From NCBI RefSeq assembly GCF_007097485.1, contig NZ_VKDE01000023.1, positions 1 through 64,000 on the forward strand: a stretch of 64,000 nucleotides of DNA, written 5' to 3'. The notes beneath the pieces are model-generated. The model did no database searches, was not told the DNA's origin, and saw only the letters and a program-made list of their open reading frames with translations. How positions within the stretch are numbered: the stretch's first letter is position 1; every line of letters begins with the position of its first letter. This stretch comes from Carboxylicivirga sp. M1479. Its GTDB lineage: Bacteria > Bacteroidota > Bacteroidia > Bacteroidales > Marinilabiliaceae. Below, piece by piece: positions 1 through 64,000 of the stretch. The translations under genes were made by a program, and so were the position numbers.

Positions 1-101
1 AATAATAGCCTCCATATCTAGCTTTAAAACAAAATACCAGCTCAACTACAGCCTCTCAGCGGTATAGCATATTAACAAACGCGATTCAATTTTAAAACAT
101 A

Positions 102-140
102 AAAAAAGAGGATGCCGTAATTTTGGACACCCTCTTTTTT
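102..140. terminator. Bidirectional-looking hairpin terminator
   Basis: An A-run, a GAGG...CCTC stem and a T-run form a hairpin with U-tracts on either strand. The stem pairs best on the minus strand, with one G-U pair. It lies left of the 21-bp array, so it could end minus-strand transcripts coming through the array or plus-strand transcripts from a gene beyond the left edge. Nothing codes between here and the array. Confidence 0.5.
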
Positions 141-319
141 CGTTACTACATACTTTCAATACCCATGCTTACGATGCTTTTTAAACTCTAAAAATTGAAT
201 TGATGATAGTCATCCTTTAGTTTCATGGATCAATAGATAATCTTGTGGACAAAGAATAAACAGTGTACTTTCAAATCCATGATTTTACAAACAACAATAA
301 TCGTGATTAATTCTTTTGG

Positions 320-760
320 ATGATACAACAGATTGGCTGGTAGCTAATGCAGAAGGGGTGATATTAAATGTAGATGGCGTTTTAGATAAAACAACATGGC
401 TCGTAGTAAATGTCAAAGGGGTTCTGTCTTTTGCAAGATGGATTTTATCCAATGTAATAGGCGATTTATCCTTTGCAGATGGCTTTTGAACCACTGTAGA
501 AGGCATGTTATCGAACGTAACAGAGGATTATTACAATGCCAGAGTGGATTTAGCCGTTTTAGCATGCGATTGATATAAGCTATAAGCCAGTTTAGCTGCC
601 TACAGCAAGGATTTGATGACTGACTGGCTTCGTTGAGCAATTTATGTCATCGCTTTAGTGCCTTACAAAAACGATATAGCAACTGTATATCGCCATTTAC
701 CGAATGAAGGCAGTGACTTGACAACAGTAGATACCTATTTTAAAGCTGGAGTTGTTTAAT
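320..760. repeat. Degenerate 21-bp tandem array 1 (about 20 units)
   Basis: Reading from 320 in 21-bp steps gives about 20 or 21 units in register with no phase slip. A typical unit is near TAgcaAtGtagaaGGgatT. Columns 1-2 are mostly TA, columns 8-9 often TG, columns 15-16 often GG, and units usually end in TT. The units at 341-550 are the best conserved and later units drift. Because 21 is divisible by 3, short open frames on both strands show heptad-like repeats, but they lack start context and look like by-products. The array lies downstream of pyrH. Its consensus is unrelated to those of the arrays at 35588 and 52190. Confidence 0.8.
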
Positions 761-938
761 TCAGAAGTGATACACTTTGGGGCACGAGTCCTCTCGTGTA
801 GTTTGTTTTAGATATGTAGTTTGATATCCCTTTGGCTTGTGTTCGTATCATCACCGATTCATCATTGGTTCAACCTCGCTCCGAGCGAGCTTGAGTCGTA
901 TAAGAGCCATTGCTGGCTTATTAGCGGTACAATGAAGA
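761..938. other. Non-coding stretch with small hairpins
   Basis: No convincing gene. Two perfect 6-bp inverted repeats are visible: CACGAG/CTCGTG at 783-798 and CTCGCT/AGCGAG at 875-889. They resemble repetitive or structured intergenic DNA between the 21-bp array and the pyrH terminator; no family is recognised. Confidence 0.4.
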
Positions 939-978
939 AAGGGACAAGTCGATAAGCTTTGCTCTTCGATTGCCCCTT
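939..978 (-). terminator. Hairpin downstream of pyrH
   Basis: A 13-14 bp imperfect inverted repeat (AAGGGACAAGTCGA against TCGATTGCCCCTT) lies 22 bp past the pyrH stop. On the minus strand it is followed by a T-rich stretch, which fits an intrinsic terminator for pyrH. frr, often the neighbour of pyrH, is not in the window. Confidence 0.5.
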
Positions 979-999
979 AATAATGCCTTATGATGAGTG

Positions 1000-1707
1000 T
1001 TAGTTTTTAACTAAAGTACCAATGTTTTCTCCTTTGAGTACTTTTATCAAGTTACCTTTGGTATCCATGTCAAAAACCACAATGTCTAAATTGTTTTCCT
1101 TGCACATGGTCGTTGCCGTTAAATCCATAATTTTAAGACCACGGTTATATATTTCGTCAAAGGTAATTTCATCAAACTTAGTTGCCGTTGGATCCTTTTC
1201 AGGATCAGCCGTATAAATACCATCAACTCTGGTTCCTTTGAGCATAACATCGGCTTCTATTTCTATGCCTCGTAAAGATGAGCCTGTATCTGTTGTGAAG
1301 TAGGGGTTACCTGTTCCAGCCGATAGTATTACCACTTCTCCATTTTCAAGTGCTTCTACAGCTTTAGGCTTATCGTAATACTCTCCAACAGGATTCATAC
1401 GAATAGCTGTTAATACACGTGCCTTAACCTCCATAGCTTGTAGTGCCGATTGTAAGGCCAAACCATTAATAACGGTTGCCAACATACCCATTTGGTCACC
1501 TTTGTAACGATCAAAACCTTTTGAAGCTCCGCTTAGACCCCTGAATATGTTACCACCACCTATTACAATGCCCACTTGAACACCCATGGCAACGGCCTCT
1601 TTTATTTGCTCTGCATAGTCATTCAAGCGATCAGGGTCGATGCCATAACCTTGCTCGCCCATTAACGATTCTCCGCTAAGTTTTAATAGTACTCGATTGT
1701 ATTTCAT
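1000..1707 (-). CDS. pyrH: UMP kinase (PyrH)
   Basis: Phosphorylates UMP to UDP with ATP in cytosolic pyrimidine nucleotide synthesis. At 235 residues it has the usual length for bacterial UMP kinase of the amino-acid-kinase fold. Family marks seen are KLSGESL near the N-terminus, the glycine-rich GGGNIFRG at about 50-57, the DRYKGDQMGMLATVINGLAL stretch, a GTGNPYFTTDT motif and a DGIYTADP motif. It reads as a single-gene unit: a TATCTTTG -7 box lies 28 bp upstream and a hairpin follows the stop. In many Bacteroidota pyrH is next to frr; here the 21-bp array follows instead. Identification is firm. Confidence 0.97.
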   Translation of the reverse strand: MKYNRVLLKLSGESLMGEQGYGIDPDRLNDYAEQIKEAVAMGVQVGIVIGGGNIFRGLSGASKGFDRYKGDQMGMLATVINGLALQSALQAMEVKARVLTAIRMNPVGEYYDKPKAVEALENGEVVILSAGTGNPYFTTDTGSSLRGIEIEADVMLKGTRVDGIYTADPEKDPTATKFDEITFDEIYNRGLKIMDLTATTMCKENNLDIVVFDMDTKGNLIKVLKGENIGTLVKN

Positions 1708-1734
1708 GTTATCTGTTGTTTAAATTGAATGTTG

Positions 1735-1742
1735 CAAAGATA
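1735..1742 (-). promoter_or_regulatory. -7 box of the pyrH promoter
   Basis: On the minus strand the sequence is TATCTTTG, an exact match to the Bacteroidota -7 consensus TAnnTTTG, placed 28 bp before the pyrH start. The -33 element is weak (T-rich, about 19-20 bp upstream). Confidence 0.55.
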
Positions 1743-1803
1743 AGAAATGATTAACAGAGATAAAGTGATGTATTCCTCTTCAATTTTTATAATTATTAAG
1801 AGC

Positions 1804-1830
1804 AAAAAAAAGCAAGCGGAATGCTTGCTT
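1804..1830 (-). terminator. Intrinsic terminator of the TlpA-like gene
   Basis: An 8-bp perfect stem AAGCAAGC/GCTTGCTT with a 5-base loop is followed on the minus strand by seven T residues. It sits 30 bp past the stop of the gene at 1860. Confidence 0.85.
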
Positions 1831-1859
1831 AAAATATCATACTTAAATGTTTTGACTGA

Positions 1860-2465
1860 TTACTCGTATAAACGGTCAATCATATTTTTAACTTTACTGC
1901 CATCCCAGCGGGCTGCGCCTTGTTTTTTCATCATTATTTGCCCTTGAGGAGAAATAATAAAGGAGGCTGGTATGCTACGCGATGCGAATACATCAGGTTG
2001 TCGGCTCCGAAGAATATAAACTGGGAAAGTGTATTCCTTTTTTGCCATAAAATCGCGCAATATTCCTTTTGATTCCTGACTAATTAGTACAAACGCCATC
2101 TTATTTTGGTATTCATCGTATAAACGTTGAATGGATGGCATTTCAGCTATGCAAGGAGGACACCAGGTGGCCCAAAAGTTGATAAATATTGTTTGACCCT
2201 TTAACTCCGATAATTCGATAATATTGCCATCTAAATCTTCTATTTGCCATTGATAATCCTTATCGTTTAAATAGCTAATGTCTTTGCTTTCGCGAGGCTG
2301 AAACATACTGTATCGTATAATGGTTGACGATACAATTTTACGTGATGTTGGAAACAACATAGCAATAACCAATACGGTAAAAAGCAAATCAAACACAATG
2401 CCTAAGATGGTTTTCTTACGGCGGTATTTGTACCATTGTTCTGACCAATATCCTTTTTTTATCAT
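1860..2465 (-). CDS. Membrane-anchored TlpA/ResA-like thioredoxin
   Basis: Probable thiol-disulfide oxidoreductase acting outside the cytoplasmic membrane. The 201-residue protein has a basic N-terminus, one membrane span at about 19-40, and then a redoxin/AhpC-TSA-type thioredoxin fold. The active site is WCPPC at 101-105 in the context FINFWATWCPPC, and a cis-proline region follows near SIPASF. Proteins of this kind reduce apocytochrome or other exported thiols in cytochrome maturation, but no cytochrome gene is nearby, so the partner is unknown. It ends at a strong terminator and is the last of a possible three-gene minus-strand set with the two genes upstream, although 85 bp separate it from the next one. 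Confidence 0.88.
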   Translation of the reverse strand: MIKKGYWSEQWYKYRRKKTILGIVFDLLFTVLVIAMLFPTSRKIVSSTIIRYSMFQPRESKDISYLNDKDYQWQIEDLDGNIIELSELKGQTIFINFWATWCPPCIAEMPSIQRLYDEYQNKMAFVLISQESKGILRDFMAKKEYTFPVYILRSRQPDVFASRSIPASFIISPQGQIMMKKQGAARWDGSKVKNMIDRLYE

Positions 2466-2550
2466 GTGCTTGTTTGTAAAATATCAATAAATATTTCAAA
2501 TGGCTGTTTCAATCGGTGTTGTTATAACAAGCCGTATGCCAATAAGTTTG

Positions 2551-3207
2551 TTAAAATAGGTATTTCCAAAATGACTGATAATTTTTTAAGCCGGCATTTA
2601 CCTCTACCTTAACCCATTTGAATGAATTGGATAAACCCGCCTTTTTATGAAAGTTATCAATATTAAGGGTAACTGTATGAGCTGTACCTGGCATAAGCGT
2701 TAATGGAAAAAGTTGTTGATCCGATCCACCCTTTAATCGAAAACGGCGTGCTTTACCAAAGCTTGCTGAAAAGGCGAGTACAGGAGCAAAAAACGTAATG
2801 GATTCTTTCGTATGATTCGCTATGCTGATGGTGGCCATCCGTTGTTTTGTTGCTTTGTTACGCTTAACACTTATTCGTACCCAAACAATAGATGGTGTTA
2901 ACTTTTGTAACCAGCCTCGTTTTGTAGCAACATATACCAATAGTACTAAACCCATAAGGATAAATAAAGAGGTCATCTCAGGGTTACGTTCTGGATTATT
3001 TTGTTGTTCCTCGTAATAGATTTCGTTGAGTGGTTTTAGTTCACTGTCGTTGTTTGACGGTGCCTCTGTAGTTACCTGCGAATCATGTTCAGCATTCTTT
3101 TGCTTTACTCTACCACCCTTACTGCAAATTTGCATCAACAAAATGAAAGCTAAGCCTGCAATTATAAGCAAACGATTCTTCCGATAAAACTCTTTTATCT
3201 TATGCAT
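2551..3207 (-). CDS. Two-span membrane protein of unknown function
   Basis: Not recognised. The 218-residue protein has a basic start, a hydrophobic span at about 13-28, a polar stretch rich in Asn, Glu and Gln, a second span at about 80-97, and a C-terminal domain of about 115 residues with alternating polar and hydrophobic residues that suggests beta-strands (WVRISVKRN, MATISIANH, AHTVTLNID, KWVKVEV). The layout suggests two spans with the terminal domain on the cytosolic side, but the topology is inference. It starts 5 bp after the end of the 129-residue gene upstream, so the two are probably co-transcribed. Confidence 0.7.
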   Translation of the reverse strand: MHKIKEFYRKNRLLIIAGLAFILLMQICSKGGRVKQKNAEHDSQVTTEAPSNNDSELKPLNEIYYEEQQNNPERNPEMTSLFILMGLVLLVYVATKRGWLQKLTPSIVWVRISVKRNKATKQRMATISIANHTKESITFFAPVLAFSASFGKARRFRLKGGSDQQLFPLTLMPGTAHTVTLNIDNFHKKAGLSNSFKWVKVEVNAGLKNYQSFWKYLF

Positions 3208-3212
3208 GTAGA

Positions 3213-3602
3213 TTAGATATTGAAAGTTGGGAATAGTTCGAGACCATTATAATTGATGTAGTATTCGCCATCCTTAATTGGCTTACTCATTTCTTCTTTG
3301 CTCTGTCCGTTAGCATTAGCAATACCTACGCTTGCAAAATAGCATACAGCATTGTGTTTGTTTCCATGTTTCATAACTTCAGAAGCAATGTGCGGTAATA
3401 GCAATCCCATGTCGGGATAAGTAGCTGTTCGAACAACAACAAAATACCGTTTATCATCTTTGGTAGCCAATATCTGAGGATTGGTGTCAGGCTCCTTTCT
3501 AACGTTCAATATTTTGTAACCCTGGTCTACCATGTCCTTATAAACCACCTTAATGCCTAAAAAATGTAAGTCTTCAGTTGATAAAACTTGCTCTTTTCCC
3601 AT
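3213..3602 (-). CDS. Conserved-looking small cytosolic protein, function unknown
   Basis: A soluble 129-residue protein without signal peptide or membrane span. It has a mixed alpha/beta pattern (RYFVVVRTATYPDMG, NAVCYFASVGIANANG, DGEYYINYNGLE) and no motif I can assign. The charged stretch YKILNVRKEPDTNPQILATK suggests a normal folded protein, not a spurious frame. It is followed after 10 bp by the two-span membrane protein, so the pair may work together. No promoter consensus is clear in the 280 bp upstream, which instead hold copy 1 of a short repeat. Confidence 0.65.
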   Translation of the reverse strand: MGKEQVLSTEDLHFLGIKVVYKDMVDQGYKILNVRKEPDTNPQILATKDDKRYFVVVRTATYPDMGLLLPHIASEVMKHGNKHNAVCYFASVGIANANGQSKEEMSKPIKDGEYYINYNGLELFPTFNI

Positions 3603-3638
3603 TCTTATACCTCTTTAAATTAAGATTCCCGCTGGTAT

Positions 3639-3716
3639 AATGCCGTAATATAATCAACGTGGCTTTAGAAATGGAATGGACTAAAGGCGTACTATTGATT
3701 AATAAACGGTATTATT
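3639..3716. repeat. Short MITE/REP-like repeat, copy 1
   Basis: A 78-bp sequence beginning AATGCCGTA and ending ACGGTATTATT. The ends are inverted with respect to each other (AATGCCGT against ACGGTATT), and an inner GGCTTTAG...CTAAAGGC inverted repeat is present. A clearly related 79-bp copy lies at 4421-4499, and the two bracket the YbaK-type gene. Confidence 0.6.
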
Positions 3717-3884
3717 CAATTTTCAGCAAAATTGGCACAAATAAGTCGAAAAGAAAAATGTGTTTAAAAAACAAGGATTCTCGTTTTTTTGCCAGATAGC
3801 TATTTACAGATTTTCCATTTGGCATTAACTTACACAAGCTTTGTTTTAAAAAATACAATAACTAAATAATTGGAGGAGCGCCTT

Positions 3885-4364
3885 ATGCCACTTACACGAT
3901 TGGAGAATTATTTAAATCTGGAACATATTAATTATAAGCGCATTGTTCACTCACGTGCTTATACGGCTCAAAAAACCGCCGCTTATTCGCACATATCGGG
4001 TAATGAAGTTGCGAAAACAGTGATGGTTAAAGTTGATGGTAAATTATGCATGGTTGTTTTGCCAGCTTCGTTTCAAGTCGATATGAAAGAGCTACAGAAA
4101 GCAACAGCTTCAAAAGAAGTGCGCTTAGCAACGGAATCGGAATTTAAAGATGCTTTTGAAGACTGTGAAGTAGGAGCCCAGCCTCCTTTTGGTAACTTAT
4201 ACAACATGGAGGTGTTTGTAGCTGAAAAATTAACCGAGGATACAACCATTGCGTTTAATGCCTGTAACCATGCCGAGTTAATTCAAATGACTTACAAAGA
4301 CTATCAGCGATTAGTGCATCCAACAGTATTGAAACTTGCAAGAGTGCCAATGGCAGATGCTTAA
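3885..4364 (+). CDS. YbaK/ProX-type aminoacyl-tRNA deacylase
   Basis: Probable trans-editing hydrolase that clears mischarged aminoacyl-tRNA. Family marks are the lysine in EVAKTVMVKVDG, the stretch MVVLPASFQVDM, and the GAQPPFG motif of the INS/YbaK fold. The length of 159 residues is normal. An in-frame TTG lies 15 bp upstream, but the ATG at 3885 is preceded at good spacing by GGAGGAG (3872-3878), an unusually strong Shine-Dalgarno sequence for this window, so I chose the ATG. The gene stands alone between two copies of a short repeat. Which tRNA it edits (Cys-Pro, Ala-Pro or other) cannot be read from the sequence. Confidence 0.88.
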   Translation: MPLTRLENYLNLEHINYKRIVHSRAYTAQKTAAYSHISGNEVAKTVMVKVDGKLCMVVLPASFQVDMKELQKATASKEVRLATESEFKDAFEDCEVGAQPPFGNLYNMEVFVAEKLTEDTTIAFNACNHAELIQMTYKDYQRLVHPTVLKLARVPMADA

Positions 4365-4420
4365 TTATACCAATTGTAATTCAGATTGAGCCTTAAGCGA
4401 AATCTGGATGTACAATGGTA

Positions 4421-4499
4421 AATGCCGTAGGATCAATAAAGAGCTTTATTGAAGTGCAATTGAAAATAAAGCTCATTTTATTGACCAAACGGTATTATT
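4421..4499. repeat. Short MITE/REP-like repeat, copy 2
   Basis: A 79-bp sequence that aligns end to end with copy 1: both begin AATGCCGTA, both end AAACGGTATTATT, and the middles share ATCAA...GCTTTA and TATTGA blocks. The centre holds a perfect 10-bp inverted repeat GAGCTTTATT/AATAAAGCTC (4441-4477), which could also serve as terminator for the preceding gene. Confidence 0.6.
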
Positions 4500-4533
4500 C
4501 TGAAAAGAAACATAGTATGGGTGGATAGTAAAG

Positions 4534-4569
4534 TGTTCGATGTTGTGCTATAATAGCACGCATCGAACA
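4534..4569. terminator. Long hairpin between convergent genes
   Basis: A bipartite stem, TGTTCGATG/CATCGAACA outside and GTGCT/AGCAC inside a small bulge, with loop ATAAT. It lies between the converging YbaK-type and NimA-like genes and probably terminates on both strands, although neither U-run is long. Confidence 0.6.
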
Positions 4570-4580
4570 TTTTCTGTATA

Positions 4581-5042
4581 TCACCAATCTCCAGCTTGTT
4601 TGGCCGACAATGAGTTAATTTCTAACTTCAATACCAGTGCCTTATCAAGTGCTGCTTGAATGTATGTGTTGTCGTGTTTGCCGTGTTGCTGCATAATAAT
4701 ATCAAAGCCTTCTCTTTTCTCATCATCGTTAGTTATGATGTTCATTTCGCCTGTGCCAATAATGGATCGGTACTTTGTTGTCCATTGGCAGGCAACATCA
4801 CCTTTAATAAGTTGGCTGTCATATTCTATTTCAAAACCTACTTTATTGTTTTGCTTTAATAAATCGAGTTTACGGCCTCCTGTGGCGCAATGAAAATATA
4901 AGGCATTATTTCGATAGCCAAAGTTCATTGGCACAAGGTAGGGGTAAGGTTCGTCGTGTATGGCAAGACGACAGATGCTTGATTGAGATAGTATTTCGTG
5001 AATGATATCGGGGTCCTTGATTTCTCGTTCTTTTCGGCGCAT
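4581..5042 (-). CDS. NimA-like pyridoxamine 5'-phosphate oxidase-fold protein
   Basis: A flavin-binding split-barrel protein of the NimA/PNPOx-like group. Seen are the typical start MRRKEREI, the early strand pair CRLAIHDEPYPYLVPMNFGY, the FHCATGGRKLDLLKQN segment that in the family binds FMN phosphate, and FEIEYD...CQWTTKYRSIIGTGE. The frame also has an ATG 27 bp upstream, but the family start MRRK matches the ATG at 5042, giving 153 residues. The name NimA comes from nitroimidazole resistance, but most chromosomal members have no known substrate. It is divergent from the MFS gene with only about 70 bp between, so the two may share control. Confidence 0.85.
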   Translation of the reverse strand: MRRKEREIKDPDIIHEILSQSSICRLAIHDEPYPYLVPMNFGYRNNALYFHCATGGRKLDLLKQNNKVGFEIEYDSQLIKGDVACQWTTKYRSIIGTGEMNIITNDDEKREGFDIIMQQHGKHDNTYIQAALDKALVLKLEINSLSAKQAGDW

Positions 5043-5107
5043 GTTTTTTGTTTTTAGTAAAATAATCAAATAAGAGGCAAAAGACCAAAAGAGATGGCAA
5101 GTTGTAG

Positions 5108-5115
5108 TAACTTTG
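5108..5115 (+). promoter_or_regulatory. -7 box TAACTTTG overlapping the MFS gene start
   Basis: An exact TAnnTTTG match ends directly before the first ATG of the MFS gene. With the usual 5-7 bp to the start site, transcription would begin around 5121-5122, on the ATG at 5122, which implies a leaderless mRNA. No clear -33 TTG is visible. Confidence 0.4.
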
Positions 5116-6408
5116 ATGTCAATGGTTAAATTTTTAGGAGTTATAAAACCGCAGCGATTTCCATTGTTTTATGGTTATGTGGTGGCTTTTGTTGGTACTA
5201 TAGGTATTTGGGCTAGTATACCTGGACAAACTGCAGGTGTATCTACCTTTACCGACCCGGTAAAGGATGCTTTGTTTTTATCGCGCGACCAGTTTAGCTT
5301 GGCTTATATGCTGGGTACTTTGCTTAGTTCATTTGTTTTAACAAAAGCTGGTAAGTTATACGATAGGCATGGGGTGGTTGCTACCGCCGCTCTGTCAACT
5401 TTATTATTGGCAATTACCTTAGTGCTTTGTTCCTTTACTCCTGGTATAAGTTCTTCATTGAGTACATTTATTGGAGTTAGTCATTGGGCTGTGCCATTTG
5501 TTATTATGGTATTCTTATTTTTCCTTCTTCGCTTTAGTGGGCAAGGGGTATTAACCATGACCTCGCGCAACATGATAATGAAATGGTTCGATAAGCGTCG
5601 CGGACGGATTAATGCCTTTAGTAGCGTAAGTGTTTCTTTGGGTTTTTCGGCTTCGCCTTTAATGATTGATTATTTAATTCGTCAGTTTAGTTGGCAGGGA
5701 GCCTGGCAGGTAATGGCTTTGGTTTTGGTATTTGTACTCCTTTTAATACTTGTGTTTTTTAAAGATAACCCAGAGAAATATGGTTTACAGCCAGATGGCG
5801 TTCGGTCAAAATTGGATAAAATTAAGGTGCCGATAAAAGAGAAAGCAACAACTTTACAAGAAGCGAAGAAGACTCGGAGTTTCTGGATGTATGGATTGAT
5901 TTTAGCCTTTCATGCTTTTTTTGTCACGGGCCTAACCTTTCATGTGGTATCCTTATTTGCTGAGGCAGGCTTGTCAAGAACAGAAGCAATTAGCATTTTT
6001 TTACCCATTACCTTTGTTTCTGTTATTACTTCTGTGGTGGCTAATTTAATTAGTGACTGGGTTCGTTTGAAAATATTGCTCTTTTTAATGCTTGGGGGTG
6101 CTTTACTAGCTAGTTTTGGTCTCTTGTATATTCATACACCAACGGGCTTGTATCTAATTATTGCTGGTTTAGGGCTTACAGGTGGTTTGTTTGCCGTTAT
6201 TAACGCAATTACCTGGCCTCGTTTTTTTGGTCGCAAACATTTGGGTGCAATATCTGGCAAAGCCATGTCAATGATTGTGATGGCAAGTGCTTTGGGGCCA
6301 TTCCTTTTTAGTGTAGCCAAAACATTAACATCTACCTATGGCACAGTTTCGTACTTGTGTATTGGGTTTTTATTATTTTTAGTGATCGGATCTTTTAAGG
6401 CTAAATAG
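5116..6408 (+). CDS. Major facilitator superfamily transporter
   Basis: A polytopic carrier of about 430 residues with about 12 membrane spans. It has an MFS signature-like loop between spans 2 and 3 (GKLYDRHGV), a matching loop after span 8 (SDWVRLK) and a central cytosolic loop rich in Lys and Asp (about 220-250). The overall look is that of the oxalate/formate-antiporter or monocarboxylate-like branch, but the substrate cannot be read. A TTG at 5113 precedes ATGs at 5116 and 5122; the promoter position favours 5122, which would remove only two residues. It is divergent from the NimA-like gene and converges on a 550-bp non-coding region. Confidence 0.85.
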   Translation: MSMVKFLGVIKPQRFPLFYGYVVAFVGTIGIWASIPGQTAGVSTFTDPVKDALFLSRDQFSLAYMLGTLLSSFVLTKAGKLYDRHGVVATAALSTLLLAITLVLCSFTPGISSSLSTFIGVSHWAVPFVIMVFLFFLLRFSGQGVLTMTSRNMIMKWFDKRRGRINAFSSVSVSLGFSASPLMIDYLIRQFSWQGAWQVMALVLVFVLLLILVFFKDNPEKYGLQPDGVRSKLDKIKVPIKEKATTLQEAKKTRSFWMYGLILAFHAFFVTGLTFHVVSLFAEAGLSRTEAISIFLPITFVSVITSVVANLISDWVRLKILLFLMLGGALLASFGLLYIHTPTGLYLIIAGLGLTGGLFAVINAITWPRFFGRKHLGAISGKAMSMIVMASALGPFLFSVAKTLTSTYGTVSYLCIGFLLFLVIGSFKAK

Positions 6409-6886
6409 TCTCTGCAAGAAAACTCCATTTTTTTTCGTTATGCTTGTTCTCAAAATGGTCATTTTCACCAGTAAACTCACATTTTTCGAACTTCACAAGC
6501 CTCAAAAATGAAGCTTTCTTATCAGAGATATAGTATTCTTACAATTACTAAATAGTAGTATGGTGCTATTTGAATTACAGTGGGTAGATAAATGTCTATT
6601 CTCATACCGAGGTCCTCAAGCTGGACAGGCTTCCGTTTTGACACGGAACAAGTCTTTCATTTTTGGCATGATCCAAAAACGAAACAAAAAAATCTAGGCT
6701 AACTGCAAAAAGACATTGAAATTATTAATGTTACTAACTTCGGCCGGGTGATCTTCGAACAAGTTCTCAGCTTCCCGATCTCCATAAGCAACATTTGCAA
6801 TTTCACTCTCTTTTTGCCGTAGGCCAACGCAGTATAGCTTAATCAAAAATCATTTTCTACTATAAAATATATGTAACCCAAAAAAT
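6409..6886. other. Non-coding stretch with a run of hairpins
   Basis: About 480 bp without a gene. Between about 6609 and 6685 three inverted repeats follow each other: GTCC...GGAC, TTCCGT/ACGGAA and TTTTTGG/CCAAAAA. The style is that of a degraded dispersed repeat or a structured RNA. I recognise no transposase frame: the minus strand gives only about 35 open codons over it. Confidence 0.4.
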
Positions 6887-6913
6887 AACCCTGTTTAATA
6901 ATTTAACAGGGTT
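6887..6913 (-). terminator. Intrinsic terminator of the pirin-YceI operon
   Basis: A perfect 9-bp stem AACCCTGTT/AACAGGGTT with a 9-base AT-rich loop, followed on the minus strand by TATTTTTTG. It lies 47 bp past the YceI-like stop. Confidence 0.85.
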
Positions 6914-6959
6914 AATAAATATCATTTTGCACATTACAATGTTTAATCGGTATAAGCAC

Positions 6960-7532
6960 CTACTTCAATACCAAGGTCACATCCAGAGTGAAAATATTGT
7001 CAATGGCCTTATCTCCCAAATTATCAAAGAACGAACCTGAGCCATAACGAATGCCGTAAATCGTACGATCAACTTTAATGCTTGAGATGTATGTGTTATC
7101 TTTTTTAGTTACATCAAATTCAACTGGTTTGGTTTGTCCTTTAATGGTTAATTCGGCCATAACCTTTGATGTATTGTCTTTAAAGTTTGTGGCCTCAATA
7201 ATTTTGAGTGTTGCTGTAGGATATTGTTCTACGCTAAAAAAATCGTCAGAGAACAAATGACCGATTAGTTTTTTGTTGTATTCTTCATTGTCGATATCGG
7301 CACAGGTCATGCTATTCATCTGCATGATAAATTCACCTGATTTGATGTTACCTTTTTTTAATTCCAAGGTCCCTTCTTGCAGCTGAATATTACCGTAGTG
7401 CGATGAGCCAACCACTTTTGTTCCTGTCCACTTGACAACTGTGGCATCGGTGTTTACTTGAGTTGATTGTGCGCTGATGCTTGTTAGTGATATGGCCAGC
7501 GCCACAATAGCGAGTGTTAATTTCGATTTCAT
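6960..7532 (-). CDS. YceI-family periplasmic lipid-binding-like protein
   Basis: A secreted protein of 190 residues with a cleavable signal peptide (MKSKLTLAIVALAISLTSISA, cut before QSTQ). The mature part is a YceI lipocalin-like barrel: VVKWTGTKV at the first strand, the SSHYGNIQL segment, SGEFIMQMNSMTC, HLFSDDFFSVEQYPTATL, and the late pattern GIRYGSGSF. YceI proteins bind isoprenoid chains such as polyprenyl quinones, and some are stress-induced; the ligand here is not shown. It is the second gene of an operon with the pirin gene, 23 bp apart, and ends at a strong terminator. Confidence 0.93.
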   Translation of the reverse strand: MKSKLTLAIVALAISLTSISAQSTQVNTDATVVKWTGTKVVGSSHYGNIQLQEGTLELKKGNIKSGEFIMQMNSMTCADIDNEEYNKKLIGHLFSDDFFSVEQYPTATLKIIEATNFKDNTSKVMAELTIKGQTKPVEFDVTKKDNTYISSIKVDRTIYGIRYGSGSFFDNLGDKAIDNIFTLDVTLVLK

Positions 7533-7555
7533 AATTATTGTATTTATAGTTTATA

Positions 7556-8266
7556 TTATTTCATTGGAACATCCATTATTAATAGTCGTGAGGATGCATT
7601 AGCACTTATTTCAATGGATGAGGCATCCCTTATTCCGATGGCATCACGTTGTTTTAGTATTTGGCCATCAATCTGCACTTCACCTTCAATGAGCATGATA
7701 TAAATACCGTTTCCTTCTTTCTTAACTTTATACGAGCCTGCCCATTGGGCATCAATTTGTCCCATGCTGAACCATGCATCCTGATGTATCCATACGCCCG
7801 CATCGTTTTCATTCGGACTTAGTATTTGATAGAGTTCATTTTTCTTAGCAACAGATTCAAGAGAAATTTGTTGATATCGTGGTTCAACATCTTTTGCATT
7901 CGGATAAAGCCATATTTGAAATAGGTTTAAATCCTCTTGATCACTGCCGTTAAATTCACTATGAAATATGCCTTTGCCAGCACTCATCACCTGCACTTCA
8001 CCACTCTCGATATACGAGGTGTGCCCCATACTATCTTTGTGCGCTAAGCGCCCCGAAAGGGGTATGGTAATGATCTCCATATTATCGTGAGGATGGGTGT
8101 CAAAACCTTTCGATGGTTCAATTACATCATCGTTTAAAACACGTAATACACCAAAGTGTAGGTTTTCTGGGTTGTAGTAGTTGGCAAAGCTAAATGAGTA
8201 GTTTGCTTTTAACCAACCATAATCTGCCGTTCCCCTTTTATCTGCTTTAAAAACCTGTGTTTGCAT
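7556..8266 (-). CDS. Pirin-family protein (quercetinase-like bicupin)
   Basis: A cytosolic 236-residue bicupin. The four metal ligands of pirins are in place: H58 and H60 in THPHDNMEI, and H102 and E104 in FHSEF. The GKGIFHSE strand and the C-terminal cupin without ligands are as in the family. Some pirins cleave quercetin in vitro; the real role here is unknown. It is the first gene of a two-gene operon with the YceI-like gene and has its own TATGTTTG -7 box. The AraC-type regulator lies directly upstream on the same strand, and a pair of direct repeats between them looks like its operator. Confidence 0.93.
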   Translation of the reverse strand: MQTQVFKADKRGTADYGWLKANYSFSFANYYNPENLHFGVLRVLNDDVIEPSKGFDTHPHDNMEIITIPLSGRLAHKDSMGHTSYIESGEVQVMSAGKGIFHSEFNGSDQEDLNLFQIWLYPNAKDVEPRYQQISLESVAKKNELYQILSPNENDAGVWIHQDAWFSMGQIDAQWAGSYKVKKEGNGIYIMLIEGEVQIDGQILKQRDAIGIRDASSIEISANASSRLLIMDVPMK

Positions 8267-8288
8267 AACTCTATTATTTTATGAGTTA

Positions 8289-8296
8289 CAAACATA
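8289..8296 (-). promoter_or_regulatory. -7 box of the pirin-YceI promoter
   Basis: TATGTTTG on the minus strand matches TAnnTTTG exactly, 22 bp before the pirin start. No -33 TTG is seen at the normal distance, which fits an activator-dependent promoter. Confidence 0.55.
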
Positions 8297-8323
8297 CGAT
8301 GCTATTAGGCCATAGTAATTACG

Positions 8324-8354
8324 AAAATCAGACAAAGGATTGTTAAAATCAGAC
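8324..8354. promoter_or_regulatory. Direct-repeat operator candidate for the AraC regulator
   Basis: The decamer AAAATCAGAC occurs at 8324-8333 and again at 8345-8354, exactly 21 bp apart and in the same orientation. Tandem half-sites two helical turns apart are typical for AraC-family proteins. The pair starts about 28 bp upstream of the pirin -7 box, the usual place for an activator site. Confidence 0.55.
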
Positions 8355-8384
8355 CTTGTTCTCTTTTATTGTGATAAAGTGCCC

Positions 8385-9278
8385 TCAGGAACGAAGAGAT
8401 TGTCGAAAAGCAATGGGAGATCGTCCGCTTAATTTTTTAAAAAATGCGTTGAAGTTGGATGGTTCTTCAAAGCCTAATTCAAAAGCCAATTCCTTGCTCG
8501 ATAAATCGGAAAATAACAAAAGACGTTTTGACTCAAGTAATAATTTATCCTGAATAAGTTCTTTGGCTGATTTACCCGTTTTACTTTTAATAAAACGATT
8601 CAGGTAATCACTGGAGACAGATAACGCTTGCGCATAGTATTGCACCTTATGGTTTACTTGGTAATCCTTCTCTAGTTGTTGTCTGAAATTTCTGATGAGG
8701 CGATTACTGCCTGTTTCGTGTTGCATGTTATGCGGAGATAAGCTACACGCTCCACATATGTTTATCAGAAACAATTTAAGTAAAGCACCCAAAGCATCGT
8801 AACGGTAATAATTGGTGCCATTTTGGTACTCTTGCATCTGTTCAATAATATCTTTCAGCACCGAAAGTTGCATAGAATCTATTGGCAAAGGAGGCGAATC
8901 TCCATATGAATTAAACAAGTATACCCTTTCAATTAAATCTTCAGATATGCCATTTTGCATCAAAAAGGTTCGGCTAAAATTCAAAACCGATCCTTTGGGG
9001 CGTGTTTTACTAATGAACTGGTGCACCTGCCCAGGATGTACAAAATGCACTGCTGCCCCCTCAAAATTATACTCTTTAAAATCGATAATGTGCACACCAC
9101 TCAATGCTTCTTCAATTAAAATTAAAGTGTAATAGGCATGTCGGTGCGGATGGTCTTGCATATCAGGATTATCAACCATTGCATCGAATATATCACCTGT
9201 TGACTTGATGGCAAAATCGATTGAATCGCCATTGGAATGGGTAAGGGGATATGTTTTTATTTGGTTGTGGGCAGGCAT
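8385..9278 (-). CDS. AraC-family transcriptional regulator
   Basis: A 297-residue regulator with an N-terminal cupin-like sensor domain (about 20-170; HPHRHAYYTLILIEE and a VHPGQVHQF strand) and a C-terminal double helix-turn-helix (about 195-295). The HTH part shows YYAQALSVSSDYLNRFIKSK and LSSKELAFELGFEEPSNFNAFFKK, the standard family pattern. The terminal RSPIAFRQS is also typical. It sits upstream of pirin-YceI on the same strand, and the 118-bp gap holds a direct-repeat operator and a promoter, so control of pirin-YceI is likely but inferred. The ligand is unknown. Confidence 0.92.
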   Translation of the reverse strand: MPAHNQIKTYPLTHSNGDSIDFAIKSTGDIFDAMVDNPDMQDHPHRHAYYTLILIEEALSGVHIIDFKEYNFEGAAVHFVHPGQVHQFISKTRPKGSVLNFSRTFLMQNGISEDLIERVYLFNSYGDSPPLPIDSMQLSVLKDIIEQMQEYQNGTNYYRYDALGALLKLFLINICGACSLSPHNMQHETGSNRLIRNFRQQLEKDYQVNHKVQYYAQALSVSSDYLNRFIKSKTGKSAKELIQDKLLLESKRLLLFSDLSSKELAFELGFEEPSNFNAFFKKLSGRSPIAFRQSLRS

Positions 9279-9361
9279 GTGATACTAATTTAAAATGAAC
9301 TAGTTTACTACGTTGTTTGTAAGCATGCCCGATGATTTTTATATCGGGTGCTACAAATGGA

Positions 9362-10048
9362 TTATCCATTCAATACAAATCCTACCTTTGGTACGTTTTC
9401 GATCGAAACAGTTGGGTCTTCTTTTAAGTATTTGCGCAGTTTTGCAATGAATACATCTAAACTACGCCCATGGAAATAATCGTTTTCACCCCAAACTGCA
9501 ATCAGAATATTCTCTCGTTTTACAATCTCATTTTTTGAGATGCAAAGGATTTTTAAAACATCACATTCTTTTTGAGTTAGACGCTTAGTAAACTCTTTAC
9601 CCTCTAGTTGCTGGTTGGCTGCATCAAAATGATAAGTGCCAATTTCAAATTTGGTTATTTTTTGCTTGGGGTCTTCATTTTGTATTTCCATCCGATTTAA
9701 AATAGCCTGGATACGGCATAGCAATTCATCTTCATCAAATGGTTTGGTAATATAATCATCAACCCCTAACTGGAAACCTTTGATTTTATCTTGCTTCATA
9801 GCTCGGGCAGTTAAAAAGATAATGGGCACCTTTTTATCTTCTGCTCTAATATTTTCGGCAATGGTAAAACCATCCATACCAGGCAACATCACATCTAAAA
9901 TGCAAAAATCGTAACGTCCCTTGTGAAATGCCTCCAGACCTCTTTTACCATCTTTGTATAGTTTTACATCAAAGCCTTTTGACTCAAGAAAGTCTACCAA
10001 TAGAAAGCCCATGCTGATGTCATCTTCGACTAATAAAATTCTGGCCAT
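9362..10048 (-). CDS. OmpR/PhoB-type response regulator, RprY-like
   Basis: Cytosolic DNA-binding output of a two-component system. The receiver domain (1-115) has the acidic pair E8-D9-D10, the phospho-acceptor D52 in CILDVMLPGMDG, T80 in FLTAR and K102 in ITKPF. A winged-helix domain (about 130-228) ends in DVFIAKLRKYLKEDP and VPKVGFVL. The start MARILLVEDDISMGFLLVDF resembles the RprY group of Bacteroidota. Its ATG shares one base with the stop of the kinase gene upstream (TAATG), which indicates translational coupling. Targets are unknown; the divergent Cys-rich peptide gene is the nearest candidate. Confidence 0.92.
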   Translation of the reverse strand: MARILLVEDDISMGFLLVDFLESKGFDVKLYKDGKRGLEAFHKGRYDFCILDVMLPGMDGFTIAENIRAEDKKVPIIFLTARAMKQDKIKGFQLGVDDYITKPFDEDELLCRIQAILNRMEIQNEDPKQKITKFEIGTYHFDAANQQLEGKEFTKRLTQKECDVLKILCISKNEIVKRENILIAVWGENDYFHGRSLDVFIAKLRKYLKEDPTVSIENVPKVGFVLNG

Positions 10049-11268
10049 TACTTAAGCGGGATTAAAAGCGTGAAACATGTTCCTTTTCCTTTCTCACTAT
10101 CAACAGTTATGGAGCCTTTGTGTTCTTCAATTACTTTCTTTACAAATGTTAATCCCAGCCCAAAACCTTTTACTTCATGCAAATCTCCTGTTCCAACGCG
10201 GTAATATTTATCAAAAATGTATGGCAATTCTTTTTTAGCAATACCAATACCATTGTCTTTCACCTTAATTTGAAGCATGTTTTTCACCAATAAGGTTTCG
10301 ATAATAATATGAGGTTCGCCGAGGCTATATTTAATGGCATTGTCGAGCAGGTTAGACATAACCAGAGATAAGCGCCCATTGTAGCTGAATAGAACATGGT
10401 TGCTTGCACCGTACTTGGCCTTTATCGTCCCACCCTTTTCATCTACACGGTATTTAAACGATTGTACCAGTTGATCTATTACTTCTTTCATGTCCAGTTC
10501 GTTAAATTCACTGTCCGTTGAAGCATCGCACGATAGCTTTAATATATCTTCCACGTGATTTTGCATGCGTTCGTATTCATTCAATACCACTTGTGCATAG
10601 TTGCCTGTTTTGCTTTCTTCGCTGTTCTTTTTTAATATAAGATTGGCAGCTAAGCGGATATTGGCTAAAGGTGTTTGAAACTCATGTAGCATGTTATTCA
10701 CAAATTCGCGCATGTGTGTCATTAGCGTTTGCTCACGTTTTATTAACCTTAAAAGAATGGAGTAGGAAGCTAATAGAAACAGGATGACGATGATGGATAC
10801 AATAAATAGTCCACTCATCTCGGCCAAAATAAATCGGTTACGATTGGGAAACTGAAGTCGCAAGCGAATACCCTCTCGCTCTAGTAGGCCATTTAAAGTT
10901 TGTTGGTAACATTTAGGTCCCCATGCTAATAGCGAATTTTTGCCAATAATCGTATCGGTAATGGCAAAAGTATATGTTAGCGGTAAGTTATATATTTCAA
11001 GCTGCGAATGAATGATACTATCAACTTCGGCACTTTTCTTTTGAGCGTTAATACAATTGTTACCGCATAAAAAACGATCCATTTCGGGACATAAACGCTT
11101 GCCAATTTCATCTCTTGAATCTTTTAAGGCCATTACCACGCGGTGGTTGAAGTTTTTCTCTTCCAAACGAGCGGCCCTTACCATGTAGCTAATTTGAATG
11201 AACAGCAATAGCGCCAGTCCAATAAAAGTGGCAATTGATAAGCCGTAGTATTGTTTAGTTTTCCCCAT
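10048..11268 (-). CDS. Sensor histidine kinase, RprX-like, with periplasmic cysteines
   Basis: Membrane sensor kinase of 406 residues. Span 1 is at about 8-30, a periplasmic sensor at 31-150, span 2 at about 151-174, a HisKA domain with H195 in NNMLHEFQTPLANI, and HATPase_c with the N box (SNLLDNAIKYS), DNGIGI, and FGLGLTFVKKV. The sensor carries cysteines at 60, 68, 72 and 120, spaced as C-x7-C-x3-C plus one distant residue. That would suit a disulfide switch or metal site, which is inference. It is co-transcribed with the response regulator and divergent from a gene for a Cys-rich secreted peptide 169 bp away. Confidence 0.92.
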   Translation of the reverse strand: MGKTKQYYGLSIATFIGLALLLFIQISYMVRAARLEEKNFNHRVVMALKDSRDEIGKRLCPEMDRFLCGNNCINAQKKSAEVDSIIHSQLEIYNLPLTYTFAITDTIIGKNSLLAWGPKCYQQTLNGLLEREGIRLRLQFPNRNRFILAEMSGLFIVSIIVILFLLASYSILLRLIKREQTLMTHMREFVNNMLHEFQTPLANIRLAANLILKKNSEESKTGNYAQVVLNEYERMQNHVEDILKLSCDASTDSEFNELDMKEVIDQLVQSFKYRVDEKGGTIKAKYGASNHVLFSYNGRLSLVMSNLLDNAIKYSLGEPHIIIETLLVKNMLQIKVKDNGIGIAKKELPYIFDKYYRVGTGDLHEVKGFGLGLTFVKKVIEEHKGSITVDSEKGKGTCFTLLIPLK

Positions 11269-11300
11269 GTGCTTAAATGTACATATTCTTAATCATGTCT

Positions 11301-11308
11301 CAAAAATA
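11301..11308 (-). promoter_or_regulatory. -7 box of the kinase-regulator operon
   Basis: TATTTTTG on the minus strand matches TAnnTTTG, 32 bp before the kinase start. A TTG lies 17 bp upstream, slightly closer than the usual 19-21 bp. Confidence 0.5.
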
Positions 11309-11395
11309 CCAAATTAAAAGACCTCCAAGTCTTCTTTTAACATCCTATTAACAAGCTTTAACAAGCTAATAACTTAACTTTAAATCCTTGAACCT

Positions 11396-11403
11396 TAGTT
11401 TTG
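11396..11403 (+). promoter_or_regulatory. -7 box for the Cys-rich peptide gene
   Basis: TAGTTTTG matches TAnnTTTG exactly, 34 bp before the peptide start. No good -33 TTG is present, so the promoter may need an activator such as the neighbouring response regulator. Confidence 0.5.
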
Positions 11404-11437
11404 TTACATCACAAACAATAAATTAATATTAAACTAC

Positions 11438-11671
11438 ATGATTATGAAAAAGACATTAATCCTTTCAGCACTATTTGTTTTTACTTTAGCAATTGCTTCT
11501 CCTACAATGGCCGCCGTTATTGATCAGGAGCCTGTTAAGACAGAAAAGAAAGCTGAAGACAAAAAGAAGAAGAAGTGTGACAAAGAGTGTAAAGCAGAAT
11601 GCTGTGCTGAGAAAAAGTCATGCACCGAGAAGAAAGCTTGTTGTTCAGAAAAGAAAGAGAAGAAAGGTTAA
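11438..11671 (+). CDS. Small secreted Lys/Cys-rich peptide, metallothionein-like composition
   Basis: Codes for 77 residues. A signal peptide (about 1-25, cut near MAA) is followed by a short acidic linker and a basic tail. The tail has seven cysteines at 47, 51, 55, 56, 62, 68 and 69, in the pattern C-x3-C-x3-CC-x5-C-x5-CC, amid many Lys and Glu. The codon pattern and the clean terminator argue for a real gene. No family is recognised; the composition suggests metal binding or thiol buffering outside the cell membrane. A second in-frame ATG at 11444 could be the start. It is divergent from an RprXY-like system whose sensor also carries periplasmic cysteines. Confidence 0.72.
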   Translation: MIMKKTLILSALFVFTLAIASPTMAAVIDQEPVKTEKKAEDKKKKKCDKECKAECCAEKKSCTEKKACCSEKKEKKG

Positions 11672-11693
11672 TCTCCTTTTTACCAAGATACAG

Positions 11694-11723
11694 AAAAGCC
11701 ACTCGTTTACGGGTGGCTTTTTT
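11694..11723 (+). terminator. Terminator of the Cys-rich peptide gene
   Basis: Stem AAAAGCCAC/GTGGCTTTT followed by more T residues, 22 bp past the stop. A strong intrinsic terminator, supporting a monocistronic small mRNA. Confidence 0.85.
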
Positions 11724-11833
11724 GTTGCTTTAGTCTAGCCCTAAAGTGAGTTGATATAAAATCAATTGCTTATGAGTTAGAGTTTGGAATCTAGCTTACT
11801 AGGGGTAAGGCTGCATTGCACTGTAATGATTAT

Positions 11834-12787
11834 TTAGGAATCAGATTTATATACCGTCCAGTTTTTAATAATAGAGGTCTCATCAAATTGCTTATCTCGT
11901 TTTGCAGATTTTTGTTTGTATAGGATATTAAGCTGTAATGCTCCGGTAATAAAAATCCCTATGCAAATAAGAAGTGAGTTGCATAATGACAATATTAATG
12001 ATGAACTCCAGCCGGGTATAGCAGCTAAGCTCCAGAATTTTTTATAGATGATTATTCCAACCATCAGTAATATTGCAATTAGTATTGTTGCTGAAAGTTT
12101 AATGAAGAAAAAGAGTAAATCCTGAGCATTTTCAACTAATGAATTAATCGCATGATAGAATAAGCTTGTGAAATTCATTTTAGATTCCCCATCAAGCCGT
12201 TTAGCTCTATCCCATGATATCTGATGTTTATGACAACGCTGGTTGTTTAGTGTTGCTGCTAAGTGTATGAAGTTCTTCTCAACCAAAGCTTTTACCAACT
12301 TAGGTTTAATTAATGAAAAGTTACCAAAGTTCAACTTTTTGCCAATTAACAATTTAAATATCTGTTTGTATAGTGTGTAGGATAATCTAAAGAAAAGTTT
12401 TTCATTTCGCTTGGCTCTAACGACTTGTACTAGTTCGAATTCGTTGTGTTTGAGAATCTCAACAATGGCAGCAGGATCATCCTCACCATCTGAATCCATA
12501 ATAAGAATATTATCAAATTTTTTATCATTAGTATAAAGAAGTCCTTGATATATGGCAGACTGATGACCCATGTTATAATAAAGGTCAAGTAGTGTAATAT
12601 TTATATTCTTATGCGAGGAATTAAAAGTTTTTATAATATCGCTTGTTGCATCCAATGAACCATCATTAACAAAAACAATCTCAAAATTATACTGCAGGTC
12701 GGAAATGTGCTGCTCAACTAGTTGTTTCATTTTTCTTATAAGAGCACTTTCGTTATAACATGGTAATATTATTGCGATACTTTTCAT
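11834..12787 (-). CDS. Family 2 glycosyltransferase with two C-terminal membrane spans (DPM1/ArnC type)
   Basis: Probably transfers a sugar from a nucleotide donor to a polyprenyl phosphate at the inner face of the membrane. The GT2 fold covers about 1-225: IAIILPCYNES at the start, VFVNDGSLDATSD, and the DxD-like ILIMDSDGEDDPA. Two membrane spans follow at about 228-250 and 262-285, as in GtrB/ArnC-type enzymes. It overlaps the upstream membrane protein gene by 4 bp (ATGA), so the two are translationally coupled. This matches the common pairing of a polyprenyl-phosphate sugar synthase with a membrane transferase that uses the product. Confidence 0.88.
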   Translation of the reverse strand: MKSIAIILPCYNESALIRKMKQLVEQHISDLQYNFEIVFVNDGSLDATSDIIKTFNSSHKNINITLLDLYYNMGHQSAIYQGLLYTNDKKFDNILIMDSDGEDDPAAIVEILKHNEFELVQVVRAKRNEKLFFRLSYTLYKQIFKLLIGKKLNFGNFSLIKPKLVKALVEKNFIHLAATLNNQRCHKHQISWDRAKRLDGESKMNFTSLFYHAINSLVENAQDLLFFFIKLSATILIAILLMVGIIIYKKFWSLAAIPGWSSSLILSLCNSLLICIGIFITGALQLNILYKQKSAKRDKQFDETSIIKNWTVYKSDS

Positions 12788-14307
12788 TGCTTATTATTGT
12801 CAATTTGATAAACATTATACTTATCATTTTGAAATACGCAGGTTAAACCGGCCTGATTAAATGCCTTTTTAGTGATGATATAATCTATTTTGTATTTTGT
12901 ACATATTGAATCAATTTCGTTAAAGTTATTTCGAAAAGATTTGAGCATTTCCATGCGTATGTACCATTCATATATTTTTTCACCCCCTCCAGGTACTAGT
13001 TTTCGTACAACAAAGCTCTCTCTTTCAACAGTCCGCATAAATGAGGTAGGTAATTTAGCGTGTTCTATTAAAATATCATCACCATTAGTATTGGTTTTGA
13101 TAAAATCAATCATTTCAATGTATTCACTATCTGCCTTTTGGAGATAATTGTTTTTAATGTTACTTGTTGTTTTGCCGATAAATACGGGGATGAGAAATAG
13201 AAAAAATAAAAAATAGCCTGCTTTGCGAGCCAGTACTGGGTAGAACCGTTTAATCCACCAAAACACATAAATGTAAAATATTAGTGCCCCTATTGAATTA
13301 ATTCTAAAAAGGTAGTACTTAGTTATAGAGCCAGTTGTGTCTAATAATGAGATAATAATTGCCGCCCACAACATAAAAAAGATAACAACCATCATCCAAA
13401 AAAACTGATCAGATTGTTGACTGCGCTTTTTACGAAGAAGAGTAAATAATAATATACTCGAAATAATGATTTGTATCAAAGACGGGAGTACAACCCTAGG
13501 CCATACCGAACGACTAAAAGGTACGCAATGATGAGGATTACGGTAATAAGAATATACCCAGTCAATATTGACTCCTTCTATAATATTACTTCCACCAAGA
13601 ATATGTAATGAAAGAAAATAGATAAATGGAGAAAGTAATATGGAATAGCTTATTCCTAGTTTAACTGGTAACACAACAGAACGTTCATAAATAAGGATAT
13701 ATGTTAATGCAAACAATGTGTACCAAATACCTACTAAAACATGAAAATAACTACCTGCAACAGATAGTATTATGAAATACCAATAGTGCTTTTTAAATAA
13801 GCTTACAAGTGAAAATAAGATGAAAATGTATGCCAAGGATTTTGTCTCAAATCCACCAAATATATACTCTCCACCTATCCACGATTGATGAATTAAAAAT
13901 AGCTCAAGAATAATAAGTAAGGTTATGTTCGAAAAATTGAAGTGCTTAAATAATTTGGTAAGAGGAAATGCAGATGCAATAAAAATAACTAGCCTTGACC
14001 AGAATGATAGACTTTCAAAAGACATATATTTTAAAAAGAAACCTGCTATGTATTGATAAAGGAGCCTTGTGCCAGGCCATTCACCAAATACAAATGACCC
14101 CGTCATCCAACTTGGGTCGATAAAATGTTTTGCCAAAGGGAAATAGGCCTCTTCGTTAGTGTGTGGGGCGAACGAAAGAAAATGTCCGCATAACACAAGT
14201 AAAACTAAATAATATGGATTTACTTGGTTGATGGAAGTAAATAATAAATTGATCTTTTGTAAATACGGATGTTGACGATTCATATAATTGAGATAATTGG
14301 CCATCAA
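12784..14307 (-). CDS. Polytopic membrane protein, putative GT-C-like transferase
   Basis: A 507-residue protein with about 10-12 hydrophobic spans and a soluble C-terminal part of about 110 residues (from about 390). An early acidic segment, FAPHTNEEAYFPLAKHF, falls where GT-C glycosyltransferases keep catalytic acidic residues in the first extracytoplasmic loop. Another conserved-looking segment is WIGGEYIFGGFETKSLAY. No closer family was recognised. It is coupled by a 4-bp overlap to the DPM1/ArnC-type GT2, which could supply its lipid-linked sugar donor. Either of two adjacent ATGs (14307, 14304) may start it. Confidence 0.7.
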   Translation of the reverse strand: MMANYLNYMNRQHPYLQKINLLFTSINQVNPYYLVLLVLCGHFLSFAPHTNEEAYFPLAKHFIDPSWMTGSFVFGEWPGTRLLYQYIAGFFLKYMSFESLSFWSRLVIFIASAFPLTKLFKHFNFSNITLLIILELFLIHQSWIGGEYIFGGFETKSLAYIFILFSLVSLFKKHYWYFIILSVAGSYFHVLVGIWYTLFALTYILIYERSVVLPVKLGISYSILLSPFIYFLSLHILGGSNIIEGVNIDWVYSYYRNPHHCVPFSRSVWPRVVLPSLIQIIISSILLFTLLRKKRSQQSDQFFWMMVVIFFMLWAAIIISLLDTTGSITKYYLFRINSIGALIFYIYVFWWIKRFYPVLARKAGYFLFFLFLIPVFIGKTTSNIKNNYLQKADSEYIEMIDFIKTNTNGDDILIEHAKLPTSFMRTVERESFVVRKLVPGGGEKIYEWYIRMEMLKSFRNNFNEIDSICTKYKIDYIITKKAFNQAGLTCVFQNDKYNVYQIDNNKQ

Positions 14308-14477
14308 AAATAATCAAATTATATAGACATAGATGGTTGAAGTTTATCTTACACCATTAACGAATATGATAAAGGACTATTGTACTCAATCTTTTGTAAT
14401 GTTGAGATCCTTTTAAAGACAAGGATTTATTGTATTTACTACATTTCATTCTTATCTGTCCTGATTTTTTTTTAACA

Positions 14478-14506
14478 TTGTCTTTTCAAAACTCTGCCTT
14501 AATTTG
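14478..14506 (+). promoter_or_regulatory. Promoter of the GT2 gene at 14537
   Basis: TTG at 14478-14480, an 18-bp gap, and TTAATTTG at 14499-14506, which matches TAnnTTTG in seven of eight positions. The leader would be about 25 bp. Confidence 0.4.
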
Positions 14507-14536
14507 CCATTATTGACTATTTGAATTAGAGAGTAT

Positions 14537-15358
14537 ATGATTGATCTAAGTGTTTCTGTAATAATAAGTACCTATAATCATCCGAAATGGTTAGAGAAAG
14601 TGCTTATCGGCTTATCTTATCAAACTGTTAATAGTTTTGAGGTAGTAATTGCTGACGATGGGTCGGGACCAGAAACAAAAGCTATTATTGATAAGTGCAA
14701 AAGCAACTTAAAACTGAATATTAAGCACGTTTGGCACGAAGATGATGGTTTTCGTAAGACAAAAATATTGAATGAGGCCTTAAAGGCTTCTACTGGGGAA
14801 TATATTGTATTTACAGATGGTGATTGTGTTCCTCGAAAAGATTTTATTGAAACCCATTTGCGTTATGCAGAAGAGGGGTATTACCTTTCTGGTGGGGCCT
14901 TTCGCTTACCATTATCAGTTAGTAAGTTAATTAATTCGGAAGATATACAAAAAGGAAGAGCTTTTAATATTTCATGGTTGCGTAGAGCTGGTGTTCCTGC
15001 CACTTTTAAGCTTTCGAAATTAGCAAAAGGAAAGTGGTTTACACATTTAATGAATACTATAACACCTGCTAATGCAACTTGGAATGGGGGTAATGCCTCA
15101 ACTTATAGAAAGTACTTTTTCGAACTCAATGGCTTTAACGAGGATATGCGTTATGGTTCAGAAGACAGAGAATTTGGTTCTCGACTTGATAACCTAGGAC
15201 TTAAGTCAAAGCAAATACGTTATTCTGCCATTTGTATGCACCTTGATCATGGTCGTTCATATAAAAATAAAGAGCACCTTAAAATGAATAAGGCCATTTG
15301 GAATAAGACCATTAAAAATAAGATAACTGCCACAAAAAATGGCATCAACAAATTGTAA
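14537..15358 (+). CDS. Family 2 glycosyltransferase with galactosyltransferase-like C-terminus
   Basis: A soluble GT2 enzyme of 273 residues. Seen are VSVIISTYNHPKWLEKVL at the N-terminus, VIADDGSGPETKAII, WHEDDGFRKTKILNEAL, and the metal-binding FTDGDCVPRKDFIETH. In the C-terminal half, NATWNGGNASTYRKYFFELN followed by GFNEDMRYGSEDREFGSRL is the Glyco_transf_7C-type acceptor segment. Such enzymes extend LPS core or capsule. It is the only plus-strand gene in this part of the glycan region, and its stop abuts the end of the convergent GT90 gene with no gap. Confidence 0.9.
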   Translation: MIDLSVSVIISTYNHPKWLEKVLIGLSYQTVNSFEVVIADDGSGPETKAIIDKCKSNLKLNIKHVWHEDDGFRKTKILNEALKASTGEYIVFTDGDCVPRKDFIETHLRYAEEGYYLSGGAFRLPLSVSKLINSEDIQKGRAFNISWLRRAGVPATFKLSKLAKGKWFTHLMNTITPANATWNGGNASTYRKYFFELNGFNEDMRYGSEDREFGSRLDNLGLKSKQIRYSAICMHLDHGRSYKNKEHLKMNKAIWNKTIKNKITATKNGINKL

Positions 15359-16357
15359 TTATTGCTGTAGCTGAAAGTATTTATTTAGCACCATTAGCGA
15401 AATCAACTTCTCGCGCTTTTTATTTTTGAATTGTTGAATGTAAGCATGCGCATTATTAATAATCTGTAGTGCTTGATCTGGATGTGCTAAATAATGATTT
15501 ATTTTCTCAATAACATCTGAGTAATCATCATTAACCAATATGTAATGATAATCAGGTATTAGTTTGCTTTCCATAAACCAGGTTTCAAACCTTGGTTTAG
15601 TCATTATAACCACAGAGTTAGACGCCATTACCCATTTTAAGCTGGTGGCTACATCATTACCCTCAATTACCATCACAAACTTATGCTGTAACATGTTGTA
15701 CATATTAAGCCTTGGTTTACGCCATTTTAGGTAGGGTTGTCGATTGCTGGTATGGCCAATGTCGCATTGTTCATAATCATACAGTGTTTGCAAACATTTC
15801 AAGCGCAATGTGTGATGTTCGTATAGCGCACCTCTCCAAATAAGCTTATTTTTTTTTTGATGATAAGGCGTAATGTCTTTAGGAAAGGTAAAGTGTCTTA
15901 TTTTATTGAGGTTTAATAGAATGGCATTGCTGTTGTCAGGTGTGATTGGCCTGCTTTTTACAATGCTAGGATTTTTGGGCAAATAAGATACATCACCAAA
16001 AATTCGATTTATCCGATAGTCATCGGGGAAATACCGCGTGAATTCACGGGTATCAAAGTGGTAGGTTTTTAACTTATCAGGAAACTTGATGTCCCCTATT
16101 CGTAAGCTGTCAGGAATTGATGCGAATGGCTTTTCAATTTTGATATAATGATTTATTCGCTCGAACAGATAACTTTTGTCATTTCGTTTTTCAGCATGCT
16201 TTAACAAGCTGGATAATCTCCATTGAAAATAACGGTTAGGAATAAGCAGCTTGAGGGTGCTCTTCAAGTAATAGAACTGTTTAAAGTTCTTGTATCGGAA
16301 AGACATCCAGTTAGAAAACCATTTTTGATTTATCAGCTTCATAAGTAAAAAAGACAA
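15359..16357 (-). CDS. Family 90 glycosyltransferase (CAP10/LpsA-like)
   Basis: A 332-residue cytosolic enzyme likely adding a sugar to a surface glycan. The GT90/CAP10 marks are KLIWRGALYEHHTLRLK, LKWRKPRLNMYNMLQHKFVM, IEGNDVATSLKWVMASNSVV, and the ending WFMESKLIPDYHYILVNDD. Family members transfer xylose, glucose or other sugars; the donor is not readable. It is the last gene of the seven-gene minus-strand glycan operon, 72 bp after the opine-dehydrogenase-like gene, and it ends back to back with the convergent GT2. Confidence 0.88.
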   Translation of the reverse strand: MSFLLMKLINQKWFSNWMSFRYKNFKQFYYLKSTLKLLIPNRYFQWRLSSLLKHAEKRNDKSYLFERINHYIKIEKPFASIPDSLRIGDIKFPDKLKTYHFDTREFTRYFPDDYRINRIFGDVSYLPKNPSIVKSRPITPDNSNAILLNLNKIRHFTFPKDITPYHQKKNKLIWRGALYEHHTLRLKCLQTLYDYEQCDIGHTSNRQPYLKWRKPRLNMYNMLQHKFVMVIEGNDVATSLKWVMASNSVVIMTKPRFETWFMESKLIPDYHYILVNDDYSDVIEKINHYLAHPDQALQIINNAHAYIQQFKNKKREKLISLMVLNKYFQLQQ

Positions 16358-16429
16358 TCCAATTGCTTCCTTATTAATAGGATACGGTGGCTTGTGTAGT
16401 TAATTAAAATAAGAAAATGAATTACAAAA

Positions 16430-17566
16430 TTAATTTTTTACTTGATAATGGTGTACTATTTCAGCTGGTGTTGTTAGTTTATATTTTTGAAATATTGGAA
16501 AGTTGTAGGCATCATCGCCTAATTCACCATTGTTTGTTAATAGTTGAAGATTAAGTTGGCTTTGTGTCCAATAAATTACTTTGTCAATGATTGGTGTTGA
16601 AATGTTAAAGATAATAGCAAGGCTCTTTATTAGGCTTAAGCCATAAGGAATATCCTCCGTGAAGTATCTAGACTTATAGTTTGCATCCCAATATGTACCA
16701 TTATGCACCATTGGGCTCATAATGCCTTTAAATGCTTGTATTGATTTTATTTTTTCAGTTAGTGACTTAGCATTAGTCGATTCGTAGTGTTTTAATATAG
16801 GAGTAACACCATTTAGGTTTAACGGGATCGCTTCAATTAATTGAAACAACTCGTTGTCCATTTGAATTAATATCTGAGAAGCATTTACAGACCAAGTTTC
16901 GTAAAATGGTACTTCTTTGGTAAAATGAGTTGACTCAGGAGTAGCAAATAAATCAAAGAGGCGCGCAGGATGTAATATTGGGTTTGAATTACACAGCACT
17001 AATTCAAGCAAGTTATTCAGTTTAACAACATTTATATCTGTGTATTTTTCAAAGAATAGTTTTATTGTATCAAATACTTCAGTTTGTTTCGTTGCAATCT
17101 GAATCTCAGATTTTTTAAAAAAGCGAACACTTTTACCATAGATCTCAGTCCTGCAGATATATGGAATTCGTAAAGATCCAAAAATAGAAATGTTTTTTTC
17201 TTTTATAGGAAGTATGTTTGAGGCTTGCAACTCAAAGTTGCCATAACCAGGTAAGCATCCGATAATTGTATTTTGAGAGATATAGGGTGAAATATCTCTT
17301 AATAATTCTTCTCTGGCAAAACAAGGAAGAGAAACTAAGATAAGGTCTGCTCCTGGAATAACTTCAGAAGATAAATGTGATATAGAATCAATTTTCCCAA
17401 TAATTTTGTTTTGCTCCTCGTTTATGCCTTCAATGGTGTTATTCCATTTATTGGGTTTGCGTGTTAATAATTTAACTGTAAGGTCGTTATTGGAGCCAAG
17501 TATCGCGGAGAATGTGTGCCCAAGGTTGCCACCTCCGCAAATACATATTGTATTAATCGATTGCAT
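16430..17566 (-). CDS. Opine/octopine dehydrogenase-like NAD(P) enzyme
   Basis: A 378-residue two-domain dehydrogenase. The N-terminal Rossmann fold shows ICICGGGNLGHTFSAIL and DLILVSLPCFAREELL. The helical C-terminal domain carries LVLCNSNPILHPARLFDL, the pattern of the octopine/nopaline dehydrogenase family in which a conserved His takes part in catalysis. Such enzymes reductively join an amino group to a 2-keto acid. It overlaps the upstream cytidylyltransferase-PLP fusion gene by 14 bp, so the two are translationally coupled and probably act on the same small molecule. A side group with a secondary amine is an inference, not shown. Confidence 0.8.
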   Translation of the reverse strand: MQSINTICICGGGNLGHTFSAILGSNNDLTVKLLTRKPNKWNNTIEGINEEQNKIIGKIDSISHLSSEVIPGADLILVSLPCFAREELLRDISPYISQNTIIGCLPGYGNFELQASNILPIKEKNISIFGSLRIPYICRTEIYGKSVRFFKKSEIQIATKQTEVFDTIKLFFEKYTDINVVKLNNLLELVLCNSNPILHPARLFDLFATPESTHFTKEVPFYETWSVNASQILIQMDNELFQLIEAIPLNLNGVTPILKHYESTNAKSLTEKIKSIQAFKGIMSPMVHNGTYWDANYKSRYFTEDIPYGLSLIKSLAIIFNISTPIIDKVIYWTQSQLNLQLLTNNGELGDDAYNFPIFQKYKLTTPAEIVHHYQVKN

Positions 17567-19358
17567 GTAATGCTTGTATTAACTTATTATTGTCATTTGT
17601 ATCTCTGATGGCTAAGCGAATATATTCTCCTTCTTTAAAGCCCTTCTTGCCAGTTAAATCTTTAATTAAAATATTGTATTTGTCGATTAAAATATCTGCT
17701 AGTTGTTTGGCAGTGTATTTGGCTGTTATTTTGCATAGGAAATAATTTGCTTGCGATGGATATACATTAAGAAATGTAAATTTCTTTAGTTCTTCTTGAA
17801 AGCGATTTCTTTCATCTGCAATGTACTGGCAGCCTAAATGGTAGTCAGATTTATACTTATCAATAATTTGTAAAAAGAACTCACCAAACGAATTGATATT
17901 CCAAATGGACAAAGTTTTGTGGACTTTTTTTAATAATTCGTTGTTGCCAGAGATTAAAATACCTAAGCGAAAACCCGGAACACCATAGCTTTTGCTGATA
18001 CTTTTTACAATGACCAGATTGTGGTATTTATCAATTATGTTTTGATGAATCATAGTGTTGAGTTCACATTCTTCAGAGAAATCTACAAATGACTCATCTA
18101 AAACCAATGTTTTGCCATTTTCTTTAAAGTGGTCAAGTATCTGAATCAGTTGCTTTGGACGTATGAAGTTACCACTTGGGTTATCTGGGTTGATTAATAC
18201 CAGATTGTCAAATTTCGATGAGTTTTCAATGATAAAGTTTTCATCGTATGAATAGTCATCGTTGTAAGGATGTAAAGCAATGATTCGCTCTTGTGCTATT
18301 CTTTCAGGATACTCATTGAAAGTAGGGTGAATTATGCCAATAGTACCTTCAAGTGAATCCATTAATCCGGGAATAAACTCAGCGGCTCCATTACCAATAA
18401 GAATATTGTGTTCGTTACACTCGAAGAAAGAGGATGCGAGTATCTTCTGCACGTTCATTCCCGATGGGTACTCTCGCATTAATCGATGGAAATAATTTTT
18501 AATTTCATCTTCCATTCGAATGGTAGGGAAATAAGGGTTCACTAAATAGCAAAAGTCAATTAGTTCAGGATAACGCCAGTAACCGCCAAATCGTTTTTGA
18601 TATGCGCCTAATTTCTCCTCTAGAGGTGCAAAAACAGTTTCTGCATTATCTAAGTCTTGTTTATCATCAATTTCATACCATTTTTCACCTTGTAATGGTA
18701 AAGCATTTACTTCGTACTTGTCAATAAATGAAATAACTCTTAATACTTGTTCGTAGTAGTCGTTTTTTCCAAGTGCTTTACTGTATGCTTCTAAAAAGGG
18801 CAGGTATATCTCATTCGAGAACTTTTTCGAGAACTTATATATATTAACAGTTTTGTAGTATTGTTCACTATCCTCAAACTTAAAATGCTTTTTAGGTATA
18901 AAGTTTAAAATGTTGTGATTGCTATCCAACTTCACCACGGTGCCATCCATCCATGGCTTGTATTTATCAACAACAGCCAAGTTGGGTCTTTTATCTTCAA
19001 CTAATCGTTTAACTATCTTTTTGTCAAAGATTAGGTCACTCTCTAAAAGTATTGTATCGTCTTCACCAAGCTGTTTGTGGGCTAGGTATAATGAATAAAT
19101 ATTATTAGTTGAGTCATAGTCGTTATTATGCACGTATTCGATTGTTGTACCTTGAAAGTCATATCCCAGGTAATCAATAAGGCCTTGGGCTTCATATCCA
19201 ACAACTATAACTATTTTATTTAGGCTGATGCCTTCTAAACTTTTTAATATATAGTTTATTAAAGGTTGTCCATGGACTTCAACCATGCACTTTGTGTTAT
19301 TCTGAGTAAGTTCACTAAGACGCTTACCCATCCCGGCAGCAAGGATAATTGCTTGCAT
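17553..19358 (-). CDS. Fusion: LicC-like cytidylyltransferase + HisC/CobD-like PLP enzyme
   Basis: A 601-residue two-domain enzyme. Residues 1-235 are a nucleotidyltransferase with AIILAAGMGKRLSEL, DYDSTNNIYSLYLA, a LLESDLIFD metal motif and WYEIDDKQDLDNAE, close in style to phosphocholine cytidylyltransferase LicC. Residues about 250-601 are a fold-type I PLP enzyme with INPDNPSGNFI, LVLDESFVDF and the Schiff-base lysine K456 in SISKSYGVPGFRLG. This matches HisC/CobD, whose substrates are amino compounds bearing phosphate. The fusion suggests that a phospho-amino-alcohol is made by one half and loaded onto CDP by the other. It overlaps the opine-dehydrogenase-like gene. Confidence 0.85.
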   Translation of the reverse strand: MQAIILAAGMGKRLSELTQNNTKCMVEVHGQPLINYILKSLEGISLNKIVIVVGYEAQGLIDYLGYDFQGTTIEYVHNNDYDSTNNIYSLYLAHKQLGEDDTILLESDLIFDKKIVKRLVEDKRPNLAVVDKYKPWMDGTVVKLDSNHNILNFIPKKHFKFEDSEQYYKTVNIYKFSKKFSNEIYLPFLEAYSKALGKNDYYEQVLRVISFIDKYEVNALPLQGEKWYEIDDKQDLDNAETVFAPLEEKLGAYQKRFGGYWRYPELIDFCYLVNPYFPTIRMEDEIKNYFHRLMREYPSGMNVQKILASSFFECNEHNILIGNGAAEFIPGLMDSLEGTIGIIHPTFNEYPERIAQERIIALHPYNDDYSYDENFIIENSSKFDNLVLINPDNPSGNFIRPKQLIQILDHFKENGKTLVLDESFVDFSEECELNTMIHQNIIDKYHNLVIVKSISKSYGVPGFRLGILISGNNELLKKVHKTLSIWNINSFGEFFLQIIDKYKSDYHLGCQYIADERNRFQEELKKFTFLNVYPSQANYFLCKITAKYTAKQLADILIDKYNILIKDLTGKKGFKEGEYIRLAIRDTNDNNKLIQALHAID

Positions 19359-19417
19359 AAAATTACAGTTTTGTGATTCATTATTATTGAGATGAGTAGG
19401 GTTAAAGTAGGGGGTAT

Positions 19418-20503
19418 TTATTTATTAAGGTTGTATTTTTCCATTATATCAGCAATTCTTTCGGATACATGTCCATCAGAAATACCGACAATTTGTTCGC
19501 TAATTTTTTTGCGTTCTTCTTTCTTATTTTGTGGGTTGTGTATTTCATCTTCAATAATCGACTGAAGCTGGCTATAGTTGTCAATAACCTGTGCAACTTC
19601 TTTAAATGGACTCATTTGTCCATCCATGCGTTTCCTTATTTTAGATTTAAATATTCGATATGTCAAGCGGTATTTTACATCTTGATTAAAAATTACGGGC
19701 TTATCGAGTGCTGCAAATTCAAATATCGCAGATGACTCGTCTGAAACCATAATGTCAGAAATAGTCATAAAAGGAACGAGATTAAATTTATCTGCTCGCG
19801 CTAAATACACATTGTTGTATTGCTCCCAAGCATTGAATTTGCGTACCTGATGTTTATATTTCTTTTTTTCAAAAGAGAAAAAATGTGGTTTGATAATAAT
19901 GTTGTAATTCGTGAAATCCTTAGGGAAATCTTTAGGCATATTATCAATAGAACTTGGATAAAAAGTAGGTGCGTATAAAATGGTTTTCTTCAACGGATCG
20001 AGTTCCAATGATTTAACCATATTTACTTTGTCATTATCACTTATTTTAAATGCTTCATCCAACTTTGCAAAACCAACATTTAATAGTTTGCATTTCGTTT
20101 TAGGGAACATTTCTTTTAACATTTCAACACGCTGGCTACCTTCGATAAATCGTATGTCGTGCTTGTTTAGTTCCTCAGTGTAATAGCCTGCTTTTGTACC
20201 TATACCGTGAATAACCGACGCACTAGTATTATAGTTGATATTAATATCTTGAGGAAAGCCATGCGATCCATTAATTAAGTATTCACAACTTAAGGCCTCA
20301 TCTTCTTTGTTATAGAATTGTGGATCGTATCCATTTTCTTTGCAATAATCAAAGGCGATCTTATTCTTGTCAGGAGAGTCTAGTCCCATCAACAAAAATT
20401 TAATCTTCTTATTTCTTTTCCTCAACTCGTTTGCAATAGGTTCGAATTGAGGAATATAATACAGGTGATGAGTTAAGAATATTGCAAAGTAATTACTTTC
20501 CAT
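19418..20503 (-). CDS. CDP-glycerol/CDP-ribitol glycerophosphotransferase-like enzyme (TagF/TarL type)
   Basis: A GT-B-type enzyme that would transfer an alditol phosphate from a CDP donor to a membrane-bound or glycan acceptor. Seen are SVIHGIGTKAGYYTEEL, the TILYAPTFYPSS hinge, the NIIIKPHFF motif and the donor-binding DIMVSDESSAIFEFAALDKP. The open frame runs to 20617, but that would overlap licD by 113 bp. The ATG at 20503, one base past the licD stop, gives a 361-residue protein starting MESNYFAIFLTHH, the better choice. The alditol (glycerol, ribitol or other) is not shown by sequence. Confidence 0.85.
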   Translation of the reverse strand: MESNYFAIFLTHHLYYIPQFEPIANELRKRNKKIKFLLMGLDSPDKNKIAFDYCKENGYDPQFYNKEDEALSCEYLINGSHGFPQDININYNTSASVIHGIGTKAGYYTEELNKHDIRFIEGSQRVEMLKEMFPKTKCKLLNVGFAKLDEAFKISDNDKVNMVKSLELDPLKKTILYAPTFYPSSIDNMPKDFPKDFTNYNIIIKPHFFSFEKKKYKHQVRKFNAWEQYNNVYLARADKFNLVPFMTISDIMVSDESSAIFEFAALDKPVIFNQDVKYRLTYRIFKSKIRKRMDGQMSPFKEVAQVIDNYSQLQSIIEDEIHNPQNKKEERKKISEQIVGISDGHVSERIADIMEKYNLNK

Positions 20504-20504
20504 A

Positions 20505-21341
20505 TTAATAGTCTTTAGCATTTGGGTGATTACATTTGGTGAAAGGTAACAATTCGTATGCATGCACAATTCTATCTTCTTTGGCTGGTAATTGCATATA
20601 ATTCCCAAACATATCAATTAAATAATGATCAGGATTATTTGGAGCCATGAATTTATTACCAAGAAAATTTATTTCAGATAAAGGGAACACACTATGATAT
20701 CTCATGACTGAATGAAAATCGCCTACCTCTATGCCGGTAGCAACATATTTTGGTGATCTTTTTAAATATCTTCTGAGAATTTTATTTTTCCACTTGTCAG
20801 GACCTACTGTCCAACTAATAACTTTTGAAATTGGCTGTAATATTAATCTTGATCTTTTAAGAATAGTCTTTTTTGACTTCTTAAATCGCCTAGTGTAAAA
20901 GACCTTAGTGTTATAAAAATCACGATCGATGATATCATATGGGAATATATCGAGAAAAATACCCTTATGATAGGTATAGTTTTTCCCTTGTTCATTTTTA
21001 AGATTAATAGTGCTGTAGTCATCTCTAATCCGTACCCACTTTGTTCGTTTGCTATCTGTTTTAGCTGATTGAAAGAATAATCCATAGGGTAATTTAGTGG
21101 GCGCAATTTTTAAGAATTTTTCATAATCTTTACGTGACATAGCCAAGTCTGCATCATCATCCCATGGAATGAATCCCTTATGTCTTATTGCTCCAAGCAA
21201 AGTGCCTCCTGTTAACCAGTACTTAATATCATGCTCTCTACAAATTTCATCGACTATTCGAATCATTTCAAGCAATACAAGCTGCGTTTGCTCTATTGGA
21301 GTTTTGCCTGCCTCTCTTACCTCTTTTTTGTAATCCATCAC
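20505..21341 (-). CDS. licD: LicD-family phosphotransferase
   Basis: Transfers a phosphoryl-alcohol, such as phosphocholine in the founding members, from a CDP donor to a glycan. The 278-residue protein has the LicD core IKYWLTGGTLLGAIRHKGFI followed by PWDDDADLAMSRKDYEKFL, with the acidic cluster that binds metal. The IFPYDIID segment is also typical. LicD belongs to the same fold as fukutin/FKRP, which use CDP-ribitol. Its operon holds two cytidylyltransferases that could supply donors, the LicC-like fusion and the IspD-like enzyme. A 119-bp gap separates it from the SDR gene upstream. Start: two adjacent ATG codons are possible. Confidence 0.9.
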   Translation of the reverse strand: MMDYKKEVREAGKTPIEQTQLVLLEMIRIVDEICREHDIKYWLTGGTLLGAIRHKGFIPWDDDADLAMSRKDYEKFLKIAPTKLPYGLFFQSAKTDSKRTKWVRIRDDYSTINLKNEQGKNYTYHKGIFLDIFPYDIIDRDFYNTKVFYTRRFKKSKKTILKRSRLILQPISKVISWTVGPDKWKNKILRRYLKRSPKYVATGIEVGDFHSVMRYHSVFPLSEINFLGNKFMAPNNPDHYLIDMFGNYMQLPAKEDRIVHAYELLPFTKCNHPNAKDY

Positions 21342-21460
21342 ACTATTTTAAAAAAAAATAATTCGAAACAACACCTAGCTGTTTGACATTGACAAAGAGT
21401 AGGTTAGAAGTGATCTAATCATTGCTCTTGAGATCAGTGTTCAATTGTTATGTTTAGATT

Positions 21461-22153
21461 TTAAAATCGTTCTCTAACAAGTATAGGTTGTCCTTCCAAT
21501 ACTTCAGCTTGTTTTGTAAAGCAAGTTAATACTACGTCAGCAACTGCTTTGGGTTGCATTATTGATTCAGGGTCTTCGTTTGGAGCTAATATTTTTCGTA
21601 ATGGTGTAGCTGTTCGGCCTGGGCAAATGATAAAGATTTTAATACCATAGTCTTTTAATTCTTCAGCAATGGCATTTGAGAAATTAATAACACCACTTTT
21701 GGCTGCGGCATAGGCGCTCCATCCTGGGCGAGGAGTTAGACCTGCTGTTGAAGCAATATTAATTATCTTACCACCTGCGCGTTTCATCAGTAAAGTGGCA
21801 TATTTAGTGCACAAAAATGTACCCGTAAGATTTATTCTTAAGGTTGTGTCCCAATTTTCTAAAGAGGTATTTAATAAACTTTCTGGATTAACATAGCCTG
21901 CACAATTTACTAACGCATCAATGGTATTGAACTTTTCTTTAACGAAATCAAAAAATACTTTGACCGATGCTTCATCACCCACATCCAAATTTTTGGCGAG
22001 CGATTGACCCGTTAGAACATTTTTAATCTCTGCATTCTGTTCAGCCGTTCTGCTTGCAAAAATAACAGTTGCGCCTTGTTCTTGTGCTTGTATGGCCGTT
22101 TGATAACCAATACCACTACTAGCGCCTGTAATAACAATTACTTTCCCCTTCAT
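21461..22153 (-). CDS. Short-chain dehydrogenase/reductase, possible ketose-phosphate reductase
   Basis: A classical SDR of 230 residues: the nucleotide-binding TGASSGIG at 9-16, VNCAGYV, and the catalytic Ser-Tyr-Lys set in IASTAGLTPRPGWSAYAAAKSG. It begins 6 bp after the IspD-like cytidylyltransferase gene. This order equals a split version of the Haemophilus Bcs1/Acs1 enzyme, an IspD-like domain fused to an SDR that makes CDP-ribitol from ribulose 5-phosphate. On that analogy it would reduce a pentulose phosphate to an alditol phosphate. The analogy is inference, since the SDR family is very broad. Confidence 0.85.
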   Translation of the reverse strand: MKGKVIVITGASSGIGYQTAIQAQEQGATVIFASRTAEQNAEIKNVLTGQSLAKNLDVGDEASVKVFFDFVKEKFNTIDALVNCAGYVNPESLLNTSLENWDTTLRINLTGTFLCTKYATLLMKRAGGKIINIASTAGLTPRPGWSAYAAAKSGVINFSNAIAEELKDYGIKIFIICPGRTATPLRKILAPNEDPESIMQPKAVADVVLTCFTKQAEVLEGQPILVRERF

Positions 22154-22159
22154 AATTAT

Positions 22160-22819
22160 TTAAAACGTTAGTAGCTTATTAACCAATTCTACATCAAGTG
22201 GGGTCGTTATTTTAATATTCGATTCACGTCCTTCAACAAACCTTACCTTACCGCCATAATGAAAAAATAAGGAGCCATCTTCAGTGGCTTGTAACTGATC
22301 CTTTTTAGCTTTTTCGTGAAATTCTTTAAGCAAAGAGCTAGTGAATACCTGAGGAAGCTGTATGTTGTGAAGTTCATTTCTATTCAGTTCTCCAGTCATG
22401 TAGTCACCACCTTTTGAAACGGTGAACTTGATTGGAATAGTTGGCACTACTGCATCTTCATTTGTCGATGCGTCTACAATTTCCTGCACAAACTCTTTCG
22501 AAATGAGTGGACGTGCCGCCTCGTGTATCATTACTTTTGCAGTGTTAACTTGCTGTAAAGCATTAAATACTGATTCATGACGAGTGGCACCGCCAATTAC
22601 GTATTCTATATTCTGAATATCATATTCGTCAACGTAACGCTTGTACTCATCCATGTATTCCGATTGACACGTGACCAATATTCGTGTAACAGCACTACAA
22701 CTTAATAAGCGCTCCATTGAGTAAACTAAAAATGGCTTACCATTTATTTTATAAAACTGTTTTGGAAAGTCAAGCTTTGCTCTTTTTCCTACTCCGGCTG
22801 CTAGCAGAATTACATCCAT
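22160..22819 (-). CDS. IspD/TarI-like cytidylyltransferase
   Basis: A 219-residue CTP transferase. IspD-type marks are DVILLAAGVGKR, FPKQFYKINGKPFLVYSM, the IHEAARPLISKEFV motif, IPIKFTVSKG, and QLPQVFTSSLL. The closing stretch EGRESNIKITTPLDVELV is also typical. It could make CDP-methylerythritol for isoprenoids (IspD) or CDP-ribitol or a related CDP-alditol (TarI, human ISPD/CRPPA). The setting points to the second: it is the first gene of a glycan operon, paired with an SDR, LicD and a TagF-like enzyme. A TACCTTTG promoter box lies 64 bp upstream. Confidence 0.88.
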   Translation of the reverse strand: MDVILLAAGVGKRAKLDFPKQFYKINGKPFLVYSMERLLSCSAVTRILVTCQSEYMDEYKRYVDEYDIQNIEYVIGGATRHESVFNALQQVNTAKVMIHEAARPLISKEFVQEIVDASTNEDAVVPTIPIKFTVSKGGDYMTGELNRNELHNIQLPQVFTSSLLKEFHEKAKKDQLQATEDGSLFFHYGGKVRFVEGRESNIKITTPLDVELVNKLLTF

Positions 22820-22882
22820 TATTAAAATTGTTTGTCGTTGCTAGTGTTTATTTCCCATCACACCTTCAACTAAAATGTGCTG

Positions 22883-22890
22883 CAAAGGTA
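22883..22890 (-). promoter_or_regulatory. -7 box of the glycan operon promoter
   Basis: TACCTTTG on the minus strand, followed by GC, is an exact TAnnTTTG match. It would start the seven-gene operon 22819-15359. No TTG is seen at the -33 position. Confidence 0.5.
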
Positions 22891-23335
22891 AGAATATTTA
22901 GGCACCGTGCATATTCGTTTATTATATCATAAGTGCGGTAGTACAAATACTCTTCTGGTAAATTGATGGTGTACAGTTATTTTAGTTTTTATTCTTGGGG
23001 TGTGTAATTGTGTTTGGCTGACTATCTTTTAAAGGTGGAGTTTGTACCTAGTGTCATTTGCGGGTCTATGCTTAAGCTCCTTTGTAGTACTCTATTGTTT
23101 TGATTGCTAGTTGATAAGTTATATGATTTGTTAAATGCGCCATAAAACTAATGGTGTTAAATATTGAAAAACAGTTTGTTGTGTTTTTTATTGCCAAATA
23201 AGTGAATGACAAGACATTTATCTTTTATCTATTGCAAATTAAAAGCTATCTTCGAAAACTTGTTTTAGTAGGTGAACAAAGGCACTTCACGAACAAAAAA
23301 TAAAAAAACAATAATTTAGAATAAAGCATACCTGG
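22891..23335. other. Divergent intergenic stretch, no gene seen
   Basis: About 445 AT-rich bases between the glycan operon promoter and the GT4 gene. I see no coding frame, strong hairpin or repeat, and no exact TAnnTTTG box for the plus-strand GT4 gene. Confidence 0.5.
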
Positions 23336-24427
23336 ATGCATATATTGCTAGTTAATTCTATAGGAAAAAATAAATGGGGTGGAGGCGAAAAGTGGATGGT
23401 CCTCGCGGCTCAGGAACTAAGCAAAAAAGGGCATAAGGTATTAATTGGTTGCCGTGCCAACTCCATTGTTGAAACCAGAGCAAAAGAAGCAGGTATACAA
23501 GTTGTGCGCCTTTGTATATATACCGATATTAGTGTTAAAGGTTATTTCCAATTGAAGTCCATATGTCAAAAGGAGTCGATAGAGTTAGTTATTGGATGTC
23601 AGAATAAAGACGTTCGTGTTGCTGGGTTTATGTCGCGAATGAACAATGGGCCCAAGATTCTCAGTCGTCAAGGAGTACAACTCTTGCGTAACAAATCGAA
23701 GTACAAATGGAGTTTCTTACCCTATTGCGATGGTATTATAACGAACACCTACTCATTAAAAAAAGAGTATGATAGTTATGGGTGGTGGGATGATGAGTTT
23801 GTCAAGGTTATTTTTAACGGTATAAATACTGATGTTTTTTCAAAAGAAATATACGACCTGAGTCAATATATTCATGAAGATGAACTTAAGCCGATTAAGA
23901 TTGTATCAACAGGTCGCTTAGCCAGTCAAAAAGGATTTGAGTATTTATTAGATGCGGCTAAGCCAATTATCGAAAAGTACCCTCATGTATACTTTTTTAT
24001 TGCCGGACAAGGCAAGTTGGAGTCGAGTTTGAAAAAGCAAATTAATCGCTTGGGTATTGAAAGGAATGTTCATTTACTCGGTTTTCAAAAAAACGTATCT
24101 TCTTTGCTTAATGCAGCCGATTTATTTGTACTTCCGTCGTTGTTTGAGGGAATGCCTAACTCCCTAATGGAGGCTTTAGCACATGGTTTGCCTGCCGTTA
24201 GTACCAATGTTAATGGCGTGTCTGAGTTGATGATAGATAATGAGCATGGCTACATCGTACAGTCTGGAGATTCGAAGCAACTAGAGGAAGCCATCGAAAA
24301 GTTGATCGCTGATGGTGATTTTAAAAAGAAAGGCTTGGCTGGGGCAGAGCATGTTAAACGTACTTTTTCTATAGACTCGATGATTGAGAATGTGGAATCT
24401 CACCTACTTCAAATACTTAGCAAGTAG
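23336..24427 (+). CDS. Family 4 glycosyltransferase
   Basis: A GT-B-fold enzyme of 363 residues likely building surface glycan. The N-terminal domain starts MHILLVNSIGKNKWGGGEKW. The C-terminal domain has IKIVSTGRLASQKGFEYLLD, IAGQGKLESSLKKQI, VHLLGFQ and the nucleotide-sugar-binding LFEGMPNSLMEALAHGLP, all standard for GT4. Sugar and acceptor are unknown. It is divergent from the CDP-alditol operon and upstream of the LtaS-like gene, so it belongs to the same surface-glycan region. Confidence 0.92.
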   Translation: MHILLVNSIGKNKWGGGEKWMVLAAQELSKKGHKVLIGCRANSIVETRAKEAGIQVVRLCIYTDISVKGYFQLKSICQKESIELVIGCQNKDVRVAGFMSRMNNGPKILSRQGVQLLRNKSKYKWSFLPYCDGIITNTYSLKKEYDSYGWWDDEFVKVIFNGINTDVFSKEIYDLSQYIHEDELKPIKIVSTGRLASQKGFEYLLDAAKPIIEKYPHVYFFIAGQGKLESSLKKQINRLGIERNVHLLGFQKNVSSLLNAADLFVLPSLFEGMPNSLMEALAHGLPAVSTNVNGVSELMIDNEHGYIVQSGDSKQLEEAIEKLIADGDFKKKGLAGAEHVKRTFSIDSMIENVESHLLQILSK

Positions 24428-24490
24428 CTTATTATATCTTGACAAAGAATATTTAACAACTTCAATTTAGCAGGTTTAGTATCATCTCAT

Positions 24491-24498
24491 TATTTTTG
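24491..24498 (+). promoter_or_regulatory. -7 box upstream of the LtaS-like gene
   Basis: TATTTTTG matches TAnnTTTG, 41 bp before the start codon. It suggests the LtaS-like and U32 genes have their own promoter, separate from the GT4 gene. Confidence 0.45.
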
Positions 24499-24539
24499 TT
24501 GCGGCAAACATATAAGCCTTTGCAAAACAATACTTTTTT

Positions 24540-26372
24540 ATGATTCTTACTTTTCTAAATAAATTCTGGCGAAATTTTATATTTTGGTTATTGTTTTTTG
24601 CCATTCACCGTTTGGCCTTTATCGTATTCAACCATGGTTATGCCGATGGTGCACCTGTATGGCACCTGTTGGCATCTTTTGGTATAGGGCTGCGCTTAGA
24701 TAGTTCGTTTACCGGTTACATAATGGGAATTGTAGGTGTAGTTCAGCTTTTACCTACCGTTGTTAGCAGGCAAGTTTGTTTACGCTGTTTTGATTATATC
24801 AATTTCACCCTTATTGTTTTGCTAACTGGCTTTATGTTGGGTGATACCTTTTTATATTCTTATTGGGGAAGGCACATGGACTTGGAAGCTCTTGAGTTTA
24901 TGAAAACTCCTGCCATTGTGATGGCCTCTTTGCATTGGTATGAAATGTTGCTATTTGCCTTGGCCTTGATAGCTAGCTCATACTTTTTTATAAAGTTGTA
25001 CTTGAAAGTAAGCAAGGTATCGGCAAAAAAAGAAAAGGCTAATTGGAAAAATACGGTGGTTTTAACTTCGGTGATCCTAATCACTACTGCTAGTATGATA
25101 GCCCCTATTCGCGGAAGTGTTGGTGTGGCTCCAATAAATACTGGAGTGGCTTACTTTTCAACGCATCGATATGCCAATCACAGCGCTATAAATCCTATGT
25201 GGAATTTGGCTTATTCCATGAAAAAGATGGATGCCACTAAGGTTAAGTATCGTTATATGGATGATGCTTTGGCTGATTCGATTTTTGATAGTTTGACGAG
25301 GCACTCAGGTGACTATAAGCATCTTTTAACAACAAAACGACCTAATGTTGTTGTTATATTACTAGAGAGTTTTGCCGCTCACGCCATTGAAGCTTTAGGT
25401 GGTGCCTCGGTTACACCAACGATTAATAGTTTGATACCCGAAAGTATTTTGTTTAGCAATATTAGAGCTGCTGCCAACCGATCTGATAAAGGTTTGGTGG
25501 CCACATTAGCCGGATATCAGGTATTGCCTGCCTACTCCATTATTCGTTTCCCCGAGAAAACGAGTAGTTTACCGTTTTTACCTAAACGATTAAAGGAGAA
25601 TGGTTATCAAGACTTGACCTATATCTATGGAGGCGATATAAAGTTTAAAAACATGAACTCGTTTGTAACCCAGGCAGGCTTCGAAAAAGTGGTGTCAGTC
25701 GATGATTTTGATGATGACTTGCAGGGCGAGAAATGGGGTGTTCACGATGAATATACCTTTCGTCGGTTAGTAGACGAGATGAAGCACTCGGCTGAACCTT
25801 ATTTTAAATTCTTTTTTACTTTGAGCAGCCATGAGCCCTTTGATGTGCCAATGGAGCGTTTATATGAGGATGATTATCACAATTCCATTGCTTACACCGA
25901 TAAGTGTTTGGGCGAATTTTTTGAAACGGTTAAAAAGGAAGGTTTTTGGGATAATACCTTGTTTGTTTTATTGGCCGACCATGGTGTTGGTGGGCCTGAT
26001 CGGCTAAGCATGGAGCAACAGGAGTTTTATCACATACCTATGTTATGGACTGGGGGAGCAGTTGCTTCCAAAGACACTGTAATAAGTAAAATTGGTTCGC
26101 AAACCGATATGGCCCGTACTTTGCTTAGCCAGTTAGATATTCCGGCGGATGACATGCGTTTTAGTAAAAACATATTGGATGAAAGTACCGAATCCTTTGC
26201 TTTCTTTACGCTTTCTTCATTTGGGATGGCTTTGCTAGAGGAGGAGGCATATCAGGCCTACAACAACAATTTGAAAAAGTTTATATCAATAAGTGGAGCA
26301 AGTACTCAAGCAGACAGCTTAAAAGCCAAGGCATATTTGCAAGTATTGTATAATGATTCGAAAAATAGATAA
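24540..26372 (+). CDS. LtaS-like membrane phosphatase/sulfatase-superfamily enzyme
   Basis: A 610-residue protein with about five N-terminal membrane spans (1-190) and an extracytoplasmic alkaline-phosphatase/sulfatase-fold domain (about 265-540). Metal-site motifs are NVVVILLESF (E276), SHEPFDVP and LFVLLADHGVG. The nucleophile usually found as Thr in LtaS appears here as S315 in ANRSDKGLVATLAG; this placement is my reading. LtaS-type enzymes move phosphoglycerol or phosphoethanolamine from phospholipid to a polymer or glycan. Given the CDP-alditol genes next door, a role in phosphate decoration of surface glycan is plausible. The U32 gene starts one base after its stop. Confidence 0.88.
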   Translation: MILTFLNKFWRNFIFWLLFFAIHRLAFIVFNHGYADGAPVWHLLASFGIGLRLDSSFTGYIMGIVGVVQLLPTVVSRQVCLRCFDYINFTLIVLLTGFMLGDTFLYSYWGRHMDLEALEFMKTPAIVMASLHWYEMLLFALALIASSYFFIKLYLKVSKVSAKKEKANWKNTVVLTSVILITTASMIAPIRGSVGVAPINTGVAYFSTHRYANHSAINPMWNLAYSMKKMDATKVKYRYMDDALADSIFDSLTRHSGDYKHLLTTKRPNVVVILLESFAAHAIEALGGASVTPTINSLIPESILFSNIRAAANRSDKGLVATLAGYQVLPAYSIIRFPEKTSSLPFLPKRLKENGYQDLTYIYGGDIKFKNMNSFVTQAGFEKVVSVDDFDDDLQGEKWGVHDEYTFRRLVDEMKHSAEPYFKFFFTLSSHEPFDVPMERLYEDDYHNSIAYTDKCLGEFFETVKKEGFWDNTLFVLLADHGVGGPDRLSMEQQEFYHIPMLWTGGAVASKDTVISKIGSQTDMARTLLSQLDIPADDMRFSKNILDESTESFAFFTLSSFGMALLEEEAYQAYNNNLKKFISISGASTQADSLKAKAYLQVLYNDSKNR

Positions 26373-26373
26373 G

Positions 26374-27642
26374 ATGAATAAACCACAATTAAAGAGAGAG
26401 GATTTTGAGATAATGGCACCCGTAGGTTCGTACGAATCTTTAAGAGCAGCCATACAAGGAGGAGCTAATTCGGTTTATTTTGGTATTGAGCAGTTGAACA
26501 TGCGTTCGCGTTCATCCAATAATTTTTCGAATGATGACCTACGTGAACTTGTCAAGATATCGAAGGAACATGGGATTAAAACCTATCTGACGGTTAATGT
26601 TGTTATTTTTAATGAGGAGTTGGATACCATGCGCGAGATTATTGACGTGGCCAAGGAAGTTGGGGTAACAGCAGTGATTGCATCCGACCAGGCAGCTATT
26701 AATTATGCACATGGCAAGGGTGTTGAAGTACACATCTCAACACAGGTAAATATATCCAATGTTGAAACTTTGAAGTTCTACAGTCATTATGCCGATGTGG
26801 TGGTTCTGGCCCGTGAATTAAATATGGAGCAGGTAAAGGCCATTTATCAAAACATTGTGGACGAAGATATACGTGGCCCCAAAGGAGAACTCATACAAAT
26901 TGAGATGTTTGCTCACGGTGCTTTATGTATGGCAACATCTGGCAAGTGTTATATCAGTTTACATCAGTTAAATGCCTCGGCCAATAGGGGAGGTTGTTTA
27001 CAGCCTTGCCGACGTGGATATACCGTTACCGAAAAAGAAACGGGCAAGCAAATGGAGTTGGAGAACGATTACATTATGTCGCCCAAGGATCTGAAGACCA
27101 TCCATTTTTTGAATAAAATGATGGATGCAGGTGTACGCGTTTTTAAGATTGAGGGACGTGCACGCTCAGCAGAATATGTAAAAACGGTTTGCGAGTGTTA
27201 TAACGAGGCCATTGAAGCTGTTATGGATGGTTCTTATGATGAGGCTAAGATAAAAGAGTGGGACAGTCGTTTGTCCGAGGTCTTCAATCGAGGATTTTGG
27301 GATGGTTATTACATGGGACAAAAGTTAGGCGAATGGAGCCATAACTATGGTTCGCGTGCTACCAAAAAGAAAGTGTACATTGGAAAGGGTATGAACTATT
27401 TTCCGAAACTTAAAGTGGCTGAATTTTTAATGGAAACTAAATCCTTAAAAGTGGGTGATGAAATACTTATTACCGGACCAACTACAGGTGTCATACAAAT
27501 GACAGTGCCGGAAATACGTGTTGACCTAAAGCCTGTTGAAGAGACCGTAAAAGGGGAGCGTTTTAGTTTTATAGTTGATGAAAAAATCAGGCGTTCCGAT
27601 AAATTATATAAGATTGTTGATGCCAATTTGGTTGATAACTAA
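26374..27642 (+). CDS. Peptidase U32-family protein (TrhP/RlhA type)
   Basis: A 422-residue TIM-barrel-like protein. Seen are FEIMAPVGSYESLRAAIQGG, SVYFGIEQLNMR and the cysteine segment HGALCMATSGKCYIS followed by RGGCLQPCRRGY, giving the four cysteines of the family. U32 members act in hydroxylation of tRNA uridine-34 (TrhP) or 23S rRNA (RlhA), despite the peptidase name. The frame is open from 26353 inside the previous gene, but the ATG at 26374, one base past that stop, fits better. Co-transcription with the LtaS-like gene is likely, though no functional link is evident. Confidence 0.9.
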   Translation: MNKPQLKREDFEIMAPVGSYESLRAAIQGGANSVYFGIEQLNMRSRSSNNFSNDDLRELVKISKEHGIKTYLTVNVVIFNEELDTMREIIDVAKEVGVTAVIASDQAAINYAHGKGVEVHISTQVNISNVETLKFYSHYADVVVLARELNMEQVKAIYQNIVDEDIRGPKGELIQIEMFAHGALCMATSGKCYISLHQLNASANRGGCLQPCRRGYTVTEKETGKQMELENDYIMSPKDLKTIHFLNKMMDAGVRVFKIEGRARSAEYVKTVCECYNEAIEAVMDGSYDEAKIKEWDSRLSEVFNRGFWDGYYMGQKLGEWSHNYGSRATKKKVYIGKGMNYFPKLKVAEFLMETKSLKVGDEILITGPTTGVIQMTVPEIRVDLKPVEETVKGERFSFIVDEKIRRSDKLYKIVDANLVDN

Positions 27643-27688
27643 AGCACCAGGTTGACCAACATATTTTTACATTTTAAAGCAACAAACA

Positions 27689-28492
27689 ATGAATATATCA
27701 GGCAATATATCTAAAATGAAAACCAGTATTGAAAACGATGAGGTCGTATATGAATTACGCCTTAACAACGAACTGGTGAATATAAGCGAGTTAGTTGGTA
27801 AAACAATTACACTGGAGTATCAGAACCAAATAAACTGTATTGCCTGTGGGAAGAAGACCTCCAAGTCCTTTGCTCAAGGCTTTTGCTATAACTGTTTTCA
27901 AACAGCCCCTCAAGCCGAAGAGTGTGTGCTGAAACCTGAGACCTGTCGAGCGCATTTGGGAGAGGCACGTGATATTGAATTTGCCGAAGCCCATTGTTTA
28001 ATACCACACTATGTGTATTTAGCCATTGCATCGGGTGTAAAGGTGGGTATTACTCGCCATACGCAAATCCCAACGCGCTGGATTGATCAAGGTGCCTCAA
28101 AGGCCATTATAATTGCCGAAGTCCCCAATCGCCATATTGCAGGTGTGATGGAAGTGCATCTAAAACAATATTTTGCGGATAAAACCAATTGGCGAGCGAT
28201 GCTAAAAAATGTGGTGGCCAACGATATCGATATTGCCAGTGAAAAGCTTAAGGCTATTGAGCACTTGCCCGATGAATTAAAACAATATGTTATGGCCGAT
28301 GCCAAAGAATGGACGCTTAACTACCCTGTTGAAACTTATCCTTTGAAGCCTCAATCCTTAACGTTTGACAAAGAGGCAAAAATAAGTGGAACACTAAAAG
28401 GGATAAAAGGTCAGTACCTTTTGCTTGATAACGATCGTGTACTGAATATTCGTAAGCATAATGGTTATTTAGTCTCTGTTCAGGCTGATTAG
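27689..28492 (+). CDS. DUF2797 family protein
   Basis: A cytosolic 267-residue protein. An N-terminal cysteine module has CIACGKK and FCYNCF plus further Cys and His (CVLKPETCRAH), probably binding zinc. The central domain has the family pattern YLAIASGVKVGITR and RWIDQGA, which looks like the YV...KVGxTR start of a GIY-YIG-like fold, followed by KTNWRAMLKN. The biochemical function is unknown. A C-terminal segment (about 225-267) with short strands could be an OB-like cap. It is 46 bp after the U32 gene on the same strand, so it may be the third gene of that unit. Confidence 0.88.
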   Translation: MNISGNISKMKTSIENDEVVYELRLNNELVNISELVGKTITLEYQNQINCIACGKKTSKSFAQGFCYNCFQTAPQAEECVLKPETCRAHLGEARDIEFAEAHCLIPHYVYLAIASGVKVGITRHTQIPTRWIDQGASKAIIIAEVPNRHIAGVMEVHLKQYFADKTNWRAMLKNVVANDIDIASEKLKAIEHLPDELKQYVMADAKEWTLNYPVETYPLKPQSLTFDKEAKISGTLKGIKGQYLLLDNDRVLNIRKHNGYLVSVQAD

Positions 28493-28518
28493 AATAGTTT
28501 CCTTTTATTCGAATTCTA

Positions 28519-28565
28519 CAGGATTGCATCTATATTGACGATTTGTAAGTAATGATGCGATCCTG
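28519..28565. terminator. Hairpin between convergent genes
   Basis: CAGGATTGCATC pairs with GATGCGATCCTG apart from one mismatch, with a 23-base loop. It sits between the DUF2797 gene and the convergent EEP gene and may terminate both. Confidence 0.45.
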
Positions 28566-28583
28566 AATTATATTAAACATTGT

Positions 28584-30215
28584 TTACTGCACTACTAACT
28601 CATCAATCAATAACCAGGATGGATTACCTTTAGCACTATGTGTTGCTGGTAATAAGCCTGCATTATAAACTGATATCTTTAAATAGCGTGCTCTTGCTTT
28701 AAAAGGCATGTGGAGTAGGTGGTGTTGGCTTTGCGATTCGTCAAAACTTGCTTGATAACTTGCCGTATGTATCTTTTTGTAAGTTATACCATCGTTGGAA
28801 ATACTTATCTCAATCATCGACGGAGTGGCAACCCACTTGGCAGGATGCGATAAACAGGATAAATATACTTCTCTGATATTACTGCGTTGCTTGAAGTCAA
28901 ATAAGAAATCATTATCGGTACCATTAAAACCAATCCAATATTTATCATTAAATTGGTCAATACTGCCCTGCTGCCCATCAAATAAAGCAGCATAACTACC
29001 CGAAAAATACTGTTCATCAGGTTGTGGTATTACTTCTATTAGACGAGCTTTAGTAGGTATTTTTTTTATGTATTGTTGCGATACCGTTGCCGATGGATAC
29101 ATATTGTGCTGAAAGGCTCGTGCTTTTAGCTGGCCACTGTTTTTAATCGTTATGGCTTTGTTATAAAGAGCTGAACTAGTGTCGGGTATTTCACCATTTA
29201 ATGTATAATAGATATTTGTATTACTGCCCTGTGAGCTAATTTGCACTTTGCTTGAGTCGTAAAAGCACAAGGGCTGTGGTTCAATAAGTGGTGCTGGCGT
29301 GTTTTGTTTGAGCTTTTTAACAGCTCCTTGCGCTTCCCTCTGGTTTAATCGAAAGCTCAAATCTGCCATAATGGGGTAATGGTCAGAAATGTAAATACCA
29401 TCTTCTTTAACTTTATAGGTGTTAAAGTGTTTAGCATCAAAAAATCCATTCACAAAAATGTGGTCAATTACTACCTCAGGTGTTTCATCATTAAAGCCAT
29501 TGTAGGTTTGAATGCTTACAGGTTTGTTGTCGAGCGGTAATTCACGACTATCCCACAATTGATCAAAATCCTGCCAGTTTTCGGTCATGGTGGTGTACAT
29601 GCGTTCGTTTGGCTGTGCGTTAAAGTCTCCAGTTAAAATAAGTGGTGCGCCGCTGGCTATGGTATTCATTTTTTTGAGTAGTAATATGGTGCTTTCGTTA
29701 CGAGCATAGGAACTCATATGGCTAAAGTGGGTGTTAAACACATAAAAGATATAGCCCTGTTGAATGTCCTTAAGCTGCACCCAGCTAACAATACGAGGAT
29801 AGGTAGCCCCCCAACTAACACTGCCAGGGATCTCTGGTGTTTCCGATAACCAAAAGTAGGATGACGCCAATAGTTCGTATTTATTCTTGAGGTAAAAGAC
29901 AGGGGTAAACTCACCCTTTTCTTTTCCGTCATCACGGCCGGCACCAACATAATGGTATTGCTCTAGGTTAATTTGTATGTCATCCAATTGGTGTTTCATT
30001 ACTTCCTGAAAGCCAATGATGTCGGGTGTTGCTTCTTTGAGAAATGAATAAACCAGGGCTTTGCGATTGGCCCAGGCATTAATCCCATCATTGGGATTGT
30101 CGTAGCGAATGTTAAAGCTCATCGTTTTTACTACACGTTCTTGTTTGGTGCAGTAATACAGAAAGCTGCCAATGACAACTACGCAGAGGATTAAAAGGCT
30201 TCGGATATGTGCCAT
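28584..30215 (-). CDS. Secreted endonuclease/exonuclease/phosphatase-domain protein with CBM-like C-terminus
   Basis: A 543-residue exported protein with an N-terminal hydrophobic signal or anchor (about 5-22; a Cys follows at 22, but without a clear lipobox). Residues about 30-275 are an EEP domain: MSFNIRYDNPNDG, DIIGFQEVMKHQ, LILTGDFNAQP and ISDHYPIMADL carry the metal and catalytic residues. Residues about 305-385 resemble the chitobiase C-terminal-type domain (IYYTLNGEIPDTSSALYNK), and about 405-543 an F5/8 type C (discoidin) domain. It begins 2 bp after the GH92 gene, so a phosphodiesterase or phosphatase role on phosphorylated mannan is a fair guess. Confidence 0.87.
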   Translation of the reverse strand: MAHIRSLLILCVVVIGSFLYYCTKQERVVKTMSFNIRYDNPNDGINAWANRKALVYSFLKEATPDIIGFQEVMKHQLDDIQINLEQYHYVGAGRDDGKEKGEFTPVFYLKNKYELLASSYFWLSETPEIPGSVSWGATYPRIVSWVQLKDIQQGYIFYVFNTHFSHMSSYARNESTILLLKKMNTIASGAPLILTGDFNAQPNERMYTTMTENWQDFDQLWDSRELPLDNKPVSIQTYNGFNDETPEVVIDHIFVNGFFDAKHFNTYKVKEDGIYISDHYPIMADLSFRLNQREAQGAVKKLKQNTPAPLIEPQPLCFYDSSKVQISSQGSNTNIYYTLNGEIPDTSSALYNKAITIKNSGQLKARAFQHNMYPSATVSQQYIKKIPTKARLIEVIPQPDEQYFSGSYAALFDGQQGSIDQFNDKYWIGFNGTDNDFLFDFKQRSNIREVYLSCLSHPAKWVATPSMIEISISNDGITYKKIHTASYQASFDESQSQHHLLHMPFKARARYLKISVYNAGLLPATHSAKGNPSWLLIDELVVQ

Positions 30216-30217
30216 GT

Positions 30218-32470
30218 TTAGGGTTGGTGTTTGGGGTTGGAGCCGAGTTTATATTTAATGTGTCCTGTCTTTATTAAGTCGTGGTGGTTAATGAAAAAGC
30301 GATCGTAAGGATGTCCGTTTATTTGTATTTCTTTAATGAATATATCATCGGGCGATTTACGTTGCGACTCAATAACTATTTGTTTGTTTTCATAAATGGA
30401 GGTGTCTAGATGAATGGTTATTTTATCAAAAAGCGGACTTGATAGGGTGTAGTTCATATCACCTGGACAGCTTGGATAGAGTCCCATCATGCTGTAAATA
30501 AGCCAGGCCGATAATGTGCCAGTGTCGTCGTTACCAGGTAATCCGCCAGGCTCGTTTTTGAAATAGCGCTTAATGCAGTCGTGCACCTGCTTTTGCGTTC
30601 GCCATTCCTCACCACTGGCATAATTAAATAGATACGGATACCCCATATCCGGCTCATTACTCATATCAAACAAGCTATCTTTAAAGCATTTGTTAAGCTG
30701 TTGTACAAATTTGTTTTTACCACCCATTAAACGAATAAGGCCTTTGGTGTCGTGAGGGACAGCAAATGAGTACTGCCACGAGCTGCCCTCGTGAAAGCCA
30801 TTAGCTGCTTGGAAGTTTTCACCTTGTAAGGGGTCGAATCCCTCCATGTACTTACCCTCCTCGGTCACAGGTCTTAGTAACTTATAATCTTTGTCAAAGT
30901 ACTTTTTGTAGCCCATGGATCGTTGCAGGGATTTCCGATGGGTGGTTTTATCTCCCATTTCATTGGCCATTAGCGCCAGATTATAGTCCGAAATATAAAG
31001 TTCTAAAGCCTGCGAAACCGAGTTGTCAAATTCTTTGGTAAAAGGGATGTAATGATTCTCCAGATAGAACTCATTATCATGACGAATAAAATTATCAGCG
31101 CTTGTGTTGGCGTGTTTTAACATGGCCAGATAAGCCGCATTCACATCAAAATCGGTAAGACCTCGTCGATAAGTATCATTAATAACTATTAAAGCTGGGT
31201 CTCCTTCCATCACATCGGCCTCACGACCATAAATTTCCCATTTTGGTAGCCAGCCACTCTCTTTGTACATATCCACCATGTTACGAACCATGGTCAGTTG
31301 CTTTTGTGGGTAAAGCAGCGACATGAGTGGATGGACCGTACGGTAGGTATCCCATAGTGAAAAAACAGTGTAGCGATTTTCTTTTTGACTGTTCAGAATT
31401 GCATCGGACTCCATTGCCGGGTAATCGCCATTAACATCCTGTAAAATATTGGGATGTAGCAACAAATGATAAAGGGCTGTGTAAAACTGTATACGATCAT
31501 TCTCGGTGCCGCCTTCCACTTCAACAACCATAAGCTCCTTATTCCAGGCTTCAAAAGCTTGCTTTTTTATCTGCTCAAATGATAAGTTGGTTTGTTCCTT
31601 CTCCAGGTTCTCCCGTGCGTTTTCAATGCTAACATAACTAACGCCCACTTGCACCTCAACTTGCTCACCCTCCTCGGCATCAAATGAAAAACAGGCGCCT
31701 ATTTTTTCGCCCGAAAGCTCCTTGTTGTATTTTGTATATAGTTTATAGCTATTACTGCTTGAACTCCAGTTGTGTCGGGCTCCGGGTAATTGTTGGTGAA
31801 ACTTCCAGTAAGCGCTTTTCATATTATCGCGCTTAATCCGTAAAACAAAATAAACGGGTATTACAGCATCGGGGCGGTAGCAAAAGGTTCCCATTAGTTT
31901 ATAGCCCTCAATTTCGTTGTTGGCCACACGTTTAATGTGTGCCCCACTTTCATTAGTCAGTCCATGCCCCAGGTCGATTAATATATTGGCTTTGCCAGCA
32001 GGAAAGGTAAAACGACTTAGTCCCGAGCGGTTTGTGGCTGTTACTTCAGCATCAATCTTGTAACGTTCTAAGTGAGTAGAATAGTAGCCCGGTTCAGCTT
32101 TTTGTTCCGATAGTTTTGATCCGTATTTATTGACATCAACGATAAGCTCTCCGCAAGTGGGCATTACCACTATGCTTCCCAAATCGGGGCATCCTACACC
32201 GCTTAAGTTAACGTGCGAGAACCCTGTCATCCATTTATTATTATATACGTATGGGTTGCTGCACCAATTATTGGTATTGGAGTATTCGTTGCCTGGATGA
32301 GGTGTAACATTAAACGGAACAACGGAAACCATGCCATGAGGCCTTACTGCTCCCGGATGGGTAGCACCATAATTAGAAGTGCCAATAAATGGATTGACCA
32401 AATTCGCTGGCTCTTGGGCTGTGAGCTGATGGCATAGTAAGGCGATGAAAATTACTAAGACTCCTTTCAT
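30218..32470 (-). CDS. GH92 family alpha-mannosidase
   Basis: A secreted 750-residue exo-alpha-mannosidase, usually alpha-1,2. A signal peptide of about 18 residues is followed by the GH92 start NLVNPFIGTSNYGATHPGA. Other marks are GMVSVVPFN, FSHVNLSGVGCPDLG, FSLWDTYRTVHPLM, SNEPDMGYPYLFNY and the catalytic-region GGLPGNDDTGTLSAW. Members act on mannan or host N-glycans and need calcium. It is operonic with the EEP-domain gene 2 bp downstream. No SusC/SusD pair is nearby, so this is not a classic utilisation locus. Confidence 0.96.
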   Translation of the reverse strand: MKGVLVIFIALLCHQLTAQEPANLVNPFIGTSNYGATHPGAVRPHGMVSVVPFNVTPHPGNEYSNTNNWCSNPYVYNNKWMTGFSHVNLSGVGCPDLGSIVVMPTCGELIVDVNKYGSKLSEQKAEPGYYSTHLERYKIDAEVTATNRSGLSRFTFPAGKANILIDLGHGLTNESGAHIKRVANNEIEGYKLMGTFCYRPDAVIPVYFVLRIKRDNMKSAYWKFHQQLPGARHNWSSSSNSYKLYTKYNKELSGEKIGACFSFDAEEGEQVEVQVGVSYVSIENARENLEKEQTNLSFEQIKKQAFEAWNKELMVVEVEGGTENDRIQFYTALYHLLLHPNILQDVNGDYPAMESDAILNSQKENRYTVFSLWDTYRTVHPLMSLLYPQKQLTMVRNMVDMYKESGWLPKWEIYGREADVMEGDPALIVINDTYRRGLTDFDVNAAYLAMLKHANTSADNFIRHDNEFYLENHYIPFTKEFDNSVSQALELYISDYNLALMANEMGDKTTHRKSLQRSMGYKKYFDKDYKLLRPVTEEGKYMEGFDPLQGENFQAANGFHEGSSWQYSFAVPHDTKGLIRLMGGKNKFVQQLNKCFKDSLFDMSNEPDMGYPYLFNYASGEEWRTQKQVHDCIKRYFKNEPGGLPGNDDTGTLSAWLIYSMMGLYPSCPGDMNYTLSSPLFDKITIHLDTSIYENKQIVIESQRKSPDDIFIKEIQINGHPYDRFFINHHDLIKTGHIKYKLGSNPKHQP

Positions 32471-32748
32471 AACGTGACTTTGGATGAGCCTTAAAGATAT
32501 AACCTTCTGTTGGTAATTGCTGTAGTTTTAGATGGATTGCTATAATGAGTTGATTATTAACTTAATATTGGGGATGAGTGCAGCGATGCAATGATTTGAT
32601 AAAAGGCGTGTTTTGATTCATATCAATTGGCCAATGGGCTTTTATGTAGTTGAGTCTTGTAGGTTAGTAGGCTTATGTGCATCTTTAAAAGCAGTAAATA
32701 GTGTCATGATGCATTTAAGCTCTAATGCAGTAAATAAGCCAATTAATA

Positions 32749-33489
32749 ATGAAAAATTTACTTGAAATTTGTTGTTACTCCTTCGAATCGGCTAAGTTGG
32801 CTCAAGAAGCTGGTGCCCATCGCATTGAATTGTGTGATAATTACTTGGAGGGCGGAACAACACCATCCCATGCAACCATTAAACATGCTGTTGACCAACT
32901 ACAGATACCTGTTAATGTGATTATTCGTCCGCGTGGAGGGGACTTTTTATATTCACAGCATGAATTTGAAGTGATGAAACAGGATGTAATTAATGCCCAA
33001 AAGCTTGGTGTTAATGGTGTGGTTTTCGGTATGCTTAAACCAGATGGGGAAATAGATGTTGAGCGAACAAAAGAACTAATGGCTTTGGCACCTTCGCTTG
33101 ATTTTACCTTTCATCGGGCATTTGATATGTGCCGTAACCATTTGCAGGCTCTTGAAAAACTTAAGCAGTGTGGTGTTAATCGCGTGCTTACTTCGGGTGG
33201 TATGAATACGGCTTATGAGGGAATAGATTTGCTAGCTGATTTAGTGACAGCGGCCAATAAGCAAATTGTAGTGATGCCTGGTAGCGGAATTAATGCATCA
33301 AACATTGCCACCATACGGCAACAAACTGGTGCTTCAGAATTTCATGCCTCGGCCAAAACCTTTGTGAGTAGTGCTATGCAATACTTTAACCCGGCTATTA
33401 GCATGGGCAAAGATGGTAATGTAGATGAGTACCAAAGGATAAGTGTTGAGGTTGAGCAGATAACAAAAATGATTAATATACTTAGATAA
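32749..33489 (+). CDS. cutC: CutC family protein
   Basis: A TIM-barrel protein of 246 residues. The family start LLEICCYSFESAKLAQEAGA, the ELCDNYLEGGTTPS loop, VIIRPRGGDFLYS, FHRAFDMC, VLTSGG and MPGSGINASN are all present. CutC was named for copper homeostasis, but its biochemical role is not settled. It is followed 5 bp later by the M81 lipoprotein gene, so the two form an operon. Two copies of GCAGTAAATA (32691 and 32727, 36 bp apart) lie in the upstream region. Confidence 0.95.
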   Translation: MKNLLEICCYSFESAKLAQEAGAHRIELCDNYLEGGTTPSHATIKHAVDQLQIPVNVIIRPRGGDFLYSQHEFEVMKQDVINAQKLGVNGVVFGMLKPDGEIDVERTKELMALAPSLDFTFHRAFDMCRNHLQALEKLKQCGVNRVLTSGGMNTAYEGIDLLADLVTAANKQIVVMPGSGINASNIATIRQQTGASEFHASAKTFVSSAMQYFNPAISMGKDGNVDEYQRISVEVEQITKMINILR

Positions 33490-33494
33490 ACGAG

Positions 33495-35045
33495 ATGCAG
33501 ATGAAATTAATGATAGCCGTATTTTCGATTCTACTTGCCTTGGTGAGTTGTCAACCAGAAACATCTTTACCGCGCATAGCTGTTGCAGGCTTAGCAATAG
33601 AATCAAGTACCTTTTCTCCTGCAATAACACATGAAGATGCCTTTCATACCCTTTATGGAGCCGATGTTTTAAAATATTATCCATTCTTACGAGATGGTTC
33701 AAAAGCTCGTCAACAGGCAATTTGGTTTCCAACATTGAAGGCTAAAGCTATACCAGGCGGTATTGTTTCGCGCGAAGCTTATGAGTCCTTACTCGCACAA
33801 ACACTTGAAAGGCTGGAGGAAAATTTGCCATACGATGCCATGTATCTTGAGTTACATGGCGCAATGAGTGTGGTTGGTTTGGATGATCCTGAAGCGGATT
33901 ATGTGGAGCACATACGTAAACTTGTTGGAGAGAAAACAATTATTTCAACGTGTATGGATCTACATGGCAATGTATCTGAGCGATTAGCTCAGAATCTTGA
34001 TTTAATTACCTGTTATTGCATGGCACCGCATGAAGATGCTATGGAATCAAAGCAGCGTGCTGTTGAAACCTTACTCGAAAGATTAAAGAATGGCAAAGGC
34101 AAGCCAAAATATAAGGCATGGGTGCCTGTTCCTATTTTATTACCTGGTGAAAAAACAAGTACCCGCATTGAACCTGGTAAAAGTTTGTACGCTCAATTGG
34201 TGCCGGCTTCAGCACAAGAAGGTGTGTTGGATGCCTCTATTTGGGTAGGTTATGCCTGGGCCGATGAGCCACGTAATAGGGCCGTTGTGATGGTAACTGG
34301 AGATGATAAAGATAAGGTGAAATTAACCGCTGAGGAATTGGCACAGAACTTTTGGGATGTACGAAATCAATTCGAATTTGTAGCTCCTGTAGCCAGCCTT
34401 GATGAATGTTTAGAGCTAGCAATTAATAGTAGCAAACATCCGTTTATTATTAGCGATATGGGAGATAACCCTACTGCAGGAGGGGCTGGCGATGTTACTT
34501 GGACTTTAACGGAGTTGCTAGCTCGTAATGAATTTAAGGCTGCTGATGGGCCATCGCTCATATACGCTTCTATCCCCGGTCCTGAGTTGGTTGATAAAGC
34601 AGTAGAAGTAGGTATTGGCGGCCATGTTGAAGCGAATGTTGGAGCTATGGTCGATCAGCGTTATTCGCCTCCAATACGTTTAAAGGGAAAAGTAGAAGCC
34701 ATTAAACACGGCGATAAACATGCCGAATCAGAGGTAGTTGTAAAAGTAGGAAGCATTTCGGTGATTGTGACTAAGAAACGAAAGCCCTATCATTACGAAA
34801 AAGACTTTTCTGAACTAGGATTGAATCCGCGTGAAACAGATATTGTAGTTGTGAAAATTGGCTATCTGGTGCCTGAGTTATACAATATGCGAGCCGACTG
34901 GATGATGGCTTTAACGCCAGGGGGCGTTGATCAACAGCTTGAGCGACTAGGGTATAAAAGAGTGGTCAGACCAATGTTTCCTTTAGACAAAGAGATGGAT
35001 GATCCGAACTTGAAAGCAACTATGATACCTGTAAGTGGTGAGTAG
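33495..35045 (+). CDS. M81 family (MlrC-like) metallopeptidase lipoprotein
   Basis: A 516-residue protein of the MlrC/M81 family, best known for microcystin linear-peptide hydrolysis. Family marks are RIAVAGLAIESSTFSP, YLELHGAMSV, STCMDLHGNVSE, CYCMAPHED (metal-site His and Asp residues), ISDMGDNPTAGGAGD and VDQRYSPPIRLKG. The N-terminus MQMKLMIAVFSILLALVSCQ carries a lipobox with Cys19, so the mature protein is probably a lipoprotein. Most chromosomal members have unknown natural substrates. It shares an operon with cutC. Confidence 0.9.
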   Translation: MQMKLMIAVFSILLALVSCQPETSLPRIAVAGLAIESSTFSPAITHEDAFHTLYGADVLKYYPFLRDGSKARQQAIWFPTLKAKAIPGGIVSREAYESLLAQTLERLEENLPYDAMYLELHGAMSVVGLDDPEADYVEHIRKLVGEKTIISTCMDLHGNVSERLAQNLDLITCYCMAPHEDAMESKQRAVETLLERLKNGKGKPKYKAWVPVPILLPGEKTSTRIEPGKSLYAQLVPASAQEGVLDASIWVGYAWADEPRNRAVVMVTGDDKDKVKLTAEELAQNFWDVRNQFEFVAPVASLDECLELAINSSKHPFIISDMGDNPTAGGAGDVTWTLTELLARNEFKAADGPSLIYASIPGPELVDKAVEVGIGGHVEANVGAMVDQRYSPPIRLKGKVEAIKHGDKHAESEVVVKVGSISVIVTKKRKPYHYEKDFSELGLNPRETDIVVVKIGYLVPELYNMRADWMMALTPGGVDQQLERLGYKRVVRPMFPLDKEMDDPNLKATMIPVSGE

Positions 35046-35055
35046 TGATCGCTAT

Positions 35056-35322
35056 TAACCTGAGTTCGATTAAAATTTAAGAGCTCAGATTTCATTAAGT
35101 GATTGATATACAATCTAAATTTTTGAGGCATAGTAAACTATGGCGATTAAATTTAGAGCAGTAGATCGATTATTTAATGAAAAGATTAATGTATCCACTT
35201 ATAAACATCGATTTTCTGCGTCATATTCGTTCGACATAGCCAGCTATGCCTTCACAAATAGTCCTTAAAACTCAATATTTATAAGCGATCTGAGCAATAA
35301 ATTTTACGTCGAACTCAGGTTA
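35056..35322. mobile_element. 267-bp foldback/MITE-like element
   Basis: The left end TAACCTGAGTTCGA and the right end are inverted copies that keep pairing, with gaps, for about 130 bp per arm. Matching blocks include TAAAATTTA, GCTCAGAT, a GGCATAG...CTATG block and ATCGAT. Each arm contains its own small palindrome (CATAGTAAACTATG on the left, CATAGCCAGCTATG on the right). No coding frame is present. A target duplication is not clear. It starts 10 bp past the M81 gene. Confidence 0.6.
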
Positions 35323-35587
35323 TTAAATTTTCGTCATCTAAAGAATGGTGAAAAGCAGAACGGTCAAGTCTTAGTGTTTAATAACTTTGATGCTTGACTG
35401 TTTTGTGTAAGCTATGAAGGAGTTAAATTTTTTTATTGCTGCATACGTGCATTTCGAAACATAAATGGTATAACAAAGCATTTCAAAGATCGGTTTTAAA
35501 TTTAATTGCCACGTGTGAGTTTAACTTACTTATAATACCCTTTCTCTCTTTTGCATGACTCTTTGGTAAACTTATATGGCTCTTAGA

Positions 35588-35776
35588 CTGCTTCGGTTGA
35601 TTCTTTCTGGGTTCTATTTTACCTTATCGGGCCGTAGGTTGATATTTTCGTTACTCTATTTAAGCTTATCGGGACTTCGGTTGATACTATCGGGATGTAG
35701 GTTAACACATCCTGGGCTTCGGTTAGGACAATTTTGCCTTCGGTTGACATTTCTGAACTTCTGGTCAATCAAATAA
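35588..35776. repeat. Degenerate 21-bp tandem array 2 (9 units)
   Basis: Nine 21-bp steps in register. The best unit, near GGACTTCGGTTGATACTATCG, lies at 35672-35692. Neighbours keep the TTCGGTTGA or GTAGGTT core and a closing ATCG. One weaker unit may precede it at 35567. The plus strand is open across it and reads as heptads of the LRLILSG type, a by-product of the period. It lies between the ends of two convergent genes. Confidence 0.78.
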
Positions 35777-35877
35777 TAAGGAATCATTATTAAAATGCGC
35801 CATTAGCGCATACCATTATTAAGCCGCATTGCTTAAGATATGGTTATGAAATTAAATGGAATAATTATCGTCCTAGC

Positions 35878-35979
35878 TTACCTATTCTTCGCAATTAAAG
35901 CCGCCACTACAGCAGCACACAAACCACTATCAATGTTCACTACCGTTAGGTTAAAGCTGCTTCTTTAGCTCTAAAGCCA
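35878..35979 (-). pseudogene. Decayed duplicate of the 3' end of larB
   Basis: About 100 bp align with the 3' end of larB at 36568-36702. Both start TTACCTATTCTT and share CCACTACAGCAGCAC, CAAACCAC, ACCGTTAGGTTA and CTGCTTCTTT.GCTCTAAAGCCA. The duplicate has several substitutions and has lost about 30 bp after GTTAGGTTA, so the frame is broken. The 174-residue secreted-protein gene lies between the two copies. Confidence 0.75.
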
Positions 35980-36031
35980 TGGATATTCCAATGATCTGGA
36001 GCGTATGGGCTTGTTCAATTTAAGGCCCTTC

Positions 36032-36556
36032 TTAATATTGGTTCGAACTGAAGTAGATACCTGTGAGTATATCTGATTCATTAAAGCAGAATGATAAGCG
36101 AGCTTCATCATAAAAAATATACACTGTATTTTTTGAAGTTGTGTGAAACCCGCGATTTAGACTAGAGGTGATTGACTTTAGGTCATCTCCCAGCTTTATT
36201 TTTCTTTTCCCCAATAATAATGTCAGCCCGTGTATCTCAATTGTGAAACCAGTGGTTATGCTACCCGATTGAGCCGTTAATATAAAACTGTTAGAGCCTA
36301 CCTTTTTTTTGATAATATTCTCATCAGGTGTTTGAGGGATTTCCTTAGGGTCATTTTTAATGGCTCTTAATTGTAAACCGTCTATACCGAGTTTTCCTGT
36401 ATAATAATCAACTTGGGCTGGTAATTCTTTATTATTTTTAGCGTAGGTATTTATCTCATATTTATTGATGTTCAGGGCTTCATCTCCATAATCATAGTGT
36501 TGGGCATTCGATAACAAAGCAACCATGGCGAAGATAATTAGCAACGAATGTTTCAT
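36032..36556 (-). CDS. Secreted protein of unknown function
   Basis: A 174-residue protein with a clear signal peptide (MKHSLLIIFAMVALLSNA, cut before QHYDYG). The mature part is beta-rich and polar, with GFTIEIHGLTLLLGKRKIKLGDDLKSI and TVYIFYDEARLSFCFNESDILTGIYF near the end. No family is recognised. It starts 11 bp after the larB stop and would be read with larE-larB, yet it is flanked by larB 3'-end copies on both sides. This suggests it arrived through a local duplication or insertion and is not an old part of the lar unit. Confidence 0.75.
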   Translation of the reverse strand: MKHSLLIIFAMVALLSNAQHYDYGDEALNINKYEINTYAKNNKELPAQVDYYTGKLGIDGLQLRAIKNDPKEIPQTPDENIIKKKVGSNSFILTAQSGSITTGFTIEIHGLTLLLGKRKIKLGDDLKSITSSLNRGFHTTSKNTVYIFYDEARLSFCFNESDILTGIYFSSNQY

Positions 36557-36567
36557 CTTAATTGAAT

Positions 36568-37302
36568 TTACCTATTCTTAGCAATTAATGCTGCCACTAC
36601 AGCAGCACGCAAACCACCGTCAATATTCACAACCGTTAGGTTAGGGGCACAGCTGGCCAGCATACTGGTTAGTGCTGCTTCTTTGGCTCTAAAGCCATAA
36701 CCCACCGATGTGGGTACACCAATTACTGGCAGTGGCACTAGCGATGCTACGAAAGGTGCCAAGGCTCCTTCCATGCCTGCCACCACAATAACCGCCGACA
36801 CATCTTGTTCGATGCCGAGCTTGATAGCTTCCAAAACACGGGTTGGGTGGGCAATGCCACGGTCCTCAAACACCATAGGTTCGACACCAACAGCCTTAAG
36901 AATTACCTCACACTCGTATGTTACTGGATGATCGGCTGCTCCGGCACTGATAACAAGTATTTTGCCTTTAGGTGTTGGCATCTCGCCAATAACGGTGGCA
37001 TTAACCGACCACAGCACGGGAAATTGATCTTTGAAATGCTCATTCAGTTCTTTGTAGAACGGACTACGTGATACCACCACCCGTGGATGCTTTTCGAGTA
37101 GTTTACTTGTTAACTCAATGGTTTGCTCCAGGGTTTTGTATTCGCCATAAATGATTTCAGGTATGTTCGTACGCATGCCTCTGTTCACATCTAATATGTA
37201 GCGACTGGCGGTTTCCATCCAATCCAATGAGAAATGACGTTGAGCATCTTCTTTTGATATTTCGCCTTTTTGTATCTGTTCAAATAGTTCGTCGAAAGTC
37301 AT
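36568..37302 (-). CDS. larB: LarB, nickel-pincer cofactor biosynthesis (NaAD carboxylase/hydrolase)
   Basis: LarB carboxylates nicotinic acid adenine dinucleotide and releases AMP, the first step toward the nickel-pincer nucleotide cofactor. The 244-residue protein has the N-terminal helical part and the PurE-like domain: KILVISAGAADHPVTYECEV, VFEDRGIAHPTRVLEA, VIVVAGMEGALAPFVASL, PVIGVPTSVGYG and VVNIDGGLRAAVVAALI. It follows larE by 111 bp of a short-repeat spacer. LarC and LarA are not in the window, so nickel insertion and the user enzyme must be elsewhere if the cofactor is completed. Its 3' end is partly duplicated at 35878. Confidence 0.95.
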   Translation of the reverse strand: MTFDELFEQIQKGEISKEDAQRHFSLDWMETASRYILDVNRGMRTNIPEIIYGEYKTLEQTIELTSKLLEKHPRVVVSRSPFYKELNEHFKDQFPVLWSVNATVIGEMPTPKGKILVISAGAADHPVTYECEVILKAVGVEPMVFEDRGIAHPTRVLEAIKLGIEQDVSAVIVVAGMEGALAPFVASLVPLPVIGVPTSVGYGFRAKEAALTSMLASCAPNLTVVNIDGGLRAAVVAALIAKNR

Positions 37303-37307
37303 GGTAA

Positions 37308-37412
37308 ATGAGTAATGATAAATGGTTAATGATGAATGAGTAATGGTTAATGATAAATGGTGCGTTGTAATTCAATAACTAACCATTAATAATTGATACT
37401 TAACCATTGTCC
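37308..37412. repeat. Low-complexity TTAATGGT-type spacer repeat
   Basis: Repeated units built on AATGGTTAATGAT alternate with GAGTAATG. The right part carries the reverse complement (TAACCATT), so the spacer can fold back on itself. It fills the gap between larE and larB and may be a small dispersed repeat of this lineage. Confidence 0.45.
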
Positions 37413-37413
37413 A

Positions 37414-38196
37414 TTAATATTTTATTCTTTTATCGTATTCATTAGGGCGTGAGCGCTTGACATCAATTGTAACAAATAAGCAAACATCGCCACCCATCTC
37501 AAAGAGCTTCTCCCGCACGGAGGCATCGGCCAAAAGCGCATAGCTTTCTGGTTTAGAAAGCTCAATGCGCATGTGATCTTCATCATCAATACGGCAACGT
37601 ACATGGTAATCGTTGGTTTGCTTTATGAGGTAATTCTCTATTTTATAAATGGCTTTAATGCGCTCTGGTGTTAATAGCTTGTTGTAATTGATGCGTGTAG
37701 CCAGGCAGCTTTCGTGATCGGCAAAATCAGGATCGGCACCCAATGCGATGGCTATGTCTTTGGTTTCCCACGAGGTAATGCCCAATTCGGCCAGTGGTGA
37801 TTGTACTTTGTACTCATCCAGGGCCTGTTTGCCTGGTCGGTAATTGCCCAGGTCGCTGGCTGTGGTGCCATCAAATAAGGGTAGACCATCTTGCGGTGCC
37901 AGTGATAGGATGTGGCTTTTGCAATGGTAGCAACGTTTTTCAGGATTATCAACTACTACCTGGCCTGGTGTTACATTAATAATTTTTAGTTCGGGAGCTC
38001 CCAGGCTTTTGGCTTGCTGGGCCATATCATCGGCCTTAGCGCGGTTAAAACCGTTATTTACCCATATGGGTATGATATTGGCCTTTGCTTGCATGGCGGC
38101 ACCTAGAACGGCGCTGCTATCAAAGCCTCCTGAGAAAAGCAGGTAGCCCTTTGTATTTGTTTTGAACCAGTTGATTAATGCGTCTTTCTTTTCCAT
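37414..38196 (-). CDS. larE: LarE, ATP-dependent sacrificial sulfur transferase
   Basis: LarE adenylates the LarB product and donates sulfur to it. The 260-residue protein has the PP-loop SGGFDSS at 22-28, the RCYHCKSH motif (C89, C92), and C164 in HESCLATRIN, at the place of the catalytic or sacrificial cysteine of the family. Three cysteines could mean the iron-sulfur type of LarE that recycles sulfur, instead of the single-cysteine sacrificial type; this is inference. It is upstream of larB on the same strand. Confidence 0.94.
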   Translation of the reverse strand: MEKKDALINWFKTNTKGYLLFSGGFDSSAVLGAAMQAKANIIPIWVNNGFNRAKADDMAQQAKSLGAPELKIINVTPGQVVVDNPEKRCYHCKSHILSLAPQDGLPLFDGTTASDLGNYRPGKQALDEYKVQSPLAELGITSWETKDIAIALGADPDFADHESCLATRINYNKLLTPERIKAIYKIENYLIKQTNDYHVRCRIDDEDHMRIELSKPESYALLADASVREKLFEMGGDVCLFVTIDVKRSRPNEYDKRIKY

Positions 38197-38439
38197 AGTC
38201 CTTAAATTTCGCTTTAAGATATATAAAAATTCTTTTTAGAGAAGAGAGATGCGACGAAGAGCAGGATTATAGCAATTAGCTTCAAAATATTAACACAGAT
38301 AGCTTTCTAATAGAAAACTATCTGTGTTATACTGCTACAATATTTAAACATCGCGAAATGGGATAACACACATGCAGACTTGATACATATTTTAAGAAAT
38401 GATGCATTTTTAATTTAGGTGAACTCTAATGTTTTGAAT

Positions 38440-40923
38440 TTACCTATCTGATAATTTGTTACTCGTTTTGAGATTTCTCAAAATAAGTTCTTCAAGTTTC
38501 TTTTGAATAATTGGCTTAGTAATAAAGTCATCACACCCAGCATTTAAAGCCCTCAATTTATCACCTTCCTCAGTATATGCTGTTTGTGCAATTATAGGTA
38601 CTCCTGGATACAGTTCTTTTATTCTTTTAGTTGCTTCAAAGCCATCAATGTTGGGCATTTTTAAGTCCATTAAAATAATATCAATTTGCCTGGTTTTGCA
38701 CGCATCAATTGCTTCCTCACCATTTCTAACTGTAATGACCTTACGTACAAAATCCATCTTATTCAAGTAGGTTTCTAATAGCAATGAATTTATTTCTTCA
38801 TCTTCAGCAATTAGTACAATACATCCTTGATTGTTTATTTCTGTTTCAGACATTTGTATTGCTGAGCTTGGGGTATTAAATGGTAAGGTGACAATAACTG
38901 TTGCGCCTTTTCCTGACTCTGATATTATTTCAATATCTCCGTCCATTAATCTTGCATTTTCTCTGGCTATTGATAAGCCAAGGCCTAATCCACCAACTTT
39001 ATCAGCAAGATTTTTTTTCTCTTGAGAAAAACGTTCAAATATTAAGTGCTGATATTCTTCTTGTATTCCAATGCCGGTATCTTTAATATAAATTAATACT
39101 TTAGGTGAAGTGCTATTTATTTGTACACTGAAACCCAACTCAATGGAGCCATGACTTGTAAACTTGAAAGCATTATCAAGCAAGTGATTAAGTATCTTAT
39201 ATAGCTTATCTTCATCTACGAGAATATTACACTCTTGAACCGTAGTTTCCTTTTGAATATATAAGTGTATGCCGTTTTTTACGGCTCTTGCATTATGACT
39301 GGAAAAGAGATTTAAAATCAGCTCATCCAAATTCACTTCTGTTACAACAAGTTTAACCTGTTTTGTTTCCAGCTTTGAAATCTCTAGAATATTATCTATA
39401 ATTCCCAGAAGCTGAGTGCCACAGCTTTGAACAATATCAATATAACTAGACCTATCCTTCTCAGATGTATTTTCAGACTTTAATAAATTTGTAAAGCCGA
39501 TAATTCCGTTCATCGGAGTCCTTATCTCATGAGACATATTATTAATGAATTCTGTTTTCAAAATGTCACTTTCTTCTGCTTTATTTTTTGCATTAATCAA
39601 TTGAGTCTCTACTTCCTTCCTGTCAGATATATCAGTGAAAATAATGACAAAGCTCTCAACCGTTTTATCTATTACCCCAATAGGAAATATTTTAGCCCAT
39701 GCAGTAAACTTTTCTCCCGTTTTTTTGCTACCTATTAATTCTCCACTCCATTGACCATCATATTTTAGTATATCTTGCAGCTGGTTTATTAATTGTTCAT
39801 TTTTTGTTTTATCAATCCACGAGAGTAACTCTTGACCAACCATATCTTGGTTGGTAAAACCTGTTGTTTCAAAAAAAGCAGGATTCACATTTGTGATCTC
39901 ACAATTAGAATCAGCAATTACAATTGATTGATGACTTTGGTAATAAACTAATGAACCAAGTTCACGTTCCGTAATATCAGCATGGGTGCCAAGCATCCTT
40001 GTTGCAACACTTTTTTTATTTCGCTCAACCACTTTACCCTTTGAACAAATTCTTGACCAAGATTTATTTTTTCGCAATACTCTATATTCGGTAGAGAAGA
40101 AATTTGTTTTTCCATCTAAGTGCTTAACTAGTTCACTCTTTACATGTTCAATATCGTCTGGATGAATTTTTATGATCTCCTCCTTATTTGCTTGTTCATT
40201 CTTAACTAGGAAACTATAAAAAGGGCTATTGTATATTGAATTGCCAATTTTATTTTTAATATCCCACTCCCATATCGCCTCATCAGTTCCTTCTAATAAA
40301 AATTGCCAACGCTTTTCACTTGATAATAATTCCTGTTCAGCTTTTTTACGCAATGATTTTTCACGTAGTAAATCAATGGTTCGAGCAGAAAGATTATCAT
40401 ACATTTTCAATATTGTTTCGATAAGGGTTTTCATCGAGCCTGACATTTCATTGTTGGCAAATATCTTTGATTCTTCAAATGAATACCCTGAGTTCATATG
40501 CCCAACGGCAATAGCCATACGCTTGTCGGAGTCTAATATATGATAAGCTAACCAATTGGTTAAAAATGACAAAAGCTCTTGAGTTACCTGAGGTTCAGAA
40601 AGGTCACCTTTTTCATTTTTGAGGTTTATAATTTCATTGACAAAACTCTTGTGTGTTTTTGAATGTTCATCACTCCAAAGGCATCCCTTCATATTGGTAT
40701 TCCAATATTCTTCTTCTGTTTTAAAATGATAGTCAGTGTATTGTATTAATTCGTCAAAAATTGAGTCTAGTATCGATATGGAAGAATGCTGTACTACATG
40801 TATAGCTAAACGATTAACTATCGATACCAACTTCATATGCTGCTTATCAATGATTTCGATATCTGTTTCAAAATTCTTATTCCATGGAAGAATATCAAAG
40901 TTATCTAACTCTTTCATACACAT
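38440..40923 (-). CDS. Hybrid histidine kinase with N-terminal hemerythrin domain
   Basis: An 827-residue cytosolic hybrid sensor. Residues 1-145 are a bacteriohemerythrin domain with the di-iron ligands in DKQHMKL, HFKTEEEYW, DEHSKTHKS and YHILDSD. Two PAS domains follow (about 205-320 with WEWDI, and 325-440 with PAFFETTGFTNQDMVGQELL). Then come HisKA (NNMSHEIRTPMNGIIGF), HATPase_c (HLLDNAFKFTS, DTGIGI, GLGLGLSIA) and a C-terminal receiver (about 705-820) with VLIAEDEEIN, DIILMDLKMPNIDGF and a TKPI lysine. No membrane span is present. The di-iron site suggests O2 or NO sensing. Next to it lie a REC-kinase and a free hemerythrin. Confidence 0.92.
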   Translation of the reverse strand: MCMKELDNFDILPWNKNFETDIEIIDKQHMKLVSIVNRLAIHVVQHSSISILDSIFDELIQYTDYHFKTEEEYWNTNMKGCLWSDEHSKTHKSFVNEIINLKNEKGDLSEPQVTQELLSFLTNWLAYHILDSDKRMAIAVGHMNSGYSFEESKIFANNEMSGSMKTLIETILKMYDNLSARTIDLLREKSLRKKAEQELLSSEKRWQFLLEGTDEAIWEWDIKNKIGNSIYNSPFYSFLVKNEQANKEEIIKIHPDDIEHVKSELVKHLDGKTNFFSTEYRVLRKNKSWSRICSKGKVVERNKKSVATRMLGTHADITERELGSLVYYQSHQSIVIADSNCEITNVNPAFFETTGFTNQDMVGQELLSWIDKTKNEQLINQLQDILKYDGQWSGELIGSKKTGEKFTAWAKIFPIGVIDKTVESFVIIFTDISDRKEVETQLINAKNKAEESDILKTEFINNMSHEIRTPMNGIIGFTNLLKSENTSEKDRSSYIDIVQSCGTQLLGIIDNILEISKLETKQVKLVVTEVNLDELILNLFSSHNARAVKNGIHLYIQKETTVQECNILVDEDKLYKILNHLLDNAFKFTSHGSIELGFSVQINSTSPKVLIYIKDTGIGIQEEYQHLIFERFSQEKKNLADKVGGLGLGLSIARENARLMDGDIEIISESGKGATVIVTLPFNTPSSAIQMSETEINNQGCIVLIAEDEEINSLLLETYLNKMDFVRKVITVRNGEEAIDACKTRQIDIILMDLKMPNIDGFEATKRIKELYPGVPIIAQTAYTEEGDKLRALNAGCDDFITKPIIQKKLEELILRNLKTSNKLSDR

Positions 40924-41008
40924 TTTTGATGATTAGTTGTTGATGGGTTTTGCAGACACCGCTTGTTTTATATTGGCCAAAATGCAGTGGAATGCAAACA
41001 ATTAAATA

Positions 41009-42103
41009 TTACTTTTGAGGTAATGTAAAGTAAAAATCACTGCCTTGGTTGATGGTACTATTGCACCATACTCGACCTTGATGCTGCTCGATATAATCTT
41101 TACAGATTAATAAGCCAAAGCCATATCCAATTTCTCCATTGGTGCCTTCATTGGATACCACATTATCCATCTTAAAAATTGTTGCCATGGTGTCCTCATC
41201 CATGCCTATACCTTTATCAGATATAAGTATTTCAACTTCATTTTTTTTTTCAGTTGCTTCAACACGAATAGTGCTTCCCTGGGGCGAGAATTTGATAGCA
41301 TTTGAAATGAAATTTCTTAGAATGGTTTTTAGCATGTTCTGATCTGCCATTACCACACAAGCCTTATCTACAGAAGTTTCAAACGAGATATTTTTTTCAT
41401 TCAATAAATACTTTAAAATAGACTGACATTCCTCTACAATTGCTAACAAATTTTGTTGTTCTGGATTAAAAGTCATTACTGATTTTAAATTAGCACCCCA
41501 TTCTAACAACTCACTAAGTAGTTCAAATGCTTTGTTCGAACTCTCATATAACACTTTCAGTTGCGTCTTTCTATCTTCATGTTCTAGTTGATCAAATCTG
41601 TGATGTAATATTTCCGAAAGTCCTAAAATGGAAGTAAAAGGAGCCCTTAGGTCATGTGCCAAAACAGTGAAGAAACGATCTCTCACCTCCAGCATTTTTT
41701 TTAGTTTAATTTTTTGATTAAAAGAATCTAGATGTACTTTAATTCGGGCAAGTGAACTCTCGTAATGAAATGGTTTATAGATAATATCTGCTCCACCGTT
41801 TTCAAAAACTCTTGATATACCATCCTTATCCATTTTGGCAACTAAGAACAAGACCGGAACATCTTTATTAGGCGTTTGACTTTTTAGTTTTTGAAGTGTT
41901 TCAATACCATCCATATCTGGCATTCGCACATCGATAAGCATTAGATCAAAACATATATTTCTACTAATACCAAGTGCCTGTTCTCCTGAGGTTGCTATGT
42001 ATGTGTTAACCCTTTCATTTTTTAATAATAAACTTTCAATTATCTTAACATTATCGATTATATCATCTACAATTAAAACATTCCTCACACTACTTTCCAT
42101 CAT
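41009..42103 (-). CDS. Receiver-histidine kinase protein (REC-HisKA-HATPase)
   Basis: A cytosolic 364-residue protein with an N-terminal receiver (about 8-125; NVLIVDDIIDN, LMLIDVRMPDMDG and YKPFHYE) followed by HisKA (RFFTVLAHDLRAPFTSILGL) and HATPase_c (NFISNAIKFSPQG, DKGIGMDE, GYGFGLLICK). Kinases of this layout are often secondary nodes controlled by phosphorylation of the receiver. The gene overlaps the hemerythrin gene by 14 bp, so the two are translationally coupled. The hybrid kinase at 38440 follows 85 bp downstream and could be its partner. Confidence 0.92.
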   Translation of the reverse strand: MMESSVRNVLIVDDIIDNVKIIESLLLKNERVNTYIATSGEQALGISRNICFDLMLIDVRMPDMDGIETLQKLKSQTPNKDVPVLFLVAKMDKDGISRVFENGGADIIYKPFHYESSLARIKVHLDSFNQKIKLKKMLEVRDRFFTVLAHDLRAPFTSILGLSEILHHRFDQLEHEDRKTQLKVLYESSNKAFELLSELLEWGANLKSVMTFNPEQQNLLAIVEECQSILKYLLNEKNISFETSVDKACVVMADQNMLKTILRNFISNAIKFSPQGSTIRVEATEKKNEVEILISDKGIGMDEDTMATIFKMDNVVSNEGTNGEIGYGFGLLICKDYIEQHQGRVWCNSTINQGSDFYFTLPQK

Positions 42104-42548
42104 TTATATTGATATTTTTGAAGGTATTAGTCCCAATTTTGTTGTCTTTGATATAATCAGATATCTTCTTATCTTCAGTTAAAGTATGTGACACAAACCA
42201 ATTATATATAAAATTCAAATATTCATTAAAATTACGCGTGTTGTGGCGCTCAATATTCAACTTCTCCATTAAATCGAGATGAATAAGCTGATGTTTGTGC
42301 CTATTAGGATATTCTATATCTATCAAAAAATTCTCTTCGCTCGTAAAATGAAACTCTTGGTATTTTTCTATTTCATTTATCATCCTTAATAACCTCTCAT
42401 CGTCATAGTTGTTAAGTATTCCTATTCGAAAAGAGTCAATCAGTTCTAAAAATATTCGATGCTCTAAGTCAATTCGATAAATGTCCGTATCAAATTCTGA
42501 TTTCCACTCAAGCTTTGTATTAATTTCAATAGTTTGTTTGTTCATCAC
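42090..42548 (-). CDS. Bacteriohemerythrin
   Basis: A free-standing four-helix O2-binding protein of 152 residues. Ligand motifs are present in order: DLEHRIF (His), HFTSEENF (His, Glu), HKHQLIH (two His) and SHTLTEDKK (His, Asp). The start EWKSEFDTDIYRID is typical of bacteriohemerythrins. It may carry or sense O2 or NO for the kinase to which it is translationally coupled (14-bp overlap). The upstream region holds TATACTTTG and TACCCTTTG, which are near but not exact promoter boxes. Confidence 0.9.
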   Translation of the reverse strand: MMNKQTIEINTKLEWKSEFDTDIYRIDLEHRIFLELIDSFRIGILNNYDDERLLRMINEIEKYQEFHFTSEENFLIDIEYPNRHKHQLIHLDLMEKLNIERHNTRNFNEYLNFIYNWFVSHTLTEDKKISDYIKDNKIGTNTFKNININDGK

Positions 42549-43195
42549 TTCTATGCTGTTATAATCCCCTAAAAATATTAGGCGGTAGAACAGGCAAAGG
42601 GTAAGATTGTTCTAGCAAAGTATATTTATGTGCAAATTTTGATGTAATAATAGGTAATTTACGTAGTAGTTGTAATTGCTATTCAGGACCAAAAATAAAA
42701 TGCATTCTTTGAAATTGTTTGTTCATCGCACTTGCAGAACGGTAATCGGCTTAAATACATTAATGTTGTTTTATCAGCGTTAATACTGAGTTGGGGACTC
42801 AGTATGGGCAGACTTGGTACAAGTGTTGTAAGAGTAGGAAATTGCGTATTCCATTACTAGTCGGGTAATTACAAATAAAAAAAATGATGCTAAGCTTAAA
42901 AACTTTGCAGTATCAAACTTGATAGAATTAATCCGAATGAAGCAATAATCTCATAGTAATTTTCTTGTAGCGAGGTCTTAAGAAATTAAGTGAGAGGTTA
43001 AGTTGACGGCTTTTTCTCCCTTTTTTAAGCTTGAGGCAATTAAAATTGTGAATGCCTTAAATATGAGATGAAAAAAAGGGAATATTCAATGGTTTGAGTG
43101 GAATAAACAATTTCTTAAAGGGATATCAGGCAGTTTCTGTACTTCGGTCTGACTTTAGGTCTACCCGGCGGAGTATTTAGTAAAGTATAACAAAA
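42549..43195. other. Non-coding stretch with two inverted repeats
   Basis: About 650 bp without a supported gene. A perfect 9-bp hairpin ATACTGAGT/ACTCAGTAT with loop TGGGG lies at 42783-42805 and has no T-run. A larger inverted region at about 43016-43084 pairs TCCCTTTTTT with AAAAAAGGGA and holds an inner AGGCAATT/AATTGTGAATGCCT match. CTTAAGAAATT and AATTTCTTAA are also inverted around it. This may be a degraded small repeat element. Confidence 0.4.
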
Positions 43196-43196
43196 A

Positions 43197-43222
43197 ACGC
43201 CCCTCATTTCTGAGGAGCGTTA
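43197..43222 (-). terminator. Terminator of the efflux operon
   Basis: AACGCCCCTCA/TGAGGAGCGTT with a 4-base loop; on the minus strand the one mismatch becomes a G-U pair and TTTTTTG follows. It lies 22 bp past the RND permease stop. Confidence 0.85.
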
Positions 43223-43243
43223 AATCTATTATTTTAATAAGCC

Positions 43244-46200
43244 TTAGGCGGCTATTTTCTCTTTCACAAAGCGGTTACGTATCCTAACAGCCAGGTTGTA
43301 CATTACAGGAGCCATTATTAAGGTTAATACTGTTGAAGTACTTAAACCGAATATAACAGTCCATGCCATAGGTGACCAAAAGTCCGCGTTATCGCCACCA
43401 AAGTATATCTTAGGATCTAACTCTGTAAATAGGCTAAAGAAGTCGAAGTTTAAGCCAACGGCCATTGGTATCAAACCTAAAATAGTTGTGATGGCTGTTA
43501 AAAGCACAGGTCGTAAACGTGTTTTTCCACCTCGTACAATGCTGTTTACTTCATCGGCACGTGATAAACGACCGTGGTCGCCAAGTCCTTGTTGGTCTTT
43601 AAACTGCTGACGAACAAGGTCGATGTAGTCAATTAGTACAATACCATTGTTAACCACAATACCAGCCAGTGAAACAATACCAACACCCGTCATCAGAATA
43701 ACAAAATCCATTTTGAATGTGGCTAAGCCCATAAATACTCCAATTGTACTTAGTCCTACCGTTCCGATAATGATGAGTGGTTTGGCACCCGAGTTAAATT
43801 GCGTAATCAAAATCATCGCAATTAAAGCCAGTGCAAATAAAAGTGCACCCACTAAGAAATCTGATGTCTCCTGCTGACTCTCTTGCTCACCGGTCATCTT
43901 CCAATGGTAGTTGGCTGGCATCGGATAGTCGTCAAGTAAATCTTTAATACGTGCATTAATCTCATTGGCATTGTAGCCCGATATCACATTTGAACTTAAA
44001 GTGATCACACGGGTATTGTCAATTCTGATAATCTTCTCGTAAGTAGAAGCATACTCATATTTGGCCACAGCCGAGATTGGTATCAAGTGAATAGTCCCGT
44101 TTTTATCCACCTTCATTTTTTCATTCATCAAGGTGGATACATCGTAGCGATACTTGTCTTGCAAACGTAACATGATGTCATACTCATCTTCACCGTCTTT
44201 GTACTTGCTGATTTCCTTACCGTATAATGATGTACGTAGTGCCATGGCCACCTGTTGAGTTGATAATCCCATACGGCGAACTTTATCTCTATCGATAAAA
44301 AGCTGCATCTCTGGTTTGTTGGTATTTAAATCCATCTCCAGGTTTTCAATACCAGCAATGTAATCCGCATTAATGGTTTGTTTAATATCTTCGGTTAAAG
44401 TGATTAAGCGCTCATAGTCATCGCCACCTACTTCAATATTAATAGGCTTACCAACCGGAGGTCCATTGTCCTCTTTTTCAATAAATATTTTGGCACCAAT
44501 AAATCCATTAAAGGCTTCAGATAACTCTGACATGATATCGCGTGTGCTGTGGCCTTCGCGGAATTGATAGTCATGGAATGTGATGGTTGTTAATGATTTA
44601 TTGGGCGAACGACCCGACTCAAATAAGCCACCTTTACCATTGCCAACACTCACACCAACAGACTTAACAATGTCCATGTATGGGTCTAATGTTTTATATA
44701 GAATCTCCTCTGCGTTAACTGTTACCTGGTCAGTAACTTCAATATCGGTACCCAATGGTAATTCCATGGTAACGTATATGGTACGTGGCTCTCCCTCTGG
44801 AAAAAAGAATACGTTTGGTTTCATTATGTAAAAAAACATGATTGAGCCAAAGAATAAACCAATGGAGCCTGCCAAAAGCCATTTACTGGTGCGTCGACCT
44901 AGTGTTTTGCGCAACGTGGCCTCATACATGTTTTCCAGCTTAGGTAAGAAGGTATGCTGAAACCAAATGGCTGAAGGCTTCAGAGCAAATTTATTGAGCG
45001 TTGTAATGATGAGAGGCAAGACGAATAAGTTGCCCCCAAGGATGCTTCCTCCTAAATAAAACACAACACCTAACGCTGCCAATATACCTGTTACAATAAA
45101 ATACTTGCGGAAGCTTTTTTTCTCACGCACATCTTCCAGCTTCATAAATTTAGATGCATACACCGGGTTTAATACCAGAGCAACAAATAAAGATGATGCT
45201 AACACGATTATTAATGTTATTGGTAGGTAGCTCATGAACTTACCAACAATGCCCGGCCAAAAAATCAATGGGAAAAAGGCAGCTAAAGTAGTGGCTGTTG
45301 ATGAGATAATCGGTATCGCAATTTCACTGGTTCCGTTCTTAACCGCCTTCTCGGGTTTGACGCCATGCTCCATCATCCGGTAGACATTCTCAATCACCAC
45401 AATGGCGTTGTCGACCAACATACCTAGCGCAAGCACCAAGCTAAATAACACCATGGTGTTGATGGTATATCCGATCTGCTTTAGTACCATCATGGAGATG
45501 ATCATAGAAACCGGAATAGCTAATCCAGAAAAGATGGCGTTACGTAAGCCCAGAAATAAATACAGAATAATCATCACGAAAATCATACCCAATAGGATAC
45601 TGTTTTCCAGATTGCTGATCTGATCACGTACCGATACTGATTGGTCATCGGTGACTGTTACCGTTAAATCAACAGGTAGTGTTTCGCTCTCTTGCTTTTC
45701 CTTGATGATGCCCAATATTTTATCGGTCGCATCCAATAGGTTCTGACCACTCTTTTTTACAACAGAAAGAGTCACAACCGATTTGTGATCTAAGCGCGAT
45801 ATGGTACTTTGCTCTTCAAAACCATCAATTACTTCCGCCACGTCTTTGATGTAGATAACACGACCATCAATTTCTTTAACAATGGTGTTACGTATCTGAT
45901 CCATGTTGGTGTAATCGGCCTGGATACGAATTGAACGACGTGTGCCGTCTACCTTTATCTCACCAGCGCCTACCGTAAAGTTCTCTGTTTGAACGGCGAA
46001 CTCAATATCTTCAAATGTTAGGTCGTAGGCCGCCAGGCGATGTGGGTTAACGTGTATTTTAATTTCACGCTCATCAACACCACGGATGTCGGCTTCTCGT
46101 ACTTCACGTAATGTTTCGAATTCATCCTGTAAACTCTCGGCAAACTGCTTTAGTTCATAAATACTGTAATCGCCCGAAAGGTTGATGTTCAATACCGGAA

Positions 46201-46657
46201 ATTCCGAAAAGTCGATGTCATCAACAATCGGGTCATCCATTAAGTCATCAGGTAACTCGCTAATAGCTTTGTCTACTTTGTCTTTTACATCCAGCTTGGC
46301 CTGATCAACCGATACATCGGCCTCAAATTCCACGATTATCAAGCTCATATCCTGGAAAGAGTTGGACGACATTTTTTTAACACCGTTCAAATCCTTTAGT
46401 TCCTTCTCTAGTGGACGCGTGATCAGATTTTCGATATCAAGAGGACTGTTACCCGGGTGAGGCGTACTCACCGAAATGTATGGAATAACAATTTCGGGGA
46501 ACTGCTCGCGCTGCATAGACGAGTAACCCATCCATCCGGCCACAATCAAAAAGAGTGTGAGGATGTAAATGGTATTTTTATTGGCCAGTGCCATGAAAGT
46601 TGGTTTAAACTTTCTGGTGGAGACCTTTTCTTTGTGTTTTATATTTTCTTCTTGCAT
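43244..46657 (-). CDS. RND efflux permease (AcrB/MdtB-like)
   Basis: An inner-membrane proton-driven pump subunit of 1137 residues, slightly longer than the usual 1030-1050. It has the family layout of 12 spans and two large periplasmic domains. Marks are YSSMQREQFPEIVIPYISVS, TPHPGNSPLDIENLITRPLE, the LALGMLVDNAIVVIENVYR motif in span 4 with its proton-relay Asp residues, and the matching VVNNGIVLIDYIDL in the second half. A substrate class cannot be assigned. It is the last gene of a TetR-TolC-MFP-RND operon. Confidence 0.95.
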   Translation of the reverse strand: MQEENIKHKEKVSTRKFKPTFMALANKNTIYILTLFLIVAGWMGYSSMQREQFPEIVIPYISVSTPHPGNSPLDIENLITRPLEKELKDLNGVKKMSSNSFQDMSLIIVEFEADVSVDQAKLDVKDKVDKAISELPDDLMDDPIVDDIDFSEFPVLNINLSGDYSIYELKQFAESLQDEFETLREVREADIRGVDEREIKIHVNPHRLAAYDLTFEDIEFAVQTENFTVGAGEIKVDGTRRSIRIQADYTNMDQIRNTIVKEIDGRVIYIKDVAEVIDGFEEQSTISRLDHKSVVTLSVVKKSGQNLLDATDKILGIIKEKQESETLPVDLTVTVTDDQSVSVRDQISNLENSILLGMIFVMIILYLFLGLRNAIFSGLAIPVSMIISMMVLKQIGYTINTMVLFSLVLALGMLVDNAIVVIENVYRMMEHGVKPEKAVKNGTSEIAIPIISSTATTLAAFFPLIFWPGIVGKFMSYLPITLIIVLASSLFVALVLNPVYASKFMKLEDVREKKSFRKYFIVTGILAALGVVFYLGGSILGGNLFVLPLIITTLNKFALKPSAIWFQHTFLPKLENMYEATLRKTLGRRTSKWLLAGSIGLFFGSIMFFYIMKPNVFFFPEGEPRTIYVTMELPLGTDIEVTDQVTVNAEEILYKTLDPYMDIVKSVGVSVGNGKGGLFESGRSPNKSLTTITFHDYQFREGHSTRDIMSELSEAFNGFIGAKIFIEKEDNGPPVGKPINIEVGGDDYERLITLTEDIKQTINADYIAGIENLEMDLNTNKPEMQLFIDRDKVRRMGLSTQQVAMALRTSLYGKEISKYKDGEDEYDIMLRLQDKYRYDVSTLMNEKMKVDKNGTIHLIPISAVAKYEYASTYEKIIRIDNTRVITLSSNVISGYNANEINARIKDLLDDYPMPANYHWKMTGEQESQQETSDFLVGALLFALALIAMILITQFNSGAKPLIIIGTVGLSTIGVFMGLATFKMDFVILMTGVGIVSLAGIVVNNGIVLIDYIDLVRQQFKDQQGLGDHGRLSRADEVNSIVRGGKTRLRPVLLTAITTILGLIPMAVGLNFDFFSLFTELDPKIYFGGDNADFWSPMAWTVIFGLSTSTVLTLIMAPVMYNLAVRIRNRFVKEKIAA

Positions 46658-46681
46658 TTGTAATCAGATTTTGGGCAAGGG

Positions 46682-47797
46682 TTAGAGTGAAATTGCAGAG
46701 CCGTCAACTACCTGTGCATAACCTTCGGTGATGATTTTGTCGCCAGCTTGCAAGCCTTCTGTGATCATGGTGTTGTTATTATCTTTGATGCCAGTTTGGA
46801 TGTAGCGTTTTTTTGCACGAACCTTACCGTCAATATCTTCTGCTACAAAAAGAAATTCACCACTAAAATCTTTTTTAACCAGGATAGAAGGCACAATAAT
46901 CGCATCCTCGGCTGCAAATGTTCTCAGCTTTAAGATGGCCAACATATTTGGTTTGATGTCATTGCTTTTGTTTGTCAGGTCAATGCGAACGCGGAAAGTA
47001 CGACTGTCAGGGTCAATGACTGCTGATGAGCGATAAATACGGGCATTAATGTTTTTATCAATCACTGGAAATTCAACATCTACTCTGTCACCAGCGTTTA
47101 TCTGCTGTAGGTATATCTCCGATACATCGGCTGTTATATACACATGGTCGATGTTTACCAGACGTGCAAAAGGCAATTGTGGGCCAGCCATCTCGCCTTC
47201 GCGCTGAATAATTTCATCAACAACCCCATCGATAGGCGCACGAACTGTTGCTAAATCTAGCTGTGCCTGCAAGGCTTCTTTTTGCTGTTGCAAAGCTTCC
47301 ATGTTCGACTTAGCTTGTAAGTATTCCATTTCAGAGCCAATGTTTTGTTCCCACAAGTCAGCCTGACGCTCATAAGTAGTCGTGGCCAATTGCAGGTTAA
47401 TCTCTACCTGACGTAACGATCTCTGAGTCATCTCAGTATTTAAGCGAGCTAAAACAGTACCACGACGCACGCGGTCGCCCTCTTTTACATTGATAGATAT
47501 GATTTTACCTGCTGTTTCGGGGCTGATGAGAATGTTTTTATCGGCTTTAACTTTACCTGTTACATCAACAAAATGCTCGTAAAGCTCTTGTTTGGCTTTA
47601 GCAGTTACCACATTAACCACACCTTCTTTGCGGTTAAGAGAAAGTTCCTTTTCCAGCTTGATTATTTCTTTTTTAAGATCGCTAAGCTCCTTTTTGTAGG
47701 TTTTAAGCTGTTCTTGTTTTGCTTTGGTTTCATCGGCTGGTTCACCTGCACAGGCTACCATTAAAGCAATAAGAGGAAGTATTAATAATTTTTTCAT
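46682..47797 (-). CDS. RND periplasmic adaptor (membrane fusion lipoprotein)
   Basis: A 371-residue adaptor joining pump and outer-membrane channel. The lipobox LMVACAG puts the lipidated Cys at 16. A coiled coil follows (about 28-60, Lys/Glu-rich), then a lipoyl/barrel-sandwich (VDVTGKVKADKNILISPETAGKI, VKEGDRVRRGTVLARL), a helical hairpin, a second lipoyl half (ATVRAPIDGVVDEI) and beta-barrel domains. It lies between tolC and the RND permease with short gaps. Confidence 0.94.
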   Translation of the reverse strand: MKKLLILPLIALMVACAGEPADETKAKQEQLKTYKKELSDLKKEIIKLEKELSLNRKEGVVNVVTAKAKQELYEHFVDVTGKVKADKNILISPETAGKIISINVKEGDRVRRGTVLARLNTEMTQRSLRQVEINLQLATTTYERQADLWEQNIGSEMEYLQAKSNMEALQQQKEALQAQLDLATVRAPIDGVVDEIIQREGEMAGPQLPFARLVNIDHVYITADVSEIYLQQINAGDRVDVEFPVIDKNINARIYRSSAVIDPDSRTFRVRIDLTNKSNDIKPNMLAILKLRTFAAEDAIIVPSILVKKDFSGEFLFVAEDIDGKVRAKKRYIQTGIKDNNNTMITEGLQAGDKIITEGYAQVVDGSAISL

Positions 47798-47844
47798 GTG
47801 TTTAATTTTATTTGGGTTGTTACACGATGTTCTGTGAACGATAA

Positions 47845-49182
47845 TTATAATTGGTTAATGGCTTTTTTGTATTTAATATGTGTATCCAATAGGTTTAATG
47901 TCGATTGGATATAACTGATTTGCGACTGAATGTATTGACCTTCGTTTTGCGAAAGCTCGGTGCTGGACGCTAAACCTTTTACAAATTTCACGCGGGTACG
48001 ATCATAAATGCGGAAAGCAATTTCTTCTCCTTCTTTATCATTCATGTAGGTAGCTTGTGCATTTTTAAAGTTGGATTCTGCAACCATCAATTGTTGCTTT
48101 AATCCTTCTTCCATCATGCGCATGTCGTTTTGTAGTTTCAGGTAGTTGATTTTTTCCTGATCGACCTTAGCACTTTGTTTACCCGATTGAAAAATAGGCA
48201 TGGTTAACGACAAGCCCAGCATTTGTGAGTTGGTTTTATCCATGTTGCTAAATTCGTCGCCAAACTGTATGTAGCTAATGTTATAAAAAGCATTAATCTT
48301 TGGCAGGTATTGCACCTTTTCGTTTTTAACAATTGTTTTTTGCGCTTCCTCCTGAGTTTCCAATATTGAATAATCGATGTGATTGGTTACATCAAAACTG
48401 TTTGATTGAGGTATAAAGTCTTCAACAGGCGTTAGTAAAAAATCAATGTTATCAATCAATTTAATAGGCTGCTCTAGTTCAATACCCATCGAATATTTTA
48501 ATACAGCTTCGGCTATTAAAAGCTGACGCTCGGCATCCAATACCAGATTACGCGAGTTGTTCACCATTAATTTTAACTGGTCAACATCAGTCATCTCTCT
48601 AAAACCATTATTAAAATAGGCTTCAGTTTCTTTAAGCGTTTGTTCGTTAACTTCCAGGTTCTTTTTAAAAGTTTCCAGGTTTTTGAGAGCTACCAAGGCT
48701 ACATAATACGATTCTGCAACCGACTGACGAACATCTATTTGTGTTTTAGTTTTGTTTTTCTCACTAATATCTACATAAATACGACTGGCTTTAACACCAA
48801 GTAAGTAAGAACCGTCAAAAACTAATTGGCTAACGTTACCAGTGGCATTCCAACTATACTGTTGTCCAAATTGTGTTTTTAAACGAATCGGGTCCGAACC
48901 GTCTTCAGGTGTCATGGTAATCACGTTTTCCTGAATAGAAAGGTTATTCGTTAATTGTGATTCGGCATTTACCTGCGGCAAACCAATGGCAATGTACTCC
49001 CAAACCTTTTTTTCAGCTGCCTCAATGTCGTAGGTGGCACCTTTGCTCTGAAATGAATTTTCGGTGGCATACTCCATAGCTTCCAGCAGTGAGAAAGCCA
49101 GTGAGTCGCTTGTTGTTTGCGCCCTGGCGGGTAGCAAGCCAATCAAAACGATTGCCAACAGGGTTAATAAAGTGTTTCTCAT
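47845..49182 (-). CDS. TolC-family outer-membrane efflux protein
   Basis: An outer-membrane channel subunit with a signal peptide (MRNTLLTLLAIVLIGLLPARA). It contains two OEP repeats rich in long helices: YYVALVALKNLETFKKNLEV in the first half and AESNFKNAQATYMNDKEGEE in the second. The frame is open to 49209, which would overlap the TetR gene by 17 bp and lengthen the signal peptide by nine polar residues. I chose the ATG at 49182, 10 bp past the TetR stop, which gives 445 residues. Confidence 0.92.
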   Translation of the reverse strand: MRNTLLTLLAIVLIGLLPARAQTTSDSLAFSLLEAMEYATENSFQSKGATYDIEAAEKKVWEYIAIGLPQVNAESQLTNNLSIQENVITMTPEDGSDPIRLKTQFGQQYSWNATGNVSQLVFDGSYLLGVKASRIYVDISEKNKTKTQIDVRQSVAESYYVALVALKNLETFKKNLEVNEQTLKETEAYFNNGFREMTDVDQLKLMVNNSRNLVLDAERQLLIAEAVLKYSMGIELEQPIKLIDNIDFLLTPVEDFIPQSNSFDVTNHIDYSILETQEEAQKTIVKNEKVQYLPKINAFYNISYIQFGDEFSNMDKTNSQMLGLSLTMPIFQSGKQSAKVDQEKINYLKLQNDMRMMEEGLKQQLMVAESNFKNAQATYMNDKEGEEIAFRIYDRTRVKFVKGLASSTELSQNEGQYIQSQISYIQSTLNLLDTHIKYKKAINQL

Positions 49183-49192
49183 AGTTGTGTGT

Positions 49193-49825
49193 TTATTTTT
49201 GTTCCTCATTGTTTTCGCAGAATAAGCGTTCTACTTCTTCCATTCCTTTGGCATTGCAAATGCCCCTGAAATGGTATTTAAATACTTCGTTAAACAGTTC
49301 CATATCTCTTAATTCGTTGGCCATAAATAAGCCGTTTGAATCGTCAAATGTGTAAACATGATGGGCAAACATCAGGCGTGCGATCACGTCCTCCTTAACA
49401 TCTTCGTGGTAGAAGCCCTCTTTTTTGCCTTGTTGTATATTGGCAGAGTAGGCATCCATAATCACATCTTTTTGATTGTTTTGAAAATCTTGTAATACAC
49501 CGGGGTAGTATTTTTTCAGATCAAACATAATGGTGGGTTGGTACTGCCCAATATGGGGTTCCATCATTTTTTTGTATTCGAAAAACTGCTCTATGGCGTT
49601 GATATCCTCTCTTTTAAAAATTGACATCACTTTACAGTCCTGATTGGCTGCCAGCTGTAAGGCTTCCTCAACCAATTCATTTTTATCGTTAATTGATTGG
49701 TAAAGCGTTTTCTTTGACATACCCAGTTCACGGGCAATGTCATCCATACTAACGCTTTTTATGCCGTATTGACAAAAAAGCTTTAGGGCACTTTCCGTTA
49801 TTTCCAAGCGTTTAGATTCCATCAT
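49193..49825 (-). CDS. TetR-family repressor of the efflux operon
   Basis: A 210-residue regulator with an N-terminal HTH (about 8-52; ALKLFCQYGIKSVSMDDIAR followed by ELGMSKKTLYQ) and a helical ligand-binding domain. It is the first gene of the operon and so is likely autoregulated. A 17-bp perfect palindrome overlaps the -7 box directly upstream, which is the expected operator position. Two ATGs (49825, 49822) are possible. The -7 box ends only 2 bp from the first, so the mRNA would start at or beyond it; the second ATG then gives a leaderless start. Confidence 0.93.
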   Translation of the reverse strand: MMESKRLEITESALKLFCQYGIKSVSMDDIARELGMSKKTLYQSINDKNELVEEALQLAANQDCKVMSIFKREDINAIEQFFEYKKMMEPHIGQYQPTIMFDLKKYYPGVLQDFQNNQKDVIMDAYSANIQQGKKEGFYHEDVKEDVIARLMFAHHVYTFDDSNGLFMANELRDMELFNEVFKYHFRGICNAKGMEEVERLFCENNEEQK

Positions 49826-49826
49826 G

Positions 49827-49847
49827 CAAAAGTATAAACTTTATACT
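49827..49847 (-). promoter_or_regulatory. -7 box and TetR operator palindrome
   Basis: TACTTTTG (minus strand, 49827-49834) is an exact TAnnTTTG box. It overlaps AGTATAAA-C-TTTATACT (49831-49847), a perfect inverted repeat with 8-bp arms. A repressor bound here would block polymerase directly. Confidence 0.65.
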
Positions 49848-49851
49848 CTCG

Positions 49852-49879
49852 GGAAACTTAAAATGTGTTAAAAGTTTCC
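49852..49879. promoter_or_regulatory. Second inverted repeat upstream of the efflux operon
   Basis: GGAAACTT and AAGTTTCC are perfectly inverted, 12 bp apart, around the expected -33 region. This may be a second operator or activator site. AAGTTTC recurs just beyond at 49883-49889. Confidence 0.4.
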
Positions 49880-50013
49880 TAAGTTTCTTCGATGTAATTG
49901 TTATTTGTTTGTTTTGATGTTGTTAGTCAATAAAAACCAATGCCTCGTGTATTTTCTGAAGTCCCAATGAATAAAACCATTTTCTTCGTATTTGGTAGAT
50001 GATTCAACTAGCA

Positions 50014-50991
50014 ATGGATAAATCAGTTTTTACACTTCTGTTATTATTAGTTTTTGCATTTGGCAATTTGGAGGCTCAAAGCAATAAGAAGTTCAAGAGT
50101 AAAAAGAGGACTTCGAAGCGAGAGATTCGTAAGCGCCAACAGGAGGCTTTTGATAAAGATGACAGCAATGCTTTTAATCCGAAGCAACCCATGGGAGCTC
50201 GCCGCAACGACAATAGAGATGATCTGTTGTGGCATAATGAAACGGCCAATACGGTTTACGATAAAGCAAGCAATATTAGTTTGGTAAATCCGTCGAGGTA
50301 TGGTCTTAAGCCAGGCTTGGAGCTTTCATCCGTTATTTTGCTTAATTATTGGATGCCCAATATTTATCTAAAAAAGAGATGGCGAAACGACAATTGGTAT
50401 GTGTCGAGTAAACATGGTTTGTACTCTGCCACTCCAGGACTTAATTGGGCTAACAATCGTAACTATAGTTCCATCGTCGAAAGTGCTGAGCATATACCTT
50501 TTATTTTATCGATTAAAAATGAATTGCTGATCTCGCGCTTGATAATGAGTAATTCGAGGTGTGGAAGAGATCAGCCGTATATTATTTTTACCGGAGGTAT
50601 TGGTGTTGATTTTGGGGTGCCTTTTGGCGAATCAGATTTAACAGAGATGAAAGGTCATTTTTTGGCCAATAGAAGTCCTGCCTTGATAGGTTCGGGTTAT
50701 ACGGCTTATGCCAAGTTAAGGGCCGATTGGCAGATGACACCGCTCTTGATGTTGGGTGGAGGATTTAAATACTTTAGAGGAGACTTTTCGGGGAATGGTG
50801 CCTTGGAGCACAATATGGAACTTCAAACACTCATCTTACCACAGTTTTCCTTTTCCTTGGGTTATATGCTATCAATAGCCAATTATACCGATACTAACAG
50901 TGTTGGTATTCTTCCTTTCTTTGATCTGACCTATTATTTTGGTAAACGCCAAGGTCGCCAAAAGGGATTGTTTGGCGGAGGTATGTTCTAG
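50014..50991 (+). CDS. Predicted outer-membrane beta-barrel-type protein, unknown function
   Basis: Starts MDKSVFTLLLLLVFAFGNLEA with a signal peptide; an ATG five codons earlier (49999) is less suited. The mature N-terminus is a basic, charged linker (about 25-75, rich in Lys, Arg, Asp). It is followed by a domain of alternating polar and aromatic residues with Gly-rich turns (GIGVDFGVPFGE, LLMLGGGFKYFRGDFSG, QFSFSLGYML) that suits a small porin-like barrel and ends in DLTYYFGKRQG and a GGGMF tail. No family is recognised. It is divergent from the efflux operon. Confidence 0.72.
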   Translation: MDKSVFTLLLLLVFAFGNLEAQSNKKFKSKKRTSKREIRKRQQEAFDKDDSNAFNPKQPMGARRNDNRDDLLWHNETANTVYDKASNISLVNPSRYGLKPGLELSSVILLNYWMPNIYLKKRWRNDNWYVSSKHGLYSATPGLNWANNRNYSSIVESAEHIPFILSIKNELLISRLIMSNSRCGRDQPYIIFTGGIGVDFGVPFGESDLTEMKGHFLANRSPALIGSGYTAYAKLRADWQMTPLLMLGGGFKYFRGDFSGNGALEHNMELQTLILPQFSFSLGYMLSIANYTDTNSVGILPFFDLTYYFGKRQGRQKGLFGGGMF

Positions 50992-51149
50992 TAAAAAAAC
51001 TTTCGTTTTCTTACAATCTAACATCGGTGTCGTTATTTTCCCTTTGGATTCTTTTAAATGTTATCTTTAGCCATCGTTCAGCATTAATGCGCTTTTGCTG
51101 AATGTTAAAACCAAAAAACAACGTTTATTTAAAATCTAATTTATTGAAA

Positions 51150-52124
51150 ATGAAAAAGGAAGTAGCGATTGGTATCGATATTGGCGGTACCAACACTGTA
51201 ATTGGTATTGTTGATCGAAGCGGTAAGTTATTAGCCGAAGCTTCAACGCCCACACTAACCAATACTGAGATTAAGAATTACCTGGATGTGCTGAGTGCCA
51301 AAATTAATGAAACCGTATACGAACTAGACGAAGAAGTCGAGGTAATGGGTATTGGGGTAGGAGCCCCAAGTAGTAATTACTATACAGGAGAAATTGTTGG
51401 TGCATCCAACCTGGGATGGGGAGATGTGGTGCCGTTTGTGAAGCTGCTCCGCCAGTATTACGATTATCCTACCATTGCATTAACAAACGATGCTAACTCA
51501 GCCGCCATGGGCGAAATGATGTACGGAGGTGCCAAGGGTATGAGTAATTTTATAATGATGACGCTTGGAACAGGAGTAGGCAGTGGCATTGTTATTAATA
51601 AAGAGTTGGTGCTTGGTCATGATGGTTTTGCAGGAGAGTTAGGCCATGTTATTACTGAGCGCAATGGACGCGAATGTGGATGTGGTAGAAACGGCTGCTT
51701 AGAAACTTATGCTTCTGCAACTGGGATTTGCCGTACGGTATCTGAATTAAATGCCAATACCAAAATACCAAGTGACTTGCGTAAGGTGCCATCTGGGCAA
51801 TTTACATCTAAAATGATATACGATGCTGCCGTAAAAGGAGATGAGTTAGCCTTGGAAGCATTTGAAAGAACAGGCGAGATGCTGGGACGTGCTATCGCTG
51901 ATTTTGTGGCTTTCTCAAGTCCTGAGGCTGTTTTCTTATTTGGAGGTTTAGCACAAGCGGGTGATTATATTTTTAAACCCACTCACAAGCATATGGAAGA
52001 AAACATGTGTTTCTTATACAGTGATAAAGTGAAGTTACTGCCATCGGAATTGGATGGTGCTAAAATAGCCGTGCTAGGTGCAAGTGCCGTGGTATGGAAA
52101 GAGCTGGAACAATTGGAGCAGTAA
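51150..52124 (+). CDS. ROK-family sugar kinase (glucokinase-like)
   Basis: A cytosolic kinase of 324 residues. The phosphate-binding start is VAIGIDIGGTNTVIGIVD. Other marks are LTNDANSAAMGEMMYGGA with the catalytic Asp region, LGTGVGSGI, and the ROK zinc motif GHVITERNGRECGCGRNGCLE. The frame opens at 51102, but the ATG at 51150 places the start directly before the ATP motif as in the family. The substrate could be glucose, N-acetylglucosamine or mannose. It stands alone; array 3 follows its stop. Confidence 0.93.
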   Translation: MKKEVAIGIDIGGTNTVIGIVDRSGKLLAEASTPTLTNTEIKNYLDVLSAKINETVYELDEEVEVMGIGVGAPSSNYYTGEIVGASNLGWGDVVPFVKLLRQYYDYPTIALTNDANSAAMGEMMYGGAKGMSNFIMMTLGTGVGSGIVINKELVLGHDGFAGELGHVITERNGRECGCGRNGCLETYASATGICRTVSELNANTKIPSDLRKVPSGQFTSKMIYDAAVKGDELALEAFERTGEMLGRAIADFVAFSSPEAVFLFGGLAQAGDYIFKPTHKHMEENMCFLYSDKVKLLPSELDGAKIAVLGASAVVWKELEQLEQ

Positions 52125-52189
52125 AATCAATTAAAAAGCTAAAAGGCGTAGTAGGGATAAGTGTTTCTTCTTTTCTCTATTGCGCTTTC

Positions 52190-52337
52190 CACTCAACTGA
52201 GTTCATATCACGTCCAAGCTTGACAATATCACATTCAGGTGAGGCCATATCACAGTCAAGTATGTCGATGTCACATCAAGGCTATGCACTTCTCACGCTA
52301 AAGTGAGATCATATCACGGTAAAGCAGTGCCATATCA
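52190..52337. repeat. Degenerate 21-bp tandem array 3 (7 units)
   Basis: The block CATATCA or a close variant ends units at 52210, 52231, 52252, 52273, 52295, 52316 and 52337, so spacing is 21 bp six times and 22 bp once. The rest of each unit varies around CACTCAAGTGAGGC. It lies between the ends of the convergent ROK and GATase genes. The consensus differs from arrays 1 and 2. Confidence 0.78.
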
Positions 52338-52383
52338 CACTAAATAATGTATTCCGATAATCTAAACCTTACTGGACTAAATC

Positions 52384-53115
52384 TTAAAAGTTCCTTACTT
52401 GGATAGGTGCGGGGCTTGTTAAGCGATCTAAAAATATAAACAATAAGTGATTAGCAGAGCTGTAGTCATTGGCTATTAGTTGTTCAGGAGATTGCACATA
52501 AGGTTTGTCTTTCTCACGTTCAAGCTCTTCATGACAATTTGTAAGCATGTTGTTGATGTCCTTTGCTGTGAACTCGAAATGACATTGTAAGCCATATACC
52601 TTGGGTCCGTATCGCACTATTTGGCGCGGACAGCCATCGCTTTGTGCTATTATTACAGCATCATCCGTTAAACCTGGCATATCGCCATGCCAATGCCCGC
52701 AACCAAATACAGTAGGAAAATCTGAAAACAAGGTGTCTTTTTGCCCTTCCTTGCTTAAGGTAACAGGAAGTAGACCAATTTCTTTATTGGGACTAGCTGT
52801 GGTATTAGCCCCCAGGGCGTTGCTTATCATTTGTGCTCCCAAACATACTCCTAATACAATTTTATCATCATCAATGGCTTGTTTTATCACAGCTTGCTCA
52901 GCTACTGTGTCAAAATGAGGAAACTCATCCATACTGGAATAAGGAGATTGTGGGCCACCCATTATCAAAAGCATGTCAAATGCCTCACTATTTTCAGGCA
53001 AAGCATCACCCAAATATAAGTGAGATGTGGTATAGGTATGTTGCCTCTGTTGTATCCATGTGATAAAGGCGCCTGGTGCTTCAAAAGATTCGTGTTGAAT
53101 AATGTGTATATGCAT
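52384..53115 (-). CDS. Class I glutamine amidotransferase-like protein
   Basis: A 243-residue single-domain GATase1. The nucleophile is the Cys in LGVCLGAQMISNALG. The His and Glu of the triad are in GLQCHFEF. The oxyanion-site region is LLIMGGPQSPYSS. Such stand-alone proteins resemble GMP-synthase glutaminase domains or gamma-glutamyl hydrolases for small metabolites; the acceptor partner is unknown. It begins 4 bp after a 68-residue membrane protein gene, so they are co-transcribed. Confidence 0.9.
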   Translation of the reverse strand: MHIHIIQHESFEAPGAFITWIQQRQHTYTTSHLYLGDALPENSEAFDMLLIMGGPQSPYSSMDEFPHFDTVAEQAVIKQAIDDDKIVLGVCLGAQMISNALGANTTASPNKEIGLLPVTLSKEGQKDTLFSDFPTVFGCGHWHGDMPGLTDDAVIIAQSDGCPRQIVRYGPKVYGLQCHFEFTAKDINNMLTNCHEELEREKDKPYVQSPEQLIANDYSSANHLLFIFLDRLTSPAPIQVRNF

Positions 53116-53119
53116 AATG

Positions 53120-53326
53120 TTACTTGTGATTCAAATAGGATTTGATAGAAAAGATAATGCCATAAACAGCACTTAGTAAAGCAAAAAGAATAAAGGTGAT
53201 GATTGAGAATTCAATTACTGTATTAGTCCATTCTTCGTAGAGTACATCATTATCTAATATGTAAGCTGTTGAGGTAACTGTGATAGCTATGATAAAAAAG
53301 ACTGTTAAGTTGCGTTTGTGTCTCAT
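53120..53326 (-). CDS. Small two-span membrane protein
   Basis: A 68-residue protein with spans at about 7-24 and 39-61 and basic ends (MRHKRN, SYLNHK), so both termini are probably cytosolic. No family is recognised. The tight 4-bp spacing to the GATase gene and a plausible membrane layout support it as a real gene. Confidence 0.6.
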   Translation of the reverse strand: MRHKRNLTVFFIIAITVTSTAYILDNDVLYEEWTNTVIEFSIITFILFALLSAVYGIIFSIKSYLNHK

Positions 53327-53429
53327 TAAATGACTTTAAGGAGCTTAAAAGTACAATTATTTCCTATCAAGGTAAATGGGGCTACTGTACTTTGGGTTTA
53401 ATATTCACATATTATTAACAATAAGCGAC

Positions 53430-53460
53430 TTGTTTGCAAAGTAGTGTCGCACTACTTTTG
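53430..53460 (+). promoter_or_regulatory. Promoter with overlapping palindromic operator
   Basis: TTG at 53430-53432, a 20-bp gap and TACTTTTG at 53453-53460 make a full Bacteroidota promoter. Overlapping it, AAAGTAGTG-TCG-CACTACTTT (53438-53458) is a perfect inverted repeat with 9-bp arms. A regulator bound there would cover the -7 box. It serves the flavin conduit genes. Confidence 0.68.
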
Positions 53461-53482
53461 TTCGTCTATAAATAAATACATA

Positions 53483-54634
53483 ATGACCCACACAAAATTT
53501 GGAAAGAGTTTTTATACCCTTTTGCTGATTGTTCTTTTGCTGATTGCCGCCGCCATACGAGGAGGTGCCGATTTTGATTGGCTCCAGCCAGTTGATGAGC
53601 TTGTTTATAATCTTGAAGATGTTAAAGTTGTTTATTCTAAAGCATCGACCTATAGTATGAGTTCTGATAGGAGCTTGGAGGTGTATGATAACGGCAAAAA
53701 CTTATTAGGTTATGCCCTAATTTCAGAAGAATTAGATGCGCGCTTCCCTGGATATGGCGGTAAAGTGCCCTTGCTAATTGGTCTGGATACGCAAAAGGTA
53801 GTAATAGGAACTTACCTGTTAAGACACAATGAAACTGCAGAGTTTATCGATCATATTAATGACACAAAATTGCTAAATACATGGGATGGATTAGTTATGG
53901 ACACCTTGCTGCTAATGCATGACGTGGACGTTATTTCGGGAGCCACCAAAAGTAGCACGGCTATCATCCGAACGTTCCATTCTTCTGTTGGTAATTATCT
54001 GGAAACAAATCATAAGCATGGAGCTCCCTCTTTTGAGCGTATTACTCAGCTGGTGCTATTGTTAGTGTTGCTGTTGCTTTCACTAAGTATGCAGTTGGGT
54101 AAGCGATTTCGACAGTATTATATTTATTATTTATTGGCTGTTGTGGTGATAATGGGTGTATGGTTAACAAAAATGTTGTCATTAGAATTGTTTCATAACT
54201 GGTTGACAAAAGGTTTACCATGGCAGAGTAATTGGGAATTAATCTCAATCCTTGTAATTTCCATTACATTAGCCATAGCAGGGCATAAAAAGTACTATTG
54301 TAATTATCTGTGCCCCATGGGTGCTCTTCAAATGCTCGCGTCAAAAGTGTCGCCATTTAAAAAGCGTTCCATTAATTTGAAAATATCGGTTCTTACGCTT
54401 CGAACAATTTATCTAAGCTTTATATGGACAAGTTTGATTCTGGGATTTTTATTGCCCCTGGCACAATTAGAGCCATTTATGGCTTTTTCCTTTAAAGTAG
54501 CCTCATGGCTAATGTTAATAGCAGGAGCAGTTATTGTAATGTTATCCTTGTTCTTCAATAGGCCTTGGTGCCAATTATGCCCTACTGGCTGTTTGCTCGA
54601 TTCTATTCCATCCTTTAAATCAAAACGTAATTAA
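53483..54634 (+). CDS. Membrane FMN-binding / cysteine-motif electron-transfer protein (NosR/NapH/RnfG-like)
   Basis: A 383-residue inner-membrane protein. Span 1 (about 10-26) is followed by an extracytoplasmic FMN-binding domain with DVISGATKSS at 149-158; T155 is the predicted site for covalent FMN attachment by ApbE. Four or five spans follow. Two NapH/NosR-like cysteine motifs at the membrane face are CNYLCPMGALQ and CQLCPTGCLLD. This layout moves electrons across the membrane to exported acceptors. An upstream in-frame ATG at 53444 lies inside the promoter, so I chose 53483. The nitroreductase fusion gene follows after 7 bp. Confidence 0.87.
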   Translation: MTHTKFGKSFYTLLLIVLLLIAAAIRGGADFDWLQPVDELVYNLEDVKVVYSKASTYSMSSDRSLEVYDNGKNLLGYALISEELDARFPGYGGKVPLLIGLDTQKVVIGTYLLRHNETAEFIDHINDTKLLNTWDGLVMDTLLLMHDVDVISGATKSSTAIIRTFHSSVGNYLETNHKHGAPSFERITQLVLLLVLLLLSLSMQLGKRFRQYYIYYLLAVVVIMGVWLTKMLSLELFHNWLTKGLPWQSNWELISILVISITLAIAGHKKYYCNYLCPMGALQMLASKVSPFKKRSINLKISVLTLRTIYLSFIWTSLILGFLLPLAQLEPFMAFSFKVASWLMLIAGAVIVMLSLFFNRPWCQLCPTGCLLDSIPSFKSKRN

Positions 54635-54641
54635 TATCATC

Positions 54642-55910
54642 ATGCAAAATAAATCACTTCTCTTAAATGTTTTATTAGCTGTCGTTATCGTAGTTCTTGT
54701 TTATCAGTTGAGTACTGCAGATGAGCGCAGTGCTCCTCTTGAAACGCCAGAAGTTGCTACCAATATTGTTGAAACAGAAAAAGTCAAAACTGTTATGCGT
54801 TCGGTGGGGGCAAAGGGGCATATTTATCCGAAGCCAGCCTTAGTAATTGGTTCATATAGTGCCCAAGGAGATCCCAATATCATGACAGCTGCCTGGGCTG
54901 GAATAGTTAATTCTCATCCAATGAGTATAGGTGTTTCTATTCGTCCGTCCCGTAAATCGTATGAAAATATTATGGCGACAAAGGCATTTACGGTTAATGT
55001 GCCATCTGCTCAGTTTGTGGCACACATGGATTATGCCGGTAACATATCGGGTTATGACGAGGATAAGTTCGCTAAACTAGGCTTAACAGCGGTAAAAGGT
55101 GATTTTGTTAATGCCCCTTATGTCGGTGAGTTTCCTGTGGCCATTGAATGCGAGGTGACCGATGTGATTGACTTAGGTTCTCACATGCAATTTATCGGTA
55201 AGGTACTTGACACAAAGGTGGATGAGCAATATTTAAGTGCCGATAATAAGGTCGATGTTATGCGCATGAATCCTGTTATTTTTGCTGATGACTATTATTA
55301 CGGTTTTGGGCAACGTATTGGTCAGCCCTGGGATATAGGAAAGTTGTTTAAAGCTGGTGAGCAAGCTAAATATAATCCGCTTGTATATAACAATCCAACT
55401 CTGGCATCTATTCATAATCGTAAAAGTGTACGTCATTATACCAATCAAAAAGTTAGTGCTGAGGTCTTAACGACATTGGTAAAGGCAGGCATGGCAGCTC
55501 CAACAGCAGCGGATAAGCGACCGTGGGCTTTTGTTGTGATTGAGGAGCGAAATGTACTTGACAGTCTATCGACTTTGTCACCATATACTAAAATGCTTGA
55601 GCAAGCGACAGCAGCGATTGTTGTTTGCGGTGATATGGATAAAGCATTAGACGGTGTAGCTCGTGATTATTGGATTCAGGACTGTTCAGCTGCTACGCAG
55701 AATATATTGTTAGCAGCCGAAAGTATGGGTTTAGGTGCTGTTTGGACTGGTGTTTATCCAATTGAAAAGCGGGTTGTTGAGGTGCGTAATGTGATTGAAG
55801 CGCCAGAAAGTATCATTCCATTAAATGTAATAGTATTAGGTTATCCTACTGGTGAAGATAAACCTAAAAACAAATGGGATGAATCCAAGTTACACTGGGA
55901 GAAGTGGTAG
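54642..55910 (+). CDS. Exported flavin reductase-nitroreductase fusion
   Basis: A 422-residue protein with an N-terminal hydrophobic anchor or signal (about 5-24) and two flavin domains. Residues about 55-225 are a flavin-reductase-like split barrel (ALVIGSYSAQGDPNIMTAAW, PSRKSYENIMATKAFTVNVP, EDKFAKLGL). Residues about 250-422 are a nitroreductase domain (NRKSVRHYTNQKVS, AAPTAADKRPWAFVVI, CSAATQNILLAAESMGLGAVW, VLGYPTGE). Both domains usually work with cytosolic NAD(P)H; here they appear to sit outside the membrane, next to a flavinylated conduit that could supply the electrons. The substrate is unknown. Confidence 0.87.
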   Translation: MQNKSLLLNVLLAVVIVVLVYQLSTADERSAPLETPEVATNIVETEKVKTVMRSVGAKGHIYPKPALVIGSYSAQGDPNIMTAAWAGIVNSHPMSIGVSIRPSRKSYENIMATKAFTVNVPSAQFVAHMDYAGNISGYDEDKFAKLGLTAVKGDFVNAPYVGEFPVAIECEVTDVIDLGSHMQFIGKVLDTKVDEQYLSADNKVDVMRMNPVIFADDYYYGFGQRIGQPWDIGKLFKAGEQAKYNPLVYNNPTLASIHNRKSVRHYTNQKVSAEVLTTLVKAGMAAPTAADKRPWAFVVIEERNVLDSLSTLSPYTKMLEQATAAIVVCGDMDKALDGVARDYWIQDCSAATQNILLAAESMGLGAVWTGVYPIEKRVVEVRNVIEAPESIIPLNVIVLGYPTGEDKPKNKWDESKLHWEKW

Positions 55911-55991
55911 AAAGTACAGGCGTTATACTTAAAATCTTAAGTATTGTCGCTTACCATGAATTATCAGATTGTGTGCATTTCAGAGATAACA

Positions 55992-56023
55992 ATAAAAAAG
56001 AGCAGCCCTACTGAGCTGCTCTT
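55992..56023 (-). terminator. Terminator between convergent genes
   Basis: Perfect 9-bp stem AAGAGCAGC/GCTGCTCTT with an 8-base loop; on the minus strand TTTTTTATT follows, so it mainly serves the RDD gene, and it may also end the flavin operon. Confidence 0.85.
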
Positions 56024-56045
56024 GATATATAATGAAAGTACATAT

Positions 56046-56636
56046 TTACTTCACATCTACCACACGCGTATTGCTCCAGTTGTCGTGCCAGCCTTTATCT
56101 GCAAATAAAAATGAAAAGGCTTCAAACGGTACACAACGACAAAGAGAACGAATAAAAGCGCTTCCGAAATCGGGCTTATCGCCATTGGCATCAACCACCT
56201 TTGTTTTGGTAATGAGTTTGCCAATGGTACGACCTGTGGTAGCCTCCATTAAGGTATAATAGAACAGGGTTAGAAGAGCTCCAATAAAGTATGATAATAA
56301 GTTGTTATTGGCTAATTCCTCAAGGGCTGCAGGATCCGAAATACCAACGAAAAGAGTGTAGGCTACCATAAAAAAGATGGCCATAATATACATTGCAATC
56401 ACATCAATAATATAGTTGGCAAAGCGTTTGCCTTTAGATGTTTCCTCAGTATGTATCTGATGGCGTATGTCCTCCATTTCAGCTTTAAATTTGAGTTCAG
56501 CATCTTCCTTGTACATGGTGCACGATACCTCAAAAGCGGCTTCTTGATTGGTAAGGCTGCAAATAATTCCTTTCTCGGCATCAAAGCGTTGAAGAGTACA
56601 TACTTTGCAATATTTTAGTCGTTCCTGTCTGTTCAT
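56046..56636 (-). CDS. RDD-family membrane protein with N-terminal cysteine module
   Basis: A 196-residue protein. The N-terminal 35 residues contain YCKVCTLQRFDAEKGIICSL, a CxxC and further Cys that could bind metal. The RDD domain follows: GKRFANYIIDVIAMYIM, spans at about 72-95 and 112-130, and the ATTGRTIGKLITKTKVVD motif. It ends with FGSAFIRSLCRCVPFEAFSFL. The frame opens at 56669, but a promoter-like TTAATTTG at 56667-56674 sits there, so the ATG at 56636 is the better start. Function is unknown. Confidence 0.85.
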   Translation of the reverse strand: MNRQERLKYCKVCTLQRFDAEKGIICSLTNQEAAFEVSCTMYKEDAELKFKAEMEDIRHQIHTEETSKGKRFANYIIDVIAMYIMAIFFMVAYTLFVGISDPAALEELANNNLLSYFIGALLTLFYYTLMEATTGRTIGKLITKTKVVDANGDKPDFGSAFIRSLCRCVPFEAFSFLFADKGWHDNWSNTRVVDVK

Positions 56637-56666
56637 TTCTATTTTATTACATTTTGTCTGGAGGGC

Positions 56667-56674
56667 CAAATTAA
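56667..56674 (-). promoter_or_regulatory. Probable -7 box of the RDD gene
   Basis: TTAATTTG on the minus strand matches TAnnTTTG at seven of eight positions, 30 bp before the chosen ATG. Confidence 0.35.
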
Positions 56675-56720
56675 GTATTATCCGTGAATAAGTTTCTAAC
56701 GATGGCGAGTAATAGGTGTT

Positions 56721-59567
56721 TTATGAGTGGTTTTTTATGCCGATGACACAATTTACCTTTTCTTCAATAACTTTTCCCGATGGATAAAAGCATTGCATAT
56801 AAATGATGTAAATACCAGGAGTTAGTAGCTCATTCGAATCGCTTAATCCATCCCAGAAAAATGTATCACTGGCCGATATATTTTCGTTATTAAGTAGGTA
56901 ACGTACCACTTGCCCATGGCTATTGTATATGCGGATGGAAGCTGTTCCTCCTTGTTCTGCTTCGTTAATGTTGATTTGTAGACGATCATCAATGCCATCG
57001 CCGTCAGGTGTAAATAACTCGTTGATTAACACCAGTCTGTTATCACGATTTTTAGTGGCTTTTACTTGCTGAGAATTGTCATAACCAGGGGTGGCATAGC
57101 CTGCTGTTGAAGTGGCAGAATACCAGTTGTTTGCTTCATTCGATGGAACATGCCATTGCAAACGCTCCAGTGAAACGCCTTCTTTACTTTTTAGAAGTTG
57201 TGAATGCATTTTCTCCGAATACTCCAATTCATCGAGTACAGTTCCTCGTTTGTCGCTTATAACAACATATCCTTCGTTATCAGGATAAGAGGGTAGGTTC
57301 GCAATGTCTAGAATATTATCGGGATGCAAGCAATTATAATGTTCAAGCTGTGCCGTTTTATTACTTGTTATGGCGAGGTAACTATGGGGGAATAGCCAGT
57401 GTTGATTTGTGTTGGCAGGAATAAGTTTTTCAATTTCGTTACCTTTCATCTGTGTCAAGTGGATATCTTTTATGCGTAAAATCTTATCAGATTGGTTGTA
57501 GAGTTCAACAAAATCAGCTCCATCGGGCAAGGGATTAAAGAGAATTTCATTTATCACGATGTCTCCCTTTGTTAATGAATCGGCCAGGCCAAAAAGCATT
57601 TGTTTATTTAACTTCAGAGGGATGTTGGCCAAGTCATTAAGATCAATGCTTTTAAGTAGGTAGACAGCATTGGTATCAAGAGCAAGCTCAAATGTAACTT
57701 GCATCTTACGAAGAAACACGGTATCGTGTTGAATGGATTGTATTTTAAGTGTTGGTTCTATCGTTAGTGCGTGATTGCTTGTGAATTGCATTGCTTCATT
57801 AAAGCAAAGTTCTAGCGTATTGGTATTTAATAGATTAAGTTGGCTTAATAATGGCGCATGTACATCTTTGTTTTCTTGCTCAACTGAATTGCTGAAACCA
57901 GGAGTGCCTCCCAATAGGTTTAAGCTCCATTGGTAATTATCTGCTGTGCCACTATGGTTGCTGGCATCGATGCATTCAACAGCCCAACCACCATCTCTTT
58001 TAAAAGTCTCTCCTGGTATTGCGTTAGGGTTATATTGAGTCGCATCAATGATTTCATTCTCTTGGTTAATCAACACCAAATCGCAACTACTATTGTTAAG
58101 TGTTGGTAGTGCTTGAACAAATACGCTTGCTGGTGCATCTATCCATTTGTCTTGATGATTCGCATTTACCAGGCAAATTAGTTGGCCAGTATTAACTGTA
58201 GAATCGGGTAGGATCGCTGTTTTATCGTTGACTTTTATACGCCACTGATCTAAATAAATGGGGTAGGGCGATGTGTTCATCAATTCAATATATTCTAGTT
58301 CTGGCAGACCCATTGACGGAGTAGGGTCGGCTAAATATTCGTTAATTACCATATCAAAACGTTTGGCTTGATAATACAGTAGATCTGTTTCGATTGCTAT
58401 AACAGTATCGCCAATGGCATCTATCAAATTATTAAGGCGGAATTGATGCTGCTGTCCATTACTAAGCGGGGAGGACAAGTTTACTGTAAATTCGTGTTCG
58501 TCATCACTTAAAATTTTTGCAATTTCTGGCACTTGATTATCAATGTGAAAGTGAGCCTTACTAAAATTATCGAGGGGAATAGCCTTATTAAATCTCAAAC
58601 GTATTGTACTTAAATTCATGAGGCGAATGCTAGTGCATTCAATCCGCTTATAGCTATAGGGTAAAAAGGTTCTCTGCAATACATTGTCATCTAAGTCATG
58701 TATGTTTTCAACAACTAGAGTATCGACAATAGTGCTTTGAAGAGCAGGGTAAAAATTAAGCTTGATGCTTTTATTGATGTCTTTGTACTCATACGATGTT
58801 GGGTGTTGTCCAGAGGATAAAATGGTAAAATCACTTAAGTCGATTGAACCATCATTTATTGCTTCACTCAACTCAAGTTGTATCACGGAACCATTAATCA
58901 CGTTAAAATCCACGATCTCAGGAGGTGTTTTATCGCGATAGGCTTGTCCTGTCACTACAATATCATCTAAATAAAACTTAGTTGCCCTGGTTTTAGTGTA
59001 TTGGCAGAACCAACCAAAATAGTTCGACGACGTATTGTATTCAAAAGTTGCTTGTCCCTCTTTAGTCCATCCACTGCCCATGTCAGATTCTAATGTCCAG
59101 CGATCGCCTGTTCTTTTAACACGAATAAGTACGTCCGAAGATGGCATATCAAGCCGTTTTGCTGTACCTGTAATCACTTTTTCCTTTTTATCATCCATTA
59201 TTTTATACAGACAAATGTTATCATCTGTGTTGCCCAGTTCTACATAAATGGCATTTTTGGCATTGTTCAGTTGAGCTGAATTACTGGCTAAATAAATGCG
59301 TGTGTAATTACTTGAGGATGGGTTGAAGTCCATTTTAACCCTAAAAACCCAGCTTGCTGATTCAATTACCTGACACGCTGTACTCAAGTAAGATGTGCCA
59401 GCTTCTGTGTTGTTTAATTGTAACTCATTGTTGGTATTTACAATGAAATGGGAGTCGTTGCCTGTCCATTGAGGAGCCAAATTAAAATTGCCATCGCCGA
59501 ATGATTCGTTAATTTGAGAAAAGGCGCATAAGGGGAATAGTAGCAAAAGGATAAAAAATCGTTGCAT
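56721..59567 (-). CDS. Large secreted lamin-tail-domain protein with gliding/T9SS-like C-terminus
   Basis: About 948 residues. The signal peptide is MQRFFILLLLFPLCAFS, so I start at 59567 and not at the 24-codon longer open frame. A laminin-G/LamG-like N-terminal region (about 20-215) leads to Ig-like strands. Two lamin-tail domains follow (VINEYLADPTPSMGLPELEY and IVINEILFNPLPDGADFVEL). The C-terminal 100 residues show NELFTPDGDGIDDRLQI and IRIYNSHGQVV and GLSDSNELLTPGIYIIYM, the pattern of gliding-motility-type (CHU_C/type B) terminal domains exported by T9SS. Probably cell-surface or secreted; ligand unknown. Confidence 0.85.
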   Translation of the reverse strand: MQRFFILLLLFPLCAFSQINESFGDGNFNLAPQWTGNDSHFIVNTNNELQLNNTEAGTSYLSTACQVIESASWVFRVKMDFNPSSSNYTRIYLASNSAQLNNAKNAIYVELGNTDDNICLYKIMDDKKEKVITGTAKRLDMPSSDVLIRVKRTGDRWTLESDMGSGWTKEGQATFEYNTSSNYFGWFCQYTKTRATKFYLDDIVVTGQAYRDKTPPEIVDFNVINGSVIQLELSEAINDGSIDLSDFTILSSGQHPTSYEYKDINKSIKLNFYPALQSTIVDTLVVENIHDLDDNVLQRTFLPYSYKRIECTSIRLMNLSTIRLRFNKAIPLDNFSKAHFHIDNQVPEIAKILSDDEHEFTVNLSSPLSNGQQHQFRLNNLIDAIGDTVIAIETDLLYYQAKRFDMVINEYLADPTPSMGLPELEYIELMNTSPYPIYLDQWRIKVNDKTAILPDSTVNTGQLICLVNANHQDKWIDAPASVFVQALPTLNNSSCDLVLINQENEIIDATQYNPNAIPGETFKRDGGWAVECIDASNHSGTADNYQWSLNLLGGTPGFSNSVEQENKDVHAPLLSQLNLLNTNTLELCFNEAMQFTSNHALTIEPTLKIQSIQHDTVFLRKMQVTFELALDTNAVYLLKSIDLNDLANIPLKLNKQMLFGLADSLTKGDIVINEILFNPLPDGADFVELYNQSDKILRIKDIHLTQMKGNEIEKLIPANTNQHWLFPHSYLAITSNKTAQLEHYNCLHPDNILDIANLPSYPDNEGYVVISDKRGTVLDELEYSEKMHSQLLKSKEGVSLERLQWHVPSNEANNWYSATSTAGYATPGYDNSQQVKATKNRDNRLVLINELFTPDGDGIDDRLQININEAEQGGTASIRIYNSHGQVVRYLLNNENISASDTFFWDGLSDSNELLTPGIYIIYMQCFYPSGKVIEEKVNCVIGIKNHS

Positions 59568-59746
59568 CAGGTTAAAGGTTAATGTAAATATTTCTATTTT
59601 TGTATCGGAATGTAAGCATATATCAATCCACCAACACAATACAATTTAACACAATTTGCTTACTAATTAAAATTAACATCACCGTTGAGGTTCATTTTTT
59701 ATGTTGCGTAAAGAGTGTGATCTAAGCAATTTAAATTTTTAGAGTA

Positions 59747-60757
59747 ATGAAAGTAGCAATCGTTGGTGCTAGCGGCGCTGTAGGACAAGAGTTCCTAAGG
59801 GTATTGGAAGAGCGTAATTTTCCAATGGATGAGTTAGTTTTGTTTGGTTCAAAACGAAGTGCAGGTAAAAAAATCATGTTCAAAGGGCAAGAGCTTATTG
59901 TTAAGGAGCTTCTGCATAACGATGATTTTAAGGATATTGATATAGCCTTAACTTCAGCAGGTGGCGGAACCTCAAAAGAATATGCCAATACCATTACCAA
60001 GCATGGTGCTATGATGATTGATAACTCAAGTGCTTTCCGAATGGATGAAGATGTACCATTGGTAGTACCTGAAGTTAATGCTGAGGATTGTAAAAATGCG
60101 CCTCGTAATATTATTGCGAATCCAAATTGTACAACTATTCAAATGGTAGTGGCTTTGAAGCCTATAGAACAACTATCGCATATTAAGCGAGTGCATGTTT
60201 CTACCTACCAGGCATCGAGCGGTGCAGGAGCCAGTGGTATGCAAGAGTTGGAGGATCAGACCGAGGCCATTGTAAAAGGTGAAGATACCAAGGTGGATGC
60301 TTTTCAGTATCAGTTGGCCATGAACCTAATTCCACAGGTGGACGTATTTACGGATAATGATTACACCAAAGAGGAAATGAAGATGTTTAACGAAACGCGC
60401 AAAATAATGCATTCCGACATTAGTGTGAGTGCTATGTGTGTTCGAGTACCTATACTTCGTGCTCATTCCGAAGCTGTGTGGGTTGAAACAGAGGCGCCTG
60501 TTGCTCCTGTTCAGGCTAAAGAGGCCTTTGCCAAAGCTGATGGTGTTGTATTAATGGATGATCCTGCTAACAAAGAGTATCCAATGCCGCTGTTTTTAGC
60601 TGGTAAAGATGAGGTATTTATTGGACGTGTTCGACAGGATTTAGCCAATCCTAATGGATTAACATTTTGGTGTGTGTCTGATCAGATAAAAAAAGGAGCT
60701 GCCCTAAATGCTGTGCAAATTGCCGAGTATATGATTAAAGAAGGCTTGATCAAATAA
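59747..60757 (+). CDS. asd: Aspartate-semialdehyde dehydrogenase
   Basis: Reduces aspartyl phosphate to aspartate semialdehyde with NADPH, for lysine/diaminopimelate, threonine and methionine synthesis. The 336-residue protein has [50 protein letters not shown], the catalytic Cys in [13 protein letters not shown], and the conserved [15 protein letters not shown]. The late [15 protein letters not shown] holds the substrate-binding Arg and the base His. It stands alone and ends at a hairpin overlapping the convergent cyclase gene. Confidence 0.97.
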
Positions 60758-60815
60758 GAAAATAATTGTCAGTAACTATTAGTGAATAGCTGCTGTTTTT
60801 TAATAATGATATAAG

Positions 60816-60845
60816 AGAAGCGTGAGTTACTTGCGCTTCTTTTTC
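60816..60845 (+). terminator. Terminator of asd, overlapping the cyclase 3' end
   Basis: Perfect 7-bp stem AGAAGCG/CGCTTCT followed by TTTTCTG on the plus strand. The right arm lies inside the last codons of the convergent cyclase gene. Confidence 0.6.
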
Positions 60846-61936
60846 TGTTTAATACCTACCTTATATACTTGTATTGCTTTTTTCTTTCCTTTCAATTTTA
60901 AGGCTTCTTTATCTTTGTGTTCACTAAAGGTAAAGCCATCGTGACTTTTCAGACGTTCGTATAGTAAACCCGAAATTAATAGATTGCTCTTTAATTCGTT
61001 ACACTTAGATTCGATGCGAGCCGTTGTGTTTAAGGTATCGCCATTGTATGAAATATCGCGTTTAAAACGCCCTACCTGCAATACCATTATTTCACCCATG
61101 TGCAATCCTGCTTTAAACTCTGGCTTTTCGCCATATATATTGTTATAAATAAAGCTTTTGCGTTGTATGAGTTTTTGAAAGGCAAAAAATGCTTTGATAC
61201 AATTGTTATTACGAATGCCATTTTTAAAACTCCACGATATAATAGCGCCATCACCCAGGTACTGGTATATTTCACCTTTATAATTTTCAATAATTGCTAA
61301 ATCGCTAAATACATCTTGCACTAAAAAGCTGAAGCGTTTATGGCCTAATTTCTCGGCAATAGTCACCGATGATTTCATGTCGACAAACATAAAGATGCGT
61401 TTTTCCACGCGTGGTTTGTTCAATGTCCCTGTTATCCAATGGAGGAAATTGGAAATGCCTATTTTTCTATACGAAGCTCTGAATAAACTATTGAGTATGC
61501 ATGAGAGGTAAAACCAGGCGATAAAACGAGCTTGAGGCAGTCCTATTTTTGGCATCATCTCAAAATAAATACGGTAATCTTTAAGCTGTTCAAAGCTGAG
61601 GTTTTTATTGGATGAAAAAAAGATGATGAGCAGTCCTAAAGCCAGGTATAAGAAAAAGCGCAGAAATACGAATATTCGAATGGGGGAACGTCGCATTAAT
61701 TTGTCAAAAGAGGCCATGTCTATGGCTGTAAATAATACAGCCAATAATGCAGACAACAAAACTGTATTGCCGTAGATGTCATCTTTAATAAAAAGTTTAA
61801 GGTAGTTAATGTAAATGCTTTCATCCCCTGTAATAAAGACGTAAAAAAACAAGGAGGCCAGCCAAAATATCAGATGATAAAAAAGTGAACTTAGAAAATT
61901 GAGTGTTCTTATTTTTAATTTGTCGAGTAGAAACAT
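60827..61936 (-). CDS. Membrane-anchored class III adenylate/guanylate cyclase
   Basis: A 369-residue protein with about four to five N-terminal spans (15-160) and a cytosolic cyclase domain (about 185-350). The catalytic domain has FMFVDMKSSVTIAEKLG (first metal Asp), IYQYLGDGAIISW (second metal Asp) and FKAGLHMGEIMV, followed by YNGDTLNTTARIESKC. The residues typical for base choice are not clear, so ATP or GTP cannot be decided. No cyclic-nucleotide-binding effector is in the window. It converges on asd. Confidence 0.88.
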   Translation of the reverse strand: MFLLDKLKIRTLNFLSSLFYHLIFWLASLFFYVFITGDESIYINYLKLFIKDDIYGNTVLLSALLAVLFTAIDMASFDKLMRRSPIRIFVFLRFFLYLALGLLIIFFSSNKNLSFEQLKDYRIYFEMMPKIGLPQARFIAWFYLSCILNSLFRASYRKIGISNFLHWITGTLNKPRVEKRIFMFVDMKSSVTIAEKLGHKRFSFLVQDVFSDLAIIENYKGEIYQYLGDGAIISWSFKNGIRNNNCIKAFFAFQKLIQRKSFIYNNIYGEKPEFKAGLHMGEIMVLQVGRFKRDISYNGDTLNTTARIESKCNELKSNLLISGLLYERLKSHDGFTFSEHKDKEALKLKGKKKAIQVYKVGIKQKKKRK

Positions 61937-62109
61937 ATGTGTGATAAGCGATGTGTGTGGCTATTCACTTTTTGTTTACAGTTCTATTCGATAATGGTTA
62001 CGCTCTGGGCTTGAAAAATTGGCTTTTTGAATGCAAGTTATTGAATGATAATTTCCAAAAAGTTATTGAAAAAGTGGAAGTGTCTTTTAGGAATTTAGTT
62101 CATAGAGCA

Positions 62110-62137
62110 AAAAAAAGAGATGCTGGTGCACCTCTTT
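62110..62137 (-). terminator. Terminator of hflX
   Basis: AAAGAGATGC/GCACCTCTTT with a 4-base loop (one G-U pair on the minus strand), followed on that strand by TTTTTTTTG. It lies 16 bp past the hflX stop. Confidence 0.85.
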
Positions 62138-62152
62138 AAGTTATTTTTATTG

Positions 62153-63376
62153 CTAGGATTCTTCCTGACCCTCTTCGTTGTATGAATTATAAAGATAATC
62201 GTTGAAAGGGAAGCGTTGAGCATGTATAGTTTTGACTTTGTCGTATATCAGTTGTTTGAATTCCACAAAGTTGACTTTGTTCTTTGCCGAAATGAAAATA
62301 CAATCTTTCTGTTGACCCATCCATGTTTCTTTTAGGTCGTCTAGAGAATAATTTTCTCTGGTTTTTGGCGTTAAGTCATCCTCCTCCTTTGGTGTGTATT
62401 CAAAGGCATCCACTTTGTTAAACACCAAAATGTGTGGCTTATCTGTTTTATCTATTTCCGCCAAAGTTTTGCTCACAACTTCTACTTGTTGTTCAAAACC
62501 AATGTGCGATACATCAACAACGTGTAAGAGTATGTCTGCTTCACGCACTTCATCCAATGTTGACTTAAACGATTCAACTAAGTGATGGGGGAGTTTTCTT
62601 ATGAATCCAACCGTATCGGCAAGTAGGAAAGGTATGTTGTCGACCACAACCTTGCGAACGGTGGTGTCCAGTGTCGCAAAAAGCTTATTCTCGGCAAATA
62701 CTTCTGATTTGCTAAGAACATTCATGAGTGTGCTTTTACCAACATTGGTGTAGCCAACTAATGCCACCCTTACCAGTTTACCACGGTTCTGACGTTGGGT
62801 AGCCATCTGGCGATCTATCTTTTTAAGATCGGTTTTTAGTTTAGCTATTTTATCTCGGATAATACGGCGGTCAGTCTCAATCTCTTTTTCACCAGGGCCA
62901 CGCATGCCAATACCACCACGCTGTCGTTCAAGGTGTGTCCACATGCGAGTTAAACGAGGCAATAAATATTGATATTGCGCTAGCTCAACCTGTGTTTTGG
63001 CATGTGCTGTTTGTGCTCTTCGGGCAAAAATATCGAGTATCAGGTTGGTTCGATCCAGAACCAGTACCTTAAGTTCGCGTTCAAGGTTACGTAATTGCGA
63101 TGGACTTAACTCATCATCAAAAATGATTGTCTTAACCTCGTGCACTTTCATGAAATCAATGATCTCTTGCAGCTTGCCTCGTCCAACATATGTTTTAGGA
63201 TCTGGCATTGTCAAGTTCTGAGTGAATCGCTCAAAGGGAATGGCTCCTGCTGTTTCAGCTAAAAATGCTAATTCATCAAGATATTCATCAACTTGTTGCA
63301 TTGATAATTCTGGCGTTTTAACAGCTACCAGTACTACTTTTTCCAATTCCTTTTGCGATGAAGGATGTTCAATCAT
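62153..63376 (-). CDS. hflX: Ribosome-associated GTPase HflX
   Basis: Splits stalled or heat-stressed ribosomes. The 407-residue protein has the N-terminal HflX domain (DPKTYVGRGKLQEI, IFDDELSPSQLRNLE) and the linker ERQRGGIGMRGPGEKEIETD. The G domain shows G1 GYTNVGKST, G3 DTVGFIRKLPHHLVESFKST and G4 NKVD. A C-terminal tail of about 35 residues carries many aromatic and acidic residues. It is monocistronic, with a TATATTTG promoter box and a strong terminator. Confidence 0.97.
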   Translation of the reverse strand: MIEHPSSQKELEKVVLVAVKTPELSMQQVDEYLDELAFLAETAGAIPFERFTQNLTMPDPKTYVGRGKLQEIIDFMKVHEVKTIIFDDELSPSQLRNLERELKVLVLDRTNLILDIFARRAQTAHAKTQVELAQYQYLLPRLTRMWTHLERQRGGIGMRGPGEKEIETDRRIIRDKIAKLKTDLKKIDRQMATQRQNRGKLVRVALVGYTNVGKSTLMNVLSKSEVFAENKLFATLDTTVRKVVVDNIPFLLADTVGFIRKLPHHLVESFKSTLDEVREADILLHVVDVSHIGFEQQVEVVSKTLAEIDKTDKPHILVFNKVDAFEYTPKEEDDLTPKTRENYSLDDLKETWMGQQKDCIFISAKNKVNFVEFKQLIYDKVKTIHAQRFPFNDYLYNSYNEEGQEES

Positions 63377-63409
63377 TGACTACTTATTTAATTATAATTT
63401 ATAACAGCA

Positions 63410-63417
63410 CAAATATA
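63410..63417 (-). promoter_or_regulatory. -7 box of the hflX promoter
   Basis: TATATTTG on the minus strand matches TAnnTTTG, 34 bp before the start. A TTG lies 17 bp upstream, inside the tonB terminator region. Confidence 0.5.
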
Positions 63418-63435
63418 GGCCAATTTTAGGGCAAC

Positions 63436-63463
63436 AAAAAACCCCGCATTCGCGGGGTTTTTT
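63436..63463 (-). terminator. Terminator of tonB
   Basis: A GC-rich perfect stem CCCCGC/GCGGGG extended by six A-T pairs, with loop ATTC. It is the strongest terminator in the window and works for the minus strand. Confidence 0.93.
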
Positions 63464-63484
63464 ATATTGTTACTGTAGTAATTA

Positions 63485-64000
63485 CTACTGCAATACAAAG
63501 TTGATAGGCACAGTATAAGATACTTTTACTGCTTTACCTCTTTGTTTACCTGGTTTCCACGCTGGCATGGCGTTTACCACACGAATCGCTTCTTTGTCCA
63601 GGTTAGGGTCAACACCACGGGCAATTTTCACATCTGTTACTTTACCTTTTGTGTTAACAACGAAAGAAACATAAACACGTCCTTGGATTCCGTTTTCCTG
63701 TGCAATTACAGGATACTTCACCGACTGAGCAATGTACTTACGTAATGCCTCTTCACCTCCCGGGAATTCAGGCATGTCTTCTACAATAAAGAAGACTGGT
63801 GCATCATCCGACTCTTCTTCTTCCATGGCTAAGTCAGAGAAATCAATCTCAGTGTCTTCATCCATTTCAGTGTCTTCGATGTCTAACTCTTCGTCCAACT
63901 CCACATCATCCTCTACAATGTTTAATACATCGGCAACCTTTGGTGGCGGTGGCGGTGGTGGTGGTTTTACTTCTTCTTGCCTTGTAATAGGCATGATTTC
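63485..64000 (-). CDS. tonB: Energy transducer TonB, 3' part (N-terminus beyond window)
   Basis: Couples the inner-membrane proton gradient to outer-membrane TonB-dependent transporters. The visible 171 codons start inside the gene: codons for Glu-Ile precede MPITRQEEVK, so that Met is internal, and the membrane anchor lies beyond the right edge. A linker of eight prolines, an acidic stretch (about 25-65) and the C-terminal TonB domain follow, with EFPGGEEALRKYIAQSVKYP, GRVYVSFVVNTKGKVTDVKI and PAWKPGKQRGKAVKVSYTVP. ExbB/ExbD are not in the window. Confidence 0.94.
   Translation of the reverse strand, partial: EIMPITRQEEVKPPPPPPPPKVADVLNIVEDDVELDEELDIEDTEMDEDTEIDFSDLAMEEEESDDAPVFFIVEDMPEFPGGEEALRKYIAQSVKYPVIAQENGIQGRVYVSFVVNTKGKVTDVKIARGVDPNLDKEAIRVVNAMPAWKPGKQRGKAVKVSYTVPINFVLQ

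Follow-up and report, generated by a model that had tools for sequence, protein, structure and literature searches.

A degenerate 21-bp array beside pyrH in Carboxylicivirga is a dispersed intergenic block within a recurrent class of arrays with units of about two helical turns

The array downstream of pyrH in Carboxylicivirga sp. M1479 is a phased, dispersed, non-coding repeat block. It is one member of a class of arrays that recurs between genes and whose units span about two helical turns. We consider it probable (roughly 60%) that this array is an old copy, by now partly decayed, of a minisatellite element dispersed between genes. It is best read as a BrickBuilt-like element without detectable terminal inverted repeats, and the likeliest host role at most loci is none, an element-like repeat being tolerated between genes. 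The features of the locus are given in coordinates of the window, which is the whole 64,000-nucleotide stretch analyzed (on the contig designated C47).

227..812, + strand: dispersed block shared with contig C109 of the same genome, about 90% identity (the blast alignment spans 227-837 and can be trusted up to about 812)
332..742, + strand: part shared with a third copy on contig C87, about 85% identity (array only, no flanks)
341..739, + strand: degenerate array core with consensus TA.c.A.Tg.a..a.gcg.TT, made up of 19 units that are each exactly 21 bp long
782..799, + strand: perfect terminator-like hairpin CACGAG-TCCT-CTCGTG, then a T-rich tail, just right of the array
1000..1707, - strand: pyrH (UMP kinase), its 3' end facing the array

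The sequence-only reading had described a strict 21-bp array at 320-760, and autocorrelation confirms that it is real. The lag-21 self-match of this stretch is 0.445, compared with 0.264±0.021 in 2000 dinucleotide shuffles (maximum, 0.326; z 8.7). Self-match is similarly high at lags 42 (0.476) and 63 (0.463) and does not exceed 0.31 at any other lag from 5 to 65; peaks thus occur at multiples of 21 only. Because lags 7 (0.253), 14 (0.276), 10, and 11 are all at background, the array has no sub-period. At this scale it is the top lag-21 stretch in the window, and TRF detects only part of it (409-512, period 42).

We scored each of the units proposed in that reading against a leave-one-out profile, and 16 of 21 fit best exactly in phase among the 21 possible offsets. 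Of the claimed twenty-unit array, the phasing stands but the count falls to about 19, since the outer units (320 and 740) are not members and the array therefore covers about 341-739. Three interior units (572, 614, and 656) are too decayed for a phase call; phase resumes beyond them, and the net effect of any indels is therefore nil, as had been claimed. The array is weaker midway than at its ends (local lag-21 of about 0.30 to 0.35 at 515-600), and the consensus is close to the proposed TA at unit starts, TG at positions 8-9, GG near 15-16, and TT at unit ends.

The locus is not a single one, which could not be seen in the sequence-only reading: the block is a dispersed repeat in three copies, and the phenomenon is genome-wide. 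A 461-bp query identified two more intergenic copies in the same genome, on C109 (92%) and C87 (85%). The C47 and C109 blocks share about 100 bp of non-repetitive left flank and about 70 bp of right flank, C87 shares the array alone, and the outer flanks of all three are unrelated. Over about 410 aligned positions, the three arrays differ by 35 to 64 substitutions, and their sole net indel is a 3-bp gap near the right edge. The earlier claim that spacing is kept while sequence drifts is thus borne out over this length, with no net phase shift. Exact 22-mers of the array had no matches in our genome contig search, and blastn against 13 congeners, 149 relatives, and 295 genomes of the order returned only the genome's own copies and one 39-bp match (G085). 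No terminal inverted repeats pair the two ends of the block (their local alignment scores 24, and shuffled sequence 21.4±3.7), and no target-site duplications are visible there; transposition is therefore only a putative step, and the C47/C109 pair could be an ordinary segmental duplication. Column constraint in the pyrH-side array gave a leave-one-out P of 0.27 over all sites and 0.006 for the strongest columns only, with noisy phase-shifted controls. An apparent conservation of consensus sites (22/236 versus 45/177) is not relied on because it is partly circular and weak in its leave-one-out version.

We compared the pyrH loci of 13 congeners, 12 of which are readable downstream (L095 has only 4 bp there). 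In these 12, the nearest predicted open reading frame, in most cases encoded on the other strand, starts 15 to 328 bp past the pyrH stop, and this locus has no array of 21 or 22 bp that reaches the threshold (best lag-21, 0.41, versus 0.54 here). Read by eye, the sequence of the downstream neighbor in several congeners resembles gldN. In strain M1479, a gldN-like gene is on a separate contig, C78, where it lies close to the end of the sequence retrieved, and C47 starts 999 bp beyond the pyrH stop; an insertion sequence may possibly lie between the two contigs. A terminator-like hairpin with GAGGGTGTCC occurs at 93-145 of the window and also beside the gldN-like gene on C78 (L194, near its end), where it is followed by an open reading frame starting MKQINFKPYNQ. 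No promoters were found near the array. The 17-bp hairpin ACACGAGAGGACTCGTG (window 783-799, - strand) is also dispersed, with four exact places in the genome and one with 1 mismatch; its other sites are C1:192963, C87:80764, C98:104382, and C109:116936, and it adjoins arrays at C47, C109, and C1. A control pattern for this search had no matches in the genome.

The window and the rest of the genome sampled contain further arrays, each with its own consensus:

Window 35591..35758, + strand: second 21-bp array, 8 units, consensus CTTcGGTTgA.acTaTCggG. (the TTCGGTTGA array of the period scan)
Window 37297..37410, + strand: array of AATGATT-like heptamers with period 7/14/21, which shares the 21-bp harmonic but is another type of tandem repeat
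Window 52197..52343, + strand: third 21-bp array, lying between convergent genes, its 7 units sharing a conserved ATATCAC...AA portion (the ATATCAC array of the period scan)
Contigs C1 and C2: GGGG...CCCC array family, from the period scan
Contig C1, 24801: GCGGC...GCCG array, from the period scan
Contig C1, 143945-144176 (L031): TAGCGAG array with 21-bp units forward and then inverted, for which the real unit order gives a better fold than shuffled units do

The period scan looked between genes for sequence that matches itself at lags p, 2p, and 3p and covered 1.05 Mb, about 20% of the genome. It identified 10 sites at period 21 and 3 at period 22, whereas the remaining periods from 8 to 39 averaged 0.9 sites (Poisson P of about 6e-8 for period 21). 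The density of distinct 21-bp arrays in this Bacteroidales-type genome is thus roughly ten per Mb. The GGGG...CCCC family occupies at least four places and is homologous unit by unit; homology between its C1 and C2 members stops at the array ends.

Congeners carry further, different arrays of 21 or 22 bp. Three of them (G007, G003, and G012; 400 kb together) have 6 sites at these periods versus 2 at all other periods from 8 to 39, and G013 has two arrays at period 21 and three at 22. G017, from another genus of the family, has two related period-20 arrays with a CCCGGG core (L106), in which spacing changes are present. Samples from the same class and phylum (400 kb) yielded one site at 21-22, and an E. 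coli sample (200 kb) yielded none. Across genomes, periods are 20 to 23 bp, mostly 21 or 22; the two-helical-turn spacing first noted beside pyrH thus recurs in arrays of unrelated sequence. The strict pattern CCCCWWGGGG-N11-CCCCWWGGGG-N11-CCCCWWGGGG, searched over about 85,000 species, matched six contigs only, titled Tannerella, Bacteroidales bacterium, or Marinilabiliaceae; because the pattern is itself palindromic, these matches are not used as evidence of palindromes.

To examine unit design, we used 21 arrays chosen by period alone. Ten of these have a dyad-symmetric consensus (P<0.05 each; combined P, 8e-10). The pyrH-side array was considered as a dyad array and rejected (P 0.86). In the C1c/C2a pair of the GGGG...CCCC family, 1 of 88 positions differs in the GGGG/CCCC core columns versus 35 of 143 elsewhere (P 1.6e-7), and column conservation is also unequal within arrays C1a, C1c, C2a, and G13a-c.

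The nearest known system is BrickBuilt, a minisatellite-containing MITE of Porphyromonas gingivalis (Klein et al. 2015, PMC4596501). Both are intergenic in Bacteroidales, have a species-specific sequence, and are built from imperfect tandem units that measure about two helical turns and contain conserved as well as non-conserved sites. BrickBuilt copies are dispersed with or without leader and tail; here, two of three copies share flanks and one is array only. Strong folds are predicted for some copies in each case. The two are set apart by unit length (23 nt versus 21 bp), by the terminal inverted repeats, matching a resident insertion sequence, that BrickBuilt has and that were not found here, by the many unrelated unit sequences in one genome here as opposed to one family, and by a dyad core in only about half of our arrays. 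P. gingivalis also has 464/PgRS (41-nt repeats) and 22-nt tandem repeats (PMC4596501), which by description are likewise repeated in tandem between genes, with units of about two or four helical turns, in a member of the Bacteroidales. Heptamer simple sequence repeats of the TAACTGA type, found in Beggiatoaceae, Cyanobacteria, and some Bacteroidetes (PMC4679880), are similarly intergenic, tandem, and lineage specific, and multiples of 7 bp include 21; however, the pyrH-side array lacks a 7- or 14-bp sub-period. Our searches of open-access papers found no 21-bp intergenic arrays described in Bacteroidota beyond P. gingivalis. A CRISPR array was rejected, as all 21-bp units are degenerate and there is no division into repeat and spacer. 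The REP/BIME sequences of proteobacteria are dispersed intergenic palindromic units in clusters and resemble our arrays in these respects but are not tandem at a fixed 21-bp step.

For a BrickBuilt-like element, we envision that each array would begin as a short local seed that expands in tandem, and that some arrays would then be copied as a block into other intergenic sites. Later change would be mainly point substitution with phase kept; in the dyad-unit subset, arms are held constant while the loop or linker drifts. The unit length of about two turns would be set by how units are expanded or recognized.

Alternatively, these could be plain slippage minisatellites undergoing neutral decay and chance segmental duplication, the 21-bp length being a mutational preference only. 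In its favor, the best ten units of the pyrH-side array have uniform columns (P 0.70), this array has no RNA, coding, or dyad signal, and 7-bp-unit arrays also occur nearby. Against it are the strong column-specific constraint in C1c/C2a, the unequal columns of the arrays named above, and the fact that copies of two array families stop at the array; we regard this explanation as possible but unlikely. We hold with similar reserve that the arrays form a lineage-wide class conserving 20- to 23-bp spacing and often a dyad, rather than sequence; such a class might be a putative platform for an architectural protein or a mobile hairpin-array element spreading by that geometry.

The sequence-only reading offered a protein-binding scaffold, a structured non-coding RNA, or relic coding repeats, and its interpretation is partly supported. 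A helically phased scaffold would place weak sites on the same face of the DNA for an architectural or oligomerizing protein, with spacing selected over sequence. The phase held through the substitutions among copies, the nearly constant GGGG/CCCC columns between C1 and C2, the dyad cores in independently found arrays, and the period of 20 to 23 throughout are all consistent with it. One sequence-specific protein cannot fit all arrays, however, because each consensus differs: no single motif is common to them. With the variable spacing of the G017 arrays and the missing dyad beside pyrH also against it, we find the scaffold doubtful.

A structured non-coding RNA of tandem hairpins is very unlikely. 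The pyrH-side array shows no fold excess (z -0.75 and -0.86 on the two strands), no effect of unit order on folding (z about 0), and only chance-level Rfam matches, none at gathering level. Some other arrays do fold far better than shuffles (C1c, z -7.7; C1a, z -3.5), which limits an RNA reading to the dyad class, and a whole-array hairpin is present in C2a and C1b, where shuffling the unit order worsens the fold (z of the real order, -3.5 and -3.8). Even so, the whole-array hairpin or order effect is absent in C1c, L105, and C47a, and hairpin arms show no convincing covariation within arrays. Descent of the array from a 7-residue repeat protein, for which one might cite the seven codons in 21 bp and the open reading frames of up to 85 amino acids with a weak heptad (LSNVKGDLSFADG) in copies of the pyrH block, hardly merits consideration, given inter-copy substitutions spread evenly over codon positions (12/11/12 and 18/21/25), stop codons in the frames of the pyrH-side array, no Pfam match for it, and units of 20, 22, or 23 bp in other arrays.

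The 22-, 23-, and 41-nt tandem repeats of P. gingivalis were treated as species-specific (PMC4596501). Together, our results suggest that intergenic arrays with a period of about two helical turns recur in the genus, with a different sequence each time, and that at least one array family is under column-specific constraint. If this is true genome-wide, the trait is the period and not the sequence, which would make these arrays a testable case, be it of recognition by helical phase or of an expansion mechanism that fixes unit length. It also raises the question of why such different sequences should keep a period so close to two helical turns.

Several individual arrays have additional features. 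The 22-bp arrays of two species, at C87:121948-122057 in strain M1479 (L012) and C11:178901-179010 in G007 (L182), have a similar core, AAAGG.TTAA..CTTT. A 21-bp array in G013 (C1:217634-218011; L055) has a five-unit (105-bp) higher-order repeat, and one 21-bp array in G003 (C126:54709-54940; L186) mixes the TGTACTT/AAGTACA and GGGGAT/ATCCCC arm types. In a Bacteroidales metagenome-assembled genome (L173:2391-2900), heptamer arrays (ATCATTC and GAACAAG) lie on either side of a 21-bp array whose GGGGAT...ATCCCC units are near-perfect.
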